Shown piece after piece: positions 1 through 64,000 of a DNA stretch of 64,000 nucleotides. The notes below the pieces were generated by a model. The model made no database searches and was not told the DNA's origin. It saw only the letters and a program-made list of their open reading frames with translations. The translations under genes and the position numbers were made by a program. This DNA comes from Halopelagius inordinatus. GTDB lineage: Archaea > Halobacteriota > Halobacteria > Halobacteriales > Haloferacaceae. The first letter of the stretch is position 1; each line of letters begins with the position of its first letter. The stretch lies in assembly GCF_900113245.1 (NCBI RefSeq), contig NZ_FOOQ01000002.1, forward strand, positions 372,001-436,000, read 5' to 3'.

Positions 1-275
1 TTCCAGACGTCAGCCGTGACGTTGTCACCATCGTCGAGGATGGTGAAGTTCGCCTGCGTCAGGCTGGAGGAGTTGATCTGTTCGTCGAACGGTACTTCGA
101 TGACGGTGTCACCATTACTATCTTCGTAGTGAACCGCACCGCCCGCGTAGTTGGGGGCGGTTCCGTCGGGTGCAGCTGCGGACGCTCCCGTGAACGCGAC
201 GGTGCCTGCAAAGACGGACAGGACCATCAGCGCCGCGAGGGCGACTGCGCGGATCTGCTTTTGTTTGCTTGTCAT
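1..275 (-). CDS. csg: S-layer-type surface glycoprotein, N-terminal part (cut by window edge)
   Basis: The first 91 residues are visible, starting at ATG 275; the rest lies outside the window. Residues 1-34 form a Sec-type signal peptide of the conserved haloarchaeal surface-glycoprotein kind: MTSKQKQIRA, a hydrophobic core around LAALMVLSVFAGTVAF, then an Ala-rich cleavage region. The mature start is acidic, with N-glycosylation sequons at NSS and NFT and again at NVT. By analogy with S-layer glycoproteins it would be exported, glycosylated and assembled into the cell wall. It could also be another secreted protein that shares this signal peptide family, because the diagnostic C-terminal PGF-CTERM anchor cannot be seen. 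The gene has a TATA-like box far upstream and therefore a long leader. Confidence 0.75.
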   Translation of the reverse strand, partial: MTSKQKQIRAVALAALMVLSVFAGTVAFTGASAAAPDGTAPNYAGGAVHYEDSNGDTVIEVPFDEQINSSSLTQANFTILDDGDNVTADVW

Positions 276-322
276 GTTGGGTAGGTCGCAAGTCGGCAAC
301 AGCATCTTTCGGTCGCCCTAGG

Positions 323-345
323 GTCTGAACGCCCGACGTTCGGAC
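323..345 (-). promoter_or_regulatory. Hairpin in the 5' leader of the S-layer gene
   Basis: On the minus strand GTCCGAACG and CGTTCAGAC flank the loop TCGGG. They form an 8-bp stem interrupted by one C-A mismatch. The hairpin lies inside the predicted leader between the TATA-like box near 412 and the ATG at 275. A role in mRNA stability or translation is inference. Confidence 0.45.
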
Positions 346-407
346 TTGGACGACGGTACTCGGTGATGTCACCTTTGGGTAGGGGTAGCCGAACAGCGGC
401 GACGGTA

Positions 408-418
408 CATTAAATGTT
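408..418 (-). promoter_or_regulatory. TATA-like box of the S-layer gene
   Basis: The minus strand reads CATTTAATGT here, the best AT-rich box upstream of the surface glycoprotein start. A transcription start about 26 nt downstream would fall near 386 and give a leader of about 111 nt, whereas most genes in this window look leaderless. Confidence 0.5.
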
Positions 419-734
419 TTGTGTATCTCTGCCCAAATTGACAGTGAAAAGTAATGATGGGGTGAGCTCCTCTTATCGCCCCGATCCGCTGAGTTGAGAA
501 GCTCTCGGGCCACTTCCGAGTGTGCGAGGCAGCACGAGGCGGGAAAACGCCTCGTAACAGCGGGGTGCCATTCTAAACATTAGATTAGTCGCGTGCGGGC
601 GTCTATCTATCCGGTCCTATCACCGGGACCAGTAATATTACGAATAAGTATAATAGGGCCGAAAAATTGTTCAATCAATTTACCATCCACTTAGAACAAG
701 ATATATGCACGATTTGGCATCTATTTAGTCTCAA

Positions 735-2498
735 ATGTCAGATAGATGTAGAACGAGCGAGAGGAGTTCACAGTCGGGGTCTCTTCCGATCGACCGCCGG
801 TCTCTGTTGAAAGGAATCGGTGCCGCGGGGCTGATTGGAGCGGGGACGGCGACCGCCAGCGCGGGCGATTCCGGAACCTCCGGGTCCGACGGCGGATTCA
901 CCGCGGTCGAGGCGACCGCTTCGGACGTCCTCGACGCGATCGAGAGCGGGGAGGCGACGGCCGAATCGATCGTCGAGCAGTACCTAGAGCGGATCGAGGT
1001 CTACGACGAGGCGCTCGACGCGATTATCACCGTGAATCCCGACGCGGTCGAACGCGCCGAAGAGCTCGATGCGAAATACGAGGATTCGGGGGCCGTCGGT
1101 CCGCTACACGGCGTCCCGGTCGTCCTGAAGGACAACTACGATACCGGTGACATGCCGACGACCAACGGCTCGCTCTCGATGAAGGAGTCTCAGCCGCCGG
1201 ACGACGGGTTCCTCGTCCAACAGCTCCGTGAAGCGGGCGGCGTCGTCGTCGCCAAAGCCAACCTCGACGAGTTCGCCCGCGGGATAGAGGGCAGTAGCTC
1301 GTACGGGGGCCAGACGCGCAACGCCTACGCGCTCGGTCGCAATCCGAGCGGTTCCAGCGCCGGGACCGGAGCCTCGATCGCGGCGAGTCTCGGGGTGATC
1401 GGTACCGGCTCGGACACCTGCGGATCGATTCGCAACCCGTCGGCGTTCGGAAGCCTGGTCGGCATCCGACCGACGCTCGGGCTACTGAGCCGCGATGGTA
1501 TCGTCCCGTTGAACTTAGAGCGAGACACGGGTGGTCCGATGTGCCGGACGGTTCACGATGCGGCGCTCGCGTTGGACGTGATGGCTGGGTACGATCCGAA
1601 CGACCCGATCACGGCCCGCGGAGCGGACGAAATCCCGGCCGAAGACGACCAGACGCCCGAAGACAGCTACACCGAGTACCTCGACGAGGACGGACCCGAC
1701 GGGGTACGAGTCGGCGTTCTCCGCGATTTCTTCGGGCCCGAAGAGGAGATTCTCGAAGGAGACGAAGGAGACGAAGAAGACGAGTACGACCTGACCGTAG
1801 CGGAAGCCAAAGCGGAGGCGGTGCAGGTGACCGCCGTCATCGAGACCGCGCTCCACGATATGAGCTCCGAGGGAGCGGAGATCGTCGAGTTAGACACCGT
1901 TCCGAACCTCGACGAACTCCTCGAAGAGGCCGACTCGCCCGATCCGTTCAAACAGGATCTCAACGCCTACCTCGAAGACGTCGACAACGAGTACGACACG
2001 CTCGAAGAGATAGTCGAGTCGGACAAGTACTCCTGCGACAAAGCCGAGAGTCTTCGCGAGTCCGAGAAAGAGGAGGACCCGAACGTCCGAGAGACCGACG
2101 AGTTCAAGGCCGCCGTGGCCGGAAAGTTCGCCCTTCGAGACGCGGTCGAGGGGCTGATGTTGGAGGAGGACGTCGACGTCTTGGCGTACCCGACGCTCTC
2201 GCATCCGCCGGCGGAGATCGGAGCGGAACAACCCGGCTCGAACTGTTCGCTGAGCGCGTATTCGAGACTTCCCGCCATCGTGGTGCCGGCGGGGTACACC
2301 GAAGACAAGACGCTTCCGGTCGGCTTGGAACTGCTCGGCTTCGAGTTCGACGAACCGACCCTCATAGAGGCCGCGTACGCGTACGAACAAGCAACTGAGA
2401 ACCGCGAGCAACCGGACGGGTTCGGCCCGCTACCCGCCGAAGCGCCCGACGTCCCGAGCCCGGACTACACCGTGGATCTCGCGACGGAGGACTGCTGA
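735..2498 (+). CDS. Tat-exported amidase-signature family protein
   Basis: A 587-residue amidase-signature hydrolase that should cleave C-N bonds of amides. It has a twin-arginine signal (RRSLLKGIGAAG, residues 21-32) and an Ala-rich cleavage region, so it should be exported folded. The catalytic triad is visible: Lys132 in VLKDNYDT, the cis-Ser in GSSAG (207-208) and nucleophile Ser231 in DTCGSIR. The consensus there is DTGGSIR, so Cys229 replaces a normally conserved glycine. An acidic insertion (about residues 330-460) is probably halophilic adaptation. Amidases often sit with transporters, but here it stands alone between a divergent S-layer gene and tRNA-Met. The substrate is unknown. 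A TATA-like box 30 nt upstream supports this start. Confidence 0.88.
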   Translation: MSDRCRTSERSSQSGSLPIDRRSLLKGIGAAGLIGAGTATASAGDSGTSGSDGGFTAVEATASDVLDAIESGEATAESIVEQYLERIEVYDEALDAIITVNPDAVERAEELDAKYEDSGAVGPLHGVPVVLKDNYDTGDMPTTNGSLSMKESQPPDDGFLVQQLREAGGVVVAKANLDEFARGIEGSSSYGGQTRNAYALGRNPSGSSAGTGASIAASLGVIGTGSDTCGSIRNPSAFGSLVGIRPTLGLLSRDGIVPLNLERDTGGPMCRTVHDAALALDVMAGYDPNDPITARGADEIPAEDDQTPEDSYTEYLDEDGPDGVRVGVLRDFFGPEEEILEGDEGDEEDEYDLTVAEAKAEAVQVTAVIETALHDMSSEGAEIVELDTVPNLDELLEEADSPDPFKQDLNAYLEDVDNEYDTLEEIVESDKYSCDKAESLRESEKEEDPNVRETDEFKAAVAGKFALRDAVEGLMLEEDVDVLAYPTLSHPPAEIGAEQPGSNCSLSAYSRLPAIVVPAGYTEDKTLPVGLELLGFEFDEPTLIEAAYAYEQATENREQPDGFGPLPAEAPDVPSPDYTVDLATEDC

Positions 2499-2594
2499 TC
2501 CGTCTCGCGACCCGGTAAATGAGGTAACGGTCCCAAAGAACGAAAGCGGGACCCGAACGGCAGTTCCACTGTAGGAGTGTAACGGTCGGGAGAA

Positions 2595-2747
2595 TGCCCG
2601 GGGCGGGCTCCGAACCCGCGATCTCCGCATGACTCAGGTCCGAGGCTCGGCGGGCCCCGATTGCACGCGGAGGCTTCCAAGGCGATACCGCACCGAATCT
2701 CAGAAACCCTATGAGTGCGGCGCTATGTCCAGCTAAGCCACCCGGGC
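2595..2747 (-). tRNA. Elongator tRNA-Met (CAU) with a 79-nt intron
   Basis: The minus strand folds as a tRNA: acceptor arms GCCCGGG / CCCGGGC with discriminator A at 2595, T-arm GCGGG-TTCGGAG-CCCGC, and anticodon stem CCGCA/TGCGG closed only after removal of an intron at 2631-2709. The anticodon CAU is at 2713-2711 and the intron follows position 37, the canonical archaeal site; CTCA/TGAG pairing near the junctions fits a bulge-helix-bulge motif. The spliced tRNA is 74 nt and CCA is not encoded. The G1-C72 acceptor start and overall sequence fit elongator rather than initiator tRNA; intron-bearing elongator tRNA-Met is characteristic of haloarchaea. Confidence 0.93.
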
Positions 2748-2773
2748 TCACTCTCTCGTTGTGCGATGAGTCT

Positions 2774-2781
2774 CTTTAACC
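2774..2781 (-). promoter_or_regulatory. TATA-like box for tRNA-Met
   Basis: The minus strand reads GGTTAAAG about 30 nt upstream of the mature 5' end of the tRNA. Confidence 0.5.
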
Positions 2782-2875
2782 TTCTCATCCGTCTCCGGTT
2801 GATTCCATGTCAGCACACCTCGTGACACGGCTGATCACCCGCGGATTTATCAACAGGCACGGGGACAACGAATCT

Positions 2876-4063
2876 ATGAGTCAACCGCAGATCGTCCAAT
2901 CCGCCCTGGGCGGGGAGACCGTTGTCGCACGCATCGGTCTCGGCGGCGAAGACGAACTGTACGCGACGCCGACGCGGACGTTCGTCTACAGGGCCGAAGG
3001 TCTCCTCTCGGACGAGTCCGTAGAGGAGTACCCCCACGACGCAGAGCGAGTGACGGTCTCCGAGGGCCGACGGAAAGCGAAAGTGACGCTCGATTACGGT
3101 CTCGACGGGTCGGAGACGTTCGCACTCCCGGCGAAGCATCTCGACCGAGCGCTCCACCCCATCGTGGAGGGCGTCCTCAAGGCGAACGGAATCCTCGACG
3201 AGGAGGAGTCGATGGAGCGACTGTTCAGGTTCAGCGAACTCACGCTCGTCGTCGCGGGCGCGCGGGTCGTCAGGCACATCGGGAGCGGTCTCTGGGACGA
3301 AGAGTACGAGGAGTACCGCTACGAGGACGTGACGGACCTCACGTTCGAGAACGGCAGCGTCGCCACCTCCGTCGTCCTCACCGTCGGCGGCCGACAGGAG
3401 CGGTTCAAGACGCCGAACGAAGACGCCCGCGCGGTCCGAGAAGCTCTCGAATCGACGCTGCTCGGGTACTGGGGCGTCTCGACGCTCGACGAACTCCGCG
3501 CCGCCAACGAACCCGAGGACGAGGACCCCGCAGAGACGAGCGAGGTGTCGTTCGGCGACGGGCCGGACCCTCTGAGCGCGAATCCGGCGGAGTTGTCGGA
3601 CGAACCGAAGAACGCGACGCGGGACGACGCGTCCGAAACGCGGGCGGAAGACGCGCCGAACGCACCGAACGCACCGAACGCGCCGAACGCGCCGAACGCT
3701 CCGGACGCGCCGGACGCGGCGGAATCGGTCGGAGTCGCCGAGGGAAGCGCGGCGGCCGCACAGGCAGTGCGCGCGGACACCGCCGAAGAAGAATCGACCG
3801 GGGCGTCCGAGGCCGACGACGAGGGCGAGCAGGGCCCCCCGGTCCAGCAGGCCCAACCGAGCACGCCCGACACGGAGGCCGCAGACAGCGTCGAGGCGGG
3901 GTTCGCGGATTCGGGGTTCGAGTCGGCGGGTCCGGTCGACGACGACGCACTCGTCGACGAAGTCGCGGCGCTTCGCGAGACGGTCGAAGCGCAGGGCGAG
4001 GAGATTCGCCGCCAACAGGAACTCATCGAGCAACTCATCGAAGAACTGCGCCGCGGCAGGTAG
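2876..4063 (+). CDS. Haloarchaeal coiled-coil protein with N-terminal PH-like domains (hypothetical)
   Basis: A 395-residue protein without signal peptide or membrane segments. The first 200 residues look like a tandem beta-rich fold of the bacterial-PH type (LYATPTRTFVYRAEG; later VRHIGSGLWDEEYEEY). A long acidic, low-complexity linker follows, including seven NAP/DAP tripeptides from residue 260, and the last 40 residues form a coiled coil (ALRETVEAQGEEIRRQQELI). The reading frame opens 23 codons earlier at 2807, but a TATA-like ATTTATC centred 28 nt before 2876 favours this leaderless start. It resembles haloarchaeal proteins of unknown function (possibly DUF7115); a scaffold or binding role is a guess. 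Confidence 0.7.
   Translation: MSQPQIVQSALGGETVVARIGLGGEDELYATPTRTFVYRAEGLLSDESVEEYPHDAERVTVSEGRRKAKVTLDYGLDGSETFALPAKHLDRALHPIVEGVLKANGILDEEESMERLFRFSELTLVVAGARVVRHIGSGLWDEEYEEYRYEDVTDLTFENGSVATSVVLTVGGRQERFKTPNEDARAVREALESTLLGYWGVSTLDELRAANEPEDEDPAETSEVSFGDGPDPLSANPAELSDEPKNATRDDASETRAEDAPNAPNAPNAPNAPNAPDAPDAAESVGVAEGSAAAAQAVRADTAEEESTGASEADDEGEQGPPVQQAQPSTPDTEAADSVEAGFADSGFESAGPVDDDALVDEVAALRETVEAQGEEIRRQQELIEQLIEELRRGR
3653..3715 (+). repeat. Seven tandem 9-bp coding repeats (Ala-Pro-Asn/Asp)
   Basis: Seven consecutive copies of the 9-mer GCNCCGRAC encode five Ala-Pro-Asn and two Ala-Pro-Asp units in the linker of the coiled-coil protein. The last two copies have diverged (GAC for AAC). 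In-frame repeats like this change copy number easily by slippage, so the linker length probably differs between strains. Confidence 0.9.
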
Positions 4064-4069
4064 ACGCGG

Positions 4070-4570
4070 TCAGTCGCGGCCGAGCACTTTTCTGACGCAC
4101 GAGGAGCCGAACGGACCGAGTTCGCCGGCCTCGAAGCGAACGAAATGCCCCGTCGAGATGCTCGCACCGCAGCGACGGCAGTCGAACTCGCCGTCTCGCT
4201 CGACGACCTGACTCTCGAACTCGACGTACGTCCCGCCGCGGCGCGTCCGAATTCTGCCGTCCTCGCGGTCTATGACGCCGCGCAGTTCGGCGGCGTCCAA
4301 GATGTCGCGCGTCAGCGTCGGGTTCGTCGTCACCGTCTCGATTCTGTCGACGGCGTCGGAGAGCGGGAGGGATTCGGATTCGAGATGTGCGAGCAGTTCC
4401 ACGCCGAGTTCGACGCGCTCTGTCGCGTCCATCGCTCGCACGTCGACCGCGTTCTCTGCCGACTCGGACGCCGGACGAACGCTCTCTTCTCGACGCTCGC
4501 TTTCGCTGCCGTCGCTCTCCGTGGCGAACGCCGACAGGTCGGGGTGGGCCTCGGAATCGTCGTCGGACAC
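4070..4570 (-). CDS. DUF5830-like zinc-ribbon protein
   Basis: A 166-residue soluble protein. The N-terminal 60 residues are acidic and variable; the conserved part starts at MDATERVELGVELL and resembles a small winged-helix (RIETVTTNPTLTRDILDAAELRGVI). A C-terminal zinc site follows: CRRC, then GHFVRFEAGELGPFGSSCVRK. I recall this pattern as the haloarchaeal DUF5830 family, whose function is unknown. The start is taken as GTG 4570 because the only upstream ATG in range runs into a stop; a weak TATA-like TTTTTGG lies 28 nt before it. The gene is convergent with the coiled-coil protein, with a 6-nt gap. Confidence 0.68.
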   Translation of the reverse strand: MSDDDSEAHPDLSAFATESDGSESERREESVRPASESAENAVDVRAMDATERVELGVELLAHLESESLPLSDAVDRIETVTTNPTLTRDILDAAELRGVIDREDGRIRTRRGGTYVEFESQVVERDGEFDCRRCGASISTGHFVRFEAGELGPFGSSCVRKVLGRD

Positions 4571-4702
4571 GGCTACGCCTCCATCTGCGCGGTGCGAGAC
4601 CAAAAACGCAGCGTGCTCGCGTCGCGCGGCCGGTTCGAACCCTCGCACTGAGCGTCTGACGAGACACAAGGCGTATATCGGGGCGCGAGCGAAGGAGAGA
4701 CG

Positions 4703-5359
4703 ATGCGACGACCACGGTTCGGGGTGCGAGTCGGCGTCGGCGGCGTGCTGGCGGCCGTTCTCGTCGCCGCCGCGGTCACCTCGCCGGACGCCGCCCTCAA
4801 CCGTCTGGCGTGGGCGACGGCCGACCCGACGCGGTTCGTCGCCGCGGCCGTCTGTCTCGCACTCGTCCGACCGCTTCTCGCGTGGCCGACGACGATTCTG
4901 GCCGTCGTCGTCGGATACGCGTTCGGCGTCGTCGGCGTCCCCTTCGCTCTCGCTCTCATCGTCCTCACGAGCGTTCCGCCGTTCCTCTTTGCGAGACGCG
5001 TCGGGCGCGAGAGCAGAGTCGCCGCCGCCGGAGAGGCGTTCGTCGAACGGACCGGCGACGTTCGGAGCGTCGTCGCCAGCAGACTCGTCCCCGCGCCGTC
5101 GGACGTCGTCTCCGTCGCCGCGGGCGTCTCCGGCGTGCGCCTCCGCGCGTTCGTCGTCGGAACGGCCGTCGGAGAGACGCCGTGGGCGCTCGCGGGCGTC
5201 CTCGCGGGCGCGTCGGCGGAGACGCTCGCCGCGGGCGACGTGGCCGGGGCGATGGACGTTCGGCTCGCCGCCGCGACGGCGTTCGTCGCGGCGGTTCTCG
5301 TGGCACCGACGCTCTACGAGTGGTACGGCGAGCGAACCCGAGACGGGGACGCCGCCTGA
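4703..5359 (+). CDS. TVP38/TMEM64 (VTT domain) family membrane protein
   Basis: A 218-residue integral membrane protein with about six hydrophobic segments. The VTT signature is clear in the middle: LFARRVGRES, then SRLVPAPSDVVSVAAGVSGV and FVVGTAVGETPWALAGVLAG. This family (TVP38/TMEM64, DedA superfamily) is linked to lipid handling at membranes; the archaeal substrate is unknown. A TATA-like GTATATCG about 27 nt upstream of the ATG indicates a leaderless transcript. It is transcribed away from the DUF5830-like gene and converges with gpmI. Confidence 0.8.
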   Translation: MRRPRFGVRVGVGGVLAAVLVAAAVTSPDAALNRLAWATADPTRFVAAAVCLALVRPLLAWPTTILAVVVGYAFGVVGVPFALALIVLTSVPPFLFARRVGRESRVAAAGEAFVERTGDVRSVVASRLVPAPSDVVSVAAGVSGVRLRAFVVGTAVGETPWALAGVLAGASAETLAAGDVAGAMDVRLAAATAFVAAVLVAPTLYEWYGERTRDGDAA

Positions 5360-5410
5360 CGCGGGCGGCAGACGAGAGACCGACAACGGAGAGAGCCGAG
5401 AGCGGTTCGA

Positions 5411-6928
5411 CTAGTCGAGGAGCGACTCGCCGGTCATCGTCTCGGGTTGGTCGATATCCATCAGTTCCAACATCGTCGGCGCGACGTCACAGAGCGACCC
5501 GTCGGCGCGGACGCGCCGGCCGCCGTCCGTGCCGTCCGGCGCGAGGTAGACGAACGGAACCGGATTCGTCGTGTGCGCGGTGAAGGGACTCTCTGCGGTC
5601 CCCATGTCGTCTGCGTTCCCGTGGTCTGCGGTGAGGAGGAGGTGCCCGCCCGCGCGTCGGACGGCGGTCGCCAGGCGGCCCAACTGCTCGTCCACCGCTT
5701 CGACCGCGGCGATGGCGGCGTCGAAGTCGCCCGTGTGGCCGACCATGTCGGGATTCGCGTAGTTGAGCACGAGCGCGTCCGGGTCCTCGGAGTCGATGAC
5801 GGAGATGGCGGTGTCTGTCACCTCTTCGGCGTTCATCTCCGGTTGCATGTCGTACGTCGGCACGTCCGGGCTCTCCACGATGCGTCGAATCTCGCCGTCG
5901 AACTTCACCTCGCGGCCGCCGTTGAGAAAGTAGGTGACGTGAGCGTACTTCTCGGACTCCGCGAGGCGAAGTTGCGTCTTGCCCTCCCGCGAGAGAACCT
6001 CGCCGAGCGTGTCTTTCGGGTCCTCCGGGGGGTACGCGACGGGGAACTCGAACGTCTCGTCGTACTCGGTCATCGTCGCGAGGTGGACGTTCGGCGGGTC
6101 GATCTCGAAGGGGAGGTCCTCCGGACGCAGGTCCGCGAGCATGCTGACCATCTGTCGGGCGCGGTCAGGTCGGAAGTTGAAGAAGAAGACGGCGTCGCCG
6201 TCGTCCAGCGCCGGGCGACCCGAGACCAGCGTGGGTTCGATGAACTCGTCGGTTTCGGTGCGGTCGTACGACTGTCTGACCGCCTCGGTGGCGGTCGGTG
6301 CCTCGTGTTCGGCCTCCCTCTCGACGATGGCGTCGTAGGCGCGCTTCGTCCGCTCCCAGTTTCGGTCGCGGTCCATCGCGAAGTACCGCCCGGAGACGGT
6401 TGCCACGTCGCCCGTGCCGTTCTGCTCTACGGCGGACTCCAGTTCCTCGATGTATCCGAGACCGCTCTGGGGGTCCGTGTCGCGCCCGTCGGTGAACGCG
6501 TGCGTGACGGCGTCGACGCCTCGGTCCGCCGCGAGTTCGATGAGTGCGTGCAGGTGCAACTGCTGGGAGTGGACGCCGCCCGCGCTGACGAGGCCCATGA
6601 AGTGGACGCGGCCGCCCGTCTCCTCGACGTGGTCGAACGCGCCGTTTATCGCGTCGTTCTCCTCGAAACTCCCGTCGTCTATGGAGTCGTTGATGCGGGT
6701 GTACGCCTGCTTGACGACGCGCCCCGCGCCGATGTTGAGGTGGCCCACCTCGCTGTTACCCATCTGGCCCTCGGGGAGGCCGACGCGACGGCCGGAGACG
6801 GAGAGTGACCCGGACGCGCCGTCCTGTACGTACCGGTCGAAGTTCGGCGTCTCCGCCGCCGACACCGCGTCGCGTCGGTCGTGGTTCGCGAGGCCCCAGC
6901 CGTCGAGGATAACGAGCGCAGCTTGCAT
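5411..6928 (-). CDS. gpmI: 2,3-bisphosphoglycerate-independent phosphoglycerate mutase
   Basis: A 505-residue cytosolic enzyme that interconverts 3- and 2-phosphoglycerate in glycolysis and gluconeogenesis. The length is normal for bacterial-type iPGM. The N-terminal metal site begins LVILDGWG; the phosphoserine nucleophile is Ser59 in GQMGNSEVGH; the second metal ligands lie in TADHGNADDMG near the C-terminus. It is a member of the alkaline phosphatase superfamily and should need Mn2+. AGTTACCC about 27 nt before the ATG is a plausible promoter box. It is a single-gene transcript converging with the VTT-domain gene. Confidence 0.96.
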   Translation of the reverse strand: MQAALVILDGWGLANHDRRDAVSAAETPNFDRYVQDGASGSLSVSGRRVGLPEGQMGNSEVGHLNIGAGRVVKQAYTRINDSIDDGSFEENDAINGAFDHVEETGGRVHFMGLVSAGGVHSQQLHLHALIELAADRGVDAVTHAFTDGRDTDPQSGLGYIEELESAVEQNGTGDVATVSGRYFAMDRDRNWERTKRAYDAIVEREAEHEAPTATEAVRQSYDRTETDEFIEPTLVSGRPALDDGDAVFFFNFRPDRARQMVSMLADLRPEDLPFEIDPPNVHLATMTEYDETFEFPVAYPPEDPKDTLGEVLSREGKTQLRLAESEKYAHVTYFLNGGREVKFDGEIRRIVESPDVPTYDMQPEMNAEEVTDTAISVIDSEDPDALVLNYANPDMVGHTGDFDAAIAAVEAVDEQLGRLATAVRRAGGHLLLTADHGNADDMGTAESPFTAHTTNPVPFVYLAPDGTDGGRRVRADGSLCDVAPTMLELMDIDQPETMTGESLLD

Positions 6929-7078
6929 GTTCGGAGGGTGGGCCGCGAGGGGTAACTACTCTTCGTTCCAGACGGTGTGCGGACGACCGCAACGGCGCCA
7001 CCCGAAGCGTCCGCCGCCCTCGTCGGGGCGCGGGCCGACACGACACCTTCTTTCGCGCGCCGGTCGTTCGTGGGACCG

Positions 7079-7771
7079 ATGGCCGACGACGAGACGGCGG
7101 AGACGACGCGCGCGAACCGACTCCGTCGCCCGTTCCCGGTGCGGTGGGTGCAGTACTACCTCGGAAACGGCGCGAGTCTCGGCTGGCTCCTCGTGGTCAA
7201 CGCCGGCGCGTTCTTAGTCGGCGTCAGTTTTTACGTCCACTCGGAGCCCTCGCTGGCGGACGTGAGTTCCCTTCTGTACCCGCTCTTCGGCGACTCGCCG
7301 GCGGCGGTGGCGCTCGGAACGCTCTCGCTCGCGACGCTTCTGCCGCATCTCGGAAAGCCCGTGACCGACGCGCCGAACAACCGCGTTCTGGCCGTGATTC
7401 ACACGCTGGCGTTCGTCTGGCTCGTGAAGTACGGCGTCTGGACCGCCGTGGCGTTGAACCTCCGCCCGGACCTCTACGTCGGTTTCACGCCCGCCCTGCT
7501 TTGGGATTACTGGGGAATCATGCTGACGCACCTCCTGTTTCTCGCGGAGGCGGCGCTGATACCGTACTACGGGCGGACGACCCGCAAGGCTCTCGCCGTC
7601 GCGTTGGTCCTCGCTCTCGTCAACGACGTGTACGACTACGGCTTCGGCTTCTACCCGCCGCTCAAATACGACCCCGGCCTCCTGCTCGCTGGTATCACCG
7701 TCGCCCTGTCGTTTGCGTCCGTCGCACTCGCCGCGCGGACGTTCGACCGACTCGGCGACTCGACGGAGTAG
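7079..7771 (+). CDS. DUF1405 family membrane protein
   Basis: A 230-residue polytopic membrane protein with five to six hydrophobic helices. It matches the DUF1405 (YpjA-like) pattern: FPVRWVQYYLGNGASLGWLL near the start, then NNRVLAVIHTLAFVWLVKYGVW, LWDYWGIMLTHLLF and YYGRTTRKA. Its function is unknown. The frame is open for 34 codons upstream, but those residues are Arg/Ala-rich and unlike the family, so ATG 7079 is preferred. Confidence 0.78.
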   Translation: MADDETAETTRANRLRRPFPVRWVQYYLGNGASLGWLLVVNAGAFLVGVSFYVHSEPSLADVSSLLYPLFGDSPAAVALGTLSLATLLPHLGKPVTDAPNNRVLAVIHTLAFVWLVKYGVWTAVALNLRPDLYVGFTPALLWDYWGIMLTHLLFLAEAALIPYYGRTTRKALAVALVLALVNDVYDYGFGFYPPLKYDPGLLLAGITVALSFASVALAARTFDRLGDSTE

Positions 7772-7891
7772 CGTCTCGCCGTCGGCTGTGACCGCCGCGC
7801 CGCAAGTCGGGGGACGGCGGCGACGTGCGAACGTCTGACAGCCCACCCTCGTGGGGGCAACCTTTTCAGTGTTGATGATTTACCTACGGTT

Positions 7892-8551
7892 ATGGATTCC
7901 GCGGTGCTCCTGGACCTTCTCGGGAACGAGAACCGCCGGCGCATACTCCGGCTTCTCGCCCACAAACCGTGCTACGTCACGGAGATCAGCGAGTACCTCG
8001 GCGTCAGTCCGAAGGCGGTCATAGACCACCTCCGGAAGCTAGAGGACACCGGTCTCATCGAGTCGCGAACAGACGACCAGCGCCGAAAGTACTTCCACAT
8101 CTCGCGGAACCTGCGACTCGAGGTCAACGTCTCTCCGTACGGGTTCGGGGCGAAGTCGGCCTACCCGGCGAATCCGAGTCTCGACATGACCGGGCGGTGC
8201 CCGCACGTCTCGTTCGACATTCCGCAAGAAGAGGCCGACGACGTGGCCGACTTAGCGCGCGAAGTCGGGCGACTGGAGGAGCTAGAGAACGAACTCTCCT
8301 TGGCCCAACGGTGGGTTCACGGCCGGATGACCGACGTGTTGGACCGACTGAGCGACAGAATCGGTTCGGACGGCGACAGCCGGTTCTACGCGGAGGTGCT
8401 CGCGGCGGTGGCGGGCGGAGCACAGACCGTCCGAAGCATCGCGAACGAAGTCAACGCCGCGCCCGAGTCGGTCGAACGGTCGCTCGAACATCTCTCGGAG
8501 CGCGGACTCGTCACCCGCGACGACGACGGGTGGGTCGTCGCGTCTCGCTGA
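7892..8551 (+). CDS. ArsR-type transcriptional regulator with two winged-helix segments
   Basis: A 219-residue DNA-binding protein. The N-terminal winged helix is plain: LLGNENRRRILRLLAHKPCYVTEISEYLGVSPKAVIDHLRKLEDTG would fit the helix-turn-helix and recognition helix, followed by a wing (RRKYFHIS). The middle holds a predicted amphipathic helix, and residues 165-219 form a second winged-helix-like unit (TVRSIANEVNAAPESVERSLEHL). Haloarchaea have many such ArsR-family regulators with unknown ligands. A metal thiolate pair typical of ArsR/SmtB is not evident, so heavy-metal sensing is unlikely. It converges with the membrane protein at 8556, with a 4-nt gap. Confidence 0.82.
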   Translation: MDSAVLLDLLGNENRRRILRLLAHKPCYVTEISEYLGVSPKAVIDHLRKLEDTGLIESRTDDQRRKYFHISRNLRLEVNVSPYGFGAKSAYPANPSLDMTGRCPHVSFDIPQEEADDVADLAREVGRLEELENELSLAQRWVHGRMTDVLDRLSDRIGSDGDSRFYAEVLAAVAGGAQTVRSIANEVNAAPESVERSLEHLSERGLVTRDDDGWVVASR

Positions 8552-8555
8552 GAAC

Positions 8556-9068
8556 TCAGATATCTCGGGTCAGCCCGGCGCGTAAGTCGCGTCCGAAGTA
8601 GTGTCCGGCCAGCGACGCCAACAGACCCGCGCCCGCGCCCATCCCGGCGAGTGCGACGCCGTACTCCGCGAGGAAGTCCACGGCGAACGGAGCGAAGGCG
8701 GCGGTGAGCGTCGAGAGGACGAACGCGAGTCCGGATGCCAAAGCGCCCGCGAGGCCGACTTCGAGATAGCGCCGCCGGGACGCGACGAGGCCGACTGCGA
8801 ATCCGACGACGAACAGGCCGAGAAACCGGCCGACGAACCCGACGACGGGAATCGCGCCGCCGACGAACAGTCCCGCCACCGAGAGACAGAGGACGACGGC
8901 GAACGACTTCGGCGAGAACGCCCGCCCGAATCGGCTTCCGCCGCCGGTCGACCCCGAGGCGGAGACGCCGTCGTCGCCCGAGTCGGTACCGAACCCGTCG
9001 AGGCCGAAATCGGAGGCGGAGACGGAGGTAGAGGCGGACGCGGACTCCGTCTCGTCGCTTCGTTGCAT
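8556..9068 (-). CDS. Hypothetical polytopic membrane protein
   Basis: A 170-residue protein with a Ser/Asp/Gly-rich N-terminal 50 residues and then four to five hydrophobic helices. It ends with FGRDLRAGLTRDI, an ending I associate with conserved haloarchaeal membrane proteins. The family was not recognised with confidence and no catalytic residues stand out. It starts at ATG 9068 and is divergent from gatD with 94 nt between them. Confidence 0.68.
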   Translation of the reverse strand: MQRSDETESASASTSVSASDFGLDGFGTDSGDDGVSASGSTGGGSRFGRAFSPKSFAVVLCLSVAGLFVGGAIPVVGFVGRFLGLFVVGFAVGLVASRRRYLEVGLAGALASGLAFVLSTLTAAFAPFAVDFLAEYGVALAGMGAGAGLLASLAGHYFGRDLRAGLTRDI

Positions 9069-9162
9069 ACCGAACCGTGGGGCGGCCCGGAACATGGCTC
9101 TTTTGCCGCGGCCGCCGCGTCGAAAAGGTGGTTTCAAGTCTCGCCCGGCGGTACCTCGCGAT

Positions 9163-10419
9163 ATGAACGCAGGGGACCGCGTCCGCGTCGAACGCGCGGG
9201 CGTCGCCAACGAGGGCGTGTTGATGCCGTCGTCGACGCCGGAGCATCTCGTCGTCAAACTCGACGGCGGATACAACGTCGGTATCGACCGCGACGACGCC
9301 GACGTGGAAGTACTGGAACGCGACGCGTACGACGTCGCGGAAGCACAGACCGACTCCTCGTCGGCGTCCGAAATCGAGTTCGACGACGACCTCCCGACGG
9401 TGTCTCTCATCTCCACCGGCGGGACCATCGCCTCGACCGTGGACTACCGAACCGGCGCGGTGACCGCGCAGTTCGACGCCGAAGACGTGCTTCGGGCCGT
9501 CCCCGACCTCGCGGGGCGCGCCAACTACCGCGGCCGCGTCGTCGCCAACATCCTCTCGGAGAACGCGACGCCCGCGGTGTGGACCGACCTCGCGGAGGCC
9601 GTCCGCGAGGAGATAGCGGCGGGTGCCGACGGCGTCGTCGTCATGCACGGCACCGACACGATGCAGTTCAGCGCGTCGGCGCTCTCTTTCATGCTCGAGA
9701 CGCCCGTGCCCGTCGTCTTCACGGGGAGTCAACGCTCCGCGGACCGCCCCTCCTCGGACAACGTGATGAACGCCGTCTGCGCGGTCGAAGCAGCCAAATC
9801 CGACTGCGCGGAGGTGCTGGTCTGCATGCACGCCACGGAGAGCGACGACGCCTGTGCGCTTCACCGCGGCACCCGCGTCCGCAAGAACCACACCTCCCGA
9901 CGCGACGCCTTCGAGACGGTCGGCGCGAAACCGCTCGGCGAAGTCGACTACGACACCGAGGAGGTTCGGTTCCGCCGCGACCACGCCGAACGCGGCGACG
10001 TCGAGTTGTCGCTGTCACCCGACCTCTCCGAGGACGTCGACCTCCTGAAGTTCACGCCCGGCATGGACGTCGAACGCTACGGCGAGTTCCTGAAAGACGC
10101 CGACTTGGACGGACTCGTCGTCGAGGGGACGGGACTCGGACACGTCCACACCGACTTCATCCCGGTGCTCGAAGACCTGATAGCGGACGGCGTCGTCGTC
10201 GCGATGACGAGTCAGTGCCTCGACGGCCGCGTCTGCGACCGAGTGTACGACACCGGCCGCGACCTGTTGGACGCGGGCGTCGTCGAGGCGGGCGACACCC
10301 TCCCCGGCACCGCGAAGGTGAAACTGATGTGGGCGCTCGCGAACCTCGACGACCCGGCGAGCGCGATGACTCGCTCTCTTTCGGGCGAACTCAGAGAGCG
10401 CTCCGTCCCGTGGGAGTGA
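9163..10419 (+). CDS. gatD: Glu-tRNA(Gln) amidotransferase subunit D
   Basis: A 418-residue glutaminase subunit of the archaeal GatDE complex. It releases ammonia from glutamine or asparagine for GatE, which converts Glu-tRNA(Gln) to Gln-tRNA(Gln). A beta-barrel N-terminal domain (1-70) precedes the type I asparaginase domain: nucleophile region STGGTIAS (84-91) and the second active-site motif MHGTDTM. The start at 9163 gives the expected N-terminus (MNAGDRVRVERAG); codons upstream are not family-like. gatE is not in the window. A GNAT gene follows after 9 nt and is probably co-transcribed. Confidence 0.96.
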   Translation: MNAGDRVRVERAGVANEGVLMPSSTPEHLVVKLDGGYNVGIDRDDADVEVLERDAYDVAEAQTDSSSASEIEFDDDLPTVSLISTGGTIASTVDYRTGAVTAQFDAEDVLRAVPDLAGRANYRGRVVANILSENATPAVWTDLAEAVREEIAAGADGVVVMHGTDTMQFSASALSFMLETPVPVVFTGSQRSADRPSSDNVMNAVCAVEAAKSDCAEVLVCMHATESDDACALHRGTRVRKNHTSRRDAFETVGAKPLGEVDYDTEEVRFRRDHAERGDVELSLSPDLSEDVDLLKFTPGMDVERYGEFLKDADLDGLVVEGTGLGHVHTDFIPVLEDLIADGVVVAMTSQCLDGRVCDRVYDTGRDLLDAGVVEAGDTLPGTAKVKLMWALANLDDPASAMTRSLSGELRERSVPWE

Positions 10420-10428
10420 CCCGGTGAG

Positions 10429-11406
10429 ATGACCGACCGACCCGCCTACGAGTACGAAGACGAGGCGGGCGAGGCGGTTCTCGTCCGCCCCGCCCGCCCG
10501 GAGGATTACGACGCCGTGGCGGCGTTCACGAGTGATACGTGGACCGACCGCGGCGTCGACGACTACATCGGCGACGTCTACCACGACTGGATAGCCGACG
10601 ACGACGGCGAGACGCGCCAGACGTTCGTCGCGGACGTCGGATCCGACCCGCCGACGACGGAACTCGGGGGCATCGTGCAAGTGACGATGCTCTCTCCGTT
10701 CGAGGCGTGGGCGCAAGGGATGCGCGTCAGCCCCGACTTTCGGGGGCGCGGAGTCGCGAAGCGTCTGAGCGACGCGACGTTCCGATTCGCCCGCGAGGCG
10801 GGCGCGTCCGTCGTTCGCAACATGATCTTCTCGTGGAACGTCGCCAGCCTCGGTCTCACCCGCGACACGGGCTACGACCCCGGTATCGAGTTCCGGTGGG
10901 TCCACCCCCGGCCCGACGCGGACGCGGACTCCGAACTCAGCGTCGAGACGGGCGACGACGCCGACCCGGACGCCGCGTGGTCGTTTTGGACCGGCAGCGA
11001 CGTGCGGACGGACCTGCGGGGACTCGTCTCGGACCCAGACGAGACGTGGGCGCTCTCGGAACTCACCCGCGAAAGACTCCACGACGCCGCAGACGAGGGG
11101 CGACTGTTCGTCGTCCGGGCGGGCGGCACCCGCGGGTTCGCGTACCGGAACCGGACGTACGACAGGGAAAGCGACGACGGCGAGACGCAGACGTGGGCGG
11201 AGTACGCCGTCGGCGCGTGGGCGCGAGACGACGAGGACGCCGCCCGCGCAGTCGTCGCCGCCGTCTCCCGCGACGCCGCCTCGGTGGACGCCGACAGAAC
11301 GCGCGTCCTCGTCCCCGAGGGGCCCCAGTGGGTGACCGACGCCGCCGTCGCCCGCGCGGACGTCGCCGAACAGCCGACGTTCGTGATGGAAGCGGACCTG
11401 ACGTAG
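10429..11406 (+). CDS. GNAT family N-acetyltransferase
   Basis: A 325-residue protein with an N-terminal GNAT domain (residues about 15-160). The acetyl-CoA loop is visible in MRVSPDFRGRGVAKRLSDA, followed by NVASLGLTRDTGYDPG, typical of the C-terminal part of the fold. The remaining 160 residues are probably a degenerate second GNAT-like half. The substrate is unknown. The 9-nt spacing after gatD suggests one transcript, although no functional link is known. Confidence 0.8.
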   Translation: MTDRPAYEYEDEAGEAVLVRPARPEDYDAVAAFTSDTWTDRGVDDYIGDVYHDWIADDDGETRQTFVADVGSDPPTTELGGIVQVTMLSPFEAWAQGMRVSPDFRGRGVAKRLSDATFRFAREAGASVVRNMIFSWNVASLGLTRDTGYDPGIEFRWVHPRPDADADSELSVETGDDADPDAAWSFWTGSDVRTDLRGLVSDPDETWALSELTRERLHDAADEGRLFVVRAGGTRGFAYRNRTYDRESDDGETQTWAEYAVGAWARDDEDAARAVVAAVSRDAASVDADRTRVLVPEGPQWVTDAAVARADVAEQPTFVMEADLT

Positions 11407-11552
11407 TCGCTTTCGTGTCGGCGCGGACACGATATCGGCCGTCGTCCGTGCGAGACGAACACACTGTCTGAGGGCGCCGTCGCTCCCGCGTCGGAGCCGA
11501 AAAGAAAGCGTCGGGAGCCGTCCGTCCGCCGGTGGTGCGTCAGGTAGGGTGG

Positions 11553-12623
11553 TCAGTCCGACGAAACGACTGTGGTCTGTTCGGTTGCGCCCGTCATCGC
11601 GAGGACGTCGTCGAAGAAGTCGAGCGAGTCGTTCGGGCCGGGGTGGGCTTCGGGGTGGTACTGGCGGGTGATGACGTCTAAGTCCTCGTTCTCCAGTCCT
11701 TCGGCGGTGCCGTCGTTGACGTTGATCTGCGACACGCTCAGGTCGCCGGGTTCGCCGACGGTGTAGCCGTGGTTCTGGGTGGTCATGACGACTTTCCCCG
11801 ACTCCACGTCACGAACCGGCTGGTTCACGCCGCGGTGGCCGAAGTCCATCTTCTCCGTGGTGCCGCCGAGTGCGCGGGCGACGACCTGTTGGCCGAGGCA
11901 GATGCCCGCGAGCGGAACCTCGCCGACGAACTCCTCGACGAGGCTCTGTGCCTGCGTGAAGTTCGCCGGGTCGCCGGGACCGTTCGAGATGAAAAGAAGG
12001 TCCGGCGACAGTTCCGCCACGTCCTCGGGCGTCGCGTCGTACGGGAGGACGGTGACGTCGGCGTCGCGTTCGAGGAGCGAATCGACGATAGAGCCCTTCG
12101 CGCCGCAGTCGATGAGAGCGACGTGGGCGTCGCCCCCGGCGCGGTAGGTCACGGGTTCGGCCGTACTGACCTGCGCGCCGATGTCGACGTGTTCGCTCAT
12201 GCCTTTGCATTTCGCGAGTTGCTCTTTCGCGTCTTCGGGCGTCACGTCGTCCCCGACGGCGATACCGCACTTCATCGCGCCCTCCTCGCGGATGGCCGTC
12301 ACGAGTTCGCGGGTGTCGATGTGGTCTATGGCGGGCACGGACTCGTCGTCCAGCCACGTCGCGACGTCGTCCGTGAACTCGCGAGCGATTGCGGCCCGCG
12401 GGTGGACGCGGTCGGATTCGAACCGCTCGTCTCGGACGCCGTAGTTCCCGATGAGCGGGTACGAGAACGTGAGGACCTGTTCTTCGTACGAGGGGTCGGT
12501 CAGGCTCTCTTCGTATCCCGTGTACGCGGTCGTAAACACCAGTTCGCCACGTGTGTATCCCGGAACGCGACCACGCGCTTCGACGACGCGGCCGTCTTCC
12601 AGGGCCAAGTAGGCGTCCGACAT
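11553..12623 (-). CDS. carA: Carbamoyl-phosphate synthase small subunit
   Basis: A 356-residue glutaminase subunit; it supplies ammonia to CarB for carbamoyl phosphate, the entry point to pyrimidine and arginine synthesis. The N-terminal CPSase domain (AYLALEDGRVVEARG, FTTAYTGYEESLTDPSY) is followed by a class I glutamine amidotransferase domain with the nucleophile Cys in AGICLGQQ and His/Glu in HPEAHPGP. ATG 12623 is chosen over one four codons upstream because a TATA-like CTTATAGC lies about 28 nt before it. carB is not in the window. It is divergent from an Lrp-type regulator and shares a 97-bp intergenic region with a perfect palindrome, so regulation by that protein is likely. Confidence 0.96.
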   Translation of the reverse strand: MSDAYLALEDGRVVEARGRVPGYTRGELVFTTAYTGYEESLTDPSYEEQVLTFSYPLIGNYGVRDERFESDRVHPRAAIAREFTDDVATWLDDESVPAIDHIDTRELVTAIREEGAMKCGIAVGDDVTPEDAKEQLAKCKGMSEHVDIGAQVSTAEPVTYRAGGDAHVALIDCGAKGSIVDSLLERDADVTVLPYDATPEDVAELSPDLLFISNGPGDPANFTQAQSLVEEFVGEVPLAGICLGQQVVARALGGTTEKMDFGHRGVNQPVRDVESGKVVMTTQNHGYTVGEPGDLSVSQINVNDGTAEGLENEDLDVITRQYHPEAHPGPNDSLDFFDDVLAMTGATEQTTVVSSD

Positions 12624-12670
12624 TACGAGAAACACACGAATTCCGGGGCTATAAGTGTTGCTTTCGTAGC

Positions 12671-12693
12671 CAGATTACGAAATTCGTAATCTG
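12671..12693. promoter_or_regulatory. 23-bp perfect palindrome between carA and the Lrp-type gene
   Basis: CAGATTACGAA and TTCGTAATCTG flank a single central A, a perfect inverted repeat with 11-bp arms. It ends 27 nt before the Lrp-type ATG, so it covers that gene's BRE/TATA region, and it starts 48 nt upstream of the carA ATG. Loose half sites (TTCGTA near 12664, ACGAATTC near 12635, TTACGA near 12624) lie between it and carA. An operator for the adjacent regulator is the obvious inference. Confidence 0.7.
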
Positions 12694-12720
12694 TAAGTCG
12701 TGCGGGGAGTGACAGAGAAC

Positions 12721-13143
12721 ATGGACGACCTCGACCGCCGAATCCTCGACATCCTCCGACGGGACGCCCGGACCCCGTACACGGAGATTGCAGAACAGGT
12801 GGGAACTTCCGAAGGAACCGTCCGAAACCGGGTCGAACGCCTCATAGACGAGGAGGTCATCGAGCGATTCACCGTCGCGACCCACACCGGCAACATCAAG
12901 GCGATGATAGAGGTGTCCGTCGCGGTCGACGTGGACACCACGGCCGTCTCCGACCGGATGGCCGAGTGGGACGAGGTGGACTTCGTCTGGCAGGTGTCGG
13001 GCGAGGAAGACGTGGTCCTCGTCGTGGACGCCGCGGACACGCGCGCGGTGAACGAACTCATCACGCAGGCCCGGGAGTTGGCGGAGGTAAAGAGCACGAA
13101 GACGCGACTCATCCTCGACGAACGCCTCGGACGGTCGCCGTAA
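12721..13143 (+). CDS. Lrp/AsnC family transcriptional regulator
   Basis: A 140-residue protein with an N-terminal winged helix-turn-helix (MDDLDRRILDILRRDAR, then EIAEQVGTSEGTVRNRVERL) and a C-terminal RAM ligand domain (IEVSVAVDVDTTAVSDRMAEW). Lrp-type regulators usually bind amino acids and control nitrogen or amino acid metabolism; the effector is not predictable here. Start at ATG 12721; the frame is open for seven more codons but those overlap the promoter. The divergent carA and the palindrome suggest that it autoregulates and also controls carA. Confidence 0.92.
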   Translation: MDDLDRRILDILRRDARTPYTEIAEQVGTSEGTVRNRVERLIDEEVIERFTVATHTGNIKAMIEVSVAVDVDTTAVSDRMAEWDEVDFVWQVSGEEDVVLVVDAADTRAVNELITQARELAEVKSTKTRLILDERLGRSP

Positions 13144-13150
13144 GAGTCGC

Positions 13151-13816
13151 TCAGTCGCGACGGCGACGGCGCAGGGCGGCCTTCCGCCGGTGTATGGCGT
13201 TGTACGCCTTGTCCAGCAGTTTGTGGGTTCGCCCGAGTTTCACGACGGGTTCGACGTCTCCGTCGCGAATCGCTTCGGCCACCGCCTCGGGGGTCGGCGC
13301 GTCGGCGTCGACGCGGGTGTACGCGCGGCCCACCTCGAACGGGAAGTGGGCGTCGCTCCCGCCGACGAGAGGTAGTTCGAGTCGCTCCGCGAGTTCTCGC
13401 GTCTGTACGACGTGTTCTGGGTTCTTCCCGTTCAGTTCGATCGCGTCGAACTCGGCGTCGGAGTCCAGAAGCGTCCCGTTTCGGTACGGATGCGCCAAGA
13501 TGGCCGCACAGCCTCTGTCGTGGGCCAGTTCGACCGCCTCGTTCGGTTCGAGTTCGCCGGGAGTCGTCCGACTCGGCGGGTTCGGACCGACGACGACGAG
13601 GTGACCGAGCGTCGTCGATATCTCGACGCCCGGAACCGTCGGAAACGAACGGTCCGCCGAGTACGCGTAGTCGTGGTTCGTCACCGCGACGGCGTCGAGT
13701 CCGCGCCGTTTCGCGGCCCCGGTCAACAGGTCTAATCCGAGAGCGTCGTACCACGTCGGACGCCCCGGATGGGCGTGGTAAAAGCGCGTGTGCGAGTGAA
13801 GATCAACGGCCAGCAC
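13151..13816 (-). CDS. PHP-domain phosphoesterase
   Basis: A 221-residue metal-dependent phosphoesterase of the PHP superfamily. Metal-binding motifs appear in order: DLHSHT (residues 5-10), VTNHD, GVEIS, AHPYR and GSDAH. The C-terminus is strongly basic (HRRKAALRRRRRD), which may indicate nucleic acid or membrane contact. The substrate is unknown; related proteins act on polymerase products, histidinol phosphate or phosphonucleotides. The start is GTG 13816, placing DLHSHT at the very N-terminus as usual. It converges with the Lrp-type gene, with a 7-nt gap. Confidence 0.85.
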   Translation of the reverse strand: MLAVDLHSHTRFYHAHPGRPTWYDALGLDLLTGAAKRRGLDAVAVTNHDYAYSADRSFPTVPGVEISTTLGHLVVVGPNPPSRTTPGELEPNEAVELAHDRGCAAILAHPYRNGTLLDSDAEFDAIELNGKNPEHVVQTRELAERLELPLVGGSDAHFPFEVGRAYTRVDADAPTPEAVAEAIRDGDVEPVVKLGRTHKLLDKAYNAIHRRKAALRRRRRD

Positions 13817-14027
13817 GTCTCGTGAGTCGAGGCGCCGACGCTTTGTTCTTCTGCCACAAGAGGAATCAGAAGGCGCCCGCTCGGCCGGACCCGAGAGAGC
13901 GACGACGGCCGACGGGCACGGAACGGCCGAGAGCCGCGATTACGACGTTCGAAACAGCGCCCGTCGCGAGGTGAGAGCGCGAACGCGCATCGAAGAGTCC
14001 TTGACCCACCTTACCGATTGACGGAGT

Positions 14028-14627
14028 ATGAGCGCAGACGAGGGCGGGAACGCCGCCGACTCCGACTTTGACTCCTCGGAGGAACCTCACGCGAACGCGA
14101 ATCAGGACGTCATCGCCGTCGACGAAGACGACAACGAACTCGACTTGGTGAACAGACTGGAGGCGCACACCGGCGAGGGGATTCGCCACCGCGCGTTCAC
14201 CTGTCTCGTCTTCGACGGCGAGGGGCGACTCCTCCTCGCCCAACGCGCGCCCGGCAAGCGCCTGTGGGACACCAGTTGGGACGGCACCGTCGCCTCTCAC
14301 CCCGTGCAGGGCCAGACCCAAGAGGAAGCGACCGAACAGCGTCTCGAAGAGGAACTCGGCATCACGCCCGACCAGTACGACGACCTGCGCGTGACCGACC
14401 GCTTCGAGTACAAACGCTACTACGAGAACGCGGGACTGGAGTGGGAGGTGTGCGCCGTGCTGAAGGTGACGCTCGAAGACACCTCTCTGGACCCCGACGA
14501 AGACGAAATCGCCGGGATGCTCTGGGTGGACTACGACCACCTCCACGACCACCCCGAGTGGTACCGACAACTTCGCCTCTGTCCGTGGTTCGAAATCGCG
14601 ATGCGCCGTGACTTCGACGAAAGCTAA
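14028..14627 (+). CDS. idi: Type I isopentenyl-diphosphate isomerase-like Nudix protein
   Basis: A 199-residue protein with an acidic N-terminal tail (1-45) and a Nudix fold matching type I IPP isomerase, which interconverts IPP and DMAPP for archaeal isoprenoid lipids. The Nudix helix is EEATEQRLEEELGI and the active-site glutamate region EWEVCAV (Glu140) is kept. However, the catalytic cysteine of the bacterial enzyme (NSVCGHP in E. coli) is replaced: here the sequence is DGTVASHP, with Ala89 in that position. It may be a variant isomerase or a Nudix hydrolase; many haloarchaea also have a type II isomerase. The JAMM gene overlaps its last 20 nt. Confidence 0.75.
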   Translation: MSADEGGNAADSDFDSSEEPHANANQDVIAVDEDDNELDLVNRLEAHTGEGIRHRAFTCLVFDGEGRLLLAQRAPGKRLWDTSWDGTVASHPVQGQTQEEATEQRLEEELGITPDQYDDLRVTDRFEYKRYYENAGLEWEVCAVLKVTLEDTSLDPDEDEIAGMLWVDYDHLHDHPEWYRQLRLCPWFEIAMRRDFDES

Positions 14628-15051
14628 ACTCGTCTTCGACTCGGACGCACGGGACGCGGTTCTCTCGCACGCCCGCGAGGGCGCGAACGACGGCCCGCCG
14701 AGAGAGGTGTGCGGCGTCCTCGCGGGGACGCGCGCGAACGAACCGGGGGCAAGCCCGGACCGTGTTCGGTCCGTCCGGCGCGTGCGGAACGTCGCGGAGA
14801 ACCGCCGCGTCGCCTACGAACTCGACCCGGAAGAGACGCTCCGAACCCTCGAATCGATAGACGCTGAGGGACGCGACGTGGTCGGCTTCTACCACAGTCA
14901 CCCCGAGTCCGAACCGGTTCCGAGCGACGCAGACAGGGAACGGGCGACGTGGAGCGGGTACGTCTACCTCGTCTGTTCTCCGGACGGGCGCCTGAACGCC
15001 TACCGGTGGACCGGGTCGGCGTTCGACCCCCTGCGCGTCGTCGTCGAGTGA
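14608..15051 (+). CDS. JAMM/MPN+ metalloprotease (possible desampylase)
   Basis: A 147-residue JAB1/MPN+ protease. The zinc motif is complete: Glu33 in REVCGVL, then His96-x-His98 and the x7-Ser106-x2-Asp109 series in HSHPESEPVPSDAD. Characterised haloarchaeal members of this size (HvJAMM1) remove ubiquitin-like SAMP proteins from conjugates, so desampylation is the leading guess. The start is GTG 14608, inside the end of the upstream idi-like gene (20-nt overlap), which implies co-transcription. The C-terminus has a beta-rich end (YRWTGSAFDPLRVVVE). Processing of sulfur-carrier fusions is an alternative. Confidence 0.85.
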   Translation: MTSTKAKLVFDSDARDAVLSHAREGANDGPPREVCGVLAGTRANEPGASPDRVRSVRRVRNVAENRRVAYELDPEETLRTLESIDAEGRDVVGFYHSHPESEPVPSDADRERATWSGYVYLVCSPDGRLNAYRWTGSAFDPLRVVVE

Positions 15052-15107
15052 CCGCCGGTCGCCCGAGAGCGCAACCCCCTTCCGCTATCGCCACTTCGAC
15101 TCGGGCG

Positions 15108-15815
15108 ATGAGCGACGACGGACCCGAGTTATACGACTCGTTGGACGGACAGGTCGCCCTCGTGACGGGCGCGAACCGCGACCTCGGCCGCGAGATAGCC
15201 GAGCAACTGTACGACCTCGGCGCGACGGTGTTCGCGGCGACGCGCAGCATCACGCACGACGTGCCCGACGAGTGGGAGCATCTCCTCGTGGACGTGACCC
15301 AAGAAGGCGAGATATCCGACGCCGCGGACGACATCTTCTCCGCGGCGGGTCGTCTCGACATCGTCGTCAACAACGCCGGCGTCGGCGAGTTCGACAACGA
15401 CATCGTCTCGGAGTCCGTCTCCGACATCGACCGAACGCTCTCTACGAACCTCCGCGGGCCGATGCTCGTCTGCAAGCACACCGTTCCGCTCCTCCTCCAG
15501 ACCGACGGCGGCCGCGTCGTCAACGTCTCTTCGAACATGGGCGCGCTGAACGAACCCCAGTCCGGCGGGTCGCCCGCCTACCGCGTCTCGAAGACCGGAC
15601 TGAACGGTCTCACGGCGTACCTCCACGGCGAGTACGCCGAAGACGGACTCGTCGCGAACTCGGCGTGTCCCGGCTACGTCCGCACCGAGATGGGCGGCGA
15701 GGACGCCGACCGGTCGGTGACGAAGGGCGCAGAGACGCCCGTCTGGCTCTCTCGATTCGAACCGGGCAGTCCCGCAGGGAAGTTCTGGCGCGACAAGCAG
15801 GTCGTCGACTGGTGA
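15108..15815 (+). CDS. Short-chain dehydrogenase/reductase family protein
   Basis: A 235-residue Rossmann-fold NAD(P)-dependent oxidoreductase. The cofactor motif is VTGANRDLGREIA (consensus TGxxxGxG, with Asp for the middle Gly); NNAGVG follows, then NVSSNMG and the catalytic YRVSK. It ends with PAGKFWRDKQVVDW, a tail common in plant carbonyl-reductase-like SDRs. The substrate is unknown. It begins 57 nt after the JAMM gene and may be part of the same transcript. Confidence 0.88.
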   Translation: MSDDGPELYDSLDGQVALVTGANRDLGREIAEQLYDLGATVFAATRSITHDVPDEWEHLLVDVTQEGEISDAADDIFSAAGRLDIVVNNAGVGEFDNDIVSESVSDIDRTLSTNLRGPMLVCKHTVPLLLQTDGGRVVNVSSNMGALNEPQSGGSPAYRVSKTGLNGLTAYLHGEYAEDGLVANSACPGYVRTEMGGEDADRSVTKGAETPVWLSRFEPGSPAGKFWRDKQVVDW

Positions 15816-15849
15816 GGAACGCCCTGGCCGACCGCACCCGCCCGCCGAA

Positions 15850-17136
15850 CTACGTCACGCCGCCGTCTCTGGGGTCGTACCGCTCGTACGCCTCCGTCTC
15901 CAGAACCTCCTCGAACCGTTCGACGACGCGGAACACGTCCTCGAACCCGACGTAGTACGGCGACGGGCAGACGCGAACGACGTTCGGCGGTCGGAAGTCC
16001 GCGACGACTCCCCGGTCTTTCAACGCCTCGGTCACGCGGTAGCCCTCGGGATGTTCGATTGCGACGTGGCCCCCGCGTCTCTCCGCCTCCCGCGGCGTCC
16101 CGACGGTGCACTCCGGCAGTCGGTCGTCCACCAGACCGACGAGGAAGTCGGTGAGCGCGACGGACTTCGATCTGAGCGTCTCGATACCGGCGGCCTCCGT
16201 CACGTCGAGTGCGCCGTCGAGAGGCGCCGCAGAGAGGATGGGGGGCGTCCCTATCTGCCACGCGCCCGCCGACCGGGCGGGCGTGTACGTCCGCCGCATC
16301 TCGAACTGCGTCTCCTTGTCGTGACCCCACCATCCCGCCAGCGCCGGTGTCTCCCCGAAGTGGCGGTCGTTCACGTACAGTCCGGCGACCGCACCCGGTC
16401 CGGCGTTGAGATATTTGTAGTGACACCAGACGGCGAAGTCGACGCCCGCCTCCGAGAGTTCGTGCGGGACGACGCCGACGGAGTGCGCGAGGTCGAATCC
16501 GACCGTCGCACCCGCCCGGCGTGCGGCCTCCGCGATTCGCTCGATATCGAGGAGTTGGCCGCTCCGGTAGAGGACCGACGGGAGAAACACCATCCCCACG
16601 TCGTCGTCGATGGCCGCTATCACGTCGTCCTCCTCGATGGTGCGGCCGTCTCGACTCTCCACGACGCGGAGGGCGTCGTCGGGGTCGATGCCGCGGGCGC
16701 GGAGTTGCGCGCGGACGGCGTAGTGGTCCGTCGGGAAGTCCAACTCGTCGACGAGAATCTCCTCGCCGCGTTCTGGGTCGTAGAACGTCCCGACGAGAGT
16801 GTGGATGTTCACCGTCGTGGAGTTCGCGACAACCACTTCCTCGGGGGCCGCCCCCACGAGAGGCGCGAGTCGGTCTCCGAGTCGTTCGCCGTAGGTGAAC
16901 CACGGCGGAGTGGCCTCGGTCCACCCGCGGACACCGAGTCGCTTCCACTCCGCTACGACCCGGTCTAAGGCGTCTTCGGCGTCCGTCGAGAGGAGACCCA
17001 GCGAGTTGCCGTCGACGTACAGTTCGTCCTCGTCGACCGCGAATCGGTCTCTCAGCCCCGAGAGGGGGTCGGCCGCGTCGAGTTCGCGGGCCGCAGAGAG
17101 CGTCTGCGGGCCGTCTCCGACCTCGAATCGGGTCAC
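15850..17136 (-). CDS. kynU: Kynureninase
   Basis: A 428-residue fold-type I PLP enzyme that cleaves kynurenine to anthranilate and alanine in tryptophan breakdown. Family features: LYVDGNSLGLLS near the N-terminus, WTEATPPWFTYGERL, PLP-contact Asp215 in GFDLAHSVG and Schiff-base Lys241 in WCHYKYLNAGPG, and GWWGHD. The start is GTG 17136; its first four bases overlap the TGA stop of the upstream PurM-like gene (GTGA), so the two are translationally coupled. Anthranilate could re-enter tryptophan synthesis or be degraded; no kynurenine formamidase or tryptophan dioxygenase is visible nearby. Confidence 0.95.
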   Translation of the reverse strand: MTRFEVGDGPQTLSAARELDAADPLSGLRDRFAVDEDELYVDGNSLGLLSTDAEDALDRVVAEWKRLGVRGWTEATPPWFTYGERLGDRLAPLVGAAPEEVVVANSTTVNIHTLVGTFYDPERGEEILVDELDFPTDHYAVRAQLRARGIDPDDALRVVESRDGRTIEEDDVIAAIDDDVGMVFLPSVLYRSGQLLDIERIAEAARRAGATVGFDLAHSVGVVPHELSEAGVDFAVWCHYKYLNAGPGAVAGLYVNDRHFGETPALAGWWGHDKETQFEMRRTYTPARSAGAWQIGTPPILSAAPLDGALDVTEAAGIETLRSKSVALTDFLVGLVDDRLPECTVGTPREAERRGGHVAIEHPEGYRVTEALKDRGVVADFRPPNVVRVCPSPYYVGFEDVFRVVERFEEVLETEAYERYDPRDGGVT

Positions 17137-18152
17137 GACTCTCCCGCCCTCCGCGATAGGTCGTCGTAGGCGGCCCACGAGGGGTCCACGTCGGGGTGTT
17201 CGACCCGTTCGCCGTCCGCGTAGACGCCGGACCCCTCCGCGGCGCGCCCGGCGACGCCGACGGGCGTCCCCTCGGATTCGAGCGCCGAGACGACGGCGTC
17301 CGTCTCCGCGGGCGGGACGGCGAGGACGAGCGTTCCGCCCGTCGTCGCGGCCCACGGGTCGATACCGAGGTGGTCGCACGTCTCTCGGACGCCCGGACGC
17401 ACCGGAATCTCGTCGAGAGAGAGGTCGAATCGGACGCCGGCGCCCGCCGCGACTTCGTTCAACGCGCCGAAGACGCCGCACTCGGTCGCGTCGTGCATCG
17501 CGTGGACGTCGCCCGCCGCGGCGGCCGTCATCGCGTCGCGGACGCAACTGACCTCGTCGAGGCGGGCCCGCGCGGCGTCGAGCGTCTCTCTCGGCAGGTC
17601 GAACTGGTCGGGAAAGAGGGTCGTGAGAAGTCCCGTCGCCTCCACCGCGGGGCCTTTGGTGACGAGGATATCGTCGCCGACGCGCGCGCCGTCCGGTCGG
17701 ACCACGTCCGCGGGGTCACCGACGCCGAGTGCCGTCGCGCCGCCGACCCACGGGAACTCGCATCCCGCGTAGCGCGCGGTGTGGCCCGTGACGACGCTGA
17801 CGCCGAGGTCTTCTGCCTCCTCGTGTATCGACCCCCAGACGGCGGCGAACTCCTCGTCTGTCATCTCGGGCGGGAGCGTAAAGGAGATAGCCAGGTGCGA
17901 GGGCGCGAGGCCGGAGACGGCCACGTCCGCGAGGACGAAGTCGAGCGCGAAGCGTCCGGCGCGACAGAACCCGAGACCCGGGAGGAGAGAGACGGGGTCC
18001 GTCGCGATGGAGACTGCGCGCCCGCCGAGTTCGAGCAGTCCGAAATCGACGCCGTGCGTCGGCCCGAGAGCCACGTCGTCGCGGTCAGCGCCGAGGTTCG
18101 GGTAGATGTACTCGTCGAAGAACGCGCGGTCCACCTTTCCGAAGTCGGTCAT
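17133..18152 (-). CDS. PurM-like (AIR synthase/HypE/SelD superfamily) protein
   Basis: A 339-residue protein with the ATP-binding PurM fold: N-terminal beta domain (GPTHGVDFGLLELGGRAVSIATDP), LADVAVSGLAPSHL, then C-terminal domain with HAMHDATECGVFGALNEVA and GTLVLAVPP. This arrangement is found in HypE-like and AIR-synthase-related proteins of archaea. No hydrogenase genes are present, so hydrogenase maturation is unlikely. Its GTGA overlap with kynU implies a joint role, perhaps ATP-dependent modification linked to tryptophan or NAD metabolism, but that is inference. ATG 18152 has a weak promoter box (TTGAAACC) 27 nt upstream. Confidence 0.75.
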   Translation of the reverse strand: MTDFGKVDRAFFDEYIYPNLGADRDDVALGPTHGVDFGLLELGGRAVSIATDPVSLLPGLGFCRAGRFALDFVLADVAVSGLAPSHLAISFTLPPEMTDEEFAAVWGSIHEEAEDLGVSVVTGHTARYAGCEFPWVGGATALGVGDPADVVRPDGARVGDDILVTKGPAVEATGLLTTLFPDQFDLPRETLDAARARLDEVSCVRDAMTAAAAGDVHAMHDATECGVFGALNEVAAGAGVRFDLSLDEIPVRPGVRETCDHLGIDPWAATTGGTLVLAVPPAETDAVVSALESEGTPVGVAGRAAEGSGVYADGERVEHPDVDPSWAAYDDLSRRAGES

Positions 18153-18241
18153 GCGAGTGGGTCGTCGGCCACCGGTTTCAACGTGCCGTTGTCGAAGGTT
18201 CGAAGAGAGCCGGCCGGTTCGAACGGTCGCTCGGCGGAGAG

Positions 18242-18354
18242 AAAACAGTCGGGCCCGCGGTGGCGGGACCCGACCGACTCATGAAGGACGCGGGGACGAG
18301 AGCAGAATCGGGGTCATCCAGTCCCGGGTTCGTACAGGGTCATGCCCCGCGTCG
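18242..18354 (-). ncRNA. Candidate structured RNA or leader ending in a terminator-like hairpin
   Basis: On the minus strand a TATA-like TTCTTAAC (about 18377-18384) predicts a start near 18354. The RNA would begin with GACGCGGGG, which pairs perfectly over 9 bp with CCCCGCGTC at 18295-18287, enclosing 49 nt. A GC-rich hairpin follows at 18274-18248 (11 bp, one bulged T, loop CACC) and then TGTTTTC. This looks like a 110-nt RNA with a terminator, or an attenuator-type leader about 90 nt before the PurM-like ATG. A 9-codon frame (MTLYEPGTG, start at 18343) lies inside. It could alternatively be only the terminator of the upstream hydrolase gene. Confidence 0.45.
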
Positions 18355-18439
18355 GTTACACGTCTCTCGCGGAGGGTTAAGAAAGTCGCTAAGTTGACTG
18401 GGTGGTTACAGATGGCGGTTCGACGCCTCCGCGGACCGC

Positions 18440-19354
18440 TCAGAACCGCTCCATCTCGAAGTGCTTCGTCAGTTGGCTGCGAACGCGGACGGGTTCTTCG
18501 TGGTGGACCCAGTGCGTCGCGTCGTCGAGGACGACGAGGTGTTCGGTATCGCAGTACTGGACGCTCTCTAACGCCAGCGACCGAGAGAGATAGTCGTCCT
18601 GTGCGCCCCAGAGAACGAGCGTCGGGCGTTCGCACCGTTCGGTCCGCGGACGGGGGTTCGCCCGGGCGATGGCGCGGTACCAGTTCAGCATCGCGCGGTA
18701 CGCGCCGGGCCGCCGCCACGCGGCGCGGTAACAGTCGAAGTCTGCCACGTTGAACGTCCCCGGGTTGCTGGACCGCCGCATCATCTGGGTGAGCAGTCGG
18801 TAGTTCGTCGCCGAGGCGACGGCCTCCGGCACTCGCGGGAGTTGAAAGAAGAGGACGTACCAACTCTTGAGTCGTTGCTCCCAGTCGTGGTAGATGGCCT
18901 GGCGGAAGGCGGTCGGATGCGGGATGTTCAAAACCGAGAGCGTCCGGACGCGTTCTGGGTGGTGGAGTCCGACCCACCACGCGAGAAAGCCCCCCCAGTC
19001 GTGGCCGACGACGTGTGCGTCTTCGAGTTCGAGTGCGTCGAGCAGTCCGAGAACGTCGCCCGCGAGTTCGTCGGGCGCGTACGCCGATACCTGGTCGGGT
19101 TTGTCGCTGAGGTGATACCCCCGTAAGTCGGGGACCACGACGCGGTAGCCCTCGTTTGCGAGCGGTTCTATCTGCTCTTTCCATCCGTACCAGAACTCGG
19201 GGAAACCGTGCATGAGGACGACGGGCGCGCCGTCGTCAGGTCCGGCGACGACGGCGTGGAGAGTCACGTCGCCCGCGTCCAGCATCCGCGACTCCGCGTC
19301 GACGCCGACTTTCTCGGGGGTGACGCCGTCTGCGGGAACGCCTGTCGGTGACAT
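18440..19354 (-). CDS. Alpha/beta hydrolase (epoxide hydrolase/dehalogenase-like)
   Basis: A 304-residue alpha/beta hydrolase. The oxyanion motif is HGFPEFWYGW, the nucleophile Asp lies in GHDWGGFLAW, the acid residue is near WGAQDDYLS and the catalytic His is in ATHWVHHEEP. An Asp nucleophile and a WxxQ-free cap resemble epoxide hydrolases and fluoroacetate or haloalkane dehalogenases rather than Ser esterases. The substrate is not predictable. ATG 19354 has a promoter box (GATATTTG) about 27 nt upstream. Transcribed singly. Confidence 0.86.
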   Translation of the reverse strand: MSPTGVPADGVTPEKVGVDAESRMLDAGDVTLHAVVAGPDDGAPVVLMHGFPEFWYGWKEQIEPLANEGYRVVVPDLRGYHLSDKPDQVSAYAPDELAGDVLGLLDALELEDAHVVGHDWGGFLAWWVGLHHPERVRTLSVLNIPHPTAFRQAIYHDWEQRLKSWYVLFFQLPRVPEAVASATNYRLLTQMMRRSSNPGTFNVADFDCYRAAWRRPGAYRAMLNWYRAIARANPRPRTERCERPTLVLWGAQDDYLSRSLALESVQYCDTEHLVVLDDATHWVHHEEPVRVRSQLTKHFEMERF

Positions 19355-19431
19355 ACCGTCGGTACGGCGGCGGCCGACAAATATCCTGTCGGCGGTTCGA
19401 CCGGAGGCCGGACGGGAGTATCGGAGGGAAC

Positions 19432-19830
19432 TCAGACGGCCGCGACCCACGCGCGGTAGTCCTCGCCGCGCCCGTACACCGCCCGAAACGTCCGGTCGAC
19501 GAACGCCGCGAGGCGGTTCGCGTCCGAGCGTGCGGTGATGCGGACGTTCGTGCCCTCCGCCGACTCGGGCGACTCCATCTGGTCGATGCGGAACTCGGGG
19601 AACTCGTCGAGCATCGACTTCAGGCGGTCGAGTTCCTCGTCGGTCACGTCCACGTTGAACGTCTGGTCGGCGAACTGCACCCACGGCGCGGACTCGTCTT
19701 CCCCGTCGATGGCTCCCTCGTGTTCGACTTCGAAGGTCACGAACGCGCTGGCGCGTTCGCGGTGGGCGGTAAAGGCGTCCGCGAACAGTTTCTGTCGCTC
19801 TCTCGGGTCGGCGGCGTCGAATCGCGTCAT
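19432..19830 (-). CDS. Small conserved haloarchaeal protein (hypothetical)
   Basis: A 132-residue acidic soluble protein, MTRFDAADPRERQKLFADAF at the start, followed by FVTFEVEHEG and a hydrophobic pattern of alternating strands and helices (TFNVDVTDEELDRLKSMLDEF). No motif or signal peptide was recognised. It belongs, as far as I can tell, to a conserved haloarchaeal family of unknown function. It lies between the hydrolase and the YeiH-type transporter, all on the minus strand, with gaps of 53-77 nt. Confidence 0.7.
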   Translation of the reverse strand: MTRFDAADPRERQKLFADAFTAHRERASAFVTFEVEHEGAIDGEDESAPWVQFADQTFNVDVTDEELDRLKSMLDEFPEFRIDQMESPESAEGTNVRITARSDANRLAAFVDRTFRAVYGRGEDYRAWVAAV

Positions 19831-19883
19831 ATCGTCCGTTTCGTCGCCGACCGTGGAAAAACGGGGGGAAACGCCGCCGTCGG

Positions 19884-20990
19884 TCAAAGCAGCGTCGTCA
19901 CCGCGAGTAGCGCGGCGGCGGAGACGACGACGAGGGAGACGGCGAGGACGGCGACGGGAGCCAACCCCGCCTCCCGCATCGCTTCGAGTCGCACGTCCAG
20001 ACCCAGTCCCGCGAACGCGAGAGCGAAGAGGGCGTCGCTCGTCACCTCTATCGCGTTCAGCGTCGCCGCCGACAGAAGGCCCGCGTTCGCGGCGAGAGCG
20101 ACGAACGCGAACCCCGCGAGGAAGTTGGGGACGCCGTCCAGAAGCGACGCCGCGCCGGACTCGGCGGTTCGGTCGGCGTAGCGGAACGCGTACCAGAGAG
20201 CGACGACGCCCAAGAGCGCGTTCCGAGCGAGTTTCGTCACCGTCGCCCACTGCCCGGCCGCCGGCGAGTGTGCGAACCCCGCGGCGGTGACCGGACCGGT
20301 GCTGTACATGCTGAGTCCGGCCCAGACGCCGAACTGCCGCGGCGAAAGCGACAACAGGTCGCCCGCGACGGGGAACGCGAGGAGGGTCACCGCGTCGAAA
20401 AGGAGGATGGCGGCGACGACGTGCGCCAGCGATTCGCCGTCGGCGTCTATGGTGCCCGCGATGGCCGTCGCGGCGGAGACGCCGCAGACGCTCGCACCGG
20501 CCGCGAGAAGCGACGCGGTCTTGCGCTTGAGGTCGAACACTCGCCGAGCGAGAAGTTCGACGAGAGCCATCCCGACGACGACGGCGGCGACGGCGAGTCC
20601 GAGGACGACGGGGCCGGTGGCGACCAGGTCGCCGAAGGCGATGCGCGCGCCGAGAAGGACGATTCCGGCTTCGAGGAGGGGGCCGCGGAACCGGACGCCC
20701 GCGTCGGCCCACGCGGGGACGCCGACGGTGTTTGCGACGACGGCACCGAACCCGACCGCGAGGAGAAGCGCGTTCAGGCCGGGCACCGCGTCGGCGACGA
20801 GGCGGGCGAGTCCGGCCAGTGCCGCGAGGACGACGAGTCCCGGGGCGGCGGCTTTCGCACGCCGACCGACCCGCAGACTCCGACTCACGGGTGGCGGGGC
20901 GGCCGCGCGCGACTGGGCCGCGCGGCGACACGGGAGGCGTTCGAAGGCGTCGCGTCCGACATCTGTCGGTTCGGTCCGCGCGCGGGACAC
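19884..20990 (-). CDS. YeiH/UPF0324 family putative membrane transporter
   Basis: A hydrophobic protein with about ten membrane helices. Family features: [56 protein letters not shown] (the most conserved block) and the C-terminal [17 protein letters not shown]. YeiH-type proteins are annotated as sulfate exporters, but evidence is thin. The start is uncertain: GTG 20990 gives 368 residues with an Arg-rich leader, and GTG 20888 would give 334 residues beginning [14 protein letters not shown], nearer the family length. The AATCAATACATT patch at 20991-21004 is a possible promoter for the shorter form. Divergent from adk. Confidence 0.82.
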
Positions 20991-21082
20991 TCAATGTATT
21001 GATTCGCGACTCCGTCTCGGCCGGTCCCGAAAGGACGGACGCTTTCTTCAACGTTATACGGACGGGGTCGGATGGGGTTCGT

Positions 21083-21712
21083 ATGGGCAAGCACATTCTC
21101 CTACTGGGTGCCCCCGGTGCCGGAAAAGGGACACAGAGCAAGCGACTCGCCGAGGAGTTCGACCTCGAACACGTGACGACGGGCGACGCCCTGCGCGCGA
21201 ACAAGGACATGGACATCGGTCACATGGACACCGAGTTCGACACGCCGCGGGCGTACATGGACGCGGGCGAACTCGTCCCCGACGAAGTCGTCAACGAAAT
21301 CGTGAAGGAAGCGCTCTCGAACGCCGACGGCTACGTCCTCGACGGCTATCCGCGGAACATCGACCAAGCGGAGTACCTCACGTCGATCACGGACCTCGAC
21401 GCGGTTCTCTACCTCGACGTGAGCGAGGAGGAACTCGTCCGGCGACTCACCGGCCGCCGCCTCGACCCCGAGACCGACGAAATCTACCACACCGAGTTCG
21501 ATATGCCCGACGACGAGGAGGTCCGCGAACGCCTCGTCCAACGGGACGACGACACCGAGGAGACGGTCCGCGAACGCCTCCGCGTCTACGAGGAGAACAC
21601 CGAACCCGTCGTCGAACACTACCGCGACGAGGGCGTCCTCGTCGAAATCGACGGCGAACAGAGCCCCGACGACGTCTTCGAAGACGTGGCAGACACCGTC
21701 GACTCGGCGTAA
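21083..21712 (+). CDS. adk: Adenylate kinase
   Basis: A 209-residue bacterial-type adenylate kinase (AMP + ATP = 2 ADP). The P-loop is [12 protein letters not shown] (residues 8-19); the AMP site shows TGDALRAN and [12 protein letters not shown]; the LID region [17 protein letters not shown] lacks zinc cysteines. A clean TATA box, TTATAC at 21054-21059, sits 27 nt before the ATG, indicating a leaderless message. In many archaea adk lies near EMC3-like, cmk and truB genes; here 4.2 kb of unrelated genes separates them. Confidence 0.97.
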
Positions 21713-21813
21713 CGACGACGCACCGCGACCCGTTTTTCTCCGCGAGGCGTCGAGTTCGTCCCGCGACGGCCGTGACGGCGGAGTTTTGAGGCGCGCCGCC
21801 GAACGCGGGGGAT

Positions 21814-24291
21814 ATGGATGCGACACCGGACGCCGAATCTCTCCCGCGGGTGGTCTTCGTCGGCGGCCCCGACTGGGCCGAACCGGCGGCAGCGGAGTTG
21901 GAGTCGGCCGCGTCGGTCCGCCGGGTCGAGAACGTCGCGGACGCGCGCGAACGACTCTCCGCCGGGCGGACAGACGCGGTCGTCGTGGCGAGGTCCGAAC
22001 CGAGCGTCGACGCCGTCTCGGACCTCCGCGCGGCGGCCTCCGACCTCCCCATCGTCTTCTGTACCGACTCCGGGAGCGAATCGCTCGCCCGCGACGCCAC
22101 CGCCGCGGGGGCGACGGAGTACGTCCCGGCCGACACGCCCGCGTTCGGGGCGTACGTCCGCGACCGGACGGTGGCCGCCGCCGCCGACGTGGCCGAGCGA
22201 GTCGAACTGGCGCGCGAACTCCGCGCCTCCGAGGAACTGCACCGCGTCACGCTCAACAACATGACCGACACCGTCCTCATCACCGACGACGAGGGCGAGT
22301 TCACCTACGTCTGTCCGAACGTTCACTTCATCTTCGGATACACGGACGCGGAGATACGCGAACTCGGGACCATCGACGAGCTTTTGGGCGAAGACCTGTT
22401 CGAGGAGGCCGAACTCGCCGAGTCGGGCGTCCTGACGAACGTCGAGTGCACGGCGACGGACAAAGCGGGCGAGGAACACACGCTCTTGGTCAACGTCCGC
22501 GAGGTGTCGATTCAGGGCGGGACGACGCTCTACAGTTGCCGCGACGTGACGACGAGAAAACAGAGAGAGGAGGCCCTCACGGGGCTTCACCGGACGACCG
22601 GCGAACTCCAGTACGCCGAGACGGCGCGCGAAATCGCCCACCACGTCGTCGACGACGCGGCGGAGATACTCGGCTGTGCCGCCAGCGCCGTCTTCCTGTT
22701 CGACGCCGAGAAGAACCGCCTCGAACCCGTCGCCCACACCGCGGCGATGGACCGCCTGTACGGACCGTTACCGTCGTTTCGCCCGACCGAGTCGAGACTC
22801 GTCGGCCGGGCGTTCGTCACCGGAGAACCGCTGTTTTTCGACGACGTGCACGACTCTCCGCTCCTCTCGAACCCGGCGACCGACCTCCGGAGCGTCGTCG
22901 TGCTCTCTTTGGGCGACCACGGCGTGTTCGTCGCCGGCGTCGATACCGTCGGCGCGTTCGACGACGTCCACCGCGAGATTGCCGACCTCCTGGCGACCAC
23001 CGCTGAGGCGGCGCTGGACCGGGTGAACCGCCAGTCGCAACTCAGGAAACAGGACCGCGAACTGAAACGGCGAAACGAGCGTCTCGTCTCGCTGAACCGG
23101 GTCAACGAGATAATCCGCGAAGTCGATCAGTCGGTCATCCGCGCCGAGACGCGCGAGGAGGTCGAACGCGCGGTCTGTGAGCGACTGACCGCGGACGAAC
23201 GGTACCAGTTCGCGTGGGTCGGGTCCGTCGGCCCCGGGTCGCAGCGTCTCGTCTCGCGGGTCGAACGCGGGGACGGACGCGGCTACCTCGAAGACGTCTC
23301 TCTCGCGGTCGATGCCGACGGAGAACCGGCGTGTTCGACCGCCGCGACGGGCGAGGAGACGTCGGTTTCGAACGTCGCGACGGACCTCCGAGAGACCCCG
23401 TGGCGGCGCGCCGCACTCGAACGCGACTTCCAGTCCGTCCTCGCCGTCCCCCTGTCGTACGACGGCGTCTCGTACGGGGTTCTGGCGGTGTACGCCGACC
23501 GTCCCGCCGCGTTCGACGGGATGGTCCAAACGGTGATGAGCGAACTCGGAGAGACGGTGGCCTCGGCGATAAGCGCCGTCGAACGGAAGGCGGCGCTCTT
23601 GACCACGGCCGTCACCCGCGCCGAGTACGCCGTCTCCGGCGACGGCTTTCCCCTCTCGCAGGTGGCCGAACGCGCCGGATGCTCGCTGTCCGTCGTCTCG
23701 GGGGTGCGGCGGACCGACGACGACGATTCGCTCTTTGCGACCGTCGAGGGCGCGTCGATGGACGACGTCGAGGCCGCCGCGGCGAACGCGCCCGGGATAG
23801 CCGACTACCGCGTCGTCGCCAGCGACGGGTCCTCCGGAACCGTCTGGTTCCGTTTCGTCCGACCGTTCATCGCGTCTCGACTGGCGAACCACGGCGTCGT
23901 CCTGCACCGCGCGGAAGCGACGCCCGAGGGGACCACCCTCCGCATCGACGTCCCCGACGGCGTCGAGATTCGGAGCGTCACGCAACTGCTCTCCGGGACG
24001 TTCGACTCCGTGTCGCTCCGTTCGAAGCGCCACCGAGAGCAACCGGCCGGCGGCGAGTTCACCGCGGCCGTCTTAGACCGAGTGACGGAACGACAACTCG
24101 AAGTGGTCCAGACGGCGTACCACGCCGGCTACTTCGAGGACCCGAGAGAACACTCGGGGACGGACGTCGCCGAAACGCTCGACATCTCGCCCGCGGCGTT
24201 CTACCGACACGTCCGGACCGTCCAACGTGAACTGTTCGCCGTCATCTTCGGAGACGCCGGACACTCGGGGAGAGTGGCACGACGCGGTTGA
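21814..24291 (+). CDS. Bat-type sensor regulator: PAS, two GAF domains and HTH-10
   Basis: An 825-residue cytosolic one-component regulator. Order: a receiver-like N-terminal domain without clear phospho-acceptor context (1-130), a PAS domain (about 137-250; TLNNMTDTVLITDDEGEFTYV), GAF 1 (about 275-410), a coiled linker (QSQLRKQDRELKRRNERLVSLNRVNEI), GAF 2 (about 440-590), a bacterio-opsin-activator-type domain (600-740) and a C-terminal HTH-10 (TERQLEVVQTAYHAGYFEDPRE, then VAETLDISPAAFYRHVRTVQREL). Such proteins in haloarchaea couple light, redox or small-molecule sensing to transcription. The next genes downstream are a zinc-ribbon protein and glutamate dehydrogenase, possible targets. Confidence 0.9.
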   Translation: MDATPDAESLPRVVFVGGPDWAEPAAAELESAASVRRVENVADARERLSAGRTDAVVVARSEPSVDAVSDLRAAASDLPIVFCTDSGSESLARDATAAGATEYVPADTPAFGAYVRDRTVAAAADVAERVELARELRASEELHRVTLNNMTDTVLITDDEGEFTYVCPNVHFIFGYTDAEIRELGTIDELLGEDLFEEAELAESGVLTNVECTATDKAGEEHTLLVNVREVSIQGGTTLYSCRDVTTRKQREEALTGLHRTTGELQYAETAREIAHHVVDDAAEILGCAASAVFLFDAEKNRLEPVAHTAAMDRLYGPLPSFRPTESRLVGRAFVTGEPLFFDDVHDSPLLSNPATDLRSVVVLSLGDHGVFVAGVDTVGAFDDVHREIADLLATTAEAALDRVNRQSQLRKQDRELKRRNERLVSLNRVNEIIREVDQSVIRAETREEVERAVCERLTADERYQFAWVGSVGPGSQRLVSRVERGDGRGYLEDVSLAVDADGEPACSTAATGEETSVSNVATDLRETPWRRAALERDFQSVLAVPLSYDGVSYGVLAVYADRPAAFDGMVQTVMSELGETVASAISAVERKAALLTTAVTRAEYAVSGDGFPLSQVAERAGCSLSVVSGVRRTDDDDSLFATVEGASMDDVEAAAANAPGIADYRVVASDGSSGTVWFRFVRPFIASRLANHGVVLHRAEATPEGTTLRIDVPDGVEIRSVTQLLSGTFDSVSLRSKRHREQPAGGEFTAAVLDRVTERQLEVVQTAYHAGYFEDPREHSGTDVAETLDISPAAFYRHVRTVQRELFAVIFGDAGHSGRVARRG

Positions 24292-24362
24292 ACTTTGAAC
24301 CCCGATGCGTCGAGGTGGGTCACAGTATAACGGACACGTTCATCCTAATATTCCTATTACTC

Positions 24363-24370
24363 ACTATACG
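24363..24370 (+). promoter_or_regulatory. TATA-like box of the zinc-ribbon/gdh transcript
   Basis: ACTATACG is centred 27 nt before the ATG at 24394, giving a leaderless transcript that probably runs on into glutamate dehydrogenase. Confidence 0.55.
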
Positions 24371-24393
24371 GGCGGCGGTCGCCCGAGCAACCT

Positions 24394-24546
24394 ATGACAT
24401 CTTGGAAAGACGGCCCCGCGGACGCGACAGCACTGTCCACGTACGAGTGTTTCGACTGTGGGACGGTCGTCGAAGCAGAGTCGAACCCGGCGACGTGTCC
24501 CGACTGCGGAGGCGAGTTACGAAATCGCAGCATGCCGGTCGAGTGA
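24394..24546 (+). CDS. Rubrerythrin-like zinc-ribbon microprotein
   Basis: A 50-residue protein beginning [14 protein letters not shown]. It holds two knuckles, Cys19-x2-Cys22 (ECFDCGTVV) and Cys35-x2-Cys38 (TCPDCGGEL), and ends RNRSMPVE. This is the haloarchaeal rubrerythrin-like domain: a rubredoxin-type metal site without the diiron part. It might bind zinc, or iron as an electron carrier. The stop TGA lies 1 nt before the glutamate dehydrogenase ATG, so the two are certainly co-transcribed and probably translationally coupled. The coding frame has the high-GC third positions of its neighbours. Confidence 0.85.
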
Positions 24547-24547
24547 G

Positions 24548-25840
24548 ATGGGGACGACTACCGAACCCACCGCGGCGGAGACGGAGGAGGACCCGAGCGA
24601 GGAGTCCGCCGTCGAGACGGCGCGAAAGCAACTCGACGTGGCGGTGGCGCGTCTCGACATCGACCGGAACGTCGTCGAACGCCTCCGTCACCCTCGGGCG
24701 GTCCACGAGGTGACACTCCCCGTCGAACGCGACGACGGGACGCTGGAGGTGTTCACCGGCTACCGGGCCCAACACGACAGCGTCCGCGGCCCGTACAAGG
24801 GCGGACTCCGCTATCATCCGGCGGTGACGCGCGACGAGTGCGTCGGCCTCTCGATGTGGATGACGTGGAAATGCGCCGTGATGGACCTCCCGTTCGGCGG
24901 CGCGAAAGGCGGCGTCGTCGTCGACCCGAAGTCGCTCTCGGACGAGGAGACGGAGCGACTCACGCGGCGGTTCGCGCAGGAACTCCGCGACGTGGTCGGG
25001 CCGCACACCGACATCCCCGCACCGGACATGGGAACGGACGCCCAGACGATGTCGTGGTTCATGGACGCCTACTCGATGCAAGAGCGCGAGACGGTTCCGG
25101 GCGTCGTGACGGGCAAACCGCCGGTCATCGGCGGCAGCGAGGGGCGAGACGGCGCGCCTGGGCGAAGCGTCGCCATCGTCACCCGCGAAGCCGTCGACTA
25201 CTACGACCGGGACCTCTCGGACGTCACCGTCGCCGTACAGGGGTTCGGGAGCGTCGGCGCGAACGCCGCGCGCCTGTTGGACGAGTGGGGCGCGGACGTC
25301 GTCTCCGTCTCGGACGTCAACGGAGCCATCTACGACCCCGACGGACTCGACGTCGGCGACGTGCCCACCCACGAGGAGCGACCCGAAGCCGTGATGACGT
25401 ACGACGCGCCGGAGAAACTCTCGAACGACGCCGTCCTCGAACTCGACGTAGACGTGTTGATTCCGGCCGCCGTCGGCAACGTCCTCACGGCCGACAACGC
25501 CGAACGAGTCGACGCCGGAATCGTCGTCGAGGGGGCCAACGGCCCGACGACGTTCGCCGCAGACGCGATACTCGAAGAGCGCGGGATTCCGGTCGTTCCG
25601 GACATCCTCGCGAACGCGGGCGGCGTCACCGTCTCGTACTTCGAGTGGTTACAGGACATAAACCGGCGCGCGTGGTCGCTCGAACGCGTCCACGAGGAAC
25701 TCGAAAGCGACATGACCGCCGCGTGGGACGCGGTCCGCAGCGACTTCGAAGACGGCGCGGCGACGTGGCGCGAGGCCGCGTACGCCGTCGCACTCCGGCG
25801 CGTCGCCGCCGCGCACGACGCTCGGGGCGTCTGGCCCTAG
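24548..25840 (+). CDS. gdhB: Glutamate dehydrogenase
   Basis: A 430-residue hexameric dehydrogenase interconverting glutamate and 2-oxoglutarate plus ammonia. Substrate and catalytic residues are visible: Lys84 in [10 protein letters not shown], Lys108 in [12 protein letters not shown] and Lys120 in PFGGAKGG. The Rossmann domain has [14 protein letters not shown]. Cofactor preference cannot be fixed by eye. Start ATG 24548 follows the zinc-ribbon stop by 1 nt; earlier codons of the frame overlap that gene. Haloarchaea carry several gdh paralogues, so the B label is by resemblance only. Confidence 0.93.
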
Positions 25841-25944
25841 CGTCGGCCTCCGTTCTCCCCTCCCGTTTTCGGGCGGTCACACTCCGGAACTTGCGCGGAC
25901 CGAGAGTAAAAGGTTCATAACCGGTGACGACTAATTCGTCCTCA

Positions 25945-26871
25945 ATGGCACGAATCGAATCGAAGGTGCGCAGTCTCGTCTCCGCCGACCCGGAGATGCG
26001 CACGGCCGTCCGGACCGTTCTCGAACGGTCCGAGGCGGGAGAGGTCAAGTGGGTCGACGTGAAGGGCGACCTCACGAGCGGTCAGTGGGGCCGCCTCATC
26101 GAGAAGGGAGTCCTCGTCGACGGTGACGAGGGGTTCCGACTCGCCGACGCCGAGGCGACCCGGGCGGGTCTCGAAGAGGAAACCGAGGACGCGACGGCGT
26201 CTACGGCGTCGTCGTCCTCGGCCGACGACATCGAGACCGGCGACTCCTCGTGGTCCACGTACGACAAGATGGCCGGCGTGGTAACCGTCGGTCTGTTCCT
26301 CGGCTACTCGTGGAAACCGCTCCGCGACGTCATCGGCTCGACGATGGACGTCGCACTCGGACCGCTTCACGACATCCTTCCGTTCTACGCCGTCGTGATG
26401 GTGCTCGCTCTCGCGACCGGTCTCTACTCGACGCTGTTGCAGGCGAACCTCATGGACATGGACAAGATGGGGGCGTACCAACAGCGGATGAAGGACATCC
26501 AAGAGCGCCAAAAACAGGCCAAAGAGAACGGCAACGACGAGGAACTCGAACGCATCCAACAAGAACAGATGGAGGCGATGGGCGACCAGTTGGGGATGTT
26601 CAAAGAGCAGTTCCGCCCCATGGTCTGGATCATGTTCCTCACCATCCCGGTGTTCCTCTGGATGTACTGGGCCATCGGCGTCGGCGGCGGGTCGGAGGCG
26701 CACGTCACGCTCCAGAATCTCGTCCTCCCGCTTGCGGGCGAAGTCGCGTGGACGGAGTCCATCCTCGGACCGATTCAGGCGTGGATTGTCTGGTACTTCC
26801 TCTGCTCTATGGGCTTTACCCAGGTCATCCGCAAGAGCCTCAACATCGACATGTCTCCCTCGGCGGCCTGA
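25945..26871 (+). CDS. EMC3/DUF106 (YidC/Oxa1 superfamily) membrane protein
   Basis: A 308-residue membrane protein. A cytosolic N-terminal segment (1-105, acidic at 75-100) precedes four hydrophobic helices; between the second and third is a charged amphipathic hairpin (MDMDKMGAYQQRMKDIQERQK, residues about 170-215), the hallmark of DUF106/EMC3. By family it is an archaeal relative of YidC/Oxa1 that helps insert membrane proteins. Start at 25945 is supported by TTCATAACC 28 nt upstream. It is followed by cmk and truB, the usual archaeal order. Confidence 0.93.
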   Translation: MARIESKVRSLVSADPEMRTAVRTVLERSEAGEVKWVDVKGDLTSGQWGRLIEKGVLVDGDEGFRLADAEATRAGLEEETEDATASTASSSSADDIETGDSSWSTYDKMAGVVTVGLFLGYSWKPLRDVIGSTMDVALGPLHDILPFYAVVMVLALATGLYSTLLQANLMDMDKMGAYQQRMKDIQERQKQAKENGNDEELERIQQEQMEAMGDQLGMFKEQFRPMVWIMFLTIPVFLWMYWAIGVGGGSEAHVTLQNLVLPLAGEVAWTESILGPIQAWIVWYFLCSMGFTQVIRKSLNIDMSPSAA

Positions 26872-26959
26872 GCGTTCGACGGCGCGCGGAGCCGCGGTAC
26901 ACCCTCTCACTCCCGCGCGCAAAGACAACCTCTTTTAGAACGTCCCACAGAACACGAGT

Positions 26960-27538
26960 ATGTTACTGACCGTCTCCGGGCCCGCAGGGAGCGGGAAGAG
27001 TACGACCGCGGAGGGACTGGCCGAGGCGTTGGATCTCGAACACATAAGCGGCGGCGACATCTTCCGCGAACTCGCCGCCGAACGCGGGATGAGCGCCGTC
27101 GAGTTCAACAGACTCGCCGAAAAAGACGACCAGATAGACCGCGACCTCGACCGCCGCCTCTACGCTATCGCGACGGAGCGAGACGACGTGGTGCTCGAAT
27201 CCCGTCTCGCCGGGTGGTTGGCCGGCGACCACGCGACGCTGCGAATCTGGCTCGACGCGCCGATAGACGTCCGCGCCGCGCGAATCGCAGACCGCGAGGA
27301 CAAGAGCGTCGAACTCGCCCGCGAGGAGACGGAAGCGCGCGAACGGAGCGAAGCCCTGCGGTACGAGGACTACTACAACATCCCCATCCGTGATCTTTCT
27401 ATCTACGACGTGGCGCTGAACACCGCCCGGTGGGGCCCCGACGAGGTTCTCGACATCCTCACGAACGCGGTCACGTCGTACCGCGACGAGTCCGACGAAG
27501 GCAAATACTCCGTCGACGGCGTCTCGTACGACTTCTAA
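26960..27538 (+). CDS. cmk: Cytidylate kinase
   Basis: A 192-residue archaeal-type (d)CMP kinase that phosphorylates CMP and dCMP for nucleotide synthesis. The P-loop is [11 protein letters not shown] (5-15); [15 protein letters not shown] forms the nucleotide-binding region; the lid carries [14 protein letters not shown]-like CTTTTAGA about 26 nt upstream suggests its own start besides read-through from the EMC3-like gene. The stop is 4 nt before truB. Confidence 0.95.
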
Positions 27539-27542
27539 CAGT

Positions 27543-28415
27543 ATGTCCGACCTGCGCGGCCCCCCATCCGACCGAAGCGTCGACGAACTCCGCTCGTTCG
27601 GCGTCGTCAACCTCGACAAACCGCCCGGCCCCTCCGCACACCAAGTCGCCGGGTGGGTGAGAGACCTCGTCGCGACCGACCGGGCGGCCCACGCCGGAAC
27701 GCTCGACCCGAAGGTGACGGGCTGTCTTCCGACCCTCCTCGGCGACGCGACGCGGATGGCGCAGGTGTTCTTGGAGGGCCGAAAAGAGTACGTCGCCGTC
27801 CTCGAACTCCACGGCCCCGCGCCCTCGGATATAGAGGCCGTCGTCGCCGAGTTCGAAGGCGAAATATACCAGAAACCGCCGCGGAAAAGCGCCGTCACGC
27901 GACGCCTCCGCACCCGCGATATTCACGCCCTGGACGTGCTCGAAGTGAGAGACCGACAGGCGCTTCTCCGCATCGAGTGCGAGAGCGGGACCTACATCCG
28001 AAAGCTCTGTCACGACATCGGACTCGCCGCGGGGACGGGCGCGCATATGGGTCATCTCCGGCGCACCGCCACCGACCCGTTCGACGACACCGACCTCGTC
28101 ACGATGCACGACCTCTCTGACGCACTCGCGTTCGTCGAAGCGGGCGACGAGTCGTTCTTCAGAGACGCCGTCGCGCCCGCCGAACGCGCTCTGACTCACC
28201 TCCCGCGCGTCACCATCGCCCCCTCCGCGGCCGAACAAGTCGCCGAGGGCGCGCCGGTCTACGCGCCGGGCGTCATCTCCGCCGACGACGCGCACCGCGG
28301 CGACTTGCTCGCGTGCTACACGCCGAACGACGCCGTCGTCTGCCTCGGCCGCCTCGTCGGTGACCCAGACGCCGACTCCGGCGAAGTCGTCTCCCTGGAA
28401 CGCGTCCTCGTCTGA
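27543..28415 (+). CDS. truB: tRNA/rRNA pseudouridine synthase (TruB/Cbf5 type)
   Basis: A 290-residue archaeal Cbf5-type enzyme that converts uridine to pseudouridine in tRNA position 55 or, with H/ACA RNPs, in rRNA. The catalytic Asp55 is in HAGTLDPKVTG; GVVNLDKPPGPSAHQV opens the catalytic domain; ESGTYIRKLCHDIG is the next conserved block. A C-terminal PUA domain starts about residue 215 (PRVTIAPSAAEQVAEGAPVYAPGV). It starts 4 nt after cmk and is in one operon with it. Confidence 0.95.
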   Translation: MSDLRGPPSDRSVDELRSFGVVNLDKPPGPSAHQVAGWVRDLVATDRAAHAGTLDPKVTGCLPTLLGDATRMAQVFLEGRKEYVAVLELHGPAPSDIEAVVAEFEGEIYQKPPRKSAVTRRLRTRDIHALDVLEVRDRQALLRIECESGTYIRKLCHDIGLAAGTGAHMGHLRRTATDPFDDTDLVTMHDLSDALAFVEAGDESFFRDAVAPAERALTHLPRVTIAPSAAEQVAEGAPVYAPGVISADDAHRGDLLACYTPNDAVVCLGRLVGDPDADSGEVVSLERVLV

Positions 28416-28460
28416 GCGCGAATCCTCCCCGCTTTTCTCTGTCCGCCGAGATGCGGAGAT

Positions 28461-29543
28461 ATGCAACTCGGAACGGTGACGTCCGAACCCGGCGCGGTCG
28501 CCTCGGGATGGTTCGAGGCGACGGACCTGCCGACCGGCGGCACGGAGCGACTCCCTCTCGTCATCGCCGAGGGGACAGACGACGGACCGACGATTTGGCT
28601 CACCGGCGGCGTCCACGGCGACGAGGCGACGGGCGTCGCGGCGGTCCAAGACGCGGTGCGGGCAGTCTCGCCCGCCCGACTGGCCGGTACCGTCGTCGCG
28701 GTTCCCGCGGTGAACCCCGCGGGACTCAGACGGAATCGGAGGCGGTCGTACTACGGCGACGACGACCCGAACCGCGGCTTTCCGGACCCAGAGTCCGCCT
28801 CGACGCGCCCGCCGGAGGTCCAAGAACGCATCGACCGGCGACTGTACGAGGCGTTCGAGGAGTCCGCGGACGCGTTACTCGACCTGCACACCGCCGAAGT
28901 CGGGTCGATGCCGTTCGTCATCCGCGACCGGGTGCTGTACGGCGCGCGCCGCGACGAGTCCGAGGCGGAAGCGTTGGCCGAGGACCTCTCGCGACTCGTG
29001 GACGCGTTCGGCCTTCCGGTCCTCACGGAGTATCCGGCCGCGGAGTACGTCGAACAGAGCCTCCAGCGCTCTCTGGCGGGGGCGGCCCTGAACGCCGCCG
29101 GTATCCCCGCGTTCACGGTCGAACTCGGCGGACACAGCGTCGTGGACGACGACGCCTGCCGCGCGGGCGTCGCGGGCATATTCGCCGTAATGTCCGAACT
29201 CGGGATGACGGAGGACCTCCCCGCGGGCGTGGGCGAACCGGGGTCCGAGAGTCCCGACGCACCCGTGGACTACCCGGTTCGTCGGGCCGTTCACCCGCGC
29301 ACCGAGACGGCGGGACTCGTCCGTCACCGCGTCTCGCCGGGCGACGCGGTCGAATCCGGCGACGTGGTAGCGACGGTGACGACGCCGCAAGGCGAGGTTC
29401 TCGACACCGTGACCGCCGACCACGACGGGTACGTCGTCGCCCGCAAAGAGGGACTGGCCGTCTACGAGGGCGACCCGGTGTTGAGCATGGCCGTCCGGGA
29501 CCACGGCGAGTTAGTCGTCCCGGAGGAGTCGAACGGCGAGTAA
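28461..29543 (+). CDS. Succinylglutamate desuccinylase/aspartoacylase family protein
   Basis: A 360-residue M14-like zinc hydrolase. Zinc ligands His52 and Glu55 lie in TGGVHGDEATG, the third in LLDLHTAEVG, and VPAVNPAGLRRNRRR and DPNRGFPDP form the substrate region. The C-terminal 90 residues form a lipoyl-like beta domain (VSPGDAVESGDVVATVTTPQGEVLD), as in several AstE-like proteins. It should hydrolyse an N-acylated amino acid or a related amide; the substrate is unknown. Start 46 nt after truB and possibly the last gene of that transcript. Confidence 0.88.
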   Translation: MQLGTVTSEPGAVASGWFEATDLPTGGTERLPLVIAEGTDDGPTIWLTGGVHGDEATGVAAVQDAVRAVSPARLAGTVVAVPAVNPAGLRRNRRRSYYGDDDPNRGFPDPESASTRPPEVQERIDRRLYEAFEESADALLDLHTAEVGSMPFVIRDRVLYGARRDESEAEALAEDLSRLVDAFGLPVLTEYPAAEYVEQSLQRSLAGAALNAAGIPAFTVELGGHSVVDDDACRAGVAGIFAVMSELGMTEDLPAGVGEPGSESPDAPVDYPVRRAVHPRTETAGLVRHRVSPGDAVESGDVVATVTTPQGEVLDTVTADHDGYVVARKEGLAVYEGDPVLSMAVRDHGELVVPEESNGE

Positions 29544-29589
29544 CGCCCCCTCGGGCGTGGTACCCGGTGACCCTCCGAACTCGAAACGA

Positions 29590-29600
29590 AGCACTTAACG
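29590..29600 (+). promoter_or_regulatory. TATA-like box for tRNA-Pro
   Basis: GCACTTAACGG lies about 36 nt upstream of the mature tRNA 5' end, a normal spacing when a short precursor leader is allowed. Confidence 0.45.
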
Positions 29601-29630
29601 GTTCGAACCGCATTCCTCAGAATGCACCCT

Positions 29631-29701
29631 GGGACCGTGGGGTAGTGGTATCCTCTGCCGATGGGGTCGGTAGGACCTGAGTTCGACTCTCAGCGGTCCC
29701 A
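29631..29701 (+). tRNA. tRNA-Pro (GGG)
   Basis: A 71-nt intronless tRNA. Acceptor strands GGGACCG and CGGTCCC pair; the anticodon arm TGCCG-ATGGGGT-CGGTA shows anticodon GGG; the T-arm is CTGAG-TTCGACT-CTCAG; the discriminator is A and CCA is not encoded. A T5 run (29705-29709) just after the gene should end transcription. The 3' end is duplicated downstream. Confidence 0.95.
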
Positions 29702-29704
29702 TAC
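29679..29704 (+). repeat. tRNA-Pro 3'-end direct repeat, copy 1 (att-like)
   Basis: A 26-nt segment covering the T-arm and acceptor 3' half of tRNA-Pro plus TAC. It is repeated identically at 29788-29813. Tyrosine-recombinase elements of haloarchaea commonly insert at tRNA 3' ends and leave such duplications. Confidence 0.85.
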
Positions 29705-29722
29705 TTTTTCGCGGCGCTACGT

Positions 29723-29796
29723 GACGAGCGATTAGCGAGTCACTACGCAGCGGTATCGGATGTACAGCGGTGAGAGTCGGACGAATCGAGTTCGAC
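29723..29796 (+). repeat. 74-bp direct repeat downstream of tRNA-Pro, copy A
   Basis: From GACGAGCGAT to GAGTTCGAC. It matches 29931-30004 with about seven substitutions and ends inside the duplicated tRNA 3' segment. Confidence 0.85.
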
Positions 29797-29813
29797 TCTC
29801 AGCGGTCCCATAC
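29788..29813 (+). repeat. tRNA-Pro 3'-end direct repeat, copy 2 (att-like)
   Basis: An exact 26-nt copy of the tRNA-Pro 3' end, 109 bp downstream of the original and without the rest of the tRNA. Only about 80 bp separates the copies, so any integrated element has gone. Confidence 0.85.
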
Positions 29814-29930
29814 CACCTTTTTACTGCGTCGGGTTCGCTCTTCGAGCGAACCGCTCCTCGCAAAAAGCTGGACCGAAAAAGGCCGCGAGGCGAGCGAAGC
29901 GAGTCTCGCGGTACGACAACACTGCCACTC

Positions 29931-30004
29931 GACGAGCGAACAGCGAGTCACTACGCCGCAGTATCGGATGTACGCCGGTGAGAGTCGGACGAGTCGAGTT
30001 CGAC
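29931..30004 (+). repeat. 74-bp direct repeat downstream of tRNA-Pro, copy B
   Basis: Second copy of the 74-bp repeat. It also ends in GAGTTCGAC, but the downstream acceptor-stem sequence is lost, so it looks like an older or truncated tRNA 3' end. Confidence 0.85.
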
Positions 30005-30045
30005 CACCGCACGCGGGCGGTAGTCGGCCATCGCGCGGCGTCGGC

Positions 30046-30249
30046 CTACCGTTGCTCTCGCGCCATATCCAGGGACCAAAAGAAGCCGAAGTAGGCGACG
30101 ACGCCCGCGAGCATGAACATGTAGTACGCCCACTGCGGTCCATCGACGAACTCGAAAAAGAGGGAGACGCCGGTCACCCAGACGATGGCGAACGTCAAGT
30201 CCGCCAGCATCCCCGACCCGTGTTCGCGCAGGGTATCGACGAGGCTCAT
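30046..30249 (-). CDS. Small two-helix membrane protein in the acetate symporter operon
   Basis: A 67-residue protein with two hydrophobic helices (TFAIVWVTGVSLFFEFVDG and YYMFMLAGVVAYFGFFWSL) and a charged C-terminus DMAREQR. The family was not recognised. It starts 72 nt after the UspA gene on the same strand and so is probably the last gene of the DUF4212-symporter-UspA transcript, perhaps an accessory of the transporter. Confidence 0.7.
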   Translation of the reverse strand: MSLVDTLREHGSGMLADLTFAIVWVTGVSLFFEFVDGPQWAYYMFMLAGVVAYFGFFWSLDMAREQR

Positions 30250-30321
30250 CGGCGGTCACCGAGATTCGAGAGTGAGTCGTAGGTCATCGTGTGTCGAGAT
30301 AGCCGCGAGGGTCGAACGGCC

Positions 30322-30792
30322 TTACGGTTCCGTCGTCGGGTCGTCGCCGTCGACGACGAGAACCGGCAGTCGAGTCCGGCGGAGGACTTTCTCGGCGACG
30401 CTCCCGAGGATGACGCGGGAGAGTCCGGACCGGCCGTGCGAACCCATCACGACGAGGTCGATGTCGTTTTCTTCGATGAACTTTCGGATGGCGCGGGCGG
30501 GTTCACCGGCGGTGACGTGTTCTTCGGCGGGGACGCCGCGTTCGGCGGCGATACCCGCGACGTAGCCCGTCGCTTTGTCGGCCGACGCCCGTACCTCGGG
30601 CATCTCGTCTAAGTGCCCCTGTCGTATTCGATCGACTTGCTCCGTGCCGAGCGAGTAACTCGTCGCGTCCACGTCGATGACGTAGAGCGCGTGCACCGTC
30701 GCGTCGTATTTGGATGCGATGTCTACTGCTTGTTCGACGGCCTGTTGGGCCGTCTCGCTACCGTCCGTCGGAACGAGGATGTGTTCGTACAT
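30322..30792 (-). CDS. Universal stress protein (UspA family)
   Basis: A 156-residue single Usp domain. It opens with ILVPTDGSETAQQAVEQAV and keeps the ATP-binding motif G-x2-G-x9-GS in GSHGRSGLSRVILGS followed by VAEKVLRRTRLPVLVV, so it should bind ATP. The ATG lies 2 nt after the symporter stop, and the pairing of UspA with an acetate-type SSS symporter is common in haloarchaea, suggesting it senses energy state for the transporter. Confidence 0.92.
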   Translation of the reverse strand: MYEHILVPTDGSETAQQAVEQAVDIASKYDATVHALYVIDVDATSYSLGTEQVDRIRQGHLDEMPEVRASADKATGYVAGIAAERGVPAEEHVTAGEPARAIRKFIEENDIDLVVMGSHGRSGLSRVILGSVAEKVLRRTRLPVLVVDGDDPTTEP

Positions 30793-30794
30793 GG

Positions 30795-32489
30795 TCAGTC
30801 GTCTGCGGGGGTTTCGCCGCCGTCGGCACCGACGACGTCCTCTGCGGTCTGTTGTTGGCCCATCGGTTCGGGACTGTGACACTGGCGGACCATCCGTTTC
30901 GTCTCCATCGGCGGTTCGGTCGTGAACAGGGAGACGGCGATGGTGACCGCGAACACCAGGGGAACGGCCACGAGCGCCGACCCGATGGCAGGCAGCCACT
31001 GTGCGAGCGTCGGCGAGATGACGCCGTCGGCGTTCGCCGCGCCGGCGAACAGGCCGTAACTCGGCAGCACCTCGTTGACCATCGGGATGAACCAGATGAG
31101 AAGTCCCGTCGTCATCCCGGCGAGAGCGCCCTGTCGGTTCGTGTTCTCCCACCAGAGACCGAGGAAGAACATCGGGAACAACACCGCGCCCGCGAGCGAG
31201 AACGCGTACGAGACGAGCGCGGCGATGGGTGCCGCGGGGTCGAGAGCCGCGAGCGTCGTGAACACGCCGAGAGCGACGATGCTCAGGCGACCGACGAGAA
31301 TCTGCTGGCGCTGGGTCGCGTCCTCGTTTACGATGTTCACGTAGATGTCGTGTGCGATGGCCGAAGAGCCCGCGATGAACAGGCCTGCGGTCGTCGCGAT
31401 GGCGGCGGCGATGCCGCCCGCGGCGACGAGTCCGACGAACCACGTCGGCAGTTGCGCGAGTTGCGCGGCCAACACGACGATGACGTCACCCGCGGCGCTC
31501 GTCATGCCGGGGTCGCCGTACACCGCGCCGATGTTCTTCGCGTAGAGGTCGGTCCCGAACGCGGCGAAGGCGGGCGCGCTCAGGTAGAGAAGCAGGATGA
31601 ATCCGAGTCCCCACACGGTGGACCAGCGTGCGGTTCGCTCGCTCTCGACGGTGTAGAACCGAACCAAGACGTGCGGGAGACCGCACGTTCCGACGATGAG
31701 AGAGAACGCGGTCGCGATCCACAGATAGTAGCTCTCGTTGACGAACGGTTCGCTGAACTCGCGGCCGAGTTCGCTGAACAGCGCGCCGTACTCGATCTGC
31801 GGCAGCACGGTCGAGTAGCCCTGCGTGAAGCCGACGACGTACAGGCCGACGAGGAACGCGATGATGAGGATGACGTACTGGACGGCCATGTTCTTCGTCG
31901 CGCCCAACATGCCCGACAGCGTCAGATAGCCGACGGTGATGGCCATCATGGCGACGACCATCGACTGGTAGCCGCTGAGACCCGGGATGCCGATGTCGCC
32001 GAAGATGTACAGACCGACGAGTCCCATCCCGCGGGCCTGTCCGATGGCGTAGACGAAGCCGATGAGGAACGTCGTCACCGCGGCGATGGCGCGCGCGCTA
32101 TCGGAGTTAAAGCGGTCGCCGACGAAGTCGGGCGCGGTGTACTTTCCGAACCGGCGCATCTGCGCGGCCATGAAGATGAGCAGGATGAAGTATCCCGCAG
32201 ACCAGCCGACGATGAACGCCAGTCCGTAGAATCCGGAGAGGGCGATGAGCGCCGCCATCCCGAGGTAGGACGCCGCCGACATCCAGTTGGCTCCGATGGC
32301 CATGCCGTTTTCGACGTTGCCGATGGACCGCCCGGCGACCCACATGCCTTCGGTGTCCGCGACTTTGAACACGAAGCCGATGACGAGAAACAGCAGCAAC
32401 ATCCCCGTGACCATGATGGCCGGGACCAGTTTGAACGAGACGTTGAGACCCTCGGGGAGGAGTCCGCTCTGGAGGAGAACGTCCATCAT
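30795..32489 (-). CDS. Sodium:solute symporter, VC_2705 (acetate-type) subfamily
   Basis: A 564-residue SSS-family transporter with about 13 membrane helices. Conserved stretches include VAGRSIGNVENGMAIGANWMSAASYLGM, KYTAPDFVGDRF and CGLPHVLVRFYTV. The C-terminal 50 residues are hydrophilic and acidic. The VC_2705 subfamily pairs with a short DUF4212 protein and is thought to carry acetate or similar carboxylates with sodium. The first codon overlaps the DUF4212 stop (ATGA; an alternative ATG follows at once), implying coupled synthesis. Confidence 0.9.
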   Translation of the reverse strand: MMDVLLQSGLLPEGLNVSFKLVPAIMVTGMLLLFLVIGFVFKVADTEGMWVAGRSIGNVENGMAIGANWMSAASYLGMAALIALSGFYGLAFIVGWSAGYFILLIFMAAQMRRFGKYTAPDFVGDRFNSDSARAIAAVTTFLIGFVYAIGQARGMGLVGLYIFGDIGIPGLSGYQSMVVAMMAITVGYLTLSGMLGATKNMAVQYVILIIAFLVGLYVVGFTQGYSTVLPQIEYGALFSELGREFSEPFVNESYYLWIATAFSLIVGTCGLPHVLVRFYTVESERTARWSTVWGLGFILLLYLSAPAFAAFGTDLYAKNIGAVYGDPGMTSAAGDVIVVLAAQLAQLPTWFVGLVAAGGIAAAIATTAGLFIAGSSAIAHDIYVNIVNEDATQRQQILVGRLSIVALGVFTTLAALDPAAPIAALVSYAFSLAGAVLFPMFFLGLWWENTNRQGALAGMTTGLLIWFIPMVNEVLPSYGLFAGAANADGVISPTLAQWLPAIGSALVAVPLVFAVTIAVSLFTTEPPMETKRMVRQCHSPEPMGQQQTAEDVVGADGGETPADD

Positions 32490-32938
32490 TCGGTCGTCCC
32501 CCCGTCAGTCGCCGCGCTTTCCGTGCCGCCGCCGCCGCGTTCTCCGGCGGCCGTCCCGTGGGAGATACCGTACTTCTCGTCTAAGGCGTCCCGCTTGCGA
32601 GCGTACCAAAACGCGAGAGAGAGCGCTCCGACCGGCGCGCCGATGGCGACGAGGAAGTAGTGTAACGGAAAACCGACGAGCGGTAGCGTCGTCGTCATCG
32701 GACCCGGCGCGATGGCGGTCAGCGTCACCGGCCCGAAGACGACGACGGCCCACGCGGCGAACCCGGTCCAGATGATCTGTAAGTGGTCGCGCATGAACGG
32801 GGTGCTCGGGCGGAGGAGGTTCACCTCCCGATTTAGATAGTCGATATCGCGGTGGTCGCGGCCCGTCTGTGCGGCCACTCCACCGTCCGTCTTGGCGTTC
32901 GATTCGTCGACCGGCCCGTGTGAGTTGTCGTCTGACAT
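32486..32938 (-). CDS. DUF4212 small subunit of the sodium:solute symporter
   Basis: A 150-residue protein with an acidic N-terminus, a conserved YLNREVNLLRPSTP block and two membrane helices (about 52-75 and 85-108), then FWYARKRDALDEKYGI and a Gly/Thr-rich tail. It is the usual partner encoded just upstream of VC_2705-type symporters. The first gene of a four-gene operon, overlapping the symporter by 4 nt. Confidence 0.9.
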   Translation of the reverse strand: MSDDNSHGPVDESNAKTDGGVAAQTGRDHRDIDYLNREVNLLRPSTPFMRDHLQIIWTGFAAWAVVVFGPVTLTAIAPGPMTTTLPLVGFPLHYFLVAIGAPVGALSLAFWYARKRDALDEKYGISHGTAAGERGGGGTESAATDGGTTE

Positions 32939-33319
32939 GGTGTATCTGTGAAATGGTCGTGTCCGGAGCTTCGCCGCCGAAAAGCGGCCCCTCCGTCAGT
33001 GGGTGACGTCGAGAGACCGCAGTACGGCGGTGCCGCCCGCGCGTTCGCCGTTCGCGAGGAGTACTGGCCGACGGCGGACGACACTCACGGCTCGATTTCG
33101 GGGTACCGGAGGCTCGAACCGAGACCGCCCGGAGACGCCGTCCGGGTACACCCGCCGACGTTCTCGGTCGGACACGGTTCGGGAGAACAGCCGCCTAACT
33201 ATAATAATTATTCACAACGTGGCATAATAACCCGTACCGAAGCCGTTATTAATCCCTGTACGGAACGGCTGCGAGAAGCGCAGAAGCCGCGAAAATTGGC
33301 ATCGGCGGACGGTGCGGGG
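32939..33319. other. Upstream region of the symporter operon
   Basis: A 381-bp gap with no credible gene. The left 240 bp are GC-rich. An AT-rich block at 33195-33255 contains the palindrome AATAATTATT and a 7-bp inverted repeat, TAATAAC / GTTATTA. TATA-like sequences for the minus strand lie only there, so the operon appears to have a leader of more than 200 nt, unusual for this genome. Confidence 0.55.
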
Positions 33320-33988
33320 TCAGTCCACGTCCGGGTCGTCGATGAGAAGCGTCGAGCGAATCAGATTCTCCTGCCCGCGGCGGAGTCGTTCCGAGAGAGA
33401 CTGGTGCGTGATGCCGAGCATCTCGCCGAGTTCCGTCGCGGAGGTACCGCGCGGAACCTCGAAGTAGCCCTGTTCTGCGGCGGTCGTCAACGCGTCGAAC
33501 TGTTCCTCCGAGAGGCCGTATCGACCCGCCCGAGCGCTGTCGTTCATGTCGTATATCTTCTCCACTCCGAACGAGAGACCCTGTTCGCGGCAGAAATCGT
33601 ACGTCGCGGAGAGAGACTCCCGTTCGGGGAACATGATTCGCAGTCGCCAGTTTCCGTCTCGCCCGTACGCGTCGAGGATGGTCCCTTCCTCTTCGAGGAG
33701 GATGTGGATGACGAGGCGGATGTGAGCGACCCACGACATCCGGTAGAGGCGTTCGTCGGAGAGGTCAGAGAGCACTTCCAACTCCGAGACGCTCGAATCT
33801 TCGCGCAAGGCGTCTTCGACGGCGTCGAGGTCCGGTCCTCGCACCCACATGAACGGCATCGCAGAGTCGGAGTCCTGCGCGACGAGTCGTTCGATGTCGC
33901 ACTCGATTTCGGGGCACTGCTCGAACGTATCGCTGAGGGCGAACTCCGAGGAGGGGATACGCACGACGGCTATCGTGCTCGTGGACAC
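33320..33988 (-). CDS. HTH-10 (bacterio-opsin activator type) regulator
   Basis: A 222-residue regulator. The N-terminal 150 residues form a ligand-type domain without catalytic motifs (VLSDLSDERLYRMSWVAHIRLVI). The C-terminal HTH-10 reads YGLSEEQFDALTTAAEQGYFEVPRG, then TSATELGEMLGITHQSLSERLRRGQENLI. Sitting directly upstream of the symporter operon on the same strand, it is a good candidate regulator of acetate uptake; the ligand is unknown. A GATTTACAG box about 26 nt before the ATG marks its promoter. Confidence 0.87.
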   Translation of the reverse strand: MSTSTIAVVRIPSSEFALSDTFEQCPEIECDIERLVAQDSDSAMPFMWVRGPDLDAVEDALREDSSVSELEVLSDLSDERLYRMSWVAHIRLVIHILLEEEGTILDAYGRDGNWRLRIMFPERESLSATYDFCREQGLSFGVEKIYDMNDSARAGRYGLSEEQFDALTTAAEQGYFEVPRGTSATELGEMLGITHQSLSERLRRGQENLIRSTLLIDDPDVD

Positions 33989-34197
33989 ACTCTGCTAACT
34001 CCGCTTTGACTGTAAATCAGTTGTGGCTGTTTTTCTCTCGTGCGGTTCGGGCTGAACCAGCGTATTGGCCGCTCTACCCTTCGATTTCGGCCCATTGGCC
34101 GAAACGGCGTCCCAGAGAGCGACCGCCAGCGCGTCCGAACTGCCCCGGCATTTGCAGGCAGACGTATCAATGGTCGGCCGGGATACTTGCATCGTGC

Positions 34198-34437
34198 ATG
34201 CAGATAGACGTGACAGACGACGACGAAGGTAAAGACGTAGTGAACGAACGCGGAGAAAAAATCGGCATCGTCTCGGACGTTCGCCACGGAACGGCGTACG
34301 TCGACCCCGACCCGGGTCTCACCGACGAGATAAAGTCGAAACTCGGGTGGGGAGACGTCGACGACGACGACTACCCGCTTCAGGAAGCCCGCATCGAAGA
34401 AGTGACCGGCGACGAGATTCGACTGCGGTCCCTGTAA
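34198..34437 (+). CDS. PRC-barrel-like small protein
   Basis: A 79-residue acidic protein resembling haloarchaeal PRC-barrel-like proteins: MQIDVTDDDEGKDVVNERGEKIG, then VSDVRHGTAYVDPDPGLTDEIKSKLGWG. PRC barrels usually assist RNA processing or photosynthetic assembly in other groups; in haloarchaea the role is unknown. GTATCAATGG centred about 30 nt before the ATG serves as promoter. It is divergent from the HTH-10 regulator. Confidence 0.75.
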   Translation: MQIDVTDDDEGKDVVNERGEKIGIVSDVRHGTAYVDPDPGLTDEIKSKLGWGDVDDDDYPLQEARIEEVTGDEIRLRSL

Positions 34438-34516
34438 GTCGGAACGTGCCGTCGAACGCGTCGGCGCGGGTATTTTTCTGTCGATTCGAGCCGAAAAGAG
34501 GCGTCGCCGCCCTCGA

Positions 34517-35344
34517 CTACCGCTCTGAGGTCGTCGCTCGGGCCGCCAACCACTCCAGAAGCGACGGAACCTGCTCGTGGCCCTCGACGCGGTAGTCGGC
34601 GTCGGTCTCCCTGTCGCCGACGAGGATACCGAGACCCGACGGTTGAACCGCTCTGAAGGCGTCTTCGTCCGTGGTATCGTCGCCGACGTACATCGTCCGC
34701 CATCCCTCTGGGGCGCGTTCGTCGAGTCGGGACACCACGCGCCCTTTGTCCCAGTCGACGTCGGGGCGAATCTCCCGAATCTGCTTGCCGGAGACGACGT
34801 GAATCTCCTCGTCGGCCGCCTCGGACAACGCCTCCACGGTGGCGATTACCTCTTCGACGTGTTCCTCCGGCGTCTGCCGGAAGTGGACGCTCGCGGTGAC
34901 GCCTTTCTCCTCTACGAAACAGCCCGGAACGTGGTCCAACTCCGTGCGGATGTCCGCACAGAGTTTCTCGATGGCCGACCGCGCGGCCACCGCGTCGGGG
35001 TGGACCTCCATCTCGCCGTCGATGCGCATCTCCAGTCCGTGGTTTCCGGCGTAGTCGATGCCGTCGATGCCGACTCGTTCGACCACGTCGGACAACTCCC
35101 GCCCGCTTATCACCGTCACCGAGACGTTCGGGTGGTCCACGAGTTGTTCGACGGCCGTCCGGGAGTCGGGATGTATCTCCGTCTCCTCGGGGTCCGCGCC
35201 GATGGCCGCGAGCGTTCCGTCGAAGTCGAGTCCGAGCGTCAGACCCTCGGCGGCGTCCAGCCACTCGCCGATTTCCGTCGTCCGGGACTGAAACAGGGGC
35301 GTCTCCGCGCTCTCGGTCCGCGGTATCTCTCCGTCCTCACTCAT
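34517..35344 (-). CDS. otsB: Trehalose-6-phosphate phosphatase
   Basis: A 275-residue HAD-superfamily phosphatase that removes phosphate from trehalose 6-phosphate. Motif I is LGLDFDGTLAAIG (Asp40, Asp42), motif II is VTVISGRELSDV, and motifs III/IV lie around WDKGRVV and YVGDDTTDEDAF. Its start overlaps the otsA stop by 8 nt, a two-gene operon for trehalose, a compatible solute used under salt and heat stress. Confidence 0.95.
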   Translation of the reverse strand: MSEDGEIPRTESAETPLFQSRTTEIGEWLDAAEGLTLGLDFDGTLAAIGADPEETEIHPDSRTAVEQLVDHPNVSVTVISGRELSDVVERVGIDGIDYAGNHGLEMRIDGEMEVHPDAVAARSAIEKLCADIRTELDHVPGCFVEEKGVTASVHFRQTPEEHVEEVIATVEALSEAADEEIHVVSGKQIREIRPDVDWDKGRVVSRLDERAPEGWRTMYVGDDTTDEDAFRAVQPSGLGILVGDRETDADYRVEGHEQVPSLLEWLAARATTSER

Positions 35345-36884
35345 CGGTCACCGCCTCCGACCGGCCGTTTCGCATCGCCGCTATCGTCTCGAAGACCGAT
35401 TTCATCCACCGCGACACGTCGGCGTCTTCGACGCGGTTCCGGAGTTCGCGCATTCGCTCGCGGCGTTCGCCCGCGGGCATGGTCAACGCGCTGTCGATGG
35501 CGGACGCGAACTCGTCTGTGTTCTGCGGGCGGACGGTGACCGTCCACTCGCCGAGGTAGTCGTGCGCGCCGGTCTGGTCGCTGAGAAGGAGTACGGCGTC
35601 GTCGTCGTCTCCCTGCGCCGCGATGTACTCTTGTGCGACCAGATTCATCCCGTCTCGGAGAGGGCTGATGAGGGCGATGTCGCCGTGTTTGTACGTCCCG
35701 TACAGCGCCTCGTCGGAGAGGTGCGCCGTCGTGTACACTATCGGCTCCCAGTCGTCGGTTCCGAACCGCTCGTTTATCCGGGCCGCCTCCTCTTCGACCT
35801 CCGTCTGGATGTCCATGTAGGCTTCAATCTCCGACCGACTCTTCGACCCGACTTGGACGTGAGTGAGCGATTCGCGCCACTCGGGGTAGTCCTCCCAGAG
35901 TCGTTCGAGCGCCTCGAATCGCTCCGGGATGCCCTTGGTGTAGTCCAATCGGTCGACGCCCACGCTGACCCGCTTTCCGTCGAGGTGGTGTTCGTCCGCG
36001 AACTCCGCCCAGAACGACTCTGCGTCCTCTTCTTTTGCGCCCCGTCGAATAGCGTCCACCGAGACGCCGAGGGGGAACGCCTCGATGGTCGTCGTCTGTC
36101 CGCGATAGGTGACCTCCGCGGCGTCTCTGTCGACGTCGGCGTCGGGGAACGCCTCCTCTACGCAGTTCATGAAGCTCTCTCCGTACCGGGGGACGTGGAA
36201 CCCCAACAGGTCGTTCCCGAGGAGTCCGGAGAGAATCTCCTCGCCGTGCGGGCACGCCCGGAACATGTCCCACGAGGGCCACGGGATGTGCCAAAAGTGC
36301 GCGAGGAACGCCCCGTCAGGCACCCGGGATTCGAGCATCCGCGGCGCGAGACTCAGGTGGTAGTCTTGGAACCAGACGATGGTGGACTCGCCGACGTGTC
36401 TCGCGATGTTGTCGACGAACTGCTCGTTGACCGTCTCGTACTCCTCCCAGTACGCCGCCTCCGAGTGGACGTTCGTCAGCATCGAGTGGCAGATCGGCCA
36501 CAGCACTCGGTTGCTGAACCCGAGGTAGTAGTTTTCGACCTGCTCCTCGGAGAGCCACACCCGGTTGAGCGTGTACGTCCCCTCCTCTTCGTCGGGCGGG
36601 ACGGTGACGTGGCCGTCGTCGTCGACGACCTCTCTGTCTGCGCTTCCGTCGCCCCACGCTATCCACGTCCCGTTTCGCTCGCGCATCGCCGCGTCCAACG
36701 CCGACGTCAGCCCGCCTGTCGGCCGACTGACGTCTATCGCTCCGTCGTCGTCGTATTCGTGCCGGTACGGCTGCCGGTTGGAGACGACAACTACGTCGTC
36801 CGTAGCCTGTCGACTCCGTCCGCCTCTCTCGGAGGCCGACGCTCGCCGGTCGGACAGCGAGGACGGCACGTCTGAGACGTTCAT
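35337..36884 (-). CDS. otsA: Trehalose-6-phosphate synthase
   Basis: A 515-residue GT20 glycosyltransferase joining UDP- or other NDP-glucose to glucose 6-phosphate. Key features: VVVSNRQPYRH, GGLTSALDAAM, WFQDYHLSL, HIPWPSWDMFR, and nucleotide-sugar residues in VGVDRLDYTKGIPER. The Ser/Arg-rich first 28 residues are not conserved. A TATA-like AAAGATACAC lies about 25 nt before the ATG. First gene of the otsA-otsB pair. Confidence 0.95.
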   Translation of the reverse strand: MNVSDVPSSLSDRRASASERGGRSRQATDDVVVVSNRQPYRHEYDDDGAIDVSRPTGGLTSALDAAMRERNGTWIAWGDGSADREVVDDDGHVTVPPDEEEGTYTLNRVWLSEEQVENYYLGFSNRVLWPICHSMLTNVHSEAAYWEEYETVNEQFVDNIARHVGESTIVWFQDYHLSLAPRMLESRVPDGAFLAHFWHIPWPSWDMFRACPHGEEILSGLLGNDLLGFHVPRYGESFMNCVEEAFPDADVDRDAAEVTYRGQTTTIEAFPLGVSVDAIRRGAKEEDAESFWAEFADEHHLDGKRVSVGVDRLDYTKGIPERFEALERLWEDYPEWRESLTHVQVGSKSRSEIEAYMDIQTEVEEEAARINERFGTDDWEPIVYTTAHLSDEALYGTYKHGDIALISPLRDGMNLVAQEYIAAQGDDDDAVLLLSDQTGAHDYLGEWTVTVRPQNTDEFASAIDSALTMPAGERRERMRELRNRVEDADVSRWMKSVFETIAAMRNGRSEAVTDE

Positions 36885-37028
36885 TCACGAATACAATGTG
36901 TATCTTTTCGTCTAACCGTTCGGCCTGCAGTTGCCGGGGTATGTGCCACCCTCAGACTCTCTCGCGTGTGTTTACGGATTTAGAGGAGAACGTCTTCGAA
37001 GAACGAACGAGGCGCGATCGAATCCCGG

Positions 37029-37364
37029 TCAGAACGACTGGTCGGAGTCCCCTTCGGAGTCACTCTCTACGCCGCGGTCGCTGTACTCCTGTCGTCCGAC
37101 CGCCTCGCTGCCGACCATGTTGAGGATGCTCTGTTGGACGTCGTTGGCCGATTGGAACTCCTCGTCGCCTCTCCCCGCGAGAACCTCCTCTACCGTCTTC
37201 GTTCCGTTCGCGATGTCGAGTTCGCGGTCGCCGTACGTCTCTACAACCTCGTCTTTCGACATCGGGTACTCCTCTTCGTCGAGTTCGTCCGCGAGCGATC
37301 CGAACTCGACGCCCATCTCTTGTCTCTGGGCGTCCTCGTGACTCTCGGCGTCTTCGTTGCTCAT
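37029..37364 (-). CDS. DUF5789-like small protein
   Basis: A 111-residue acidic protein. The conserved core reads GVEFGSLADELDEEEYPMSKDEVVETYGD, then a helical end with ILNMVGSEAVGRQEYSDRG. I recall this as the haloarchaeal DUF5789 family, of unknown function. It has no signal peptide or membrane segments. No clear TATA box was seen before its ATG. Confidence 0.75.
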   Translation of the reverse strand: MSNEDAESHEDAQRQEMGVEFGSLADELDEEEYPMSKDEVVETYGDRELDIANGTKTVEEVLAGRGDEEFQSANDVQQSILNMVGSEAVGRQEYSDRGVESDSEGDSDQSF

Positions 37365-37644
37365 TCCACCGAACGTTCAGGCCGTGTTCATCAACCAGTT
37401 GTGCCTGCCAATGCCGGGTTAGCCGGGACGCGACTGTCGTCGGCCTCCGTCGAACCGTCCCCTCGTTTCGACAGTCGAGTACTCTCGCGCGCGACTACCG
37501 TCGGCGCAATCTGACCTTGCGAGTGTAAGGTGGACGAACGCTCATCGGGAGAGACGAAACCGGTCGCTCCGAGGTCGCAGTCGTGTTCTGCGGTCTCACG
37601 CCGCACGGAACGCCTCCGCGAAAAATCGAGTCGAACGGGGCCGT

Positions 37645-39402
37645 TCAGTCCTGCCGTTTCGCGCCGGGGTTCGTCACCGCGCCGTTGGCCGCCGACCCGA
37701 AGTCGGCGCCGTACTTCGCGAGGACGCCCGAGGTGTAGTTCGGCGGGTGCGGTTCCCACTCTTCGCGTCGTTCGTCGAGTTCCTCGTCCGTGAGGTCAAC
37801 CGAGAGTTCGCGGTTCCGGATGTCGACTGTCACCTCGTCGCCGTCCTCCAGTAAGGCGATCGGGCCGCCCGCGGACGCCTCGGGCGCGACGTGGCCGACC
37901 ATCGGACCGCGAGTCGCCCCGGAGAACCGACCGTCGGTGAGGAGTGCCACGTCGTCTTCGTGGCCCTGTCCGACGACGGCGGCGGTGACGCCGAGCATCT
38001 CGCGCATGCCGGGGCCGCCCTGCGGACCCTCGTTGCGGATGGCGATGACGTCGCCCGACTCGATGTGTCCCTCTTGGACGTACTTCATCGCGTCCTCCTC
38101 GCCCTCGAAGACGCGGACCGGACCGGTGTGGTGGAAGGTGTCCTCGCCGGTCACTTTCAGCACCGCGCCGTCCGGCGCGAGGTTCCCCTTCAGAATCTTT
38201 ATCGCGCCCTCGTCTTGGTAGGGGTCGTCGACGGTGTAGATGAACTCGCCGTCGACGTCGTCGTCGTCCGGCAAGTCGAGGCGTTCGAGTTCCTCTTCGA
38301 TGGTGCGTCCGGTGACTGTCATCTGGTCGCCGTGGAACAGACCGGCGTCGACGAGACGGCGGACGACGACGGGAACGCCGCCCTCCTCGTAGAGGTCGTT
38401 CATCACCTTCGACCCGCCCGGTTGCAGGTTCGCTATCTTCGGCGTGCGCCGGGAAATCTCGTCGAACTCGTCGATGTCGAGGTCGATGCCCGCCTCGGCG
38501 GCGAGTGCGAGCAGATGCAAGACGGCGTTCGTGGACCCGCCGATGGCCACCTGGAGGGCGATGGCGTTCTCGAAGGACTTCTTCGTCAGCAGTTCCGAGG
38601 GACGGAGGTCGTTCTCGACGGCTTCGAGAACCGCCTCCCCGGCGCGGCGGGCGACGTCGTACCGCGCCTCGGATTCGGCGGGCGCGCCCGCGCTTCCGAG
38701 GGGGGCCATCCCGAGTGCCTCGCTTATCGAGGCCATGGTGTTTGCGGTGAACATCCCGCCGCACGAACCCGCGCCGGGGCAGGCGTGACGCTCCAACTCG
38801 TCGAGTTCGTCGGCGCTCATCTCGCCTTCGGCGTACGTCCCGACGCCCTCGAAGACGTTCTGGACGGTCACCTCGCGACCCTCGTGTTCGCCGGGCATGA
38901 TGGACCCCCCGTAGAGGAACACCGAGGGCAGGTCCGTCCGGATGGACGCCATCAGCATGCCGGGGAGGTTCTTGTCGCATCCGGCGACGGTGACGAGAGC
39001 GTCCATCCGTTCGCCGAACGCGACGAGTTCGACGGAGTCGGCGATGACCTCCCGAGAGATGAGAGAGGCTTTCATCCCCTCGGTCCCCATCGAGATGGCG
39101 TCGGAGATGGTGATGGTTCCGAACTCGATGGGCATACCGCCCGCGTCCTCGACGCCTTCTATCGCGGCGTCGGCCACGTCGTCTAGGTGAACGTTACACG
39201 GGGTGATATCGGCGGCGGGGTTGGCGATGCCGACCATCGGCGACCCGAGGTCCTCGTCGTCGAATCCCATCGCGCGAAACATCGCGCGGTGGGGGGCGCG
39301 CTCTGCACCTTCCGTGACCTCCGAACTCCGAAGGTCGGGGTCCTTTCCGCTCGAAAACGCCTCGTCTTCCTCGGCGTCTTCGGGCGGTGCCTGTTTGCTC
39401 AT
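37645..39402 (-). CDS. ilvD: Dihydroxy-acid dehydratase
   Basis: A 585-residue Fe-S dehydratase of branched-chain amino acid synthesis, giving 2-keto acids for valine and isoleucine. Iron-sulfur ligands are Cys69 in ITPCNVHL, Cys142 in AGCDKNLPG and Cys214 in [16 protein letters not shown]. These are the three cysteines of the family. The N-terminal 30 residues are acidic and non-conserved. CCTTAAAAC centred 27 nt before the ATG supports a leaderless transcript. Neighbouring genes are not ilv genes, as is usual in haloarchaea. Confidence 0.97.
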
Positions 39403-39518
39403 AATCGACTCTTACCGTGCGGGGCCTTAAAACGCTGCCACCGGACAGATGTTGCTTGGACCGCGTCTCGAATGCGGGGTGCGAGAGGCCGACCGCGCGG
39501 GGGACGGCCCCGTCGGAG

Positions 39519-40121
39519 TCACTCCCCGTTTCGCGTCGCCAGTCCGGCGAGGTGCGGTACCTCGTGGACGATTATCTCCTCGGTTCCGAGGCGCGCGGCG
39601 TTCTCGCTTCCGGGCAGACAGAAGATGACGACGCCGCGGGAGACGCCCGCGGTGGCGCACGTCCCGACGACGCGCGTCCCTATCTCGTCGTACGACAGTC
39701 GGCGGAACAGTTCGCCGAACCCCGGCAGTCGCTTTCTGAGGATGTCGTCTACCGCTTCGACGGTCACGTCGTCGGGCGTGACGCCCGTGCCACCGGTGGT
39801 GACGACTGCGCCGACGTCGTCGCGGTCGACGAGGTTGTCGACGGCGGATTGGACGCTGTCGAAGTCGTCGTCGACGAGTTGACGCGTGACCACGTCGTGA
39901 CCCGCCTCGTCCAACGCGTCGACGATGGCGTCGCCCGCCGGGTCGTCTTCGAGCGAACGCGTCGAAGAGACGGTGACGACTGCGACGCCGACGGTCTCTA
40001 CGTCGTGTTCGTGGTGGTCTCGGTCGTGGTGTCCGTCGCCGCCGTGGTGATGTTCGTCGTGGTCGTGGTCGCCTTCCATCTCGTGTTCGTCCCGTCCGGA
40101 GAGGGGCCGGTCGTCCGTCAT
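39519..40121 (-). CDS. moaB: MoaB/MogA-type protein with His-rich N-terminus
   Basis: A 200-residue protein. Residues 43-200 are a molybdopterin-binding domain ([38 protein letters not shown]) as in MoaB/MogA, which adenylates molybdopterin before metal insertion. The first 40 residues contain 11 histidines with Asp/Glu ([20 protein letters not shown]), an addition that looks like a metal-binding or storage tail. Divergent from an alcohol-dehydrogenase-family gene 116 nt away. Confidence 0.92.
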
Positions 40122-40237
40122 ACGACCACGTTCGACCGGCAGGGGGAAAGTCGTGCGGACGACAGTCGGCGGCGAAGTAGAGGAAATGCGACCGAGTAAT
40201 ACGTGATATTTAGTGATGCCCGCGCGAGGAGACGGGT

Positions 40238-41278
40238 ATGAAGGCAGTCCAATTCGCGGAACACGGCGACCGAGACGTCATCGAGTACGGCGAGTTCCCG
40301 GACCCGGAACCGGGGCGCGGGGAAGTGGTCGTAGACGTGAAGGCGGCCGCTCTGAACCACCTCGACATCTGGACGCGGCGCGGACTGCCCGGACTCGACT
40401 TGGAGATGCCGCACGTCCCCGGAAGCGACATGGCGGGCGTCGTCTCCGAACTCGGCGAGGGCGTGACGCGTTTCGAGGAGGGCGACCGCGTCGCTCTCAT
40501 CGCGGGCGTCGCGGGTGGCGGCGACGAGTTCTCCCGGCACGGCGACCCGACGTTGGCGCCGGACTTTCACATCATCGGCGAACACGTCCGCGGCGTGCAT
40601 TCGGAATACGCCGCCGTCCCCGCCGAAAACCTCGTTCCCGTCCCCGACGGCGTCAGGTGGGAAACCGCCGGGTCCGCGTCGCTGGTCTTCCAGACGGCGT
40701 GGCGGATGCTCGTGGACCGCGCCGACGTCGAACCGGGCGAGAAGGTTCTCGTCCACGGCGCGTCCGGCGGTGTCGGCCACGCGGCGGTCCAAATCGCCGA
40801 CTACGCGGGCGCGGAGGTGTTCGCTACGGCGTCCACAGACGAGAAACTGGAGTACGCGGCGGACTGCGGCGCGGAACACCTGATAAACTACGAGGACGAG
40901 GACTTTTCGAGTCGCGTCTACGAACTGACCGGAAAGCGCGGCGTCGACGTCGTCGTGGACCACATCGGCGAGGCGACGTACGAGGACTCCCTGAAGAGTC
41001 TGCGGAAGGGCGGCCGCCTCGTCACCTGCGGCGCGACGACGGGCGGGAACCCCGGCGCGGGTCTGAACCGCATCTTCTGGAACCAACTGCAGATAATCGG
41101 TTCGACGATGGCGACGCCCGGACAGGCCGACGACGCCCTCGAACTGGTCTGGGACGGCACCTTCGAACCGCGCGTCCGCGAAGTGCTCCCGATGAGCGAG
41201 ACGGCCCGCGCACACGAGATGATAGAGAACCGTGAGGGCTTTGGTAAGGTGGTCGTAATCCCCGACAGTGAACTCTGA
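40238..41278 (+). CDS. Alcohol dehydrogenase-family (MDR) oxidoreductase
   Basis: A 346-residue medium-chain dehydrogenase. GroES-like N-terminal half (MKAVQFAEHGDRDVIEYGEFP, NHLDIWTRRGLPG, PGSDMAGVV) and Rossmann half with VLVHGASGGVGHAAVQIA. Cysteines of the structural zinc site are absent and the catalytic zinc ligands are not evident, so it is nearer the zinc-independent quinone reductase or enoyl reductase branch. The substrate is unknown. A GATATTTAG box about 27 nt upstream supports a leaderless start. The next gene starts inside its last codons. Confidence 0.88.
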   Translation: MKAVQFAEHGDRDVIEYGEFPDPEPGRGEVVVDVKAAALNHLDIWTRRGLPGLDLEMPHVPGSDMAGVVSELGEGVTRFEEGDRVALIAGVAGGGDEFSRHGDPTLAPDFHIIGEHVRGVHSEYAAVPAENLVPVPDGVRWETAGSASLVFQTAWRMLVDRADVEPGEKVLVHGASGGVGHAAVQIADYAGAEVFATASTDEKLEYAADCGAEHLINYEDEDFSSRVYELTGKRGVDVVVDHIGEATYEDSLKSLRKGGRLVTCGATTGGNPGAGLNRIFWNQLQIIGSTMATPGQADDALELVWDGTFEPRVREVLPMSETARAHEMIENREGFGKVVVIPDSEL

Positions 41279-41612
41279 GGGCCACGACGAACGAAGTTCG
41301 TCGGCCAACCGGACGCAGTCCGATGGCGACGACGGCGGCTACGTCCACCGCCCGGACGGGACGCCCGGAACAGACGAACCCGAACCGACCGGATTCGGCC
41401 GAACCGGGTGGGGACTCGTGGGCGTGCTAGTGGTCTGTACCCTCGTCATCCCCGGCATCATCTACCTGCGGCCGACGTTCCTCGGGTCGTTCGGCGTCCC
41501 GTACATCGTGGCGTTGCTCATCCTCCCGTTGCTTCCGGCGGTCGTCCTCGGTCTGACGGCCGTCTGGTCCATGACCGGCGCGACGAACGGCGGACGCGTC
41601 GACGACGACTGA
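41268..41612 (+). CDS. Small membrane protein with a palindromic-element insert (hypothetical)
   Basis: A 114-residue protein. The first 45 residues are hydrophilic and Ser/Gly/Asp-rich; two membrane helices follow (TGWGLVGVLVVCTLVIPGIIY and YIVALLILPLLPAVVLGL) and a short acidic tail. The start is GTG 41268, 11 nt inside the end of the MDR gene, so they are co-transcribed. Codons 7-19 (DERSSSANRTQSD) are encoded by a double palindrome that also occurs in an unrelated hydrolase near 50.6 kb. Confidence 0.65.
   Translation: MNSEGHDERSSSANRTQSDGDDGGYVHRPDGTPGTDEPEPTGFGRTGWGLVGVLVVCTLVIPGIIYLRPTFLGSFGVPYIVALLILPLLPAVVLGLTAVWSMTGATNGGRVDDD
41286..41322 (+). repeat. Double-palindrome element, copy 1 (inside a CDS)
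   Basis: GACGAAC-GAA-GTTCGTC (7-bp arms), a 7-nt spacer, then CGGAC-GCA-GTCCG (5-bp arms). The whole is read in frame as DERSSSANRTQS. A second copy with the same architecture and frame is at 50638-50676. Confidence 0.85.
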
Positions 41613-41640
41613 CTCTCGTCTCCTCGTTTTGCGGTCCGAC

Positions 41641-41664
41641 ATAAGCGTTTTCGGCAACGCTTAT
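41641..41664. promoter_or_regulatory. Inverted repeat over the promoter of the DUF5802-like gene
   Basis: ATAAGCGTT (41641-41649) and AACGCTTAT (41656-41664) form a perfect 9-bp inverted repeat with a 6-nt spacer. The right arm contains the TTATAC TATA-like box (41661-41666), about 32 nt before the ATG at 41696. An operator or overlapping divergent promoter signal is inferred. Confidence 0.55.
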
Positions 41665-41695
41665 ACCCGTCCATGTGTGAGAACATCACGCACAG

Positions 41696-42046
41696 ATGTT
41701 CGAGCAGTTCTCAAGCGGGTACTACCTCGGCCGGTTGTACGTCGAACCGTACGACGGCGAGGTCCCCGCCATCCACCGAACGGACCACGAACGGGTCAAC
41801 GAGGAACTCTACGCCGACGAGGGCGTAACACGACTCGACGCGCCCCTCGTCATGAAGCTAGAGCAGGCACACATCCCCGTCCTCGGTGACGAGGCGGTAC
41901 CCTCCGGAACGCTCGCGGTGCCGAGTTCGTTCGCCGACGAGAGCCTGCCGGACGACCGGGACGTCCTCCTCGCGAAACGTGAGCGCGCGGCTGAACTCCT
42001 CCGGTACTCGGGCTACAAGTTCGGTGACGACGCCGCCGTGACGTAG
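41696..42046 (+). CDS. DUF5802-like small protein
   Basis: A 116-residue soluble acidic protein, MFEQFSSGYYLGRLYVEPYDGE at the start, with APLVMKLEQAHIPVLGD and VLLAKRERAAELLRYSGY. I recall this signature as the haloarchaeal DUF5802 family; function unknown. It is preceded by a TATA box within an inverted repeat, so its transcription may be specifically regulated. Confidence 0.78.
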   Translation: MFEQFSSGYYLGRLYVEPYDGEVPAIHRTDHERVNEELYADEGVTRLDAPLVMKLEQAHIPVLGDEAVPSGTLAVPSSFADESLPDDRDVLLAKRERAAELLRYSGYKFGDDAAVT

Positions 42047-42154
42047 CGCGCATGGTCGCTACGTCTCGCGGGGTCGAAGACGAGACGCGAGAGCGTGCGC
42101 GTCGGCCGCACGGTCCGAACCGCGTCCCACGCGAGGTGAGAATCCAGCCATCGT

Positions 42155-42376
42155 TCAGAAGAGATAGGAGAGACCGAGGGCGACGAGGCAGACGCCGATA
42201 AACCGATACGCCCAGACGACGGCCCGGGAGGGTTCGGACCCCTCCGAGCGAGAGCCGCGTAAGAAGTCGAATCCGAAGCGGTGGACCCGTCTCGGCAGGG
42301 CGACGTACGCGACACCGAGAACCGCGAACCCAACCCCGGCGAACTGAACGAGTGCAGTCACGCGAAGCGGGTTCAT
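42155..42376 (-). CDS. Small two-helix membrane protein (hypothetical)
   Basis: A 73-residue protein with a helix near the start (TALVQFAGVGFAVLGVAYVAL), a basic and acidic cytosolic loop, and a C-terminal helix (YRFIGVCLVALGLSYLF). No family was recognised with confidence. It converges with the DUF5802-like gene and is divergent from the Vms1-like gene. Confidence 0.6.
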   Translation of the reverse strand: MNPLRVTALVQFAGVGFAVLGVAYVALPRRVHRFGFDFLRGSRSEGSEPSRAVVWAYRFIGVCLVALGLSYLF

Positions 42377-42556
42377 CCTGCGAGACGTTGAATCCGGCGG
42401 ACTGAGATAGCGTCGCGCGCCGACTCCGCCCTCGCGAACGCGAGTCGGTCGGTTCTCGAACCGTCGCGCTCGGCGGCGTTCGTGCGTCTCTCCGCCGTTC
42501 GCGGAACGCGGCGAGTCTGAGCAACTCTGAAGTACCCCCGGTCCGCGCGTCGAACC

Positions 42557-43465
42557 ATGCTGGACGAGTTGCTGGGGCGCGCCGAACTGAAAGAACGAAT
42601 CGAGGAGTTACAGGAGGAGAAGAGACACCTCGAACGCCGCGCCGAGGCCGAGGAGGAACGGCGGAGCGAGGCCGCCCGCGAACGACAGGAGGCGGAGACC
42701 GAGATAAACCGGCTCGAAACCCGCGTCGAGGAACTCGAAGACAGAGTCGAGCGACTCTCCGCGGACGGCGAGGCCGAAATCGAGTTTCGCGGCACCGAGG
42801 CACTCCGCGGCGACCGGTTAGAGGAGGTTCTCTCCCGTCTCGACTCTCTCGGCACCGGTCCCGAGGGTGCGCTCTCGGCGATGGTGGAGAAACACCCCCC
42901 GGAGTCGGTGGAAGACGCACTCGGCGAACGGGCGACTCTCGTCCGCCGCGCCGCGCCGTGTCTCGTCTACACCGACGACGCCGGAGTCGTCTCCGCCGTC
43001 CTCGAACCGCCGACGCCGCCCGCCGAGTTCGACCGGTGGGGGTCGTCGTTCCGAATCGACCGGTCGTGGTTCCGCCCCGAAGACTCGGTCCGGGTGGCTC
43101 TCGTTCGCTCGGACCTGTTCGCACTCGGTCGCTTCGACGGCGAGGAGGTCACCCTCGTCGACGACGTGGAGTCAGACGTGATGAACGCCCACTCGAAAGG
43201 CGGGTTCTCGCAGGCGCGATTCGAACGCCGGCGCGACGAACAGGTGTCGAACCACCTCGACCGCTCGAAAGAGGTCATCAGGGCGCACGCGGGCGACGAC
43301 GACGACGGAAGCGACACGCTCGTCGTCCTCGGCGAGCGAACCGTCCTCGGCGAGTTCGAGGAGTTGGCGGACCACCGCTCGACGGTGGACGCCTCCGGAG
43401 AACCCGAGGAGGCACTCCGAGAGGCGGTTCGAGAGTTCTGGACGACCCGGCTGTACCGCCTCTGA
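42557..43465 (+). CDS. Vms1/Ankzf1 family peptidyl-tRNA hydrolase
   Basis: A 302-residue protein. An N-terminal coiled coil (residues 5-70) precedes an eRF1-like catalytic domain. The key motif is SKGGFSQARFERRRDEQ, with the candidate catalytic Gln219 in the position of the eukaryotic GxxQ motif. Vms1/Ankzf1 proteins cleave peptidyl-tRNA on stalled large subunits in ribosome-associated quality control, so an archaeal rescue function is likely. No NEMF/Rqc2 homologue is visible nearby. It is a single transcription unit. Confidence 0.82.
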   Translation: MLDELLGRAELKERIEELQEEKRHLERRAEAEEERRSEAARERQEAETEINRLETRVEELEDRVERLSADGEAEIEFRGTEALRGDRLEEVLSRLDSLGTGPEGALSAMVEKHPPESVEDALGERATLVRRAAPCLVYTDDAGVVSAVLEPPTPPAEFDRWGSSFRIDRSWFRPEDSVRVALVRSDLFALGRFDGEEVTLVDDVESDVMNAHSKGGFSQARFERRRDEQVSNHLDRSKEVIRAHAGDDDDGSDTLVVLGERTVLGEFEELADHRSTVDASGEPEEALREAVREFWTTRLYRL

Positions 43466-43585
43466 ACCGTCGTCGTTCTCCGAGTCGCATCGGTCGTCTC
43501 TCGCCGCCATCGAACCAGTAGTTCCGTGATAGCACGGCTCACTGCACGGTTATCCCCGCCGGGAACCAATGTATAATGAATAATA

Positions 43586-44455
43586 ATGTCAAAAGTAGCG
43601 GGCGTCGAATCCGGGGAAGAGCGACGGCTGTCGATTCCGCTCGAACCCACTGGGACGACGGACGCGGTCGCGAGGATAGTCGATTCCTCCGTCGCCACAG
43701 ACAGCGTCGTCGCCACGGCGACGATAGTGACGGACGACCCGGTGCGGCGCGTGGAGGTCGACTGGGGAGACGGGGAGACGGACGTCGTCACCCGTCGTCC
43801 GGGACTGTTGACGAGAGACCGACCGGCGCACGGCGGTGACCCGTTGCCGGACGGGACGTATCAGCTGACGCACGCGTACGCGGTGTCCGATGACGGGAGG
43901 CCCTTCGACCACTCCGTGCTGTTGCGGGTCGACGACGCGGACGGCGGCGTCGATTTCGACGTTCACAGAATCACTCTGACGCCGCGGTACAAAGTGACGC
44001 ATTACCCCATGACGGTCCGACTCAAGCACGGGTGCGATTCGTCCCTCGAACCGGGGAGCGAGTTCGACATCCGCCAAACCGTCGGCGGAGACGTCGTGAA
44101 CCAGTGGGAGTGGTATCCGTCGAACAACTTCTTCGGCACGTCACAGAGCTTCCGGTTGGACGGAAGCGGCGTGACGCGAGAGTTCGAACGCCCGCCGCTG
44201 TCGGAGGGCGGCGGCGTCGAAGCCGTGAGCTTCGAATTCACCGAGAGAGACCCGTTGTGGGACGATCTGGTGCGGATATATCTCTACGTCGGACTGGACC
44301 ACAGAGGCTACAGCGGATACTTCAGCGAACGCGTCGAGGACGAGGCGTCGGGAGACGGATGTACCATCGTGTACAGTTACTCGAAGGAGATGGAGCTACT
44401 AGTTCCGCTTCCCGCGGGCGACGACCCCGCGTTCTCCGGGGAAGTTTTCGCGTGA
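43586..44455 (+). CDS. Ig/PKD-like hypothetical protein
   Basis: A 289-residue acidic protein without signal peptide or membrane segments. Residues 45-110 resemble a PKD-like beta-sandwich (VRRVEVDWGDGETDVV, TYQLTHAYAV). The C-terminal half has many aromatic and beta-rich stretches (VVNQWEWYPSNNFFG, VRIYLYVGLDHRGYSGYF). No family was recognised. The lack of a secretion signal is odd for a PKD-like fold. The upstream region is AT-rich (GTATAATGAATAATA just before the ATG) and slightly lower-GC than its neighbours, possibly acquired recently. Confidence 0.65.
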   Translation: MSKVAGVESGEERRLSIPLEPTGTTDAVARIVDSSVATDSVVATATIVTDDPVRRVEVDWGDGETDVVTRRPGLLTRDRPAHGGDPLPDGTYQLTHAYAVSDDGRPFDHSVLLRVDDADGGVDFDVHRITLTPRYKVTHYPMTVRLKHGCDSSLEPGSEFDIRQTVGGDVVNQWEWYPSNNFFGTSQSFRLDGSGVTREFERPPLSEGGGVEAVSFEFTERDPLWDDLVRIYLYVGLDHRGYSGYFSERVEDEASGDGCTIVYSYSKEMELLVPLPAGDDPAFSGEVFA

Positions 44456-44539
44456 ACGGCGACTTCCCAGCGGAGACGGTGGGTCTGCGGGGTCGAAACA
44501 CCCGAAATTAAGCCCCCGGTCGCCGTCGTCTGAGGCACG

Positions 44540-45595
44540 ATGACTACCACACGGACCGACGGCGGCAGCCCGGAACGGGTCGTCGTGCTCGCACACGAGA
44601 AGTTCCCCGAACGCGCGAAGACGGCCACCGGCGTCCTCAAATACGCCGACTACGACGTGGTCGCGGTGCTCGACCGGGACAACCCCGGTACCTCCGCGTC
44701 GGACCACAGACGCGACCTGCCGGACGTCCCCGTCGTCGCATCGATGGACGACGCGCCCGACGCCGACGCCTTGCTCGTCGGCATCTCGCCCATCGGCGGC
44801 GAGTTCGACGAGACGTGGCGCGACGACGTCCGAACCGCCATGGAACGCGGCTGTGACGTCATCGCCGGTCTGCACTACTTCCTCTCCGAGGACGAGGAGT
44901 TCGTCGAACTCGCGGACGAGTACGGCGTCGAACTGAACGACGTGCGAAAGCCTCACGACGACCTGACCGTCGCGCAGGGCCGGTCCGCCGACGTGGACGC
45001 CGACGTGGTTCTCACCGTCGGCACCGACTGTTCGGTCGGCAAGATGACCGTCTCCCTGGAACTGGTCGCGGCGGCGCGCGAACGCGGCATCGACGCCGGG
45101 TTCATCCCGACGGGGCAGACGGGCATCATGATAGCGGGGTGGGGGAACCCCGTCGACCGGGTGGTCAGCGACTTCACCGCCGGCGCGGTAGAGGAGATGA
45201 TTCTGGAAGTCGGCGACGACTACGACGTGCTGTTCGTGGAGGGACAGGGAAGCATCACCCACCCCGCCTACTCCGCCGTCACCTGCGGTATCCTCCACGG
45301 CGCGATGCCCGATGCGATGGTCCTGTGTCACGCCGAGGGGCGCGACGCCATCCACGGCTACGAGGAGTTCGAGATACCGCCCGTCTCGGAGTACGTCGGC
45401 CTCTACGAGAACCTCGCCGCGCCCGTCCACGAGGGGTCCGTCGTCGCGGGTGCGCTGAACACCTCCGGCGTCGAGGACGACGGCGCGGCGCGCGACGCCG
45501 TCGAGTCGTACGCGAGTTCGCTCGGCGCGCCCGCAACCGACGTGGTTCGCTTCGACGCCGACGAGATCCTCGACGCCGTGGTGGAGGAGAACTGA
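44540..45595 (+). CDS. dgcN: DUF1611 protein (DgcN-type N-acetyltransferase candidate)
   Basis: A 351-residue protein. The N-terminal Rossmann-like domain (VVVLAHEKFPERAKTATGVLKYADYDVVAVLD) and C-terminal P-loop domain (LTVGTDCSVGKMTVSLELV, then IPTGQTGIMIAGWG) are the DUF1611 signature. In marine bacteria DgcN, of this family, acetylates D-glutamate, and DgcA then converts the product to the L form. Here the next gene is an enolase-superfamily epimerase starting on the stop codon (TGATG, 1-nt overlap), exactly the DgcN-DgcA arrangement. The D-Glu role in this archaeon is inference. Confidence 0.85.
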   Translation: MTTTRTDGGSPERVVVLAHEKFPERAKTATGVLKYADYDVVAVLDRDNPGTSASDHRRDLPDVPVVASMDDAPDADALLVGISPIGGEFDETWRDDVRTAMERGCDVIAGLHYFLSEDEEFVELADEYGVELNDVRKPHDDLTVAQGRSADVDADVVLTVGTDCSVGKMTVSLELVAAARERGIDAGFIPTGQTGIMIAGWGNPVDRVVSDFTAGAVEEMILEVGDDYDVLFVEGQGSITHPAYSAVTCGILHGAMPDAMVLCHAEGRDAIHGYEEFEIPPVSEYVGLYENLAAPVHEGSVVAGALNTSGVEDDGAARDAVESYASSLGAPATDVVRFDADEILDAVVEEN

Positions 45596-46638
45596 TGGCG
45601 CTGACGACGGAGTTCGAACGGGCGTCGTTTCCGCTCGCGGACGACTTCACCATCGCCCGCGGGACGCAGACCGAAGCCGAGAACGTCGTCGTCCGAATCA
45701 CCGACGACGGCGGGATGACGGGCGTCGGCGCGGCGGCCCCCTCCGAGCATTACGGCGAGACGGCAGACACCGTCGAAGCGGTCCTCCCCGCGTTGCTTCG
45801 CGACGTCGAAACCGTCGGCGACGCCCACGCGATAGCGCGAATCGAGCGGCGGATGGCGGAGACGGTCAACGACAACCCGGCGGCCCGCGCCGCGGTCAGT
45901 ATCGCACTCCACGACTTGGCCGCGAAACGCCTCGGCCTCCCGCTCTACCGTCAGTGGGGGTTAGACGCCGACGACTGCCCGCCCACCTCCTTCACCATCG
46001 GGCTGGACGAAACGGAGCGAATCAGAGAGAAGACGGCGGCGGCCGTCGACGCGGGCTATCCGGTCTTGAAGGTGAAGCTCGGAACCGACCGCGACGAGGA
46101 GATAGTCGAAGCGGTCCGCGAGAGCGCACCCGACGCGACGATTCGCGTCGACGCGAACGAGGGGTGGACGCCCCGCGAGGCGGTTCGGAAGTCGGAGATG
46201 CTCGCGGAGTACGGCGTCGAGTTCGTCGAGCAACCGGTCGCCGCCGAGAACCCCGAGGGGCTGAAGTTCGTCTACGAACGGAGTGCGCTCCCCATCGCGG
46301 CCGACGAGTCCTGCGTGACGCTCGAAGACGTGCCCGCCGTCGCAGACCGGACGGACATCGTGAACCTGAAACTGATGAAGTGCGGCGGCCTCTCGGAGGC
46401 AAAGCGGATGGTCCACGCCGCCCGCGCGCACGGGCTGGAAGTGATGCTCGGTTGCATGGTGGAGTCGAACGCCGCCATCGCCGCCGCCTGCCACCTCGCG
46501 CCGCTTCTCGATTACGCCGACCTGGACGGTGCGCTCCTCCTCGACGAAGACGACTACGGGGGCGTGCCTATCGAAGACGGACGGATTCTCCTCGACGACC
46601 TGAACCGGAGCGGAACCGGCGCGCGGCGGACCGACTGA
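45595..46638 (+). CDS. dgcA: Enolase-superfamily epimerase (DgcA / dipeptide epimerase type)
   Basis: A 347-residue member of the muconate lactonizing enzyme branch. Acid-base lysines are Lys159 and Lys161 in PVLKVKLG and Lys262 in LKLMKCGG; metal ligands are Asp186 (VDANEGW), Glu212 (VEQPVAAENP) and Asp237 (ADESC). This pattern fits L-Ala-D/L-Glu dipeptide epimerases and N-acetyl-glutamate epimerases such as DgcA. Translationally coupled to the DUF1611 gene by a 1-nt overlap, so the pair probably processes one substrate. The specificity is not proven. Confidence 0.88.
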   Translation: MALTTEFERASFPLADDFTIARGTQTEAENVVVRITDDGGMTGVGAAAPSEHYGETADTVEAVLPALLRDVETVGDAHAIARIERRMAETVNDNPAARAAVSIALHDLAAKRLGLPLYRQWGLDADDCPPTSFTIGLDETERIREKTAAAVDAGYPVLKVKLGTDRDEEIVEAVRESAPDATIRVDANEGWTPREAVRKSEMLAEYGVEFVEQPVAAENPEGLKFVYERSALPIAADESCVTLEDVPAVADRTDIVNLKLMKCGGLSEAKRMVHAARAHGLEVMLGCMVESNAAIAAACHLAPLLDYADLDGALLLDEDDYGGVPIEDGRILLDDLNRSGTGARRTD

Positions 46639-46669
46639 GGCGTCTTCGGTCTCCGCACCTCGTTCGCCC

Positions 46670-48235
46670 TTACTCTCGGTCCCACGTCGCGAACGCCCGT
46701 CCGGTCGCCGCCTTCTCTCCGTACTCTCTTTGCATCGCGCGGACGGCGTCGGGGAGGGCGTCGCCCGCCTCTAACCGGTCGCGGACCCGAGCGCGTTTCC
46801 ACGCGCTCGGCGACGTGTGCGCCGCGCTCTGTCGGGCCTCGATGGGCGAGAGCAGCCACTCCGCCGCGTCGTCGAAGACGCCCAACTCGCGCAGGCCGTG
46901 TCGGGCGAGCGAGAACACCTCGTCGCGGACGGCGGGCGTCGCGTCGATTCGGTCGCCGTGGTTCCCGACCCACCGCAGGTCGGCGTCCGGGCCGTCCGCG
47001 ACGGCGGCGTAAAACGAGTCTCGGGCGTCCGCCCACGGGAGCGACTCCACGGGGTGGTCCGCGACGACGACGCCGTGGACGAGTCCGGCGACGAGCGCCT
47101 GCATCCCGACCGTATCGCGGACCGTCGGTTGCGTCGGGAGCGGTCGGTACTCGATTCGGACCGACGCGTCGTCGTTGTCGGGGCCCGTCGTCCGTCCGTC
47201 CCCGTCGTGGGGAACGTCGCCGCCGAAGACCGGCCGGACCCACCGCCAGAACGTGCCGCGCTTCGTGACGAACTCGGGGATAGAGGCGGCGTACGAGCCG
47301 TCCGCCTCCTCGTCCTCGCCGTCGTCGCTCGCGTCCGAGAGGACGGGCGCGAGCGTCTCGTCCGCGACGATTCGTTCGACGACGTCCTCCACGTCGCCGT
47401 AGTCCTCGGGAACGCGACATTTCTCTGCCCCGTCCACGTTGACCGAGCGTTCGAAGACCGGGACGCGACACTCGTGGGGCGTCTCCGCGAGTACCTCCTC
47501 GGCGTCGAGTCCCTCGTAGCGGTCGGCGGGGAGAAACGGCGAGTTGGCCGAAAGCGAGAGCACCGGCCCCATCGTCCGCGTCGCGACGTTCAGATACCGC
47601 GGGAGGTCAGTCGCCGTCGGAATCTGTAGATGCGGTTGGATCGACGTGGTCAGAGACTCCACGAGGATAGAGCGAGCGTCGTCGAGTCCCGGAAGCCCCA
47701 TCGAGATTCGACCGTCCGCGCGCGTCCGAATCGCGTCGTCCAACGCGACGTAGCGCGGAATCGGGCGCATGTGTTCGGCGCGAAACACGCCGTCTGTCAC
47801 CGCTCCGGCGTCGAGGTACGCCTCGGTGCCCTCCGCGGGCGGTATCGTCCACATCCCGTCGAGGACGACGCGTCGGTTCTCCTCGTCGAGCACCGCGCGA
47901 GCGCTCGAAAGCGCCGCCTCCAAGGCCGCCGCCTGCCGCCGGAACCCGGTTTCGGCCACCGAGTCCGGGTGCGTGTGCAGTTCGAGGTTGTGGACGCCCA
48001 ACTCCCGACTGCAGTGCGGAGCGTCGAACGCCGCCTCCGGGACGGCCGCGGGACGTCCCATCTCGTCTACGGCGTACGCCTCCAGTTCGAGCCCCACCGC
48101 GAAGTCCCGGTTGTCGAGTCGGCCCGAGCGGACGTCTTCGAGTACGTCGGCGGCCTGTGACTCGACGCGGCGGTCGAACTCGGCTCTGGTCTCTGGGTCC
48201 CGCGCGCGCCGGACCGCCTCGGTCACGTCCGTCAT
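46670..48235 (-). CDS. Glutamate-cysteine ligase-like (GCS2 superfamily) protein
   Basis: A 521-residue soluble protein. Resemblance to GCS2-type gamma-glutamyl ligases: VGLELEAYAVDEMGRP near residue 47, LGVHNLELHTHPDSV, then IQPHLQIPTATDLP, LSLSANSPF and VRIEYRPLPTQPTV. Haloarchaea use gamma-glutamylcysteine as a thiol, but their main GshA is shorter and this protein may act on another amine. It converges with the epimerase gene with a 31-nt gap, so is not in that operon. Confidence 0.65.
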   Translation of the reverse strand: MTDVTEAVRRARDPETRAEFDRRVESQAADVLEDVRSGRLDNRDFAVGLELEAYAVDEMGRPAAVPEAAFDAPHCSRELGVHNLELHTHPDSVAETGFRRQAAALEAALSSARAVLDEENRRVVLDGMWTIPPAEGTEAYLDAGAVTDGVFRAEHMRPIPRYVALDDAIRTRADGRISMGLPGLDDARSILVESLTTSIQPHLQIPTATDLPRYLNVATRTMGPVLSLSANSPFLPADRYEGLDAEEVLAETPHECRVPVFERSVNVDGAEKCRVPEDYGDVEDVVERIVADETLAPVLSDASDDGEDEEADGSYAASIPEFVTKRGTFWRWVRPVFGGDVPHDGDGRTTGPDNDDASVRIEYRPLPTQPTVRDTVGMQALVAGLVHGVVVADHPVESLPWADARDSFYAAVADGPDADLRWVGNHGDRIDATPAVRDEVFSLARHGLRELGVFDDAAEWLLSPIEARQSAAHTSPSAWKRARVRDRLEAGDALPDAVRAMQREYGEKAATGRAFATWDRE

Positions 48236-48285
48236 TTCCTAACTGTCAGCACTCCGTTGAATTGAGGTTTGCGGCGCGGCGCCTC

Positions 48286-49350
48286 TCAGTCGAGGTTCTC
48301 GCTTCGGTTCTCCGACCGAAGGATGAACGGTCCGATAGAGAGCGTCCGCTTGGCCGCCGTGGCGATGCGGAGGATGAACGATATCAGTATCGTGAAGGGG
48401 AAGACGGCGACGGCGACGGCCGCCGAGACGGTCCAAACCACGTTGCCGACGCCGAAGACGGTTCCCGTGATGGTTCCGGGGTCGTCGATGTAGAGGATGG
48501 CCGCAGTCGAGACGACGAGCGACGGCACCGCCGCGTACATCATCGCCCGCGAGAGGTTGATGAGTTCCCACTGGAAGTACAGCGTCTTGAAGTGCTCTCT
48601 GGCCGGGCCGAAGTACGTCAGCACGTTCACGAGTTCGTCGAACGCCTCCGAGACGGCGTCGGGGAGGTCCTCGTGTTCGTTTCTGAGACGTCGCGCCTGG
48701 TATATCTTCCACGAGTAGTTGAAGTCGAGTGCGGCGAACAGGACGTCGAACGTCCCGAACTGCCCCTCCTCCAGTTCGTCGGACACCTCCGAGGCGTTCC
48801 CGCGCAATCCGGCGACGTAGTCGTCGATGCGCGGCCCGAGTTCGTCCTCCCCGCTGAGGTCGTTCGCCGAGACTGCGTCGCCGAGTGCCTCCGCGCGGTC
48901 CGAGACTGCGACGACGAGAGCCCTGAGGAACGCGGAGGGCTCCGGCGGTGCCGCGGTGACGCTCAAGTCGTCCTCGACGTCGCGGCGGAACTCCATCGCG
49001 CCGGACATCCGCTGTCTCTGGTCGCCCAACGGACCGAGTTCCTGCGAGAGAACGAGCGAGTTGATGGAGACGACGAGCGTGACGCCGGTGATAGTCGCGG
49101 TCAGAAGCGCCTGAAACACCGTCTCGATGGGGTCGGACGACGCGACCACCGACTGCAGCGGTACCGGGTCGATGGCGCCGAGAACGACCAGCGACCCGAA
49201 CACGAAGAGGAGGGGGACGGCGGCGACGGCCCACCGATTCGCGTACAAAAGCAGCCACAGTTTCACTCTGTGTTCGCTCGCGCGTTCGCGCATCGTGTCG
49301 CTCGGTTCGCCTCCGTCCGACTCGGCGTCGTTCTCGTCGTCGAAACCCAT
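48286..49350 (-). CDS. Hypothetical haloarchaeal membrane protein
   Basis: A 354-residue protein with four hydrophobic segments: two near the N-terminus (LWLLLYANRWAVAAVPLLFV; FQALLTATITGVTLVVSI), a long cytosolic-type acidic middle domain (about residues 115-260), and two near the end (MMYAAVPSLVVSTAAILYI; VSAAVAVAVFPFTILISF). No family was recognised. ATG 49350 is chosen because GACTTTATC about 30 nt upstream forms a promoter box; a start 48 nt earlier is less likely. Located 56 nt after the PspA gene, it could be a membrane stress partner. Confidence 0.7.
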   Translation of the reverse strand: MGFDDENDAESDGGEPSDTMRERASEHRVKLWLLLYANRWAVAAVPLLFVFGSLVVLGAIDPVPLQSVVASSDPIETVFQALLTATITGVTLVVSINSLVLSQELGPLGDQRQRMSGAMEFRRDVEDDLSVTAAPPEPSAFLRALVVAVSDRAEALGDAVSANDLSGEDELGPRIDDYVAGLRGNASEVSDELEEGQFGTFDVLFAALDFNYSWKIYQARRLRNEHEDLPDAVSEAFDELVNVLTYFGPAREHFKTLYFQWELINLSRAMMYAAVPSLVVSTAAILYIDDPGTITGTVFGVGNVVWTVSAAVAVAVFPFTILISFILRIATAAKRTLSIGPFILRSENRSENLD

Positions 49351-49406
49351 CTGTCGTGAGAGACGTTCAGCGACGCGCGATAAAGTCGTCGTGGCCACTC
49401 GGGCCG

Positions 49407-50228
49407 TTACGCGTCGTCTTCGTTCCGCAGTTCTTCCAGTTCGGCTTCGACGTCTTCGTCCGCGACGTCGACGTCCGAGGACTCTACGTCCGCCGTCTCG
49501 CCGTCGTCGCTTTCGGTCTCCGGCGGGGAGCCTTTGCCCATATCGGCTTTCAGCGTCTCCAGTTCGGTGTCGACCTCTCGCGAGGACCGTCCGGATTCGA
49601 GTTCGCGGTCGATGGAGTCCTTATCGGAGAGGGCGTCGTCGAACGCGCCCGTGTCGGCGAGTTCGTCCATCGCCGCCGAACGCGCCTCCATCTCGTCGGT
49701 GCGGTCCTCCGCGCGTTCGAGTGCGCGGCCCACGTCGGCCATCTCGTCGCCGACGCCGGACATCGCCTCGGAGACGCGCGTGGAGGCTTCCGCCGCGTCG
49801 TACCGGGCCTTCATCGTCTCCTTTTTGGTGCGGAACTCCTCGATGCGGTTCTGAAGTTGGTTCTTCTTGTCGACGAGGCTGTCTTGGGTCTCTTGGAGGT
49901 TCGCAATCTGGGTCTCTAGGTCCTCTATCTGGTTCATCTTCGATTGCTTCTTCTCTAACGCCTGCCGCGCCAGGTCGTCGCGGTCCTGATTGACGGCTTC
50001 GCGCGCCTGTTCGTTGTGTCTCTCGACGTTCTCTTCGAGTCGGCGCTTTTGAATCTCCAGTCGCTTCTTTTGGGTCGTCAGGTCGGCGATACCCTGTTTG
50101 ACCTGCTGGAGTTCGTCTCGCATCTTCTCGTAGGAGTAGTCCAACGTCTCTCCGGGGTCCTCGGACCGATTGAGGATGGCGTTTATCTTCGACCGGATGA
50201 CGTACGACGTGCGCGAGAGGATTCCCAT
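49407..50228 (-). CDS. pspA: PspA/IM30 (ESCRT-III-like) family protein
   Basis: A 273-residue protein. MGILSRTSYVIRSKINAILNR forms the N-terminal amphipathic helix, followed by a long coiled coil (residues 30-165; QVKQGIADLTTQKKRLEIQK) and a Glu/Asp-rich tail. PspA proteins bind membranes and keep the bilayer intact; in halophiles they respond to membrane stress. GTTTTAAG about 27 nt before the ATG is a strong promoter box; the sequence just before the start (GGAGGT next to ATG) is too close to act as an ordinary ribosome binding site. The unknown membrane protein follows. Confidence 0.92.
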   Translation of the reverse strand: MGILSRTSYVIRSKINAILNRSEDPGETLDYSYEKMRDELQQVKQGIADLTTQKKRLEIQKRRLEENVERHNEQAREAVNQDRDDLARQALEKKQSKMNQIEDLETQIANLQETQDSLVDKKNQLQNRIEEFRTKKETMKARYDAAEASTRVSEAMSGVGDEMADVGRALERAEDRTDEMEARSAAMDELADTGAFDDALSDKDSIDRELESGRSSREVDTELETLKADMGKGSPPETESDDGETADVESSDVDVADEDVEAELEELRNEDDA

Positions 50229-50280
50229 ACCTCCTTTTTGGTCACGCCGGGCTTAAAACCTCACGCGAGAGAGAGGTCGT

Positions 50281-50949
50281 ATGGCCGAGACGGTACTCGT
50301 CCCCGGCGGCCGCGACGTTCGGGCATCGCTCGACGAGGCGGACGGAACGGACGCGACGGCGTGCGTCGTCGCCTGCCCGCCGCACCCCCAACACGGCGGA
50401 CACCGCGGCGACGACAGACTCGTCGCCGTGAGCGACGAACTGACCGCCCGCGGCGTCGATTGTCTCCGGTTCGACTACGGCGCGTGGGACGAGGGGCGCG
50501 GCGAGAAAGCGGACGCGACGAACGCCGTCGCGTGGGCGCGGGAGCGATACGACCGCGTGGGGCTGTTCGGGTTCAGTTTCGGCGCGACGACGGCGCTTCT
50601 CGCCGTCGCGGAGGGTGCCGACGCGGACGCGGACGCTGACGAGCGAAGCTCGTCATGCCGACGGACGCAGTCCGTCGCCGCCGTCTCCGCACTCGCGCCG
50701 ACGGCCCGCCTCGCGCAGGACTTAGACGTGGTCGCGTCGTTCGACGACATCCCGGTGCCCGTGCAGGTCCTCTACGGGACGCGCGACGATACGGTCGAGT
50801 GGGGTCCCGTGGTCGAACGCGCCCGCGAGACGCAGCAGTCGGTGGTGGAGTTCAGCGCCGACCACTTCTTCATCGGGCAGGCGGGGAAAGTCGCGGTTCG
50901 GGTGGCCGACTTCCTCCTGCCGTTCCTTCAGGTGGCGGACTCGCGGTAG
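50281..50949 (+). CDS. Alpha/beta hydrolase with an in-frame palindrome insertion
   Basis: A 222-residue hydrolase. Typical motifs: VVACPPHPQHGGHRGDD (oxyanion), LRFDYGAWDEG, nucleophile Ser in GLFGFSFGATTAL, then LYGTRDDTVEW (acid) and ADHFFIGQAG (His). It resembles the small dienelactone-hydrolase/COG2945 group. Residues 113-134 (DADADADERSSSCRRTQS) interrupt the fold between the nucleophile strand and the lid, and codons 120-132 are a double-palindrome element found also at 41.3 kb. Its product should still fold because the insert is in frame. The gene overlaps the end of the convergent membrane-protein gene by 22 nt. Confidence 0.82.
   Translation: MAETVLVPGGRDVRASLDEADGTDATACVVACPPHPQHGGHRGDDRLVAVSDELTARGVDCLRFDYGAWDEGRGEKADATNAVAWARERYDRVGLFGFSFGATTALLAVAEGADADADADERSSSCRRTQSVAAVSALAPTARLAQDLDVVASFDDIPVPVQVLYGTRDDTVEWGPVVERARETQQSVVEFSADHFFIGQAGKVAVRVADFLLPFLQVADSR
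50638..50676 (+). repeat. Double-palindrome element, copy 2 (inside a CDS)
   Basis: GACGAGC-GAA-GCTCGTC (7-bp arms), spacer ATGCC, then GACGGAC-GCA-GTCCGTC (7-bp arms). Read in frame it gives DERSSSCRRTQSV, nearly the peptide of copy 1 at 41286-41322 (DERSSSANRTQS), in an otherwise unrelated protein. Confidence 0.9.
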
Positions 50950-51326
50950 CCGACCCGAATCCAGACGGCGACGGCGACGGCCGCCGCCGCGACGACGAAC
51001 GTCCAGAACGCCGCCCACGCGCCGACGCCGACGTCCTCGAACGCGACGCCGACTGCGACACCGGCGACGAGAGCGACGGCGAACGGGGCGACGAACGGCA
51101 GGTCGGTCCAACTCCCGCCCGCGTTGTGGTACTCGACGGCGTACGCCCACAGGATACCGACGGTGAACTGGAAGCCGACGGCCCAAAGCAGGCCGTAGAA
51201 GACGCCGAAGACGACCGCCGGAAGCGAGAACGGGTCCGCCGTCTCCGATAGCGACCACGCCGTGCCGACGAGGAAGACGGCGACCAACAGACCGTGCCAC
51301 GGGCGGAGGCGTTCGCGGAGGGCCAT
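50928..51326 (-). CDS. Small multi-pass membrane protein (hypothetical)
   Basis: A 132-residue protein with four hydrophobic helices (GLLVAVFLVGTAWSL; VVFGVFYGLLWAVGFQFTVGI; FVAPFAVALVAGVAVGV; FWTFVVAAAAVAVAVWI). A VEYHNAGGSWTDLPF loop separates the second and third. No family was recognised. Convergent with the hydrolase, the two genes sharing 22 nt at their 3' ends. Confidence 0.65.
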   Translation of the reverse strand: MALRERLRPWHGLLVAVFLVGTAWSLSETADPFSLPAVVFGVFYGLLWAVGFQFTVGILWAYAVEYHNAGGSWTDLPFVAPFAVALVAGVAVGVAFEDVGVGAWAAFWTFVVAAAAVAVAVWIRVGYRESAT

Positions 51327-51370
51327 ACAAGACAGTTCAACGAGGTGTCACAAGAGGCTGCCGACTGACC

Positions 51371-51700
51371 TCAGTTGTATCCGCGCCACCTGCGTCCGCA
51401 CTCTTTGCATTTGAAGAATCGCGTCGGCGGTTCGTCGGCGGAGCCGGTCTGTTTGATGGTGTACCACGCCTCGCCGTGGCCGCAGTCGTCGCACGTCACG
51501 TCGGTGGCGGTGGGTTTGCCCTCGAAGTCGGCGCCCTCCTCGGTTTCGATGAGTTCGTCGCCGCTCTGTTCTTCGGTCGAGACGAACTGTGCCGCCAACT
51601 CTCGGTCCTGTTCGGCGGTGGTCCCGCAGTCGTCGTCGGTGCAGGCCATCTCGCCGTCTCGGTTGACCATCATGGAACCGCACTCGTCGCAAAACTGCAT
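51371..51700 (-). CDS. tfs: Transcription factor S (RNA polymerase cleavage factor)
   Basis: A 109-residue homologue of archaeal TFS, related to eukaryotic TFIIS and the RpoM-type polymerase subunits. It stimulates RNA cleavage by stalled RNA polymerase. Two zinc ribbons: Cys4, Cys7, Cys20, Cys25 in the N-terminal part and Cys70, Cys73, Cys98, Cys101 in the C-terminal part. The catalytic acidic pair is Asp89-Glu90 in QTGSADEPPT. The C-terminus RRWRGYN is typical. It lies 50 nt after the 178-residue zinc protein gene on the same strand and may share its transcript. Confidence 0.95.
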   Translation of the reverse strand: MQFCDECGSMMVNRDGEMACTDDDCGTTAEQDRELAAQFVSTEEQSGDELIETEEGADFEGKPTATDVTCDDCGHGEAWYTIKQTGSADEPPTRFFKCKECGRRWRGYN

Positions 51701-51750
51701 GAAGCGGTCTTCGCGCCGCGGACTGAAAGGCGTCTCGGACGCCGACCCGT

Positions 51751-52287
51751 TCACTCGGCGTCGTCCACCATCGGACAGTGCCGCACCCGGAAGTTGTCGG
51801 CGTCCACGACTTCGACGATTTCGGCCGCGCCGTGGTCGCACGCGAGTTCCGGCGGGTCGGCGAGATACGGACACTGCTCGCAGAACTCCGCTTTCGGGAC
51901 GACGTGGTCGTCGTGTCCCGCCCCCTCGTCGCCCGCCTCCGCCGCGGACGCCCCGGTTCCGACGCCCGCCGCGTTCGCGTCCGCGTCCTCCGCATCGGTG
52001 AGACTCGCCCACATCGTCTCTTCGTCCACGTCGCCCGCGCTCATCTCCTCGAAGAGGCCGTCTCTCTCCGCGGTCGAACGCGACGCGCGGCGTTCGTCGA
52101 CCCGACGTGCGAGGTCGGACAACGGAGCCGACTCCTCGGGCGTCTCCTCGCCCGTCCGTTCGTCGGGGGTCGGTCCGCCTCCGAGTTCGCCGTCGTCGTC
52201 CGCCGCCTCCAACTCGCGGCCGCGTCTGGTCGCGACGCGACGTGCGAGGTCGGAGAACGGGTCGCTCTCGCTCTCGTCGTCTCCCAC
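51751..52287 (-). CDS. Acidic protein with C-terminal zinc-knuckle cysteines (hypothetical)
   Basis: A 178-residue protein. Two LSDLARRV-type repeats (FSDLARRVATRR near the start and LSDLARRVDERR near residue 60) flank an acidic linker. The C-terminal 50 residues contain FCEQCPYLADPPELACDHG and VRHCPMVD, a candidate four-Cys zinc site. The start is GTG 52287, 2 nt after the stop of the CopG-like gene, implying translational coupling. No family was recognised; both neighbours also carry zinc-binding cysteines. Confidence 0.7.
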   Translation of the reverse strand: MGDDESESDPFSDLARRVATRRGRELEAADDDGELGGGPTPDERTGEETPEESAPLSDLARRVDERRASRSTAERDGLFEEMSAGDVDEETMWASLTDAEDADANAAGVGTGASAAEAGDEGAGHDDHVVPKAEFCEQCPYLADPPELACDHGAAEIVEVVDADNFRVRHCPMVDDAE

Positions 52288-52289
52288 GC

Positions 52290-53066
52290 CTACGCGCCCT
52301 CCTCGAAGAGGCCCTCGGGCGCCTCCTCGGTGTCGGGTCCTTCGAGTTTCGGACGGTTGCCGACGGTGAGCGTCGCGGTGCCGAAGAGACCCCGTTTCGG
52401 CCGCACGCCGTCGAACGTCGACGTGCAGTGCGGACAGTACGGTCCGTCGAGGAGGCAAACGGAGACGGACGCCTCGCAGTTCTCACAGGACGCTTTCTCG
52501 ATGCCGGTCCGGTTCGCCTCGCGCTTGAGTTCGGTCGCCGCGGCGGACTCGGCGTTCGACCGCTCTAACTCGTCGGCGCGGCGTCTGAGGTCCACCACGG
52601 CCGTCGCGAGGGTGTCGAGTTTCGCCTCGGCGTCGTCCGTCGTCTCGGTCAGATAGTCGAGAATCTCCTCGTAGTTTCCGAACCCGGCTTCGATCCGTTC
52701 GTCCAACGCCGTCAACTCCGCGTCGATTTCGTCGACGCGCGCGGACGTCTCCGGGTGGTCGTGACCGACGGGGGCCTTCTCGTCGGCTTCGCGCTTCACT
52801 TGGACGACTCTCTCTCGGACGTCTGTCAGTTTCTCGTCGAACTCCGCCTCCAGTTCGTCGAGGCGGCCCGTCAGTTCGTCGCGTCTCGACCCGTCCTCGT
52901 CGCTCGCCGCCGCGTCGGCCAGCGATTCGTGGTTCTCGTCTACGAGACGGTACGCGGTGACTGCGCGTGATACGACTTCCGCGCGACTCGTCCCGAGTTC
53001 CTCGGCCTTCCGGTCGAGCCATCGCGTGAGTTCGTCTGACAGTGACTCCACCTGCTCCCCTCCCAT
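52290..53066 (-). CDS. CopG-like protein with coiled coil and zinc ribbon
   Basis: A 258-residue protein. Residues 5-45 resemble a ribbon-helix-helix DNA-binding domain (SLSDELTRWLDRKAEELGTSRAEVVSRAV). A coiled coil covers 60-165, and the C-terminal part holds CENCEASVSVCLLDG and YCPHC, a probable zinc ribbon. It may be a DNA-binding protein or an adaptor. GTTAAGTAAG centred 27 nt before the ATG marks its promoter, so it is the first gene of the set continuing with the zinc-knuckle protein and TFS. Confidence 0.78.
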   Translation of the reverse strand: MGGEQVESLSDELTRWLDRKAEELGTSRAEVVSRAVTAYRLVDENHESLADAAASDEDGSRRDELTGRLDELEAEFDEKLTDVRERVVQVKREADEKAPVGHDHPETSARVDEIDAELTALDERIEAGFGNYEEILDYLTETTDDAEAKLDTLATAVVDLRRRADELERSNAESAAATELKREANRTGIEKASCENCEASVSVCLLDGPYCPHCTSTFDGVRPKRGLFGTATLTVGNRPKLEGPDTEEAPEGLFEEGA

Positions 53067-53114
53067 TCGTGCGAACGTTACGTTGTTCTTACTTAACTAT
53101 TTCCGGGAGAGCTG

Positions 53115-53951
53115 TCAGCGAATCTTCCGAACGTCCGTCACGTCGAACCCGCTCTCGTGTATCTCCGTCTCGAAGCGGACGATGTTTTCGTCTTCGAGGC
53201 GCGAGAGGACGCCGCGGAACTCTCGGACGACGAGCGTCCGCGCGCGTTTCGACCCGCCGGTCTCCCACTCGAACTGGAGAGTCCCGTCCGCGGCGTCGAC
53301 GAGATGTCCGAGTTCCGTCCGTTCGAGCGTCTCGCGACTGGCGAGAGCGAGAACGAGTCCGCCCCACTCGTGCGATACCTTCCCGAGGCCGCGCATCAGC
53401 ATCGCGATGTCCTCCCACTCGACCTCCTCCGAGACGGACCCGACGAGGTCGGTGATGGAGTCGATGACGACGAGGTTGTTCGGCGCGTTCTCGCTCAACA
53501 GTCCGCCGAGCGCGGTCATCACCGACTCGCGGTTGTGCGACTCGCCGAGGTCACGGAGCGTCGTCGTCTCCCCCATGTACCACTCCCGAGGGATGGGGCT
53601 GAGTTGAAAGTACTCGGGGCTGAGGTCGTGAAACCGGATGCGGTCGACTGCGGCGTCGAGGAACTCCTCGTCGAGAACGTACGCCATCTCCCGCCGAATC
53701 GCCGATTCGTCGTCGATAAACGAGAGGTAGTGAATCTCCGGGGGGACGGACGCGTCGTCGTGAAGCGACCCGTAGTGGAGGTCGAACAGTTCGTCGTCGG
53801 CGTGCGCGAGTGCGTTCATCGCCGCACTCGTGTAGACGAACTCGCGGGCACCGGCCCCGGGTTCGCCGACGAGGAGAACGACCGTACCCGGCGGCGCCCC
53901 GCCGCCGATTATCGAATCGAGACGGGACACCCCGAAGGGGATGCTGTCCAT
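53115..53951 (-). CDS. RadA/KaiC-like protein with degenerate Walker A
   Basis: A 278-residue single RecA-fold domain of the kind known as RAD55/HTR-like in haloarchaea. FGVSRLDSIIGGGAPPGTVVLLVGEPGAGAREF shows where the P-loop should be; the lysine is replaced (Ala35, with Arg36 at the Ser/Thr position) so normal ATP binding is unlikely. The Walker B strand NNLVVIDSITDL is intact. Similar proteins act in signalling complexes with sensory rhodopsin-type partners. The role is unknown. Convergent relationships are absent; it lies 48 nt after the CopG-like gene's promoter on the same strand. Confidence 0.82.
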   Translation of the reverse strand: MDSIPFGVSRLDSIIGGGAPPGTVVLLVGEPGAGAREFVYTSAAMNALAHADDELFDLHYGSLHDDASVPPEIHYLSFIDDESAIRREMAYVLDEEFLDAAVDRIRFHDLSPEYFQLSPIPREWYMGETTTLRDLGESHNRESVMTALGGLLSENAPNNLVVIDSITDLVGSVSEEVEWEDIAMLMRGLGKVSHEWGGLVLALASRETLERTELGHLVDAADGTLQFEWETGGSKRARTLVVREFRGVLSRLEDENIVRFETEIHESGFDVTDVRKIR

Positions 53952-53975
53952 GCTCCGTCGTCTCGGTCCCCTCCG

Positions 53976-54974
53976 TTAACCGTTTCGGGGCGCGTCGTCC
54001 CCGTGTTCGACCCGCGCGCCGACGTTGCGTCCGGAGACCGTTCGCACCTCGCCGTCGACGCCCGCGGCGTCTAAGGCGGCCCGCCCGGCCGCGCGCGCCT
54101 CCGACGCGCGTGCGGCGTCGGTGATGCCGTACACCGTCGGCCCCCACGACGACTGCCCCGCGCCGTACACCGCGGGATGCTCAGAGAGCGTCGCGACCAG
54201 TTCGCCCACGGGCGGGCGGTAGACTCCGCCCTGTTCGTCGGCGTACCACGACCCGTTCAGTCGGCCGATGTCTTCCACCGCTTCGCCGAACCGTTCCGCG
54301 TTGCCGGCGGCGACGGCGGGGAGGAGGCGGCGACTCAAGACGCCCGCGATGCGGTCCGACACCGCGGGGTCGGCGCGTTCGACCACCGCGCGCATGCTGT
54401 CGTCCTCCTCGTCGCCGTCGCGTCCGGGGTCGATATCGGGTTCGACGAGGAGAAAGCGCCACTCCGCCGGCACGTCGTGTCGGACGGCGACGGGCGGCAC
54501 CGTCCACTCGCCGTCGTCCGGGCGGGCGGTGGTAAAGCGGGCCGTCGGATGTCCCGCGTCCGCGAGGAACCCGCCGTCTTCGAAGGCGGCGACGCCGACG
54601 CCGGACCGGCCGCCGCGTCCGAGTTCGGGCGCGGCGGCGCGTTCGTCGCTCTCTCTACCGTTGGCCCGGGCGACGGCGGCGAAGACGGCCAGCGCCAGTT
54701 GCGTGCCGCTTCCGAGTCCGGCGTGTCGCGGGAGTGCGGACTCGACTTCGACCCGCGCGCCCGCGACGCCGAGAACGTTCGCCGCGCGTTCGGCGTACTC
54801 GCGGGCGTGCGCGTCGGCACAGACCACCCGCTCTGCCGGTTCGGCGACCACCCTCGTCTCCGGGTCGTCGAGGGCGACGCCGAGTCCTCCGTAGAGGCGT
54901 TCGTGCGCGAGGCTCAGGTTCACGAACCCGAAGTGGATGCGGGCCCCGGCGGCGACGCGGACGCGGTCGCTCAT
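53976..54974 (-). CDS. Beta-RFAP synthase-like GHMP-family protein
   Basis: A 332-residue GHMP-fold protein with RVAAGARIHFGFVNLS near the start, the phosphate-binding motif RHAGLGSGTQLALAV, then a C-terminal GSWYADEQGGVYRPP and GAGQSSWGPTVYGI, typical of beta-ribofuranosylaminobenzene 5'-phosphate synthase. That enzyme makes a precursor of methanopterin, yet haloarchaea use folates, so its true reaction here is unclear; p-aminobenzoate or a related aromatic may still be the acceptor. It is followed by the RadA-like gene with a 24-nt gap and may be co-transcribed. Confidence 0.8.
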   Translation of the reverse strand: MSDRVRVAAGARIHFGFVNLSLAHERLYGGLGVALDDPETRVVAEPAERVVCADAHAREYAERAANVLGVAGARVEVESALPRHAGLGSGTQLALAVFAAVARANGRESDERAAAPELGRGGRSGVGVAAFEDGGFLADAGHPTARFTTARPDDGEWTVPPVAVRHDVPAEWRFLLVEPDIDPGRDGDEEDDSMRAVVERADPAVSDRIAGVLSRRLLPAVAAGNAERFGEAVEDIGRLNGSWYADEQGGVYRPPVGELVATLSEHPAVYGAGQSSWGPTVYGITDAARASEARAAGRAALDAAGVDGEVRTVSGRNVGARVEHGDDAPRNG

Positions 54975-55070
54975 CGGCGGCAGTTCAACAGCGGTGCGTA
55001 TGTCGGTTTCGACGGTGGCAACCCACCCCCGACGGACCGGACCGGGTTCGGGGCCGAACGTACGGCGTCG

Positions 55071-55406
55071 TCACTCCGGCAGGGGACAGAGACTCGCCGT
55101 GAAAAGCACCGTCTCGTCCGTCTCGTTTCGCGCGCCGTGAGAGACGCCTCTGTCGTGGCGGACGACGCCGGGCGCGTCGACGACTTCCTCCTCTCCGTCC
55201 CGGACGACGGTGACCGACCCGCGGAGGACGTGAAAGACGTTCGTGCTCTCTCCGTGTTCGTGCGGGGAGAGCGTCGCGCCCGGACCGAGGGCGAACGCCT
55301 TCACCAACACGTCGTCGGAGACGACCAGTTCCGCCGTTTCGACCTCCGAGTCGTCGGGGTCGAGAGTCGATTCGGCCGCGGCGAGGACGTCGAACTCGTC
55401 TGCCAT
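55071..55406 (-). CDS. Cupin-domain protein
   Basis: A 111-residue single cupin. The metal site shows the family pattern: HEHGESTNVFHVLRG (two His and Glu), then a second motif VVRHDRGVSHGARNETDET. Such small cupins may be dioxygenases or binding proteins; the substrate is unknown. ATG 55406 is preferred over one nine codons upstream (MPPAGLRSR), which is not family-like. It lies 96 nt upstream of the GHMP-family gene on the same strand. Confidence 0.83.
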   Translation of the reverse strand: MADEFDVLAAAESTLDPDDSEVETAELVVSDDVLVKAFALGPGATLSPHEHGESTNVFHVLRGSVTVVRDGEEEVVDAPGVVRHDRGVSHGARNETDETVLFTASLCPLPE

Positions 55407-55783
55407 GCGCGAACGGAGGCCCGCCGGAGGCATAAATCCGGACGTGGGCGGACGAGGACCCGAGCGAAGTCACGACTCGGCGCGTCCACTCTCACGAGGG
55501 GACCGAGAGAAGAGGAGTAGCGAGGCGTCGAACCGAACGGAACCGAGAGACCACGTCGCGGTGAACCGTTCGGGAACGTGAGCTAACGAACTGCCTCGAC
55601 CCGACGCGCGGACGCGGTGTCCGCGGTATCCGGTCGTTCGCCCGGAGACGAGTCGGCCTCCGGAAGGGTGCCTCTGGTGGTCGGCCCGCACGGAAGCCGA
55701 CGATTCGGGTGCCGAACGAACCGTCGCCCGAGGCGGAACGGCACTCGCACTCGGCGAGGGCGAACCCGTCGTCGTCGAACCCC

Positions 55784-55826
55784 GGGGGGAGTCGGGTGGG
55801 ATGGGACGAAGTGGGGTGAGACGGGG
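55784..55826 (+). other. G-quadruplex motif 1
   Basis: Six runs of three or more G: 55784-55789, 55794-55796, 55798-55800, 55803-55805, 55813-55816 and 55823-55826. Loops of the first five runs are 4, 1, 2 and 7 nt, within the G3+N1-7 rule. Confidence 0.6.
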
Positions 55827-55923
55827 TCCGCCGTCGCGGTTGCGGTCAACCGCGGTGCCGGCACGCGACAGACGCGGTGGCGTCGGCCGCCGCGAGTGCG
55901 TCGTGTCGTCTCGCGGCCGTCGC

Positions 55924-55939
55924 GGGTGGGTGGGGCGGG
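55924..55939 (+). other. G-quadruplex motif 2 with single-nucleotide loops
   Basis: GGGTGGGTGGGGCGGG: four G-tracts with 1-nt loops T, T and C. This is a textbook stable parallel quadruplex, in a cell whose cytoplasm should hold molar K+. Confidence 0.75.
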
Positions 55940-56185
55940 CGCGTCGGCCGCGGAGTTCTGCGACGCCCCGGTGAACGGGGAGACGTCACGGCGATTGCGA
56001 TGGGCATCGGTCACCTCATCGCGTTTCTCGCTACGAGTGGGACCCACTTCAACCGTGACGACCGTAAGTTCGATTTCAGCCGTTTCAACCCCGGAACGTG
56101 GGTTTAATTCGGATTTATTCGGTGAAACAGTCCGTACCGAGGGGTCGCGGTTCGAGCGAAAAATTTCGAGTGCGGCCGGGGTCGC

Positions 56186-56509
56186 TTACGCGCCGACCAG
56201 TTCCTCGGCGACGACGTCGACCGAGAGGAGGTCGGGGTCGACCGCGAGGTCGGTCTGCCCGCGGACGAACTCCGGGAGGGAGTCGCGGGCGTACGTGACG
56301 ACGCGCACGTCGGGGTTCTCTTCTTTCGCGACCGGAATCGCCGAGGCGTCGTCCATCTCCGTGAGGACGAGGAGGTCCGCCGTCTCGATTCCCGCCGCGA
56401 GGAGCGATTCTCGGGTCGCCATCCCCTCGATGCGGGTCAGGTCCGCACCGTAGTCGAGGAGGGCGTCGCCGAGTCCGTCTGCGTCTTCGCCTGCGATGAG
56501 CACGGTCAT
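56186..56509 (-). CDS. TrkA-N-like small Rossmann protein (DUF7126-like)
   Basis: A 107-residue protein made mostly of alternating strands and helices: [29 protein letters not shown], then [34 protein letters not shown], recalling half of a TrkA-N/RCK nucleotide-binding fold. The canonical GxGxxG is lost (GEDADG). The ATG overlaps the guaA stop by 4 nt (ATGA), so it is the third gene of a coupled operon pyrG-guaA. A regulatory role in nucleotide synthesis is suggested by context only. Confidence 0.75.
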
Positions 56510-57423
56510 TCGTACTCGATGGTGGCCGGAGGCTTGTGCGTTACGTCGTAGACGACGCGAGCGACGTTCTCGTTCTCGCCGGTGATGCGCGATTGGATGC
56601 GTTGGAGCGTCTCCCACGGGAGTTCCTGCGCCCGCGCGGTCATCCCGTCGCGGGATTCGACGGAGCGAACGGCGACGATCCAGCCGTGGACGCGGTTGTC
56701 GCCCTTCACGCCGGTTCCCTTCCCGATGACGGCGGCGAACGCCTGCCAGGGGTCGTGTTTCTCGACTTCGTCTTCGACGACGTGACACGACGCGCGCGCC
56801 ACCTCGACTTTCTCCTTCGTCACCTCGCCGATGACGCGGACGGCCAGTCCGGGGCCGGGGAACGGCATCCGCTCGGAGATTATCTCTTCGAGGCCGAGTT
56901 CGCGGGCGACGTCCCGCACCTCGTCTTTGTACAGGTCGCGGACGGGTTCGACGATGCCCTCGAAGTCCACCACGTCGGGCAGGCCGCCGACGTTGTGGTG
57001 GGATTTGATGTTGCCCTCGCTCTCGATTCGGTCGGGGTAGATGGTCCCCTGCACGAGGTACTGCGCGTCGGACGCCTTCGCCTCGCGTTCGAACTCGCGG
57101 ATGAACTGTTCGCCGATGACCTTGCGCTTCTCTTCGGGGTCCGTGACGCCCGCGAGTGCGTCGAGGAAGCGGTCCTCACCCTCGACGACCTGCAGGCTAT
57201 CCATGTAGCTGAAGGTGTCGCGAATCTGCGCCGTCTCGCCTTCGCGCATCAGGCCCGTGTCCACGTAGACGGGGGTGAGTTGGTCGCCGATGGCCCGGTA
57301 GGCGAGTGCCGCCGCGACGGAGGAGTCCACGCCGCCCGAGAGGGCGATGATGGCGTGTTCGTCGCCGACGGCGTCGCGAATCTCTTCGACCGCGTCGTCG
57401 ATAAAGGAGTCCGCGTCGACCAT
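56506..57423 (-). CDS. guaAB: GMP synthase, ATP-pyrophosphatase subunit B
   Basis: A 305-residue subunit of archaeal two-subunit GMP synthase; it adenylates XMP and uses ammonia made by the separate glutaminase subunit A. The PP-loop is [35 protein letters not shown] and the C-terminal dimer region ([17 protein letters not shown]) are normal. The glutaminase domain is missing, as expected in archaea. The ATG overlaps the pyrG stop by 1 nt (TGATG), so translation is coupled. Confidence 0.95.
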
Positions 57424-59075
57424 CAGGCCTCCACCTCCTCGCGGTTGCGGGCGTCTAACTCGCCGAGGACGGCGTCTAAGAAGCCGACGAACGGCGGACT
57501 GGCGCGGTCGGGGCGCGACCGAAACTCGGGGTGGAACTGCGTCCCGAGGAAGTAGGGATGGTCGTCGCGTTCGAGAATCTCCATACGATTCGCTGCGCGC
57601 CCGGAGAACGTGAGGGCACCGGATTCCAGTTCGTCGATGTACTCGGGGTTGACCTCGTAGCGGTGGCGGTGTCGTTCCGTGCAGACGGTGTCGCCGTAGA
57701 CGCGTTCGGCCAAGGTACCGGGTTCGATATCGGTTTCGTGGGCGCCGAGACGCATCGTCCCGCCCATCTCGTCGAGTTCGTACTGTTCGGGCAGGAGGTC
57801 GATGACTGGGTGGTCCGTGTCGGAGTCGATTTCGGCGGAGTGTGCGCCGTCGAGTCCGAGGACGTTACGGGCGTGTTCGATGACGGCCATCTGGAAGCCG
57901 AGACAGAGGCCGAGGAACGGCACGTCGTTCTCGCGGCAGTAGCGGATGGCCTCTATCTTCCCCGCGGTGCCGCGGGTGCCGAACCCGCCGGGGACGACGA
58001 CGCCGTCGGCCCCCTTCAGGCGGTCCGCGTGCTTGTCGAGCATCTCGTCCGAATCCACCCACAGCACGTTCACGTCGGTCCGGCGTTCGATACCGGCGTG
58101 TTTCAACGCCTCGTGGACCGACATGTACGCGTCTTCGAGGTCGTACTTCCCGACGAGTGCGATATCGACCGACTCGGTCCGGTCGCGCGTGACGAGTTCG
58201 CGCCACCGGTTGTCGCGTTCGTCCGCCGGAAGGGCCTCGTCCGCGAGGTTCAGACGCTCCATGACGTACTCGTCTAATCCCTCCTCTTCGACCATCAGAG
58301 GGACGTGGTAGATGTCCTCTACGTCCGGGTTCGAGAACACCGCGTCCGTCGGCACGTCGCAAAAGAGCGCTATCTTCTCTTTGGTCTCGGAGTCGAGTTT
58401 GTCCGACGACCGGCCGACGAGGATGTCGGGTTGGAGGCCGGTGCTTCGGAGTTCCTTCACGGAGTGTTGCGTCGGTTTCGTCTTCTGCTCGCCGTTCTTC
58501 GAGTACGGAACGAGGGTGACGTGCGTAAACAGGATGTCGCCGTCGTCTTCCTCGTGGGCGAACTGACGGAGGGCTTCGAGGTAGGGCATCCCCTCTATGT
58601 CACCCACCGTGCCGCCGACTTCGACGATGCAGACGTCCGTCCCCTCGGCCGCCTCGCGGATGCGGCGCTTTATGTCGTCGGTTATGTGGGGGATAATCTG
58701 GACCGTCTTCCCGAGGTAGTCGCCCGAACGCTCCTTTTGGATGACGTGTTGGTACGTCTTGCCCGTGGTGACGTTGTGGTCCGAGGTCATGTCCGTCCCG
58801 AGGAACCGTTCGTAGTTCCCCAGGTCCAAGTCCACCTCGCCGCCGTCTTTCAACACGTACACCTCGCCGTGTTGGTAGGGGTTCATCGTCCCCGCGTCCA
58901 CGTTCAGATACGGATCGACTTTGACCGCCGTCACGTCGAATCCGGCGTTCGAGAGCAGTCGTCCCGTACTCGCGGCGGTGATTCCCTTTCCGAGGCCGGA
59001 CATCACGCCCCCCGTTACGAAAATGAACTTCCGACCCAGCGACGGGTCGTACCCGGTTTCGGGTTCCTTCGGCAT
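57423..59075 (-). CDS. pyrG: CTP synthase
   Basis: A 550-residue enzyme that converts UTP to CTP with glutamine. The amidoligase domain contains [18 protein letters not shown] and [14 protein letters not shown]; the glutaminase domain carries the nucleophile Cys in [10 protein letters not shown] and the HPEF region with [13 protein letters not shown] 59075 gives the normal N-terminus (MPKEPETGY); 35 upstream codons are not family-like. A GGTTTTGAG box about 30 nt before the ATG is the likely promoter. First gene of the pyrG-guaA-DUF7126-like operon, joining CTP and GMP synthesis. Confidence 0.97.
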
Positions 59076-59225
59076 ACCGAGTGTGTGCCAGCGCGACTCA
59101 AAACCGTTTCGGACGGACGATTCCGTGTCAGGTAACCGCACGTTCGTTCGAATCGAACACGTCGTGGGAAACGTTCGCACGGCGGCGCAAGGTTCTATCC
59201 CGACGGCCCCCTATCGACGACCAAC

Positions 59226-59996
59226 GTGTACGACTACCACGTCCACTCGAACTACTCCGACGGCGACTTCCTCCCGTCGATGCTCGGGGCCGCGGAGGCG
59301 GCCGGACTGTCGGGCGTCGGCATCGCAGACCACTGCGTCGTCGTCCCAGACGAGCGGATACGGCGCTTTCGAGACGCATACGGCTTCGCCCTCGACCAGA
59401 CGTACCCCCGACGCCGAGGCGCGATAGAGGAGTTACGCGACCGGTTCGAAATCGAGGTGTACGACTCCGCCGAGATGGATTACGAACCGGACGCCGAAGC
59501 GGAGATTCGAGCGTTCCTCGACGAGGCGGCGTTCGACTACACGGTGGGGAGCGTCCACTCTCTCGACGGGACGAACGTCCACTACGAGGAACCGTTCGCC
59601 GCGATGTCGGAGGCCGAACGCCGCGCGACCGTCGAGCGATACTTCGAGAAAGTGGTCGCCCTCGCGGAGTCGGAACTGTTCGAGATAGCCGCCCACGTCG
59701 ACTTGGTCGAACGCAACGCCGCGCTTCGCGGCCTCGCGACCGAAGACCAGTACGACCGCGTCGCGCGGGCGTTCGCCGACTCGCGGACGGTCCCCGAGAT
59801 AAACGCCGGGCGCGTCCTCGACGACTACGGCGAGTTCCACCCGACGCCCGCCCTCTTTTCGGCTCTGCGGGACGCGGGCGTCGAGTTCGTCGTCGGCACC
59901 GACTCTCACGCGCCGGACGAAATCGCCGCCCGCGCCGAGAAGATTCGAGAGTTCACCGCCTCGACGGGCCTCTCGCCCGTCGAACTCGACCTGTAG
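59226..59996 (+). CDS. PHP-domain phosphatase (histidinol-phosphatase-like)
   Basis: A 256-residue PHP-superfamily enzyme. Metal motifs: YHVHSNYSDG at the start, GIADHC, SAEMDYEP, VGSVHSLDG, AHVDLVER and GTDSHAPDEI. It resembles the HisK-type histidinol-phosphate phosphatase, so a histidine-pathway role is plausible but unproven. The start codon is GTG 59226, next to the motif as usual. Divergent from pyrG with 150 nt between. Confidence 0.82.
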   Translation: MYDYHVHSNYSDGDFLPSMLGAAEAAGLSGVGIADHCVVVPDERIRRFRDAYGFALDQTYPRRRGAIEELRDRFEIEVYDSAEMDYEPDAEAEIRAFLDEAAFDYTVGSVHSLDGTNVHYEEPFAAMSEAERRATVERYFEKVVALAESELFEIAAHVDLVERNAALRGLATEDQYDRVARAFADSRTVPEINAGRVLDDYGEFHPTPALFSALRDAGVEFVVGTDSHAPDEIAARAEKIREFTASTGLSPVELDL

Positions 59997-60002
59997 CCCG
60001 CG

Positions 60003-61139
60003 TCAGTAATCGCCCCCGCCTCGACCCGTCGTCTCTTCGAGTTCGGGCCCGCTGACCCGTTCGACCACCTCGTCGCCGTCGATATCGACGCGTTCGGTGC
60101 CGGGGACTTCGAGAATCAGGTCCGGGCCGAACGCCGAGGCGGGCGTCTGATAGCCCGTCGGCGCGTCGCCCGAGAGGGTTTTCTCCACGCACAGAAGCGA
60201 CGTTTCGACGGTCAAGCGGTACGTCTCGGGCGTTCTGAGGCGGGAGACGACGCGGCCGCCCGGCGACCGGGCCTCCCCCCAGACGAGGCCGTAGCCCTCT
60301 CTGCGGGTCCGTTCGTCCGGTCCCTCGACGTACCGGTCCACGAGACGGTGCAGGACCGCTTGCACGGGCGCGGCGCTCAGAAGGCCGCCGAGGTAGTTCG
60401 CGGCCCCGAGGAGTCGGCGGCCCGCCGGAGGCATTGCGGCGTACACCTCGATGTTCGGAATCCCGGTGGTGACGTGGGCCGTCGACACGTCGCCCCACGG
60501 GATGGTGACCGCGCGCTTCAGGCCCTCGCCGAAGTCGATGGCGCGGGTCTTGTGGCCGACCGGGACCCACCGCAGGTCGCCGTTCTCGCGGACCGCGCCG
60601 CCGTCGCCGATGCCCGAGAGGACGGTCTTCGTCGTTCCCTTCGAGATGGTTCCCGCGGCGTCCAACCCGAGAGCGAGATGCGTCGCCGCCGGGAGTCGCC
60701 GCTTCAGGTGGGCGGCGAGACAGTCCGTGGGGACCACGTCGAACCCGACGCCGGGGAGGAGCGTCACGCCCGCGTCGTCGGCCTCCGCGTCCCGCCGCTT
60801 GATTCGCTCGAAGACGGAGAGTTCGCCCGTGATGTCGAGGTAGTGCGTCCCCTCTCGGATGCAGGCGTCGACCATCGGGTCCGCCGTCTTCTCGAACGGC
60901 CCCGCGCAGTTGAGGACGGCGTCCACGTCGTCGACGAACGCGGCGGCCTCCCGCACGTCGAACGTCCGACTCGGGAGGTCGAGGTCCGACGCGACGGCCG
61001 ACACCCGCTCGGAGTCGCGTCCGGCCAGAATCGGTTCGAGACCGCGTTCGGCCGCCGCCTCGGCGACGAGTCGCCCGGTGTAGCCGTACGCGCCGTACAG
61101 CAGGAAGGTGGCGTCTGAGTCCGCATCGGAGTCGGTCAT
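60003..61139 (-). CDS. Saccharopine dehydrogenase-like (trans-acting enoyl reductase type) protein
   Basis: A 378-residue protein with an N-terminal NAD(P) domain: FLLYGAYGYTGRLVAEAA, VLNCAGPFEKTADP and GTHYLDITGE, then GVGFDVVPTDCLAAHL. The middle and C-terminal parts match the saccharopine dehydrogenase/mycobacterial enoyl reductase group. Haloarchaea do not make lysine by saccharopine, so the substrate is unknown, perhaps a lipid or isoprenoid. It converges with the PHP gene, with a 6-nt gap. Confidence 0.82.
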   Translation of the reverse strand: MTDSDADSDATFLLYGAYGYTGRLVAEAAAERGLEPILAGRDSERVSAVASDLDLPSRTFDVREAAAFVDDVDAVLNCAGPFEKTADPMVDACIREGTHYLDITGELSVFERIKRRDAEADDAGVTLLPGVGFDVVPTDCLAAHLKRRLPAATHLALGLDAAGTISKGTTKTVLSGIGDGGAVRENGDLRWVPVGHKTRAIDFGEGLKRAVTIPWGDVSTAHVTTGIPNIEVYAAMPPAGRRLLGAANYLGGLLSAAPVQAVLHRLVDRYVEGPDERTRREGYGLVWGEARSPGGRVVSRLRTPETYRLTVETSLLCVEKTLSGDAPTGYQTPASAFGPDLILEVPGTERVDIDGDEVVERVSGPELEETTGRGGGDY

Positions 61140-61271
61140 CGCTTCCTCGTTGACCCGTTACGGGATTAGTGGTGTCGGTCCCGTTACAGGACCGCGGGGC
61201 GGGCCGACGGCGGTACCCGACGACTCTGCCGGGACCGTAGCCGTTGACCCACTGGTGTCCGAGAGGGCGGT

Positions 61272-62072
61272 ATGGATATTCCGCAGTTCGGTCTCGGGAC
61301 GTACCAGATGGACGACCTCGACGAGTGCGCGACTGCGGTCGAGACGGCAGTAGACGTCGGCTACCGCCACATCGATACCGCGCAGGGGTACGAGAACGAG
61401 GCGGCCGTCGGCGACGGCATTGCGCGCGCGGACGTGGACCGAGAGGACCTGTTCGTCGCCTCGAAGATAGACACGGAGTCGCTCGCGTACGACGACGTCC
61501 TCGAATCGACGCGCGAGAGCGCTCGGAAACTCGGCGCGGACAGTATCGACCTGATGTACGTCCACTGGCCGATACAGACGTACGACCCAGAAGCGACGCT
61601 CCCGGCCTTGGACGAACTCGTCGACGAGGGCGTAATCGACCGAATCGGCCTGAGCAACTTCCGACCGGACCAACTCGAAGACGCCATCGACCGACTCGAC
61701 GCGCCGGTCTACGCGCACCAAGTCGAGATGCATCCGATGCTCCCGCAGGACGAACTTCACGAACTCGCCGTCGAACACGACCACCGACTGGTGGCCTACT
61801 GTCCCATCGCCCGAAATCAGGTGGCGGACGTGCCGGAGATTCGTGAGGTGGCGGAGAAACACGACGCGACGCCCGCGCAGGTGTCTCTCGCGTGGTTGAT
61901 GCAGAAAGAGAACGTCACCGCCATCCCGAAAGCCGCCTCGCCGGACCACATCACGGAGAACTACGCCGCACTCGACGTGGAACTCGACGCCGACGACGTG
62001 GACGCGATCGACGGAATCGAGGACCGTCACCGCATCGTCGACTTCGAGGAAGCCCCGTGGAACCACGGCTAA
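61272..62072 (+). CDS. Aldo/keto reductase
   Basis: A 266-residue TIM-barrel oxidoreductase using NAD(P)H. The catalytic tetrad can be placed: Asp in RHIDTAQGY, Tyr in GYENEA, Lys in FVASKID and His in YVHWPIQ. C-terminal cofactor residues AIPKAASPDHITENYAAL follow. The group resembles 2,5-diketo-gluconate reductases, with unknown substrate. It is divergent from the saccharopine dehydrogenase-like gene (132 nt). Confidence 0.9.
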   Translation: MDIPQFGLGTYQMDDLDECATAVETAVDVGYRHIDTAQGYENEAAVGDGIARADVDREDLFVASKIDTESLAYDDVLESTRESARKLGADSIDLMYVHWPIQTYDPEATLPALDELVDEGVIDRIGLSNFRPDQLEDAIDRLDAPVYAHQVEMHPMLPQDELHELAVEHDHRLVAYCPIARNQVADVPEIREVAEKHDATPAQVSLAWLMQKENVTAIPKAASPDHITENYAALDVELDADDVDAIDGIEDRHRIVDFEEAPWNHG

Positions 62073-62203
62073 CTCGGTGCACCGAACCGGCGCTTTCTCG
62101 TCAGACGACGCGTTCTCCGAGCGACTCCGATACCGGTTAGACGGGCTGACGTTCCCGACGGCGTTTAAAAAGATATACTATCCATCACGTTCGAACGATT
62201 GGT

Positions 62204-62371
62204 ATGGCAGTCGCGGCAGTGGCGTGCCCGCACTGCGGACAGGTGATAGACGCCGAGTTCCCTCCGGAGGGCGACGTCGGAGGCGTCCGCCGTCGACTGA
62301 AGTCGCAGTTCCGACTCACCCGGAACACCTGCCCGAAGTGCGGTCGCCAGTACGACATCAGACAGCGTTGA
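62204..62371 (+). CDS. Zinc-ribbon microprotein (hypothetical)
   Basis: A 55-residue basic protein with Cys8-x2-Cys11 (ACPHCGQV) and Cys43-x2-Cys46 (TCPKCGRQYDIRQR), a four-Cys zinc ribbon separated by an Arg/Lys-rich segment. Basic charge is unusual in this acidic proteome and suggests nucleic acid binding. TATA-like GATATACT about 27 nt before the ATG, and high-GC third positions, support a real leaderless gene. No family was recognised. It ends 45 nt before ppc, on the opposite strand. Confidence 0.75.
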   Translation: MAVAAVACPHCGQVIDAEFPPEGDVGGVRRRLKSQFRLTRNTCPKCGRQYDIRQR

Positions 62372-62416
62372 ATCGACTCCGACCGACCGTCCGGAATCCG
62401 GGCGAGCCCTCCTTTT

Positions 62417-64000
62417 TCACCCGGTGTTTTTCATCCCCGCGGCGATGCCTTTGACCGTCAGTCTGAGCGTCTGTTCCTCGATTTCGGTCCTGTGAGACTG
62501 CGCCAGTAGATGCGTCTGGAGCAGGTTCAACGGGTCGACGTAAGGGTTCCGGCGACGGAGGCTCTGCTGTAACCAGTCGCGCTTCAAGAGCGACTCGCGG
62601 CCGCTGACTTCGCGGACGACGTCGCGCGCACGGTTGTACTCGCCTTCGAGACGCGGGAAGAACGACTCTCTGAGCGACGGCTCCGCCAGGTCCGCGTACT
62701 CGCTCGCGATGTCGAAGTCGGTGCGCGCGAGCGCTTGAGAGGCGTTGTCGAGCGTCGTCCGGAAGAACGGCCACTCGTCGTACATCTCGCGTAGCGTCTC
62801 CACGTCGCCGCCGTCGTCGAGATACGCCTCGATACCCGTTCCGAGCGCGTACCATCCGGGGAGGATGCACCGCGATTGCGTCCACGAGAACACCCACGGG
62901 ATGGCCCGGAGGTCCTCTACCGTGCGTTCGGCGTCGGAGCGAGAGGCGGGGCGAGAGCCCAGGTTCAACTCCTCTATGACCGTGATGGGCGTCGCCTGCT
63001 CGAAGTACGAGACGAAGCCGTCCGATTCGAGCAAGTCGTAGTACTCTTCTCGCGCCGCCGCGGCCATCGTGTCCATCGCGTCCATCCACTCGTCGGGGAC
63101 GTCCTCTTCGGGTTCGCGGATGGACTCGAACCGCGAGCGAACCTGCGCGTTCAGCATCTGTTCGAGGTTTCGCTCCGCGATGCGGGGGTTTCCGTACTTC
63201 TCGGCGATGGCCTCGCCCTGTTCTGTGAACTTTATCTGACCCGTCACCGTCTCGTTCGGAAGCGCGAGCATCGCCTCGTTCATCGGGCCGCCGCCGCGGG
63301 AGATGGACCCACCGCGGCCGTGGAACAGGCGCATCTTCACGTCGAAGTCGTCGCAGATGTCCGCGAGGCGACGTTGGTTCTTGTAGAGGTCCCAGTTGGC
63401 CGCGAGAAAGCCGTTCTCCTTGTTCGAGTCGGAGTAGCCGAGCATTATCTCTTGGACGTTGTTCCGCGCGGCCAACACCTGCTCGTACGCCTCGTTCTCG
63501 TAGAGGGTACCCATGATGCGGCGCGCGCCGTTCAGCGCCGACTCGGTTTCGAGCAGGGGAACGACGTCGAGTCCGCAGTGGTCGGGCAGGGAGACGACGC
63601 CCGCCTGGTCCGCGAGGAACAGCACTTCGAGGACGTGACTCGGCTCTTCTGTCATCGAGATGGCGTAGGTGTCTATCGCGCCGACGCCGAACTCCCGTTG
63701 CCACTCGCCGAGTTCCTGAAAGCGCTCGAGGACGCGCTCTGCGGTGTCCGAGACGTCGCCGGGGTCGTCCAGATTCACCGTCGTCTCGGACTGGAGAACG
63801 GCGTCGGTGAGTATCTCGACGCGTTCGTCCTCGTCTCGCCCGCGGTAGTCGATGCCCTCGTTGGCGAGGGCTTCGTGGACCGCCTCGGTGTGATTCTCGC
63901 GGTGGTCGCGCAGGTCCAGGCTCGCGAGCGTGAAGCCGAACGTGTCCACCTGCCGCATGAGCGGTCGGAGATACTCGTCTGCGACTATCTCCGCACCGTT
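62417..64000 (-). CDS. ppc: Phosphoenolpyruvate carboxylase, C-terminal part (cut by window edge)
   Basis: The last 527 residues of PEP carboxylase, which fixes bicarbonate onto PEP to form oxaloacetate. The frame stays open to the window edge, so the N-terminal part lies upstream. Catalytic landmarks: the glycine loop FHGRGGSISRGGGP, NVQEIMLGYSDSNKENG, GSRPASR and the C-terminal GIAAGMKNTG end (the QNTG-type tail). Sequence and length fit the bacterial-type enzyme found in haloarchaea. Nothing in the visible part is degenerate. Confidence 0.95.
   Translation of the reverse strand, partial: NGAEIVADEYLRPLMRQVDTFGFTLASLDLRDHRENHTEAVHEALANEGIDYRGRDEDERVEILTDAVLQSETTVNLDDPGDVSDTAERVLERFQELGEWQREFGVGAIDTYAISMTEEPSHVLEVLFLADQAGVVSLPDHCGLDVVPLLETESALNGARRIMGTLYENEAYEQVLAARNNVQEIMLGYSDSNKENGFLAANWDLYKNQRRLADICDDFDVKMRLFHGRGGSISRGGGPMNEAMLALPNETVTGQIKFTEQGEAIAEKYGNPRIAERNLEQMLNAQVRSRFESIREPEEDVPDEWMDAMDTMAAAAREEYYDLLESDGFVSYFEQATPITVIEELNLGSRPASRSDAERTVEDLRAIPWVFSWTQSRCILPGWYALGTGIEAYLDDGGDVETLREMYDEWPFFRTTLDNASQALARTDFDIASEYADLAEPSLRESFFPRLEGEYNRARDVVREVSGRESLLKRDWLQQSLRRRNPYVDPLNLLQTHLLAQSHRTEIEEQTLRLTVKGIAAGMKNTG

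Follow-up and report, generated by a model that had tools for sequence, protein, structure and literature searches.

The window considered here is the whole stretch of DNA that was analysed, 64,000 nt from the genome of the haloarchaeon Halopelagius inordinatus. Two of its genes, one for a small membrane protein and one for an alpha/beta hydrolase, each contain a copy of a double-palindrome element. Each copy comprises two hairpins with 7-bp stems and 3-nt loops, separated by a 5-nt spacer, and is 39 nt in total; the distance between the hairpins is constant in both. A first-pass annotation of the sequence had reported double palindromes at these places, and both are confirmed, with copy 1 slightly longer (39 nt, 41286-41324) than it had given. 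The features are as follows:

41268..41612, + strand: host gene of copy 1, small membrane protein, 114 aa, GTG start
41286-41324, + strand: copy 1, whole core, GACGAAC gaa GTTCGTC ggcca ACCGGAC gca GTCCGAT
41286..41302, + strand: copy 1, hairpin 1, GACGAAC-GAA-GTTCGTC
41303..41307, + strand: copy 1, spacer of 5 nt, GGCCA
41308..41324, + strand: copy 1, hairpin 2, ACCGGAC-GCA-GTCCGAT, second pair broken
50281..50949, + strand: host gene of copy 2, alpha/beta hydrolase, 222 aa, marginal Pfam match to Peptidase_S15
50638-50676, + strand: copy 2, whole core, GACGAGC gaa GCTCGTC atgcc GACGGAC gca GTCCGTC
50638..50654, + strand: copy 2, hairpin 1, GACGAGC-GAA-GCTCGTC
50655..50659, + strand: copy 2, spacer of 5 nt, ATGCC
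50660..50676, + strand: copy 2, hairpin 2, GACGGAC-GCA-GTCCGTC

Copy 1 lies near the start of its host protein, which has no match in Pfam. For the host hydrolase of copy 2, structure prediction without an alignment gives a mean pLDDT of 37. Translation of both hosts bears out the earlier observation that the copies are read in the same frame and yield nearly the same peptide (DERSSSANRTQSD and DERSSSCRRTQSV, of the type DERSSS..RTQS). The string CGAAGNTCGTC by itself is not rare in the window, with two occurrences found and 1.3 expected. The combined motif is rare: a covariance model of 60 positions built from 10 copies (R1) scores the two copies at 73 and 72 bits, while its next matches in the window are the reverse strand of copy 2 (24 bits) and, as the best unrelated match, one of 22 bits. 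Folded as single-stranded DNA, the 39-mers of copies 1 and 2 reach -10.3 kcal/mol (z -2.9) and -13.9 kcal/mol (z -4.4), respectively. The longest palindrome with a 3-nt loop in the window, a perfect 10-bp hairpin at 12671-12693 (CAGATTACGAAATTCGTAATCTG), stands outside the double-hairpin family.

A strict, exact pattern found just the two window copies in the genome of H. inordinatus. This apparent rarity was overturned by covariance-model searches, for which a second model (R2) was built from the 39-nt core alone of 50 copies. Counting listed places and merging strands, 37 distinct copies occur in the genome at E<=2e-4. Across the class, 284 of 391 haloarchaeal genomes, representing 66 of 86 genera, have one copy or more at E<=1e-4; copies per genome are lower bounds, as no more than 17 candidates were scored in each. 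Dozens of copies score between 45 and 88 bits. Thirteen bacterial control genomes, several of them high-GC, yielded no copy at E<=1e-4, and in viral contigs a loose pattern gave chance-like matches only and a stricter one none. The genome-wide search proposed by the first-pass annotation thus returned many further copies.

The host genes are unrelated to one another and often encode core proteins, including PurF, PurH, FtsY, ValS, FolD, and ABC ATPases. With a looser pattern, the arrangement also turns up in further genera of the family, as well as in Halolamina, Halobaculum, and a Halococcaceae MAG. Its spacing is fixed, its frame is always the same, and the protein that holds it is nearly always a different one. 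From reading their sequences, we take these hosts to be an ABC transporter ATPase, an amidohydrolase, ArsA, an MFS transporter, FtsY, mercuric reductase, and a dihydrolipoamide-dehydrogenase-like protein. Hosts in other families include valyl-tRNA synthetase, FolD, histidine kinases, molybdopterin oxidoreductases, and a carboxylase subunit. The carboxylase-subunit site (LDLWFN) was set aside as a locus for study, being a variable-length loop with few true copies.

Several arrangements of the element are more complex. In H. inordinatus itself, several copies are clustered within 1.6 kb (L118, G000:C1:49064-50600), two of them adjacent. Tandem 15-residue units occur at four loci (L127, L137, L264, L251; for example DTVERSSTSNRTQSD DTAERSPTNDRTQSD DTAERSPTSNRTQSD), and the mercuric reductase of Halorubrum has a second insertion site, filled by SEERSPSGNRNAERSSN in L011 and SEGRSPSGNRTQSGD in L255 and absent in L012. 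Two tRNA genes flank a copy at L129, near position 1500, and the tRNA match of one of them is 109 nt long, which suggests an intron. The VEHGST motif of histidine kinases itself reads as a hairpin (GTCGAGCACGGCTCGAC) and is a possible origin of the repeat. Intergenic copies are found in Halorubrum, as tandem hairpin units within longer repeats. In these composites (L260, L267, L261, L268, L248-L250, L258, L259, L263, L266), several hairpins follow one another, spaced by TGGCA and edged by GACAGC; the composites sit in longer conserved blocks and might serve the element as a source or as an archive. Two of them (L260, L249) were compared with Rfam, giving no match.

When host flanks were searched in relatives, many sites proved to be empty. 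The sister species (G063) has clean 45-nt gaps at eight loci (L073, L076, L083, L088, L096, L099, L107, which is PurH, and L112) and comparable gaps at four others (L072, which is PurF, L080, L103, and L106). For PurF and PurH, H. inordinatus alone has a long matching span, which is short in the sister species and in more distant genomes. The short span in distant genomes indicates that the H. inordinatus lineage gained the segment. The comparison with homologues that the first-pass annotation had proposed gives a like result for the two window copies, each of whose host genes has relatives without the element. The sister species has no copy 1 (L186), and H. inordinatus is 48 nt longer there (VNSDEDGGY in the sister species vs VNSEGHDERSSSANRTQSDGDDGGY). 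Copy 2 is common to both species and absent in the more distant G007. Between copy 2 and its orthologue in the sister species (L183), the loops have changed and one paired G-C has become A-T; this swap could alternatively reflect independent insertion or conversion.

The limits of the unit can be examined at an acetyl-CoA-synthetase-like (acs-like) gene of Halorubrum, where a span of 318 nt in 12 genomes corresponds to 273 nt in most others, a difference of exactly 45 nt (15 codons). The empty site reads CGC GAC GAC AGC GAC GGC and the filled site CGC GAC AGC [39 nt] GAC GAC AGC GAC GGC, as expected if 45 nt were inserted and no more than 3 nt (GAC) repeated. We provisionally describe the unit as 45 nt, comprising the 39-nt hairpin core and about 6 nt of GAC-NNN type at the edges. 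Left and right flanking 6-mers are more alike within a copy than between copies (permutation z 5.4), as a 6-bp target duplication would produce; the signal appears at length 6 only and comes largely from the central base of a single codon. A target duplication of 8 bp was considered first, but flanks of that length show no such likeness. A full 6-bp duplication is doubtful, being contradicted by the empty acs-like site and resting on a flank signal that comes mainly from one codon. On a tree of the flanks, the acs-like site needs 3 to 6 gains or losses, a figure that recombination within Halorubrum could raise.

The consensus of the element is GACGTY [GMCGAGC NNN GCTCGKC] NGSCM [RYCRGAC NNN GTCYGRY] GACGTCG. 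The loops are variable, with GAA and AAA the commonest in hairpin 1 and GCA in hairpin 2, and the left edge of Halorubrum copies is usually GACAGC. Across a set of 50 distinct copies, pairing is intact in 98% of the 700 pair cells. Both sides have changed together in 13 of 14 pairs, with 121 double-change cells; no shuffle reaches this, and the covariation is far above slid and shuffled controls, in a set whose figure is biased upwards because it came from a structure-aware search that favours intact stems. Changes in the stems are nearly all Watson-Crick. Since only 4 of the 700 cells hold G-T pairs, the pattern points to stems that would pair as DNA rather than as RNA.

Pairing appears to have a different fate once a copy is in place. 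The acs-like site provides a set of genomes selected through orthology, independently of the model; of its 168 pairs, 8 are broken, and compensation is seen in none. Judged from this site, stems seem to decay after insertion, which suggests that pairing matters for spreading and not afterwards. The covariation between copies would then reflect the spreading lineage, either because only well-paired copies multiply or because pairs are restored while spreading. Selection on the stems after insertion had been considered on the strength of a lower rate of change in arms (5 of 252 positions) than in loops (8 of 54; p 0.0004). That comparison drew mostly on model-chosen orthologues and was dropped in light of the decay in the acs-like set.

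Placement within genes is strongly biased. Coding potential was assessed on both sides of each copy with our own codon-usage scorer. Among 76 in-gene copies, 69 are in frame +0 without a stop, two are in frame +0 with a stop, and five are in another frame or strand. The same frame and strand are therefore used in 71 of 76, compared with the one sixth expected for random insertion. For the 20 best copies from other families, frame +0 scores best in all 20 and the gene is convincing in 19; the stricter, two-sided rule places 15 of the 20 inside genes. Much of the frame bias arises because insertion occurs beside GAC, and GACGTC is mostly in phase 0 (74 of 84 sites in the window, with 4 intergenic). 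The target thus explains the frame bias in part, and selection must also be invoked for the strand bias. Read from its reverse strand, the element would encode a basic peptide, presumably unfavourable in an acidic halophilic proteome, whereas the inserted peptide is hydrophilic, of the type D-V-[AD]-E-[RQ]-x-S-[SA]-[AG]-x-x-T-Q-S-[GD]-D. Host proteins apparently tolerate the 15 added residues. The first-pass annotation had envisaged a mobile short element that picks coding-compatible sites. Its mobility is supported; site choice is better described as insertion beside GAC-type sites, nearly all of which are at codon phase 0 in these GC-rich acidic genomes, together with purging of other orientations.

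Short palindromic repeats that lie in frame within proteins, and are tolerated there, are known from Rickettsia as RPEs. The element studied here works like RPEs, and also like the PATEs of haloarchaea, in a sense that is analogical and makes no claim of membership in either group. It shares with RPEs the presence of short palindromes in frame inside many unrelated proteins, their tolerance, and their absence in relatives. It differs in its archaeal host, its length of 45 nt, its two hairpins with 3-nt loops, its single dominant frame and strand, and its distribution across a whole class rather than one genus. The RPE-like, in-frame mobile element suggested by the first-pass annotation is supported by the many copies, the unrelated hosts, the one frame, and the empty sites in relatives; the likeness holds as a functional analogy and not as homology, and no sequence relation is claimed here. 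No dedicated transposase is known for RPEs, some of which belong to the superfamily of CGTC-tagged REPs, hairpin dimers that are sometimes intragenic and are not associated with a transposase (PMC3733652). The haloarchaeal element is likewise a hairpin dimer found in genes, and its GACGTC edges contain CGTC. However, CGTC REPs, which are reported in five bacterial phyla, are defined by stems of 8-9 bp, A-T first pairs, and loops of 4-5 nt (PMC3733652), whereas the haloarchaeal stems are 7 bp, start with G-C or A-T, and enclose 3-nt loops. The GACGTC edge is common but often target sequence, and Halorubrum copies carry GACAGC.

Other families of short repeats offer partial parallels. REPINs and GTAG REPs are also mobile units of two short hairpins, but they are mainly extragenic and carry GTAG and a RAYT, whereas the haloarchaeal element is mainly intragenic. 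Its consensus edges (GAC-GTY, GAC-GTC) lack the GTAG tag, and a search for RAYT (Y1 transposase, Y1_Tnp, PF01797) found no match in the H. inordinatus genome, which is 99.9% complete, while control genomes, including Haloferax volcanii, were positive. As for a MITE of a DDE transposon, the element is near-symmetric, but the 6-bp duplication suggested by its flanks is contradicted at the acs-like site. The nearest known kind in host and build is the PATE. PATEs and SMRs are transposase-free repeats described in Haloquadratum, but not as in-frame coding inserts (PMC3119063). PATEs share with the present element a haloarchaeal host, palindromes near both ends, and a length too short for a transposase. 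They have no clear target duplication, to be set beside the flank resemblance at 6 nt, and at most 3 nt at the acs-like site, seen here. The likeness is drawn from build and host. The first-pass annotation knew of no haloarchaeal equivalent, and in the literature searched, mostly outside subscription journals, no description of such an in-frame element in haloarchaea or other archaea was found either.

Taken together, comparative sequence data make a mobile element the probable explanation, one that is non-autonomous, dispersed in haloarchaea and recognised through its hairpins. Such an element would insert next to GAC. GAC is a very common codon of acidic proteomes and the unit spans 15 codons, so the frame would usually be kept, and insertions in other frames or strands would presumably be purged. 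An enzyme provided in trans would recognise the hairpins in their DNA form, probably as single strands, and through this recognition well-paired copies alone would spread. Most plausibly, this explanation takes the specific form of an IS200/IS605-type transposon reduced to its termini, that is, a very short PATE in which fused left-end and right-end hairpins are moved single-stranded by TnpA in trans; taken by itself, it is a possibility about which we are doubtful. GNA triloops are unusually stable in DNA. The excess of Watson-Crick over wobble pairing and the common GAA, AAA, and GCA triloops suit single-stranded DNA hairpins. Haloquadratum, in addition, has terminal-only PATEs of 52 bp in which the near-terminal palindromes are fused and a target duplication is lacking (PMC3119063). 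Weighing against TnpA are the missing Y1_Tnp in a genome with 37 copies, many of them absent from the sister species, and the lack of an adjoining transposase at the five loci examined.

These same two negative results favour the main rival to an IS605-kind enzyme in trans, an enzyme-free origin by template switching during replication or repair. Hairpin strands would be copied into sites of GAC microhomology and the palindromes perfected by snap-back synthesis. Tandem 45-nt units (L127, L137), edges resembling GAC microhomology, and the one orthologous pair of copies that differs by a double pair change are in keeping with such a process. It nevertheless seems unlikely, as a sequence-specific consensus across the families of the class needs a spreading lineage rather than random palindrome formation, and the acs-like pairs decay rather than being perfected. 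A selected host function in the peptide or the mRNA hairpins, such as solubility at high salt, a protein linker, or control of translation or mRNA, could account for the single frame and orientation, the hydrophilic peptide, and the occurrence in core enzymes. We consider it improbable given the patchy presence and absence at the same site among close species, the unrelated hosts, the drift of stems and peptide at the acs-like site, the few G-U pairs, and the lack of an Rfam match. Chance resemblance, in which GC-rich, aspartate-rich coding sequence yields such hairpins unaided, is scarcely credible. Composition does produce model matches below about 25 bits, but not scores of 45 to 88 bits in dozens of copies that have no counterpart in the bacterial controls, high-GC genomes included. 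Covariation far above the controls speaks against chance too, and for well-scoring copies the exact 45-nt indels refute it.

With the mobile-element explanation preferred, a broader proposal may be put forward tentatively. The element may represent a class-wide archaeal family of in-frame, protein-tolerated palindromes that spreads via single-stranded DNA hairpins and an enzyme, and that stays in frame since its target codon, GAC, is so common. It would then be a parasite fitted to its hosts' codon composition. How RPE-like palindromes enter proteins has been an open question since their discovery in Rickettsia, a genus that is hard to manipulate genetically. Haloferax, Halorubrum, and similar haloarchaea can be cultivated. 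The many natural insertions described here lie in enzymes that can be assayed and have empty counterparts in close species, which makes both mechanism and tolerance testable. They also call for caution in reading haloarchaeal proteins, as many of the 15-residue ‘insertions’ in their enzymes would be mobile DNA rather than adaptations to salt.
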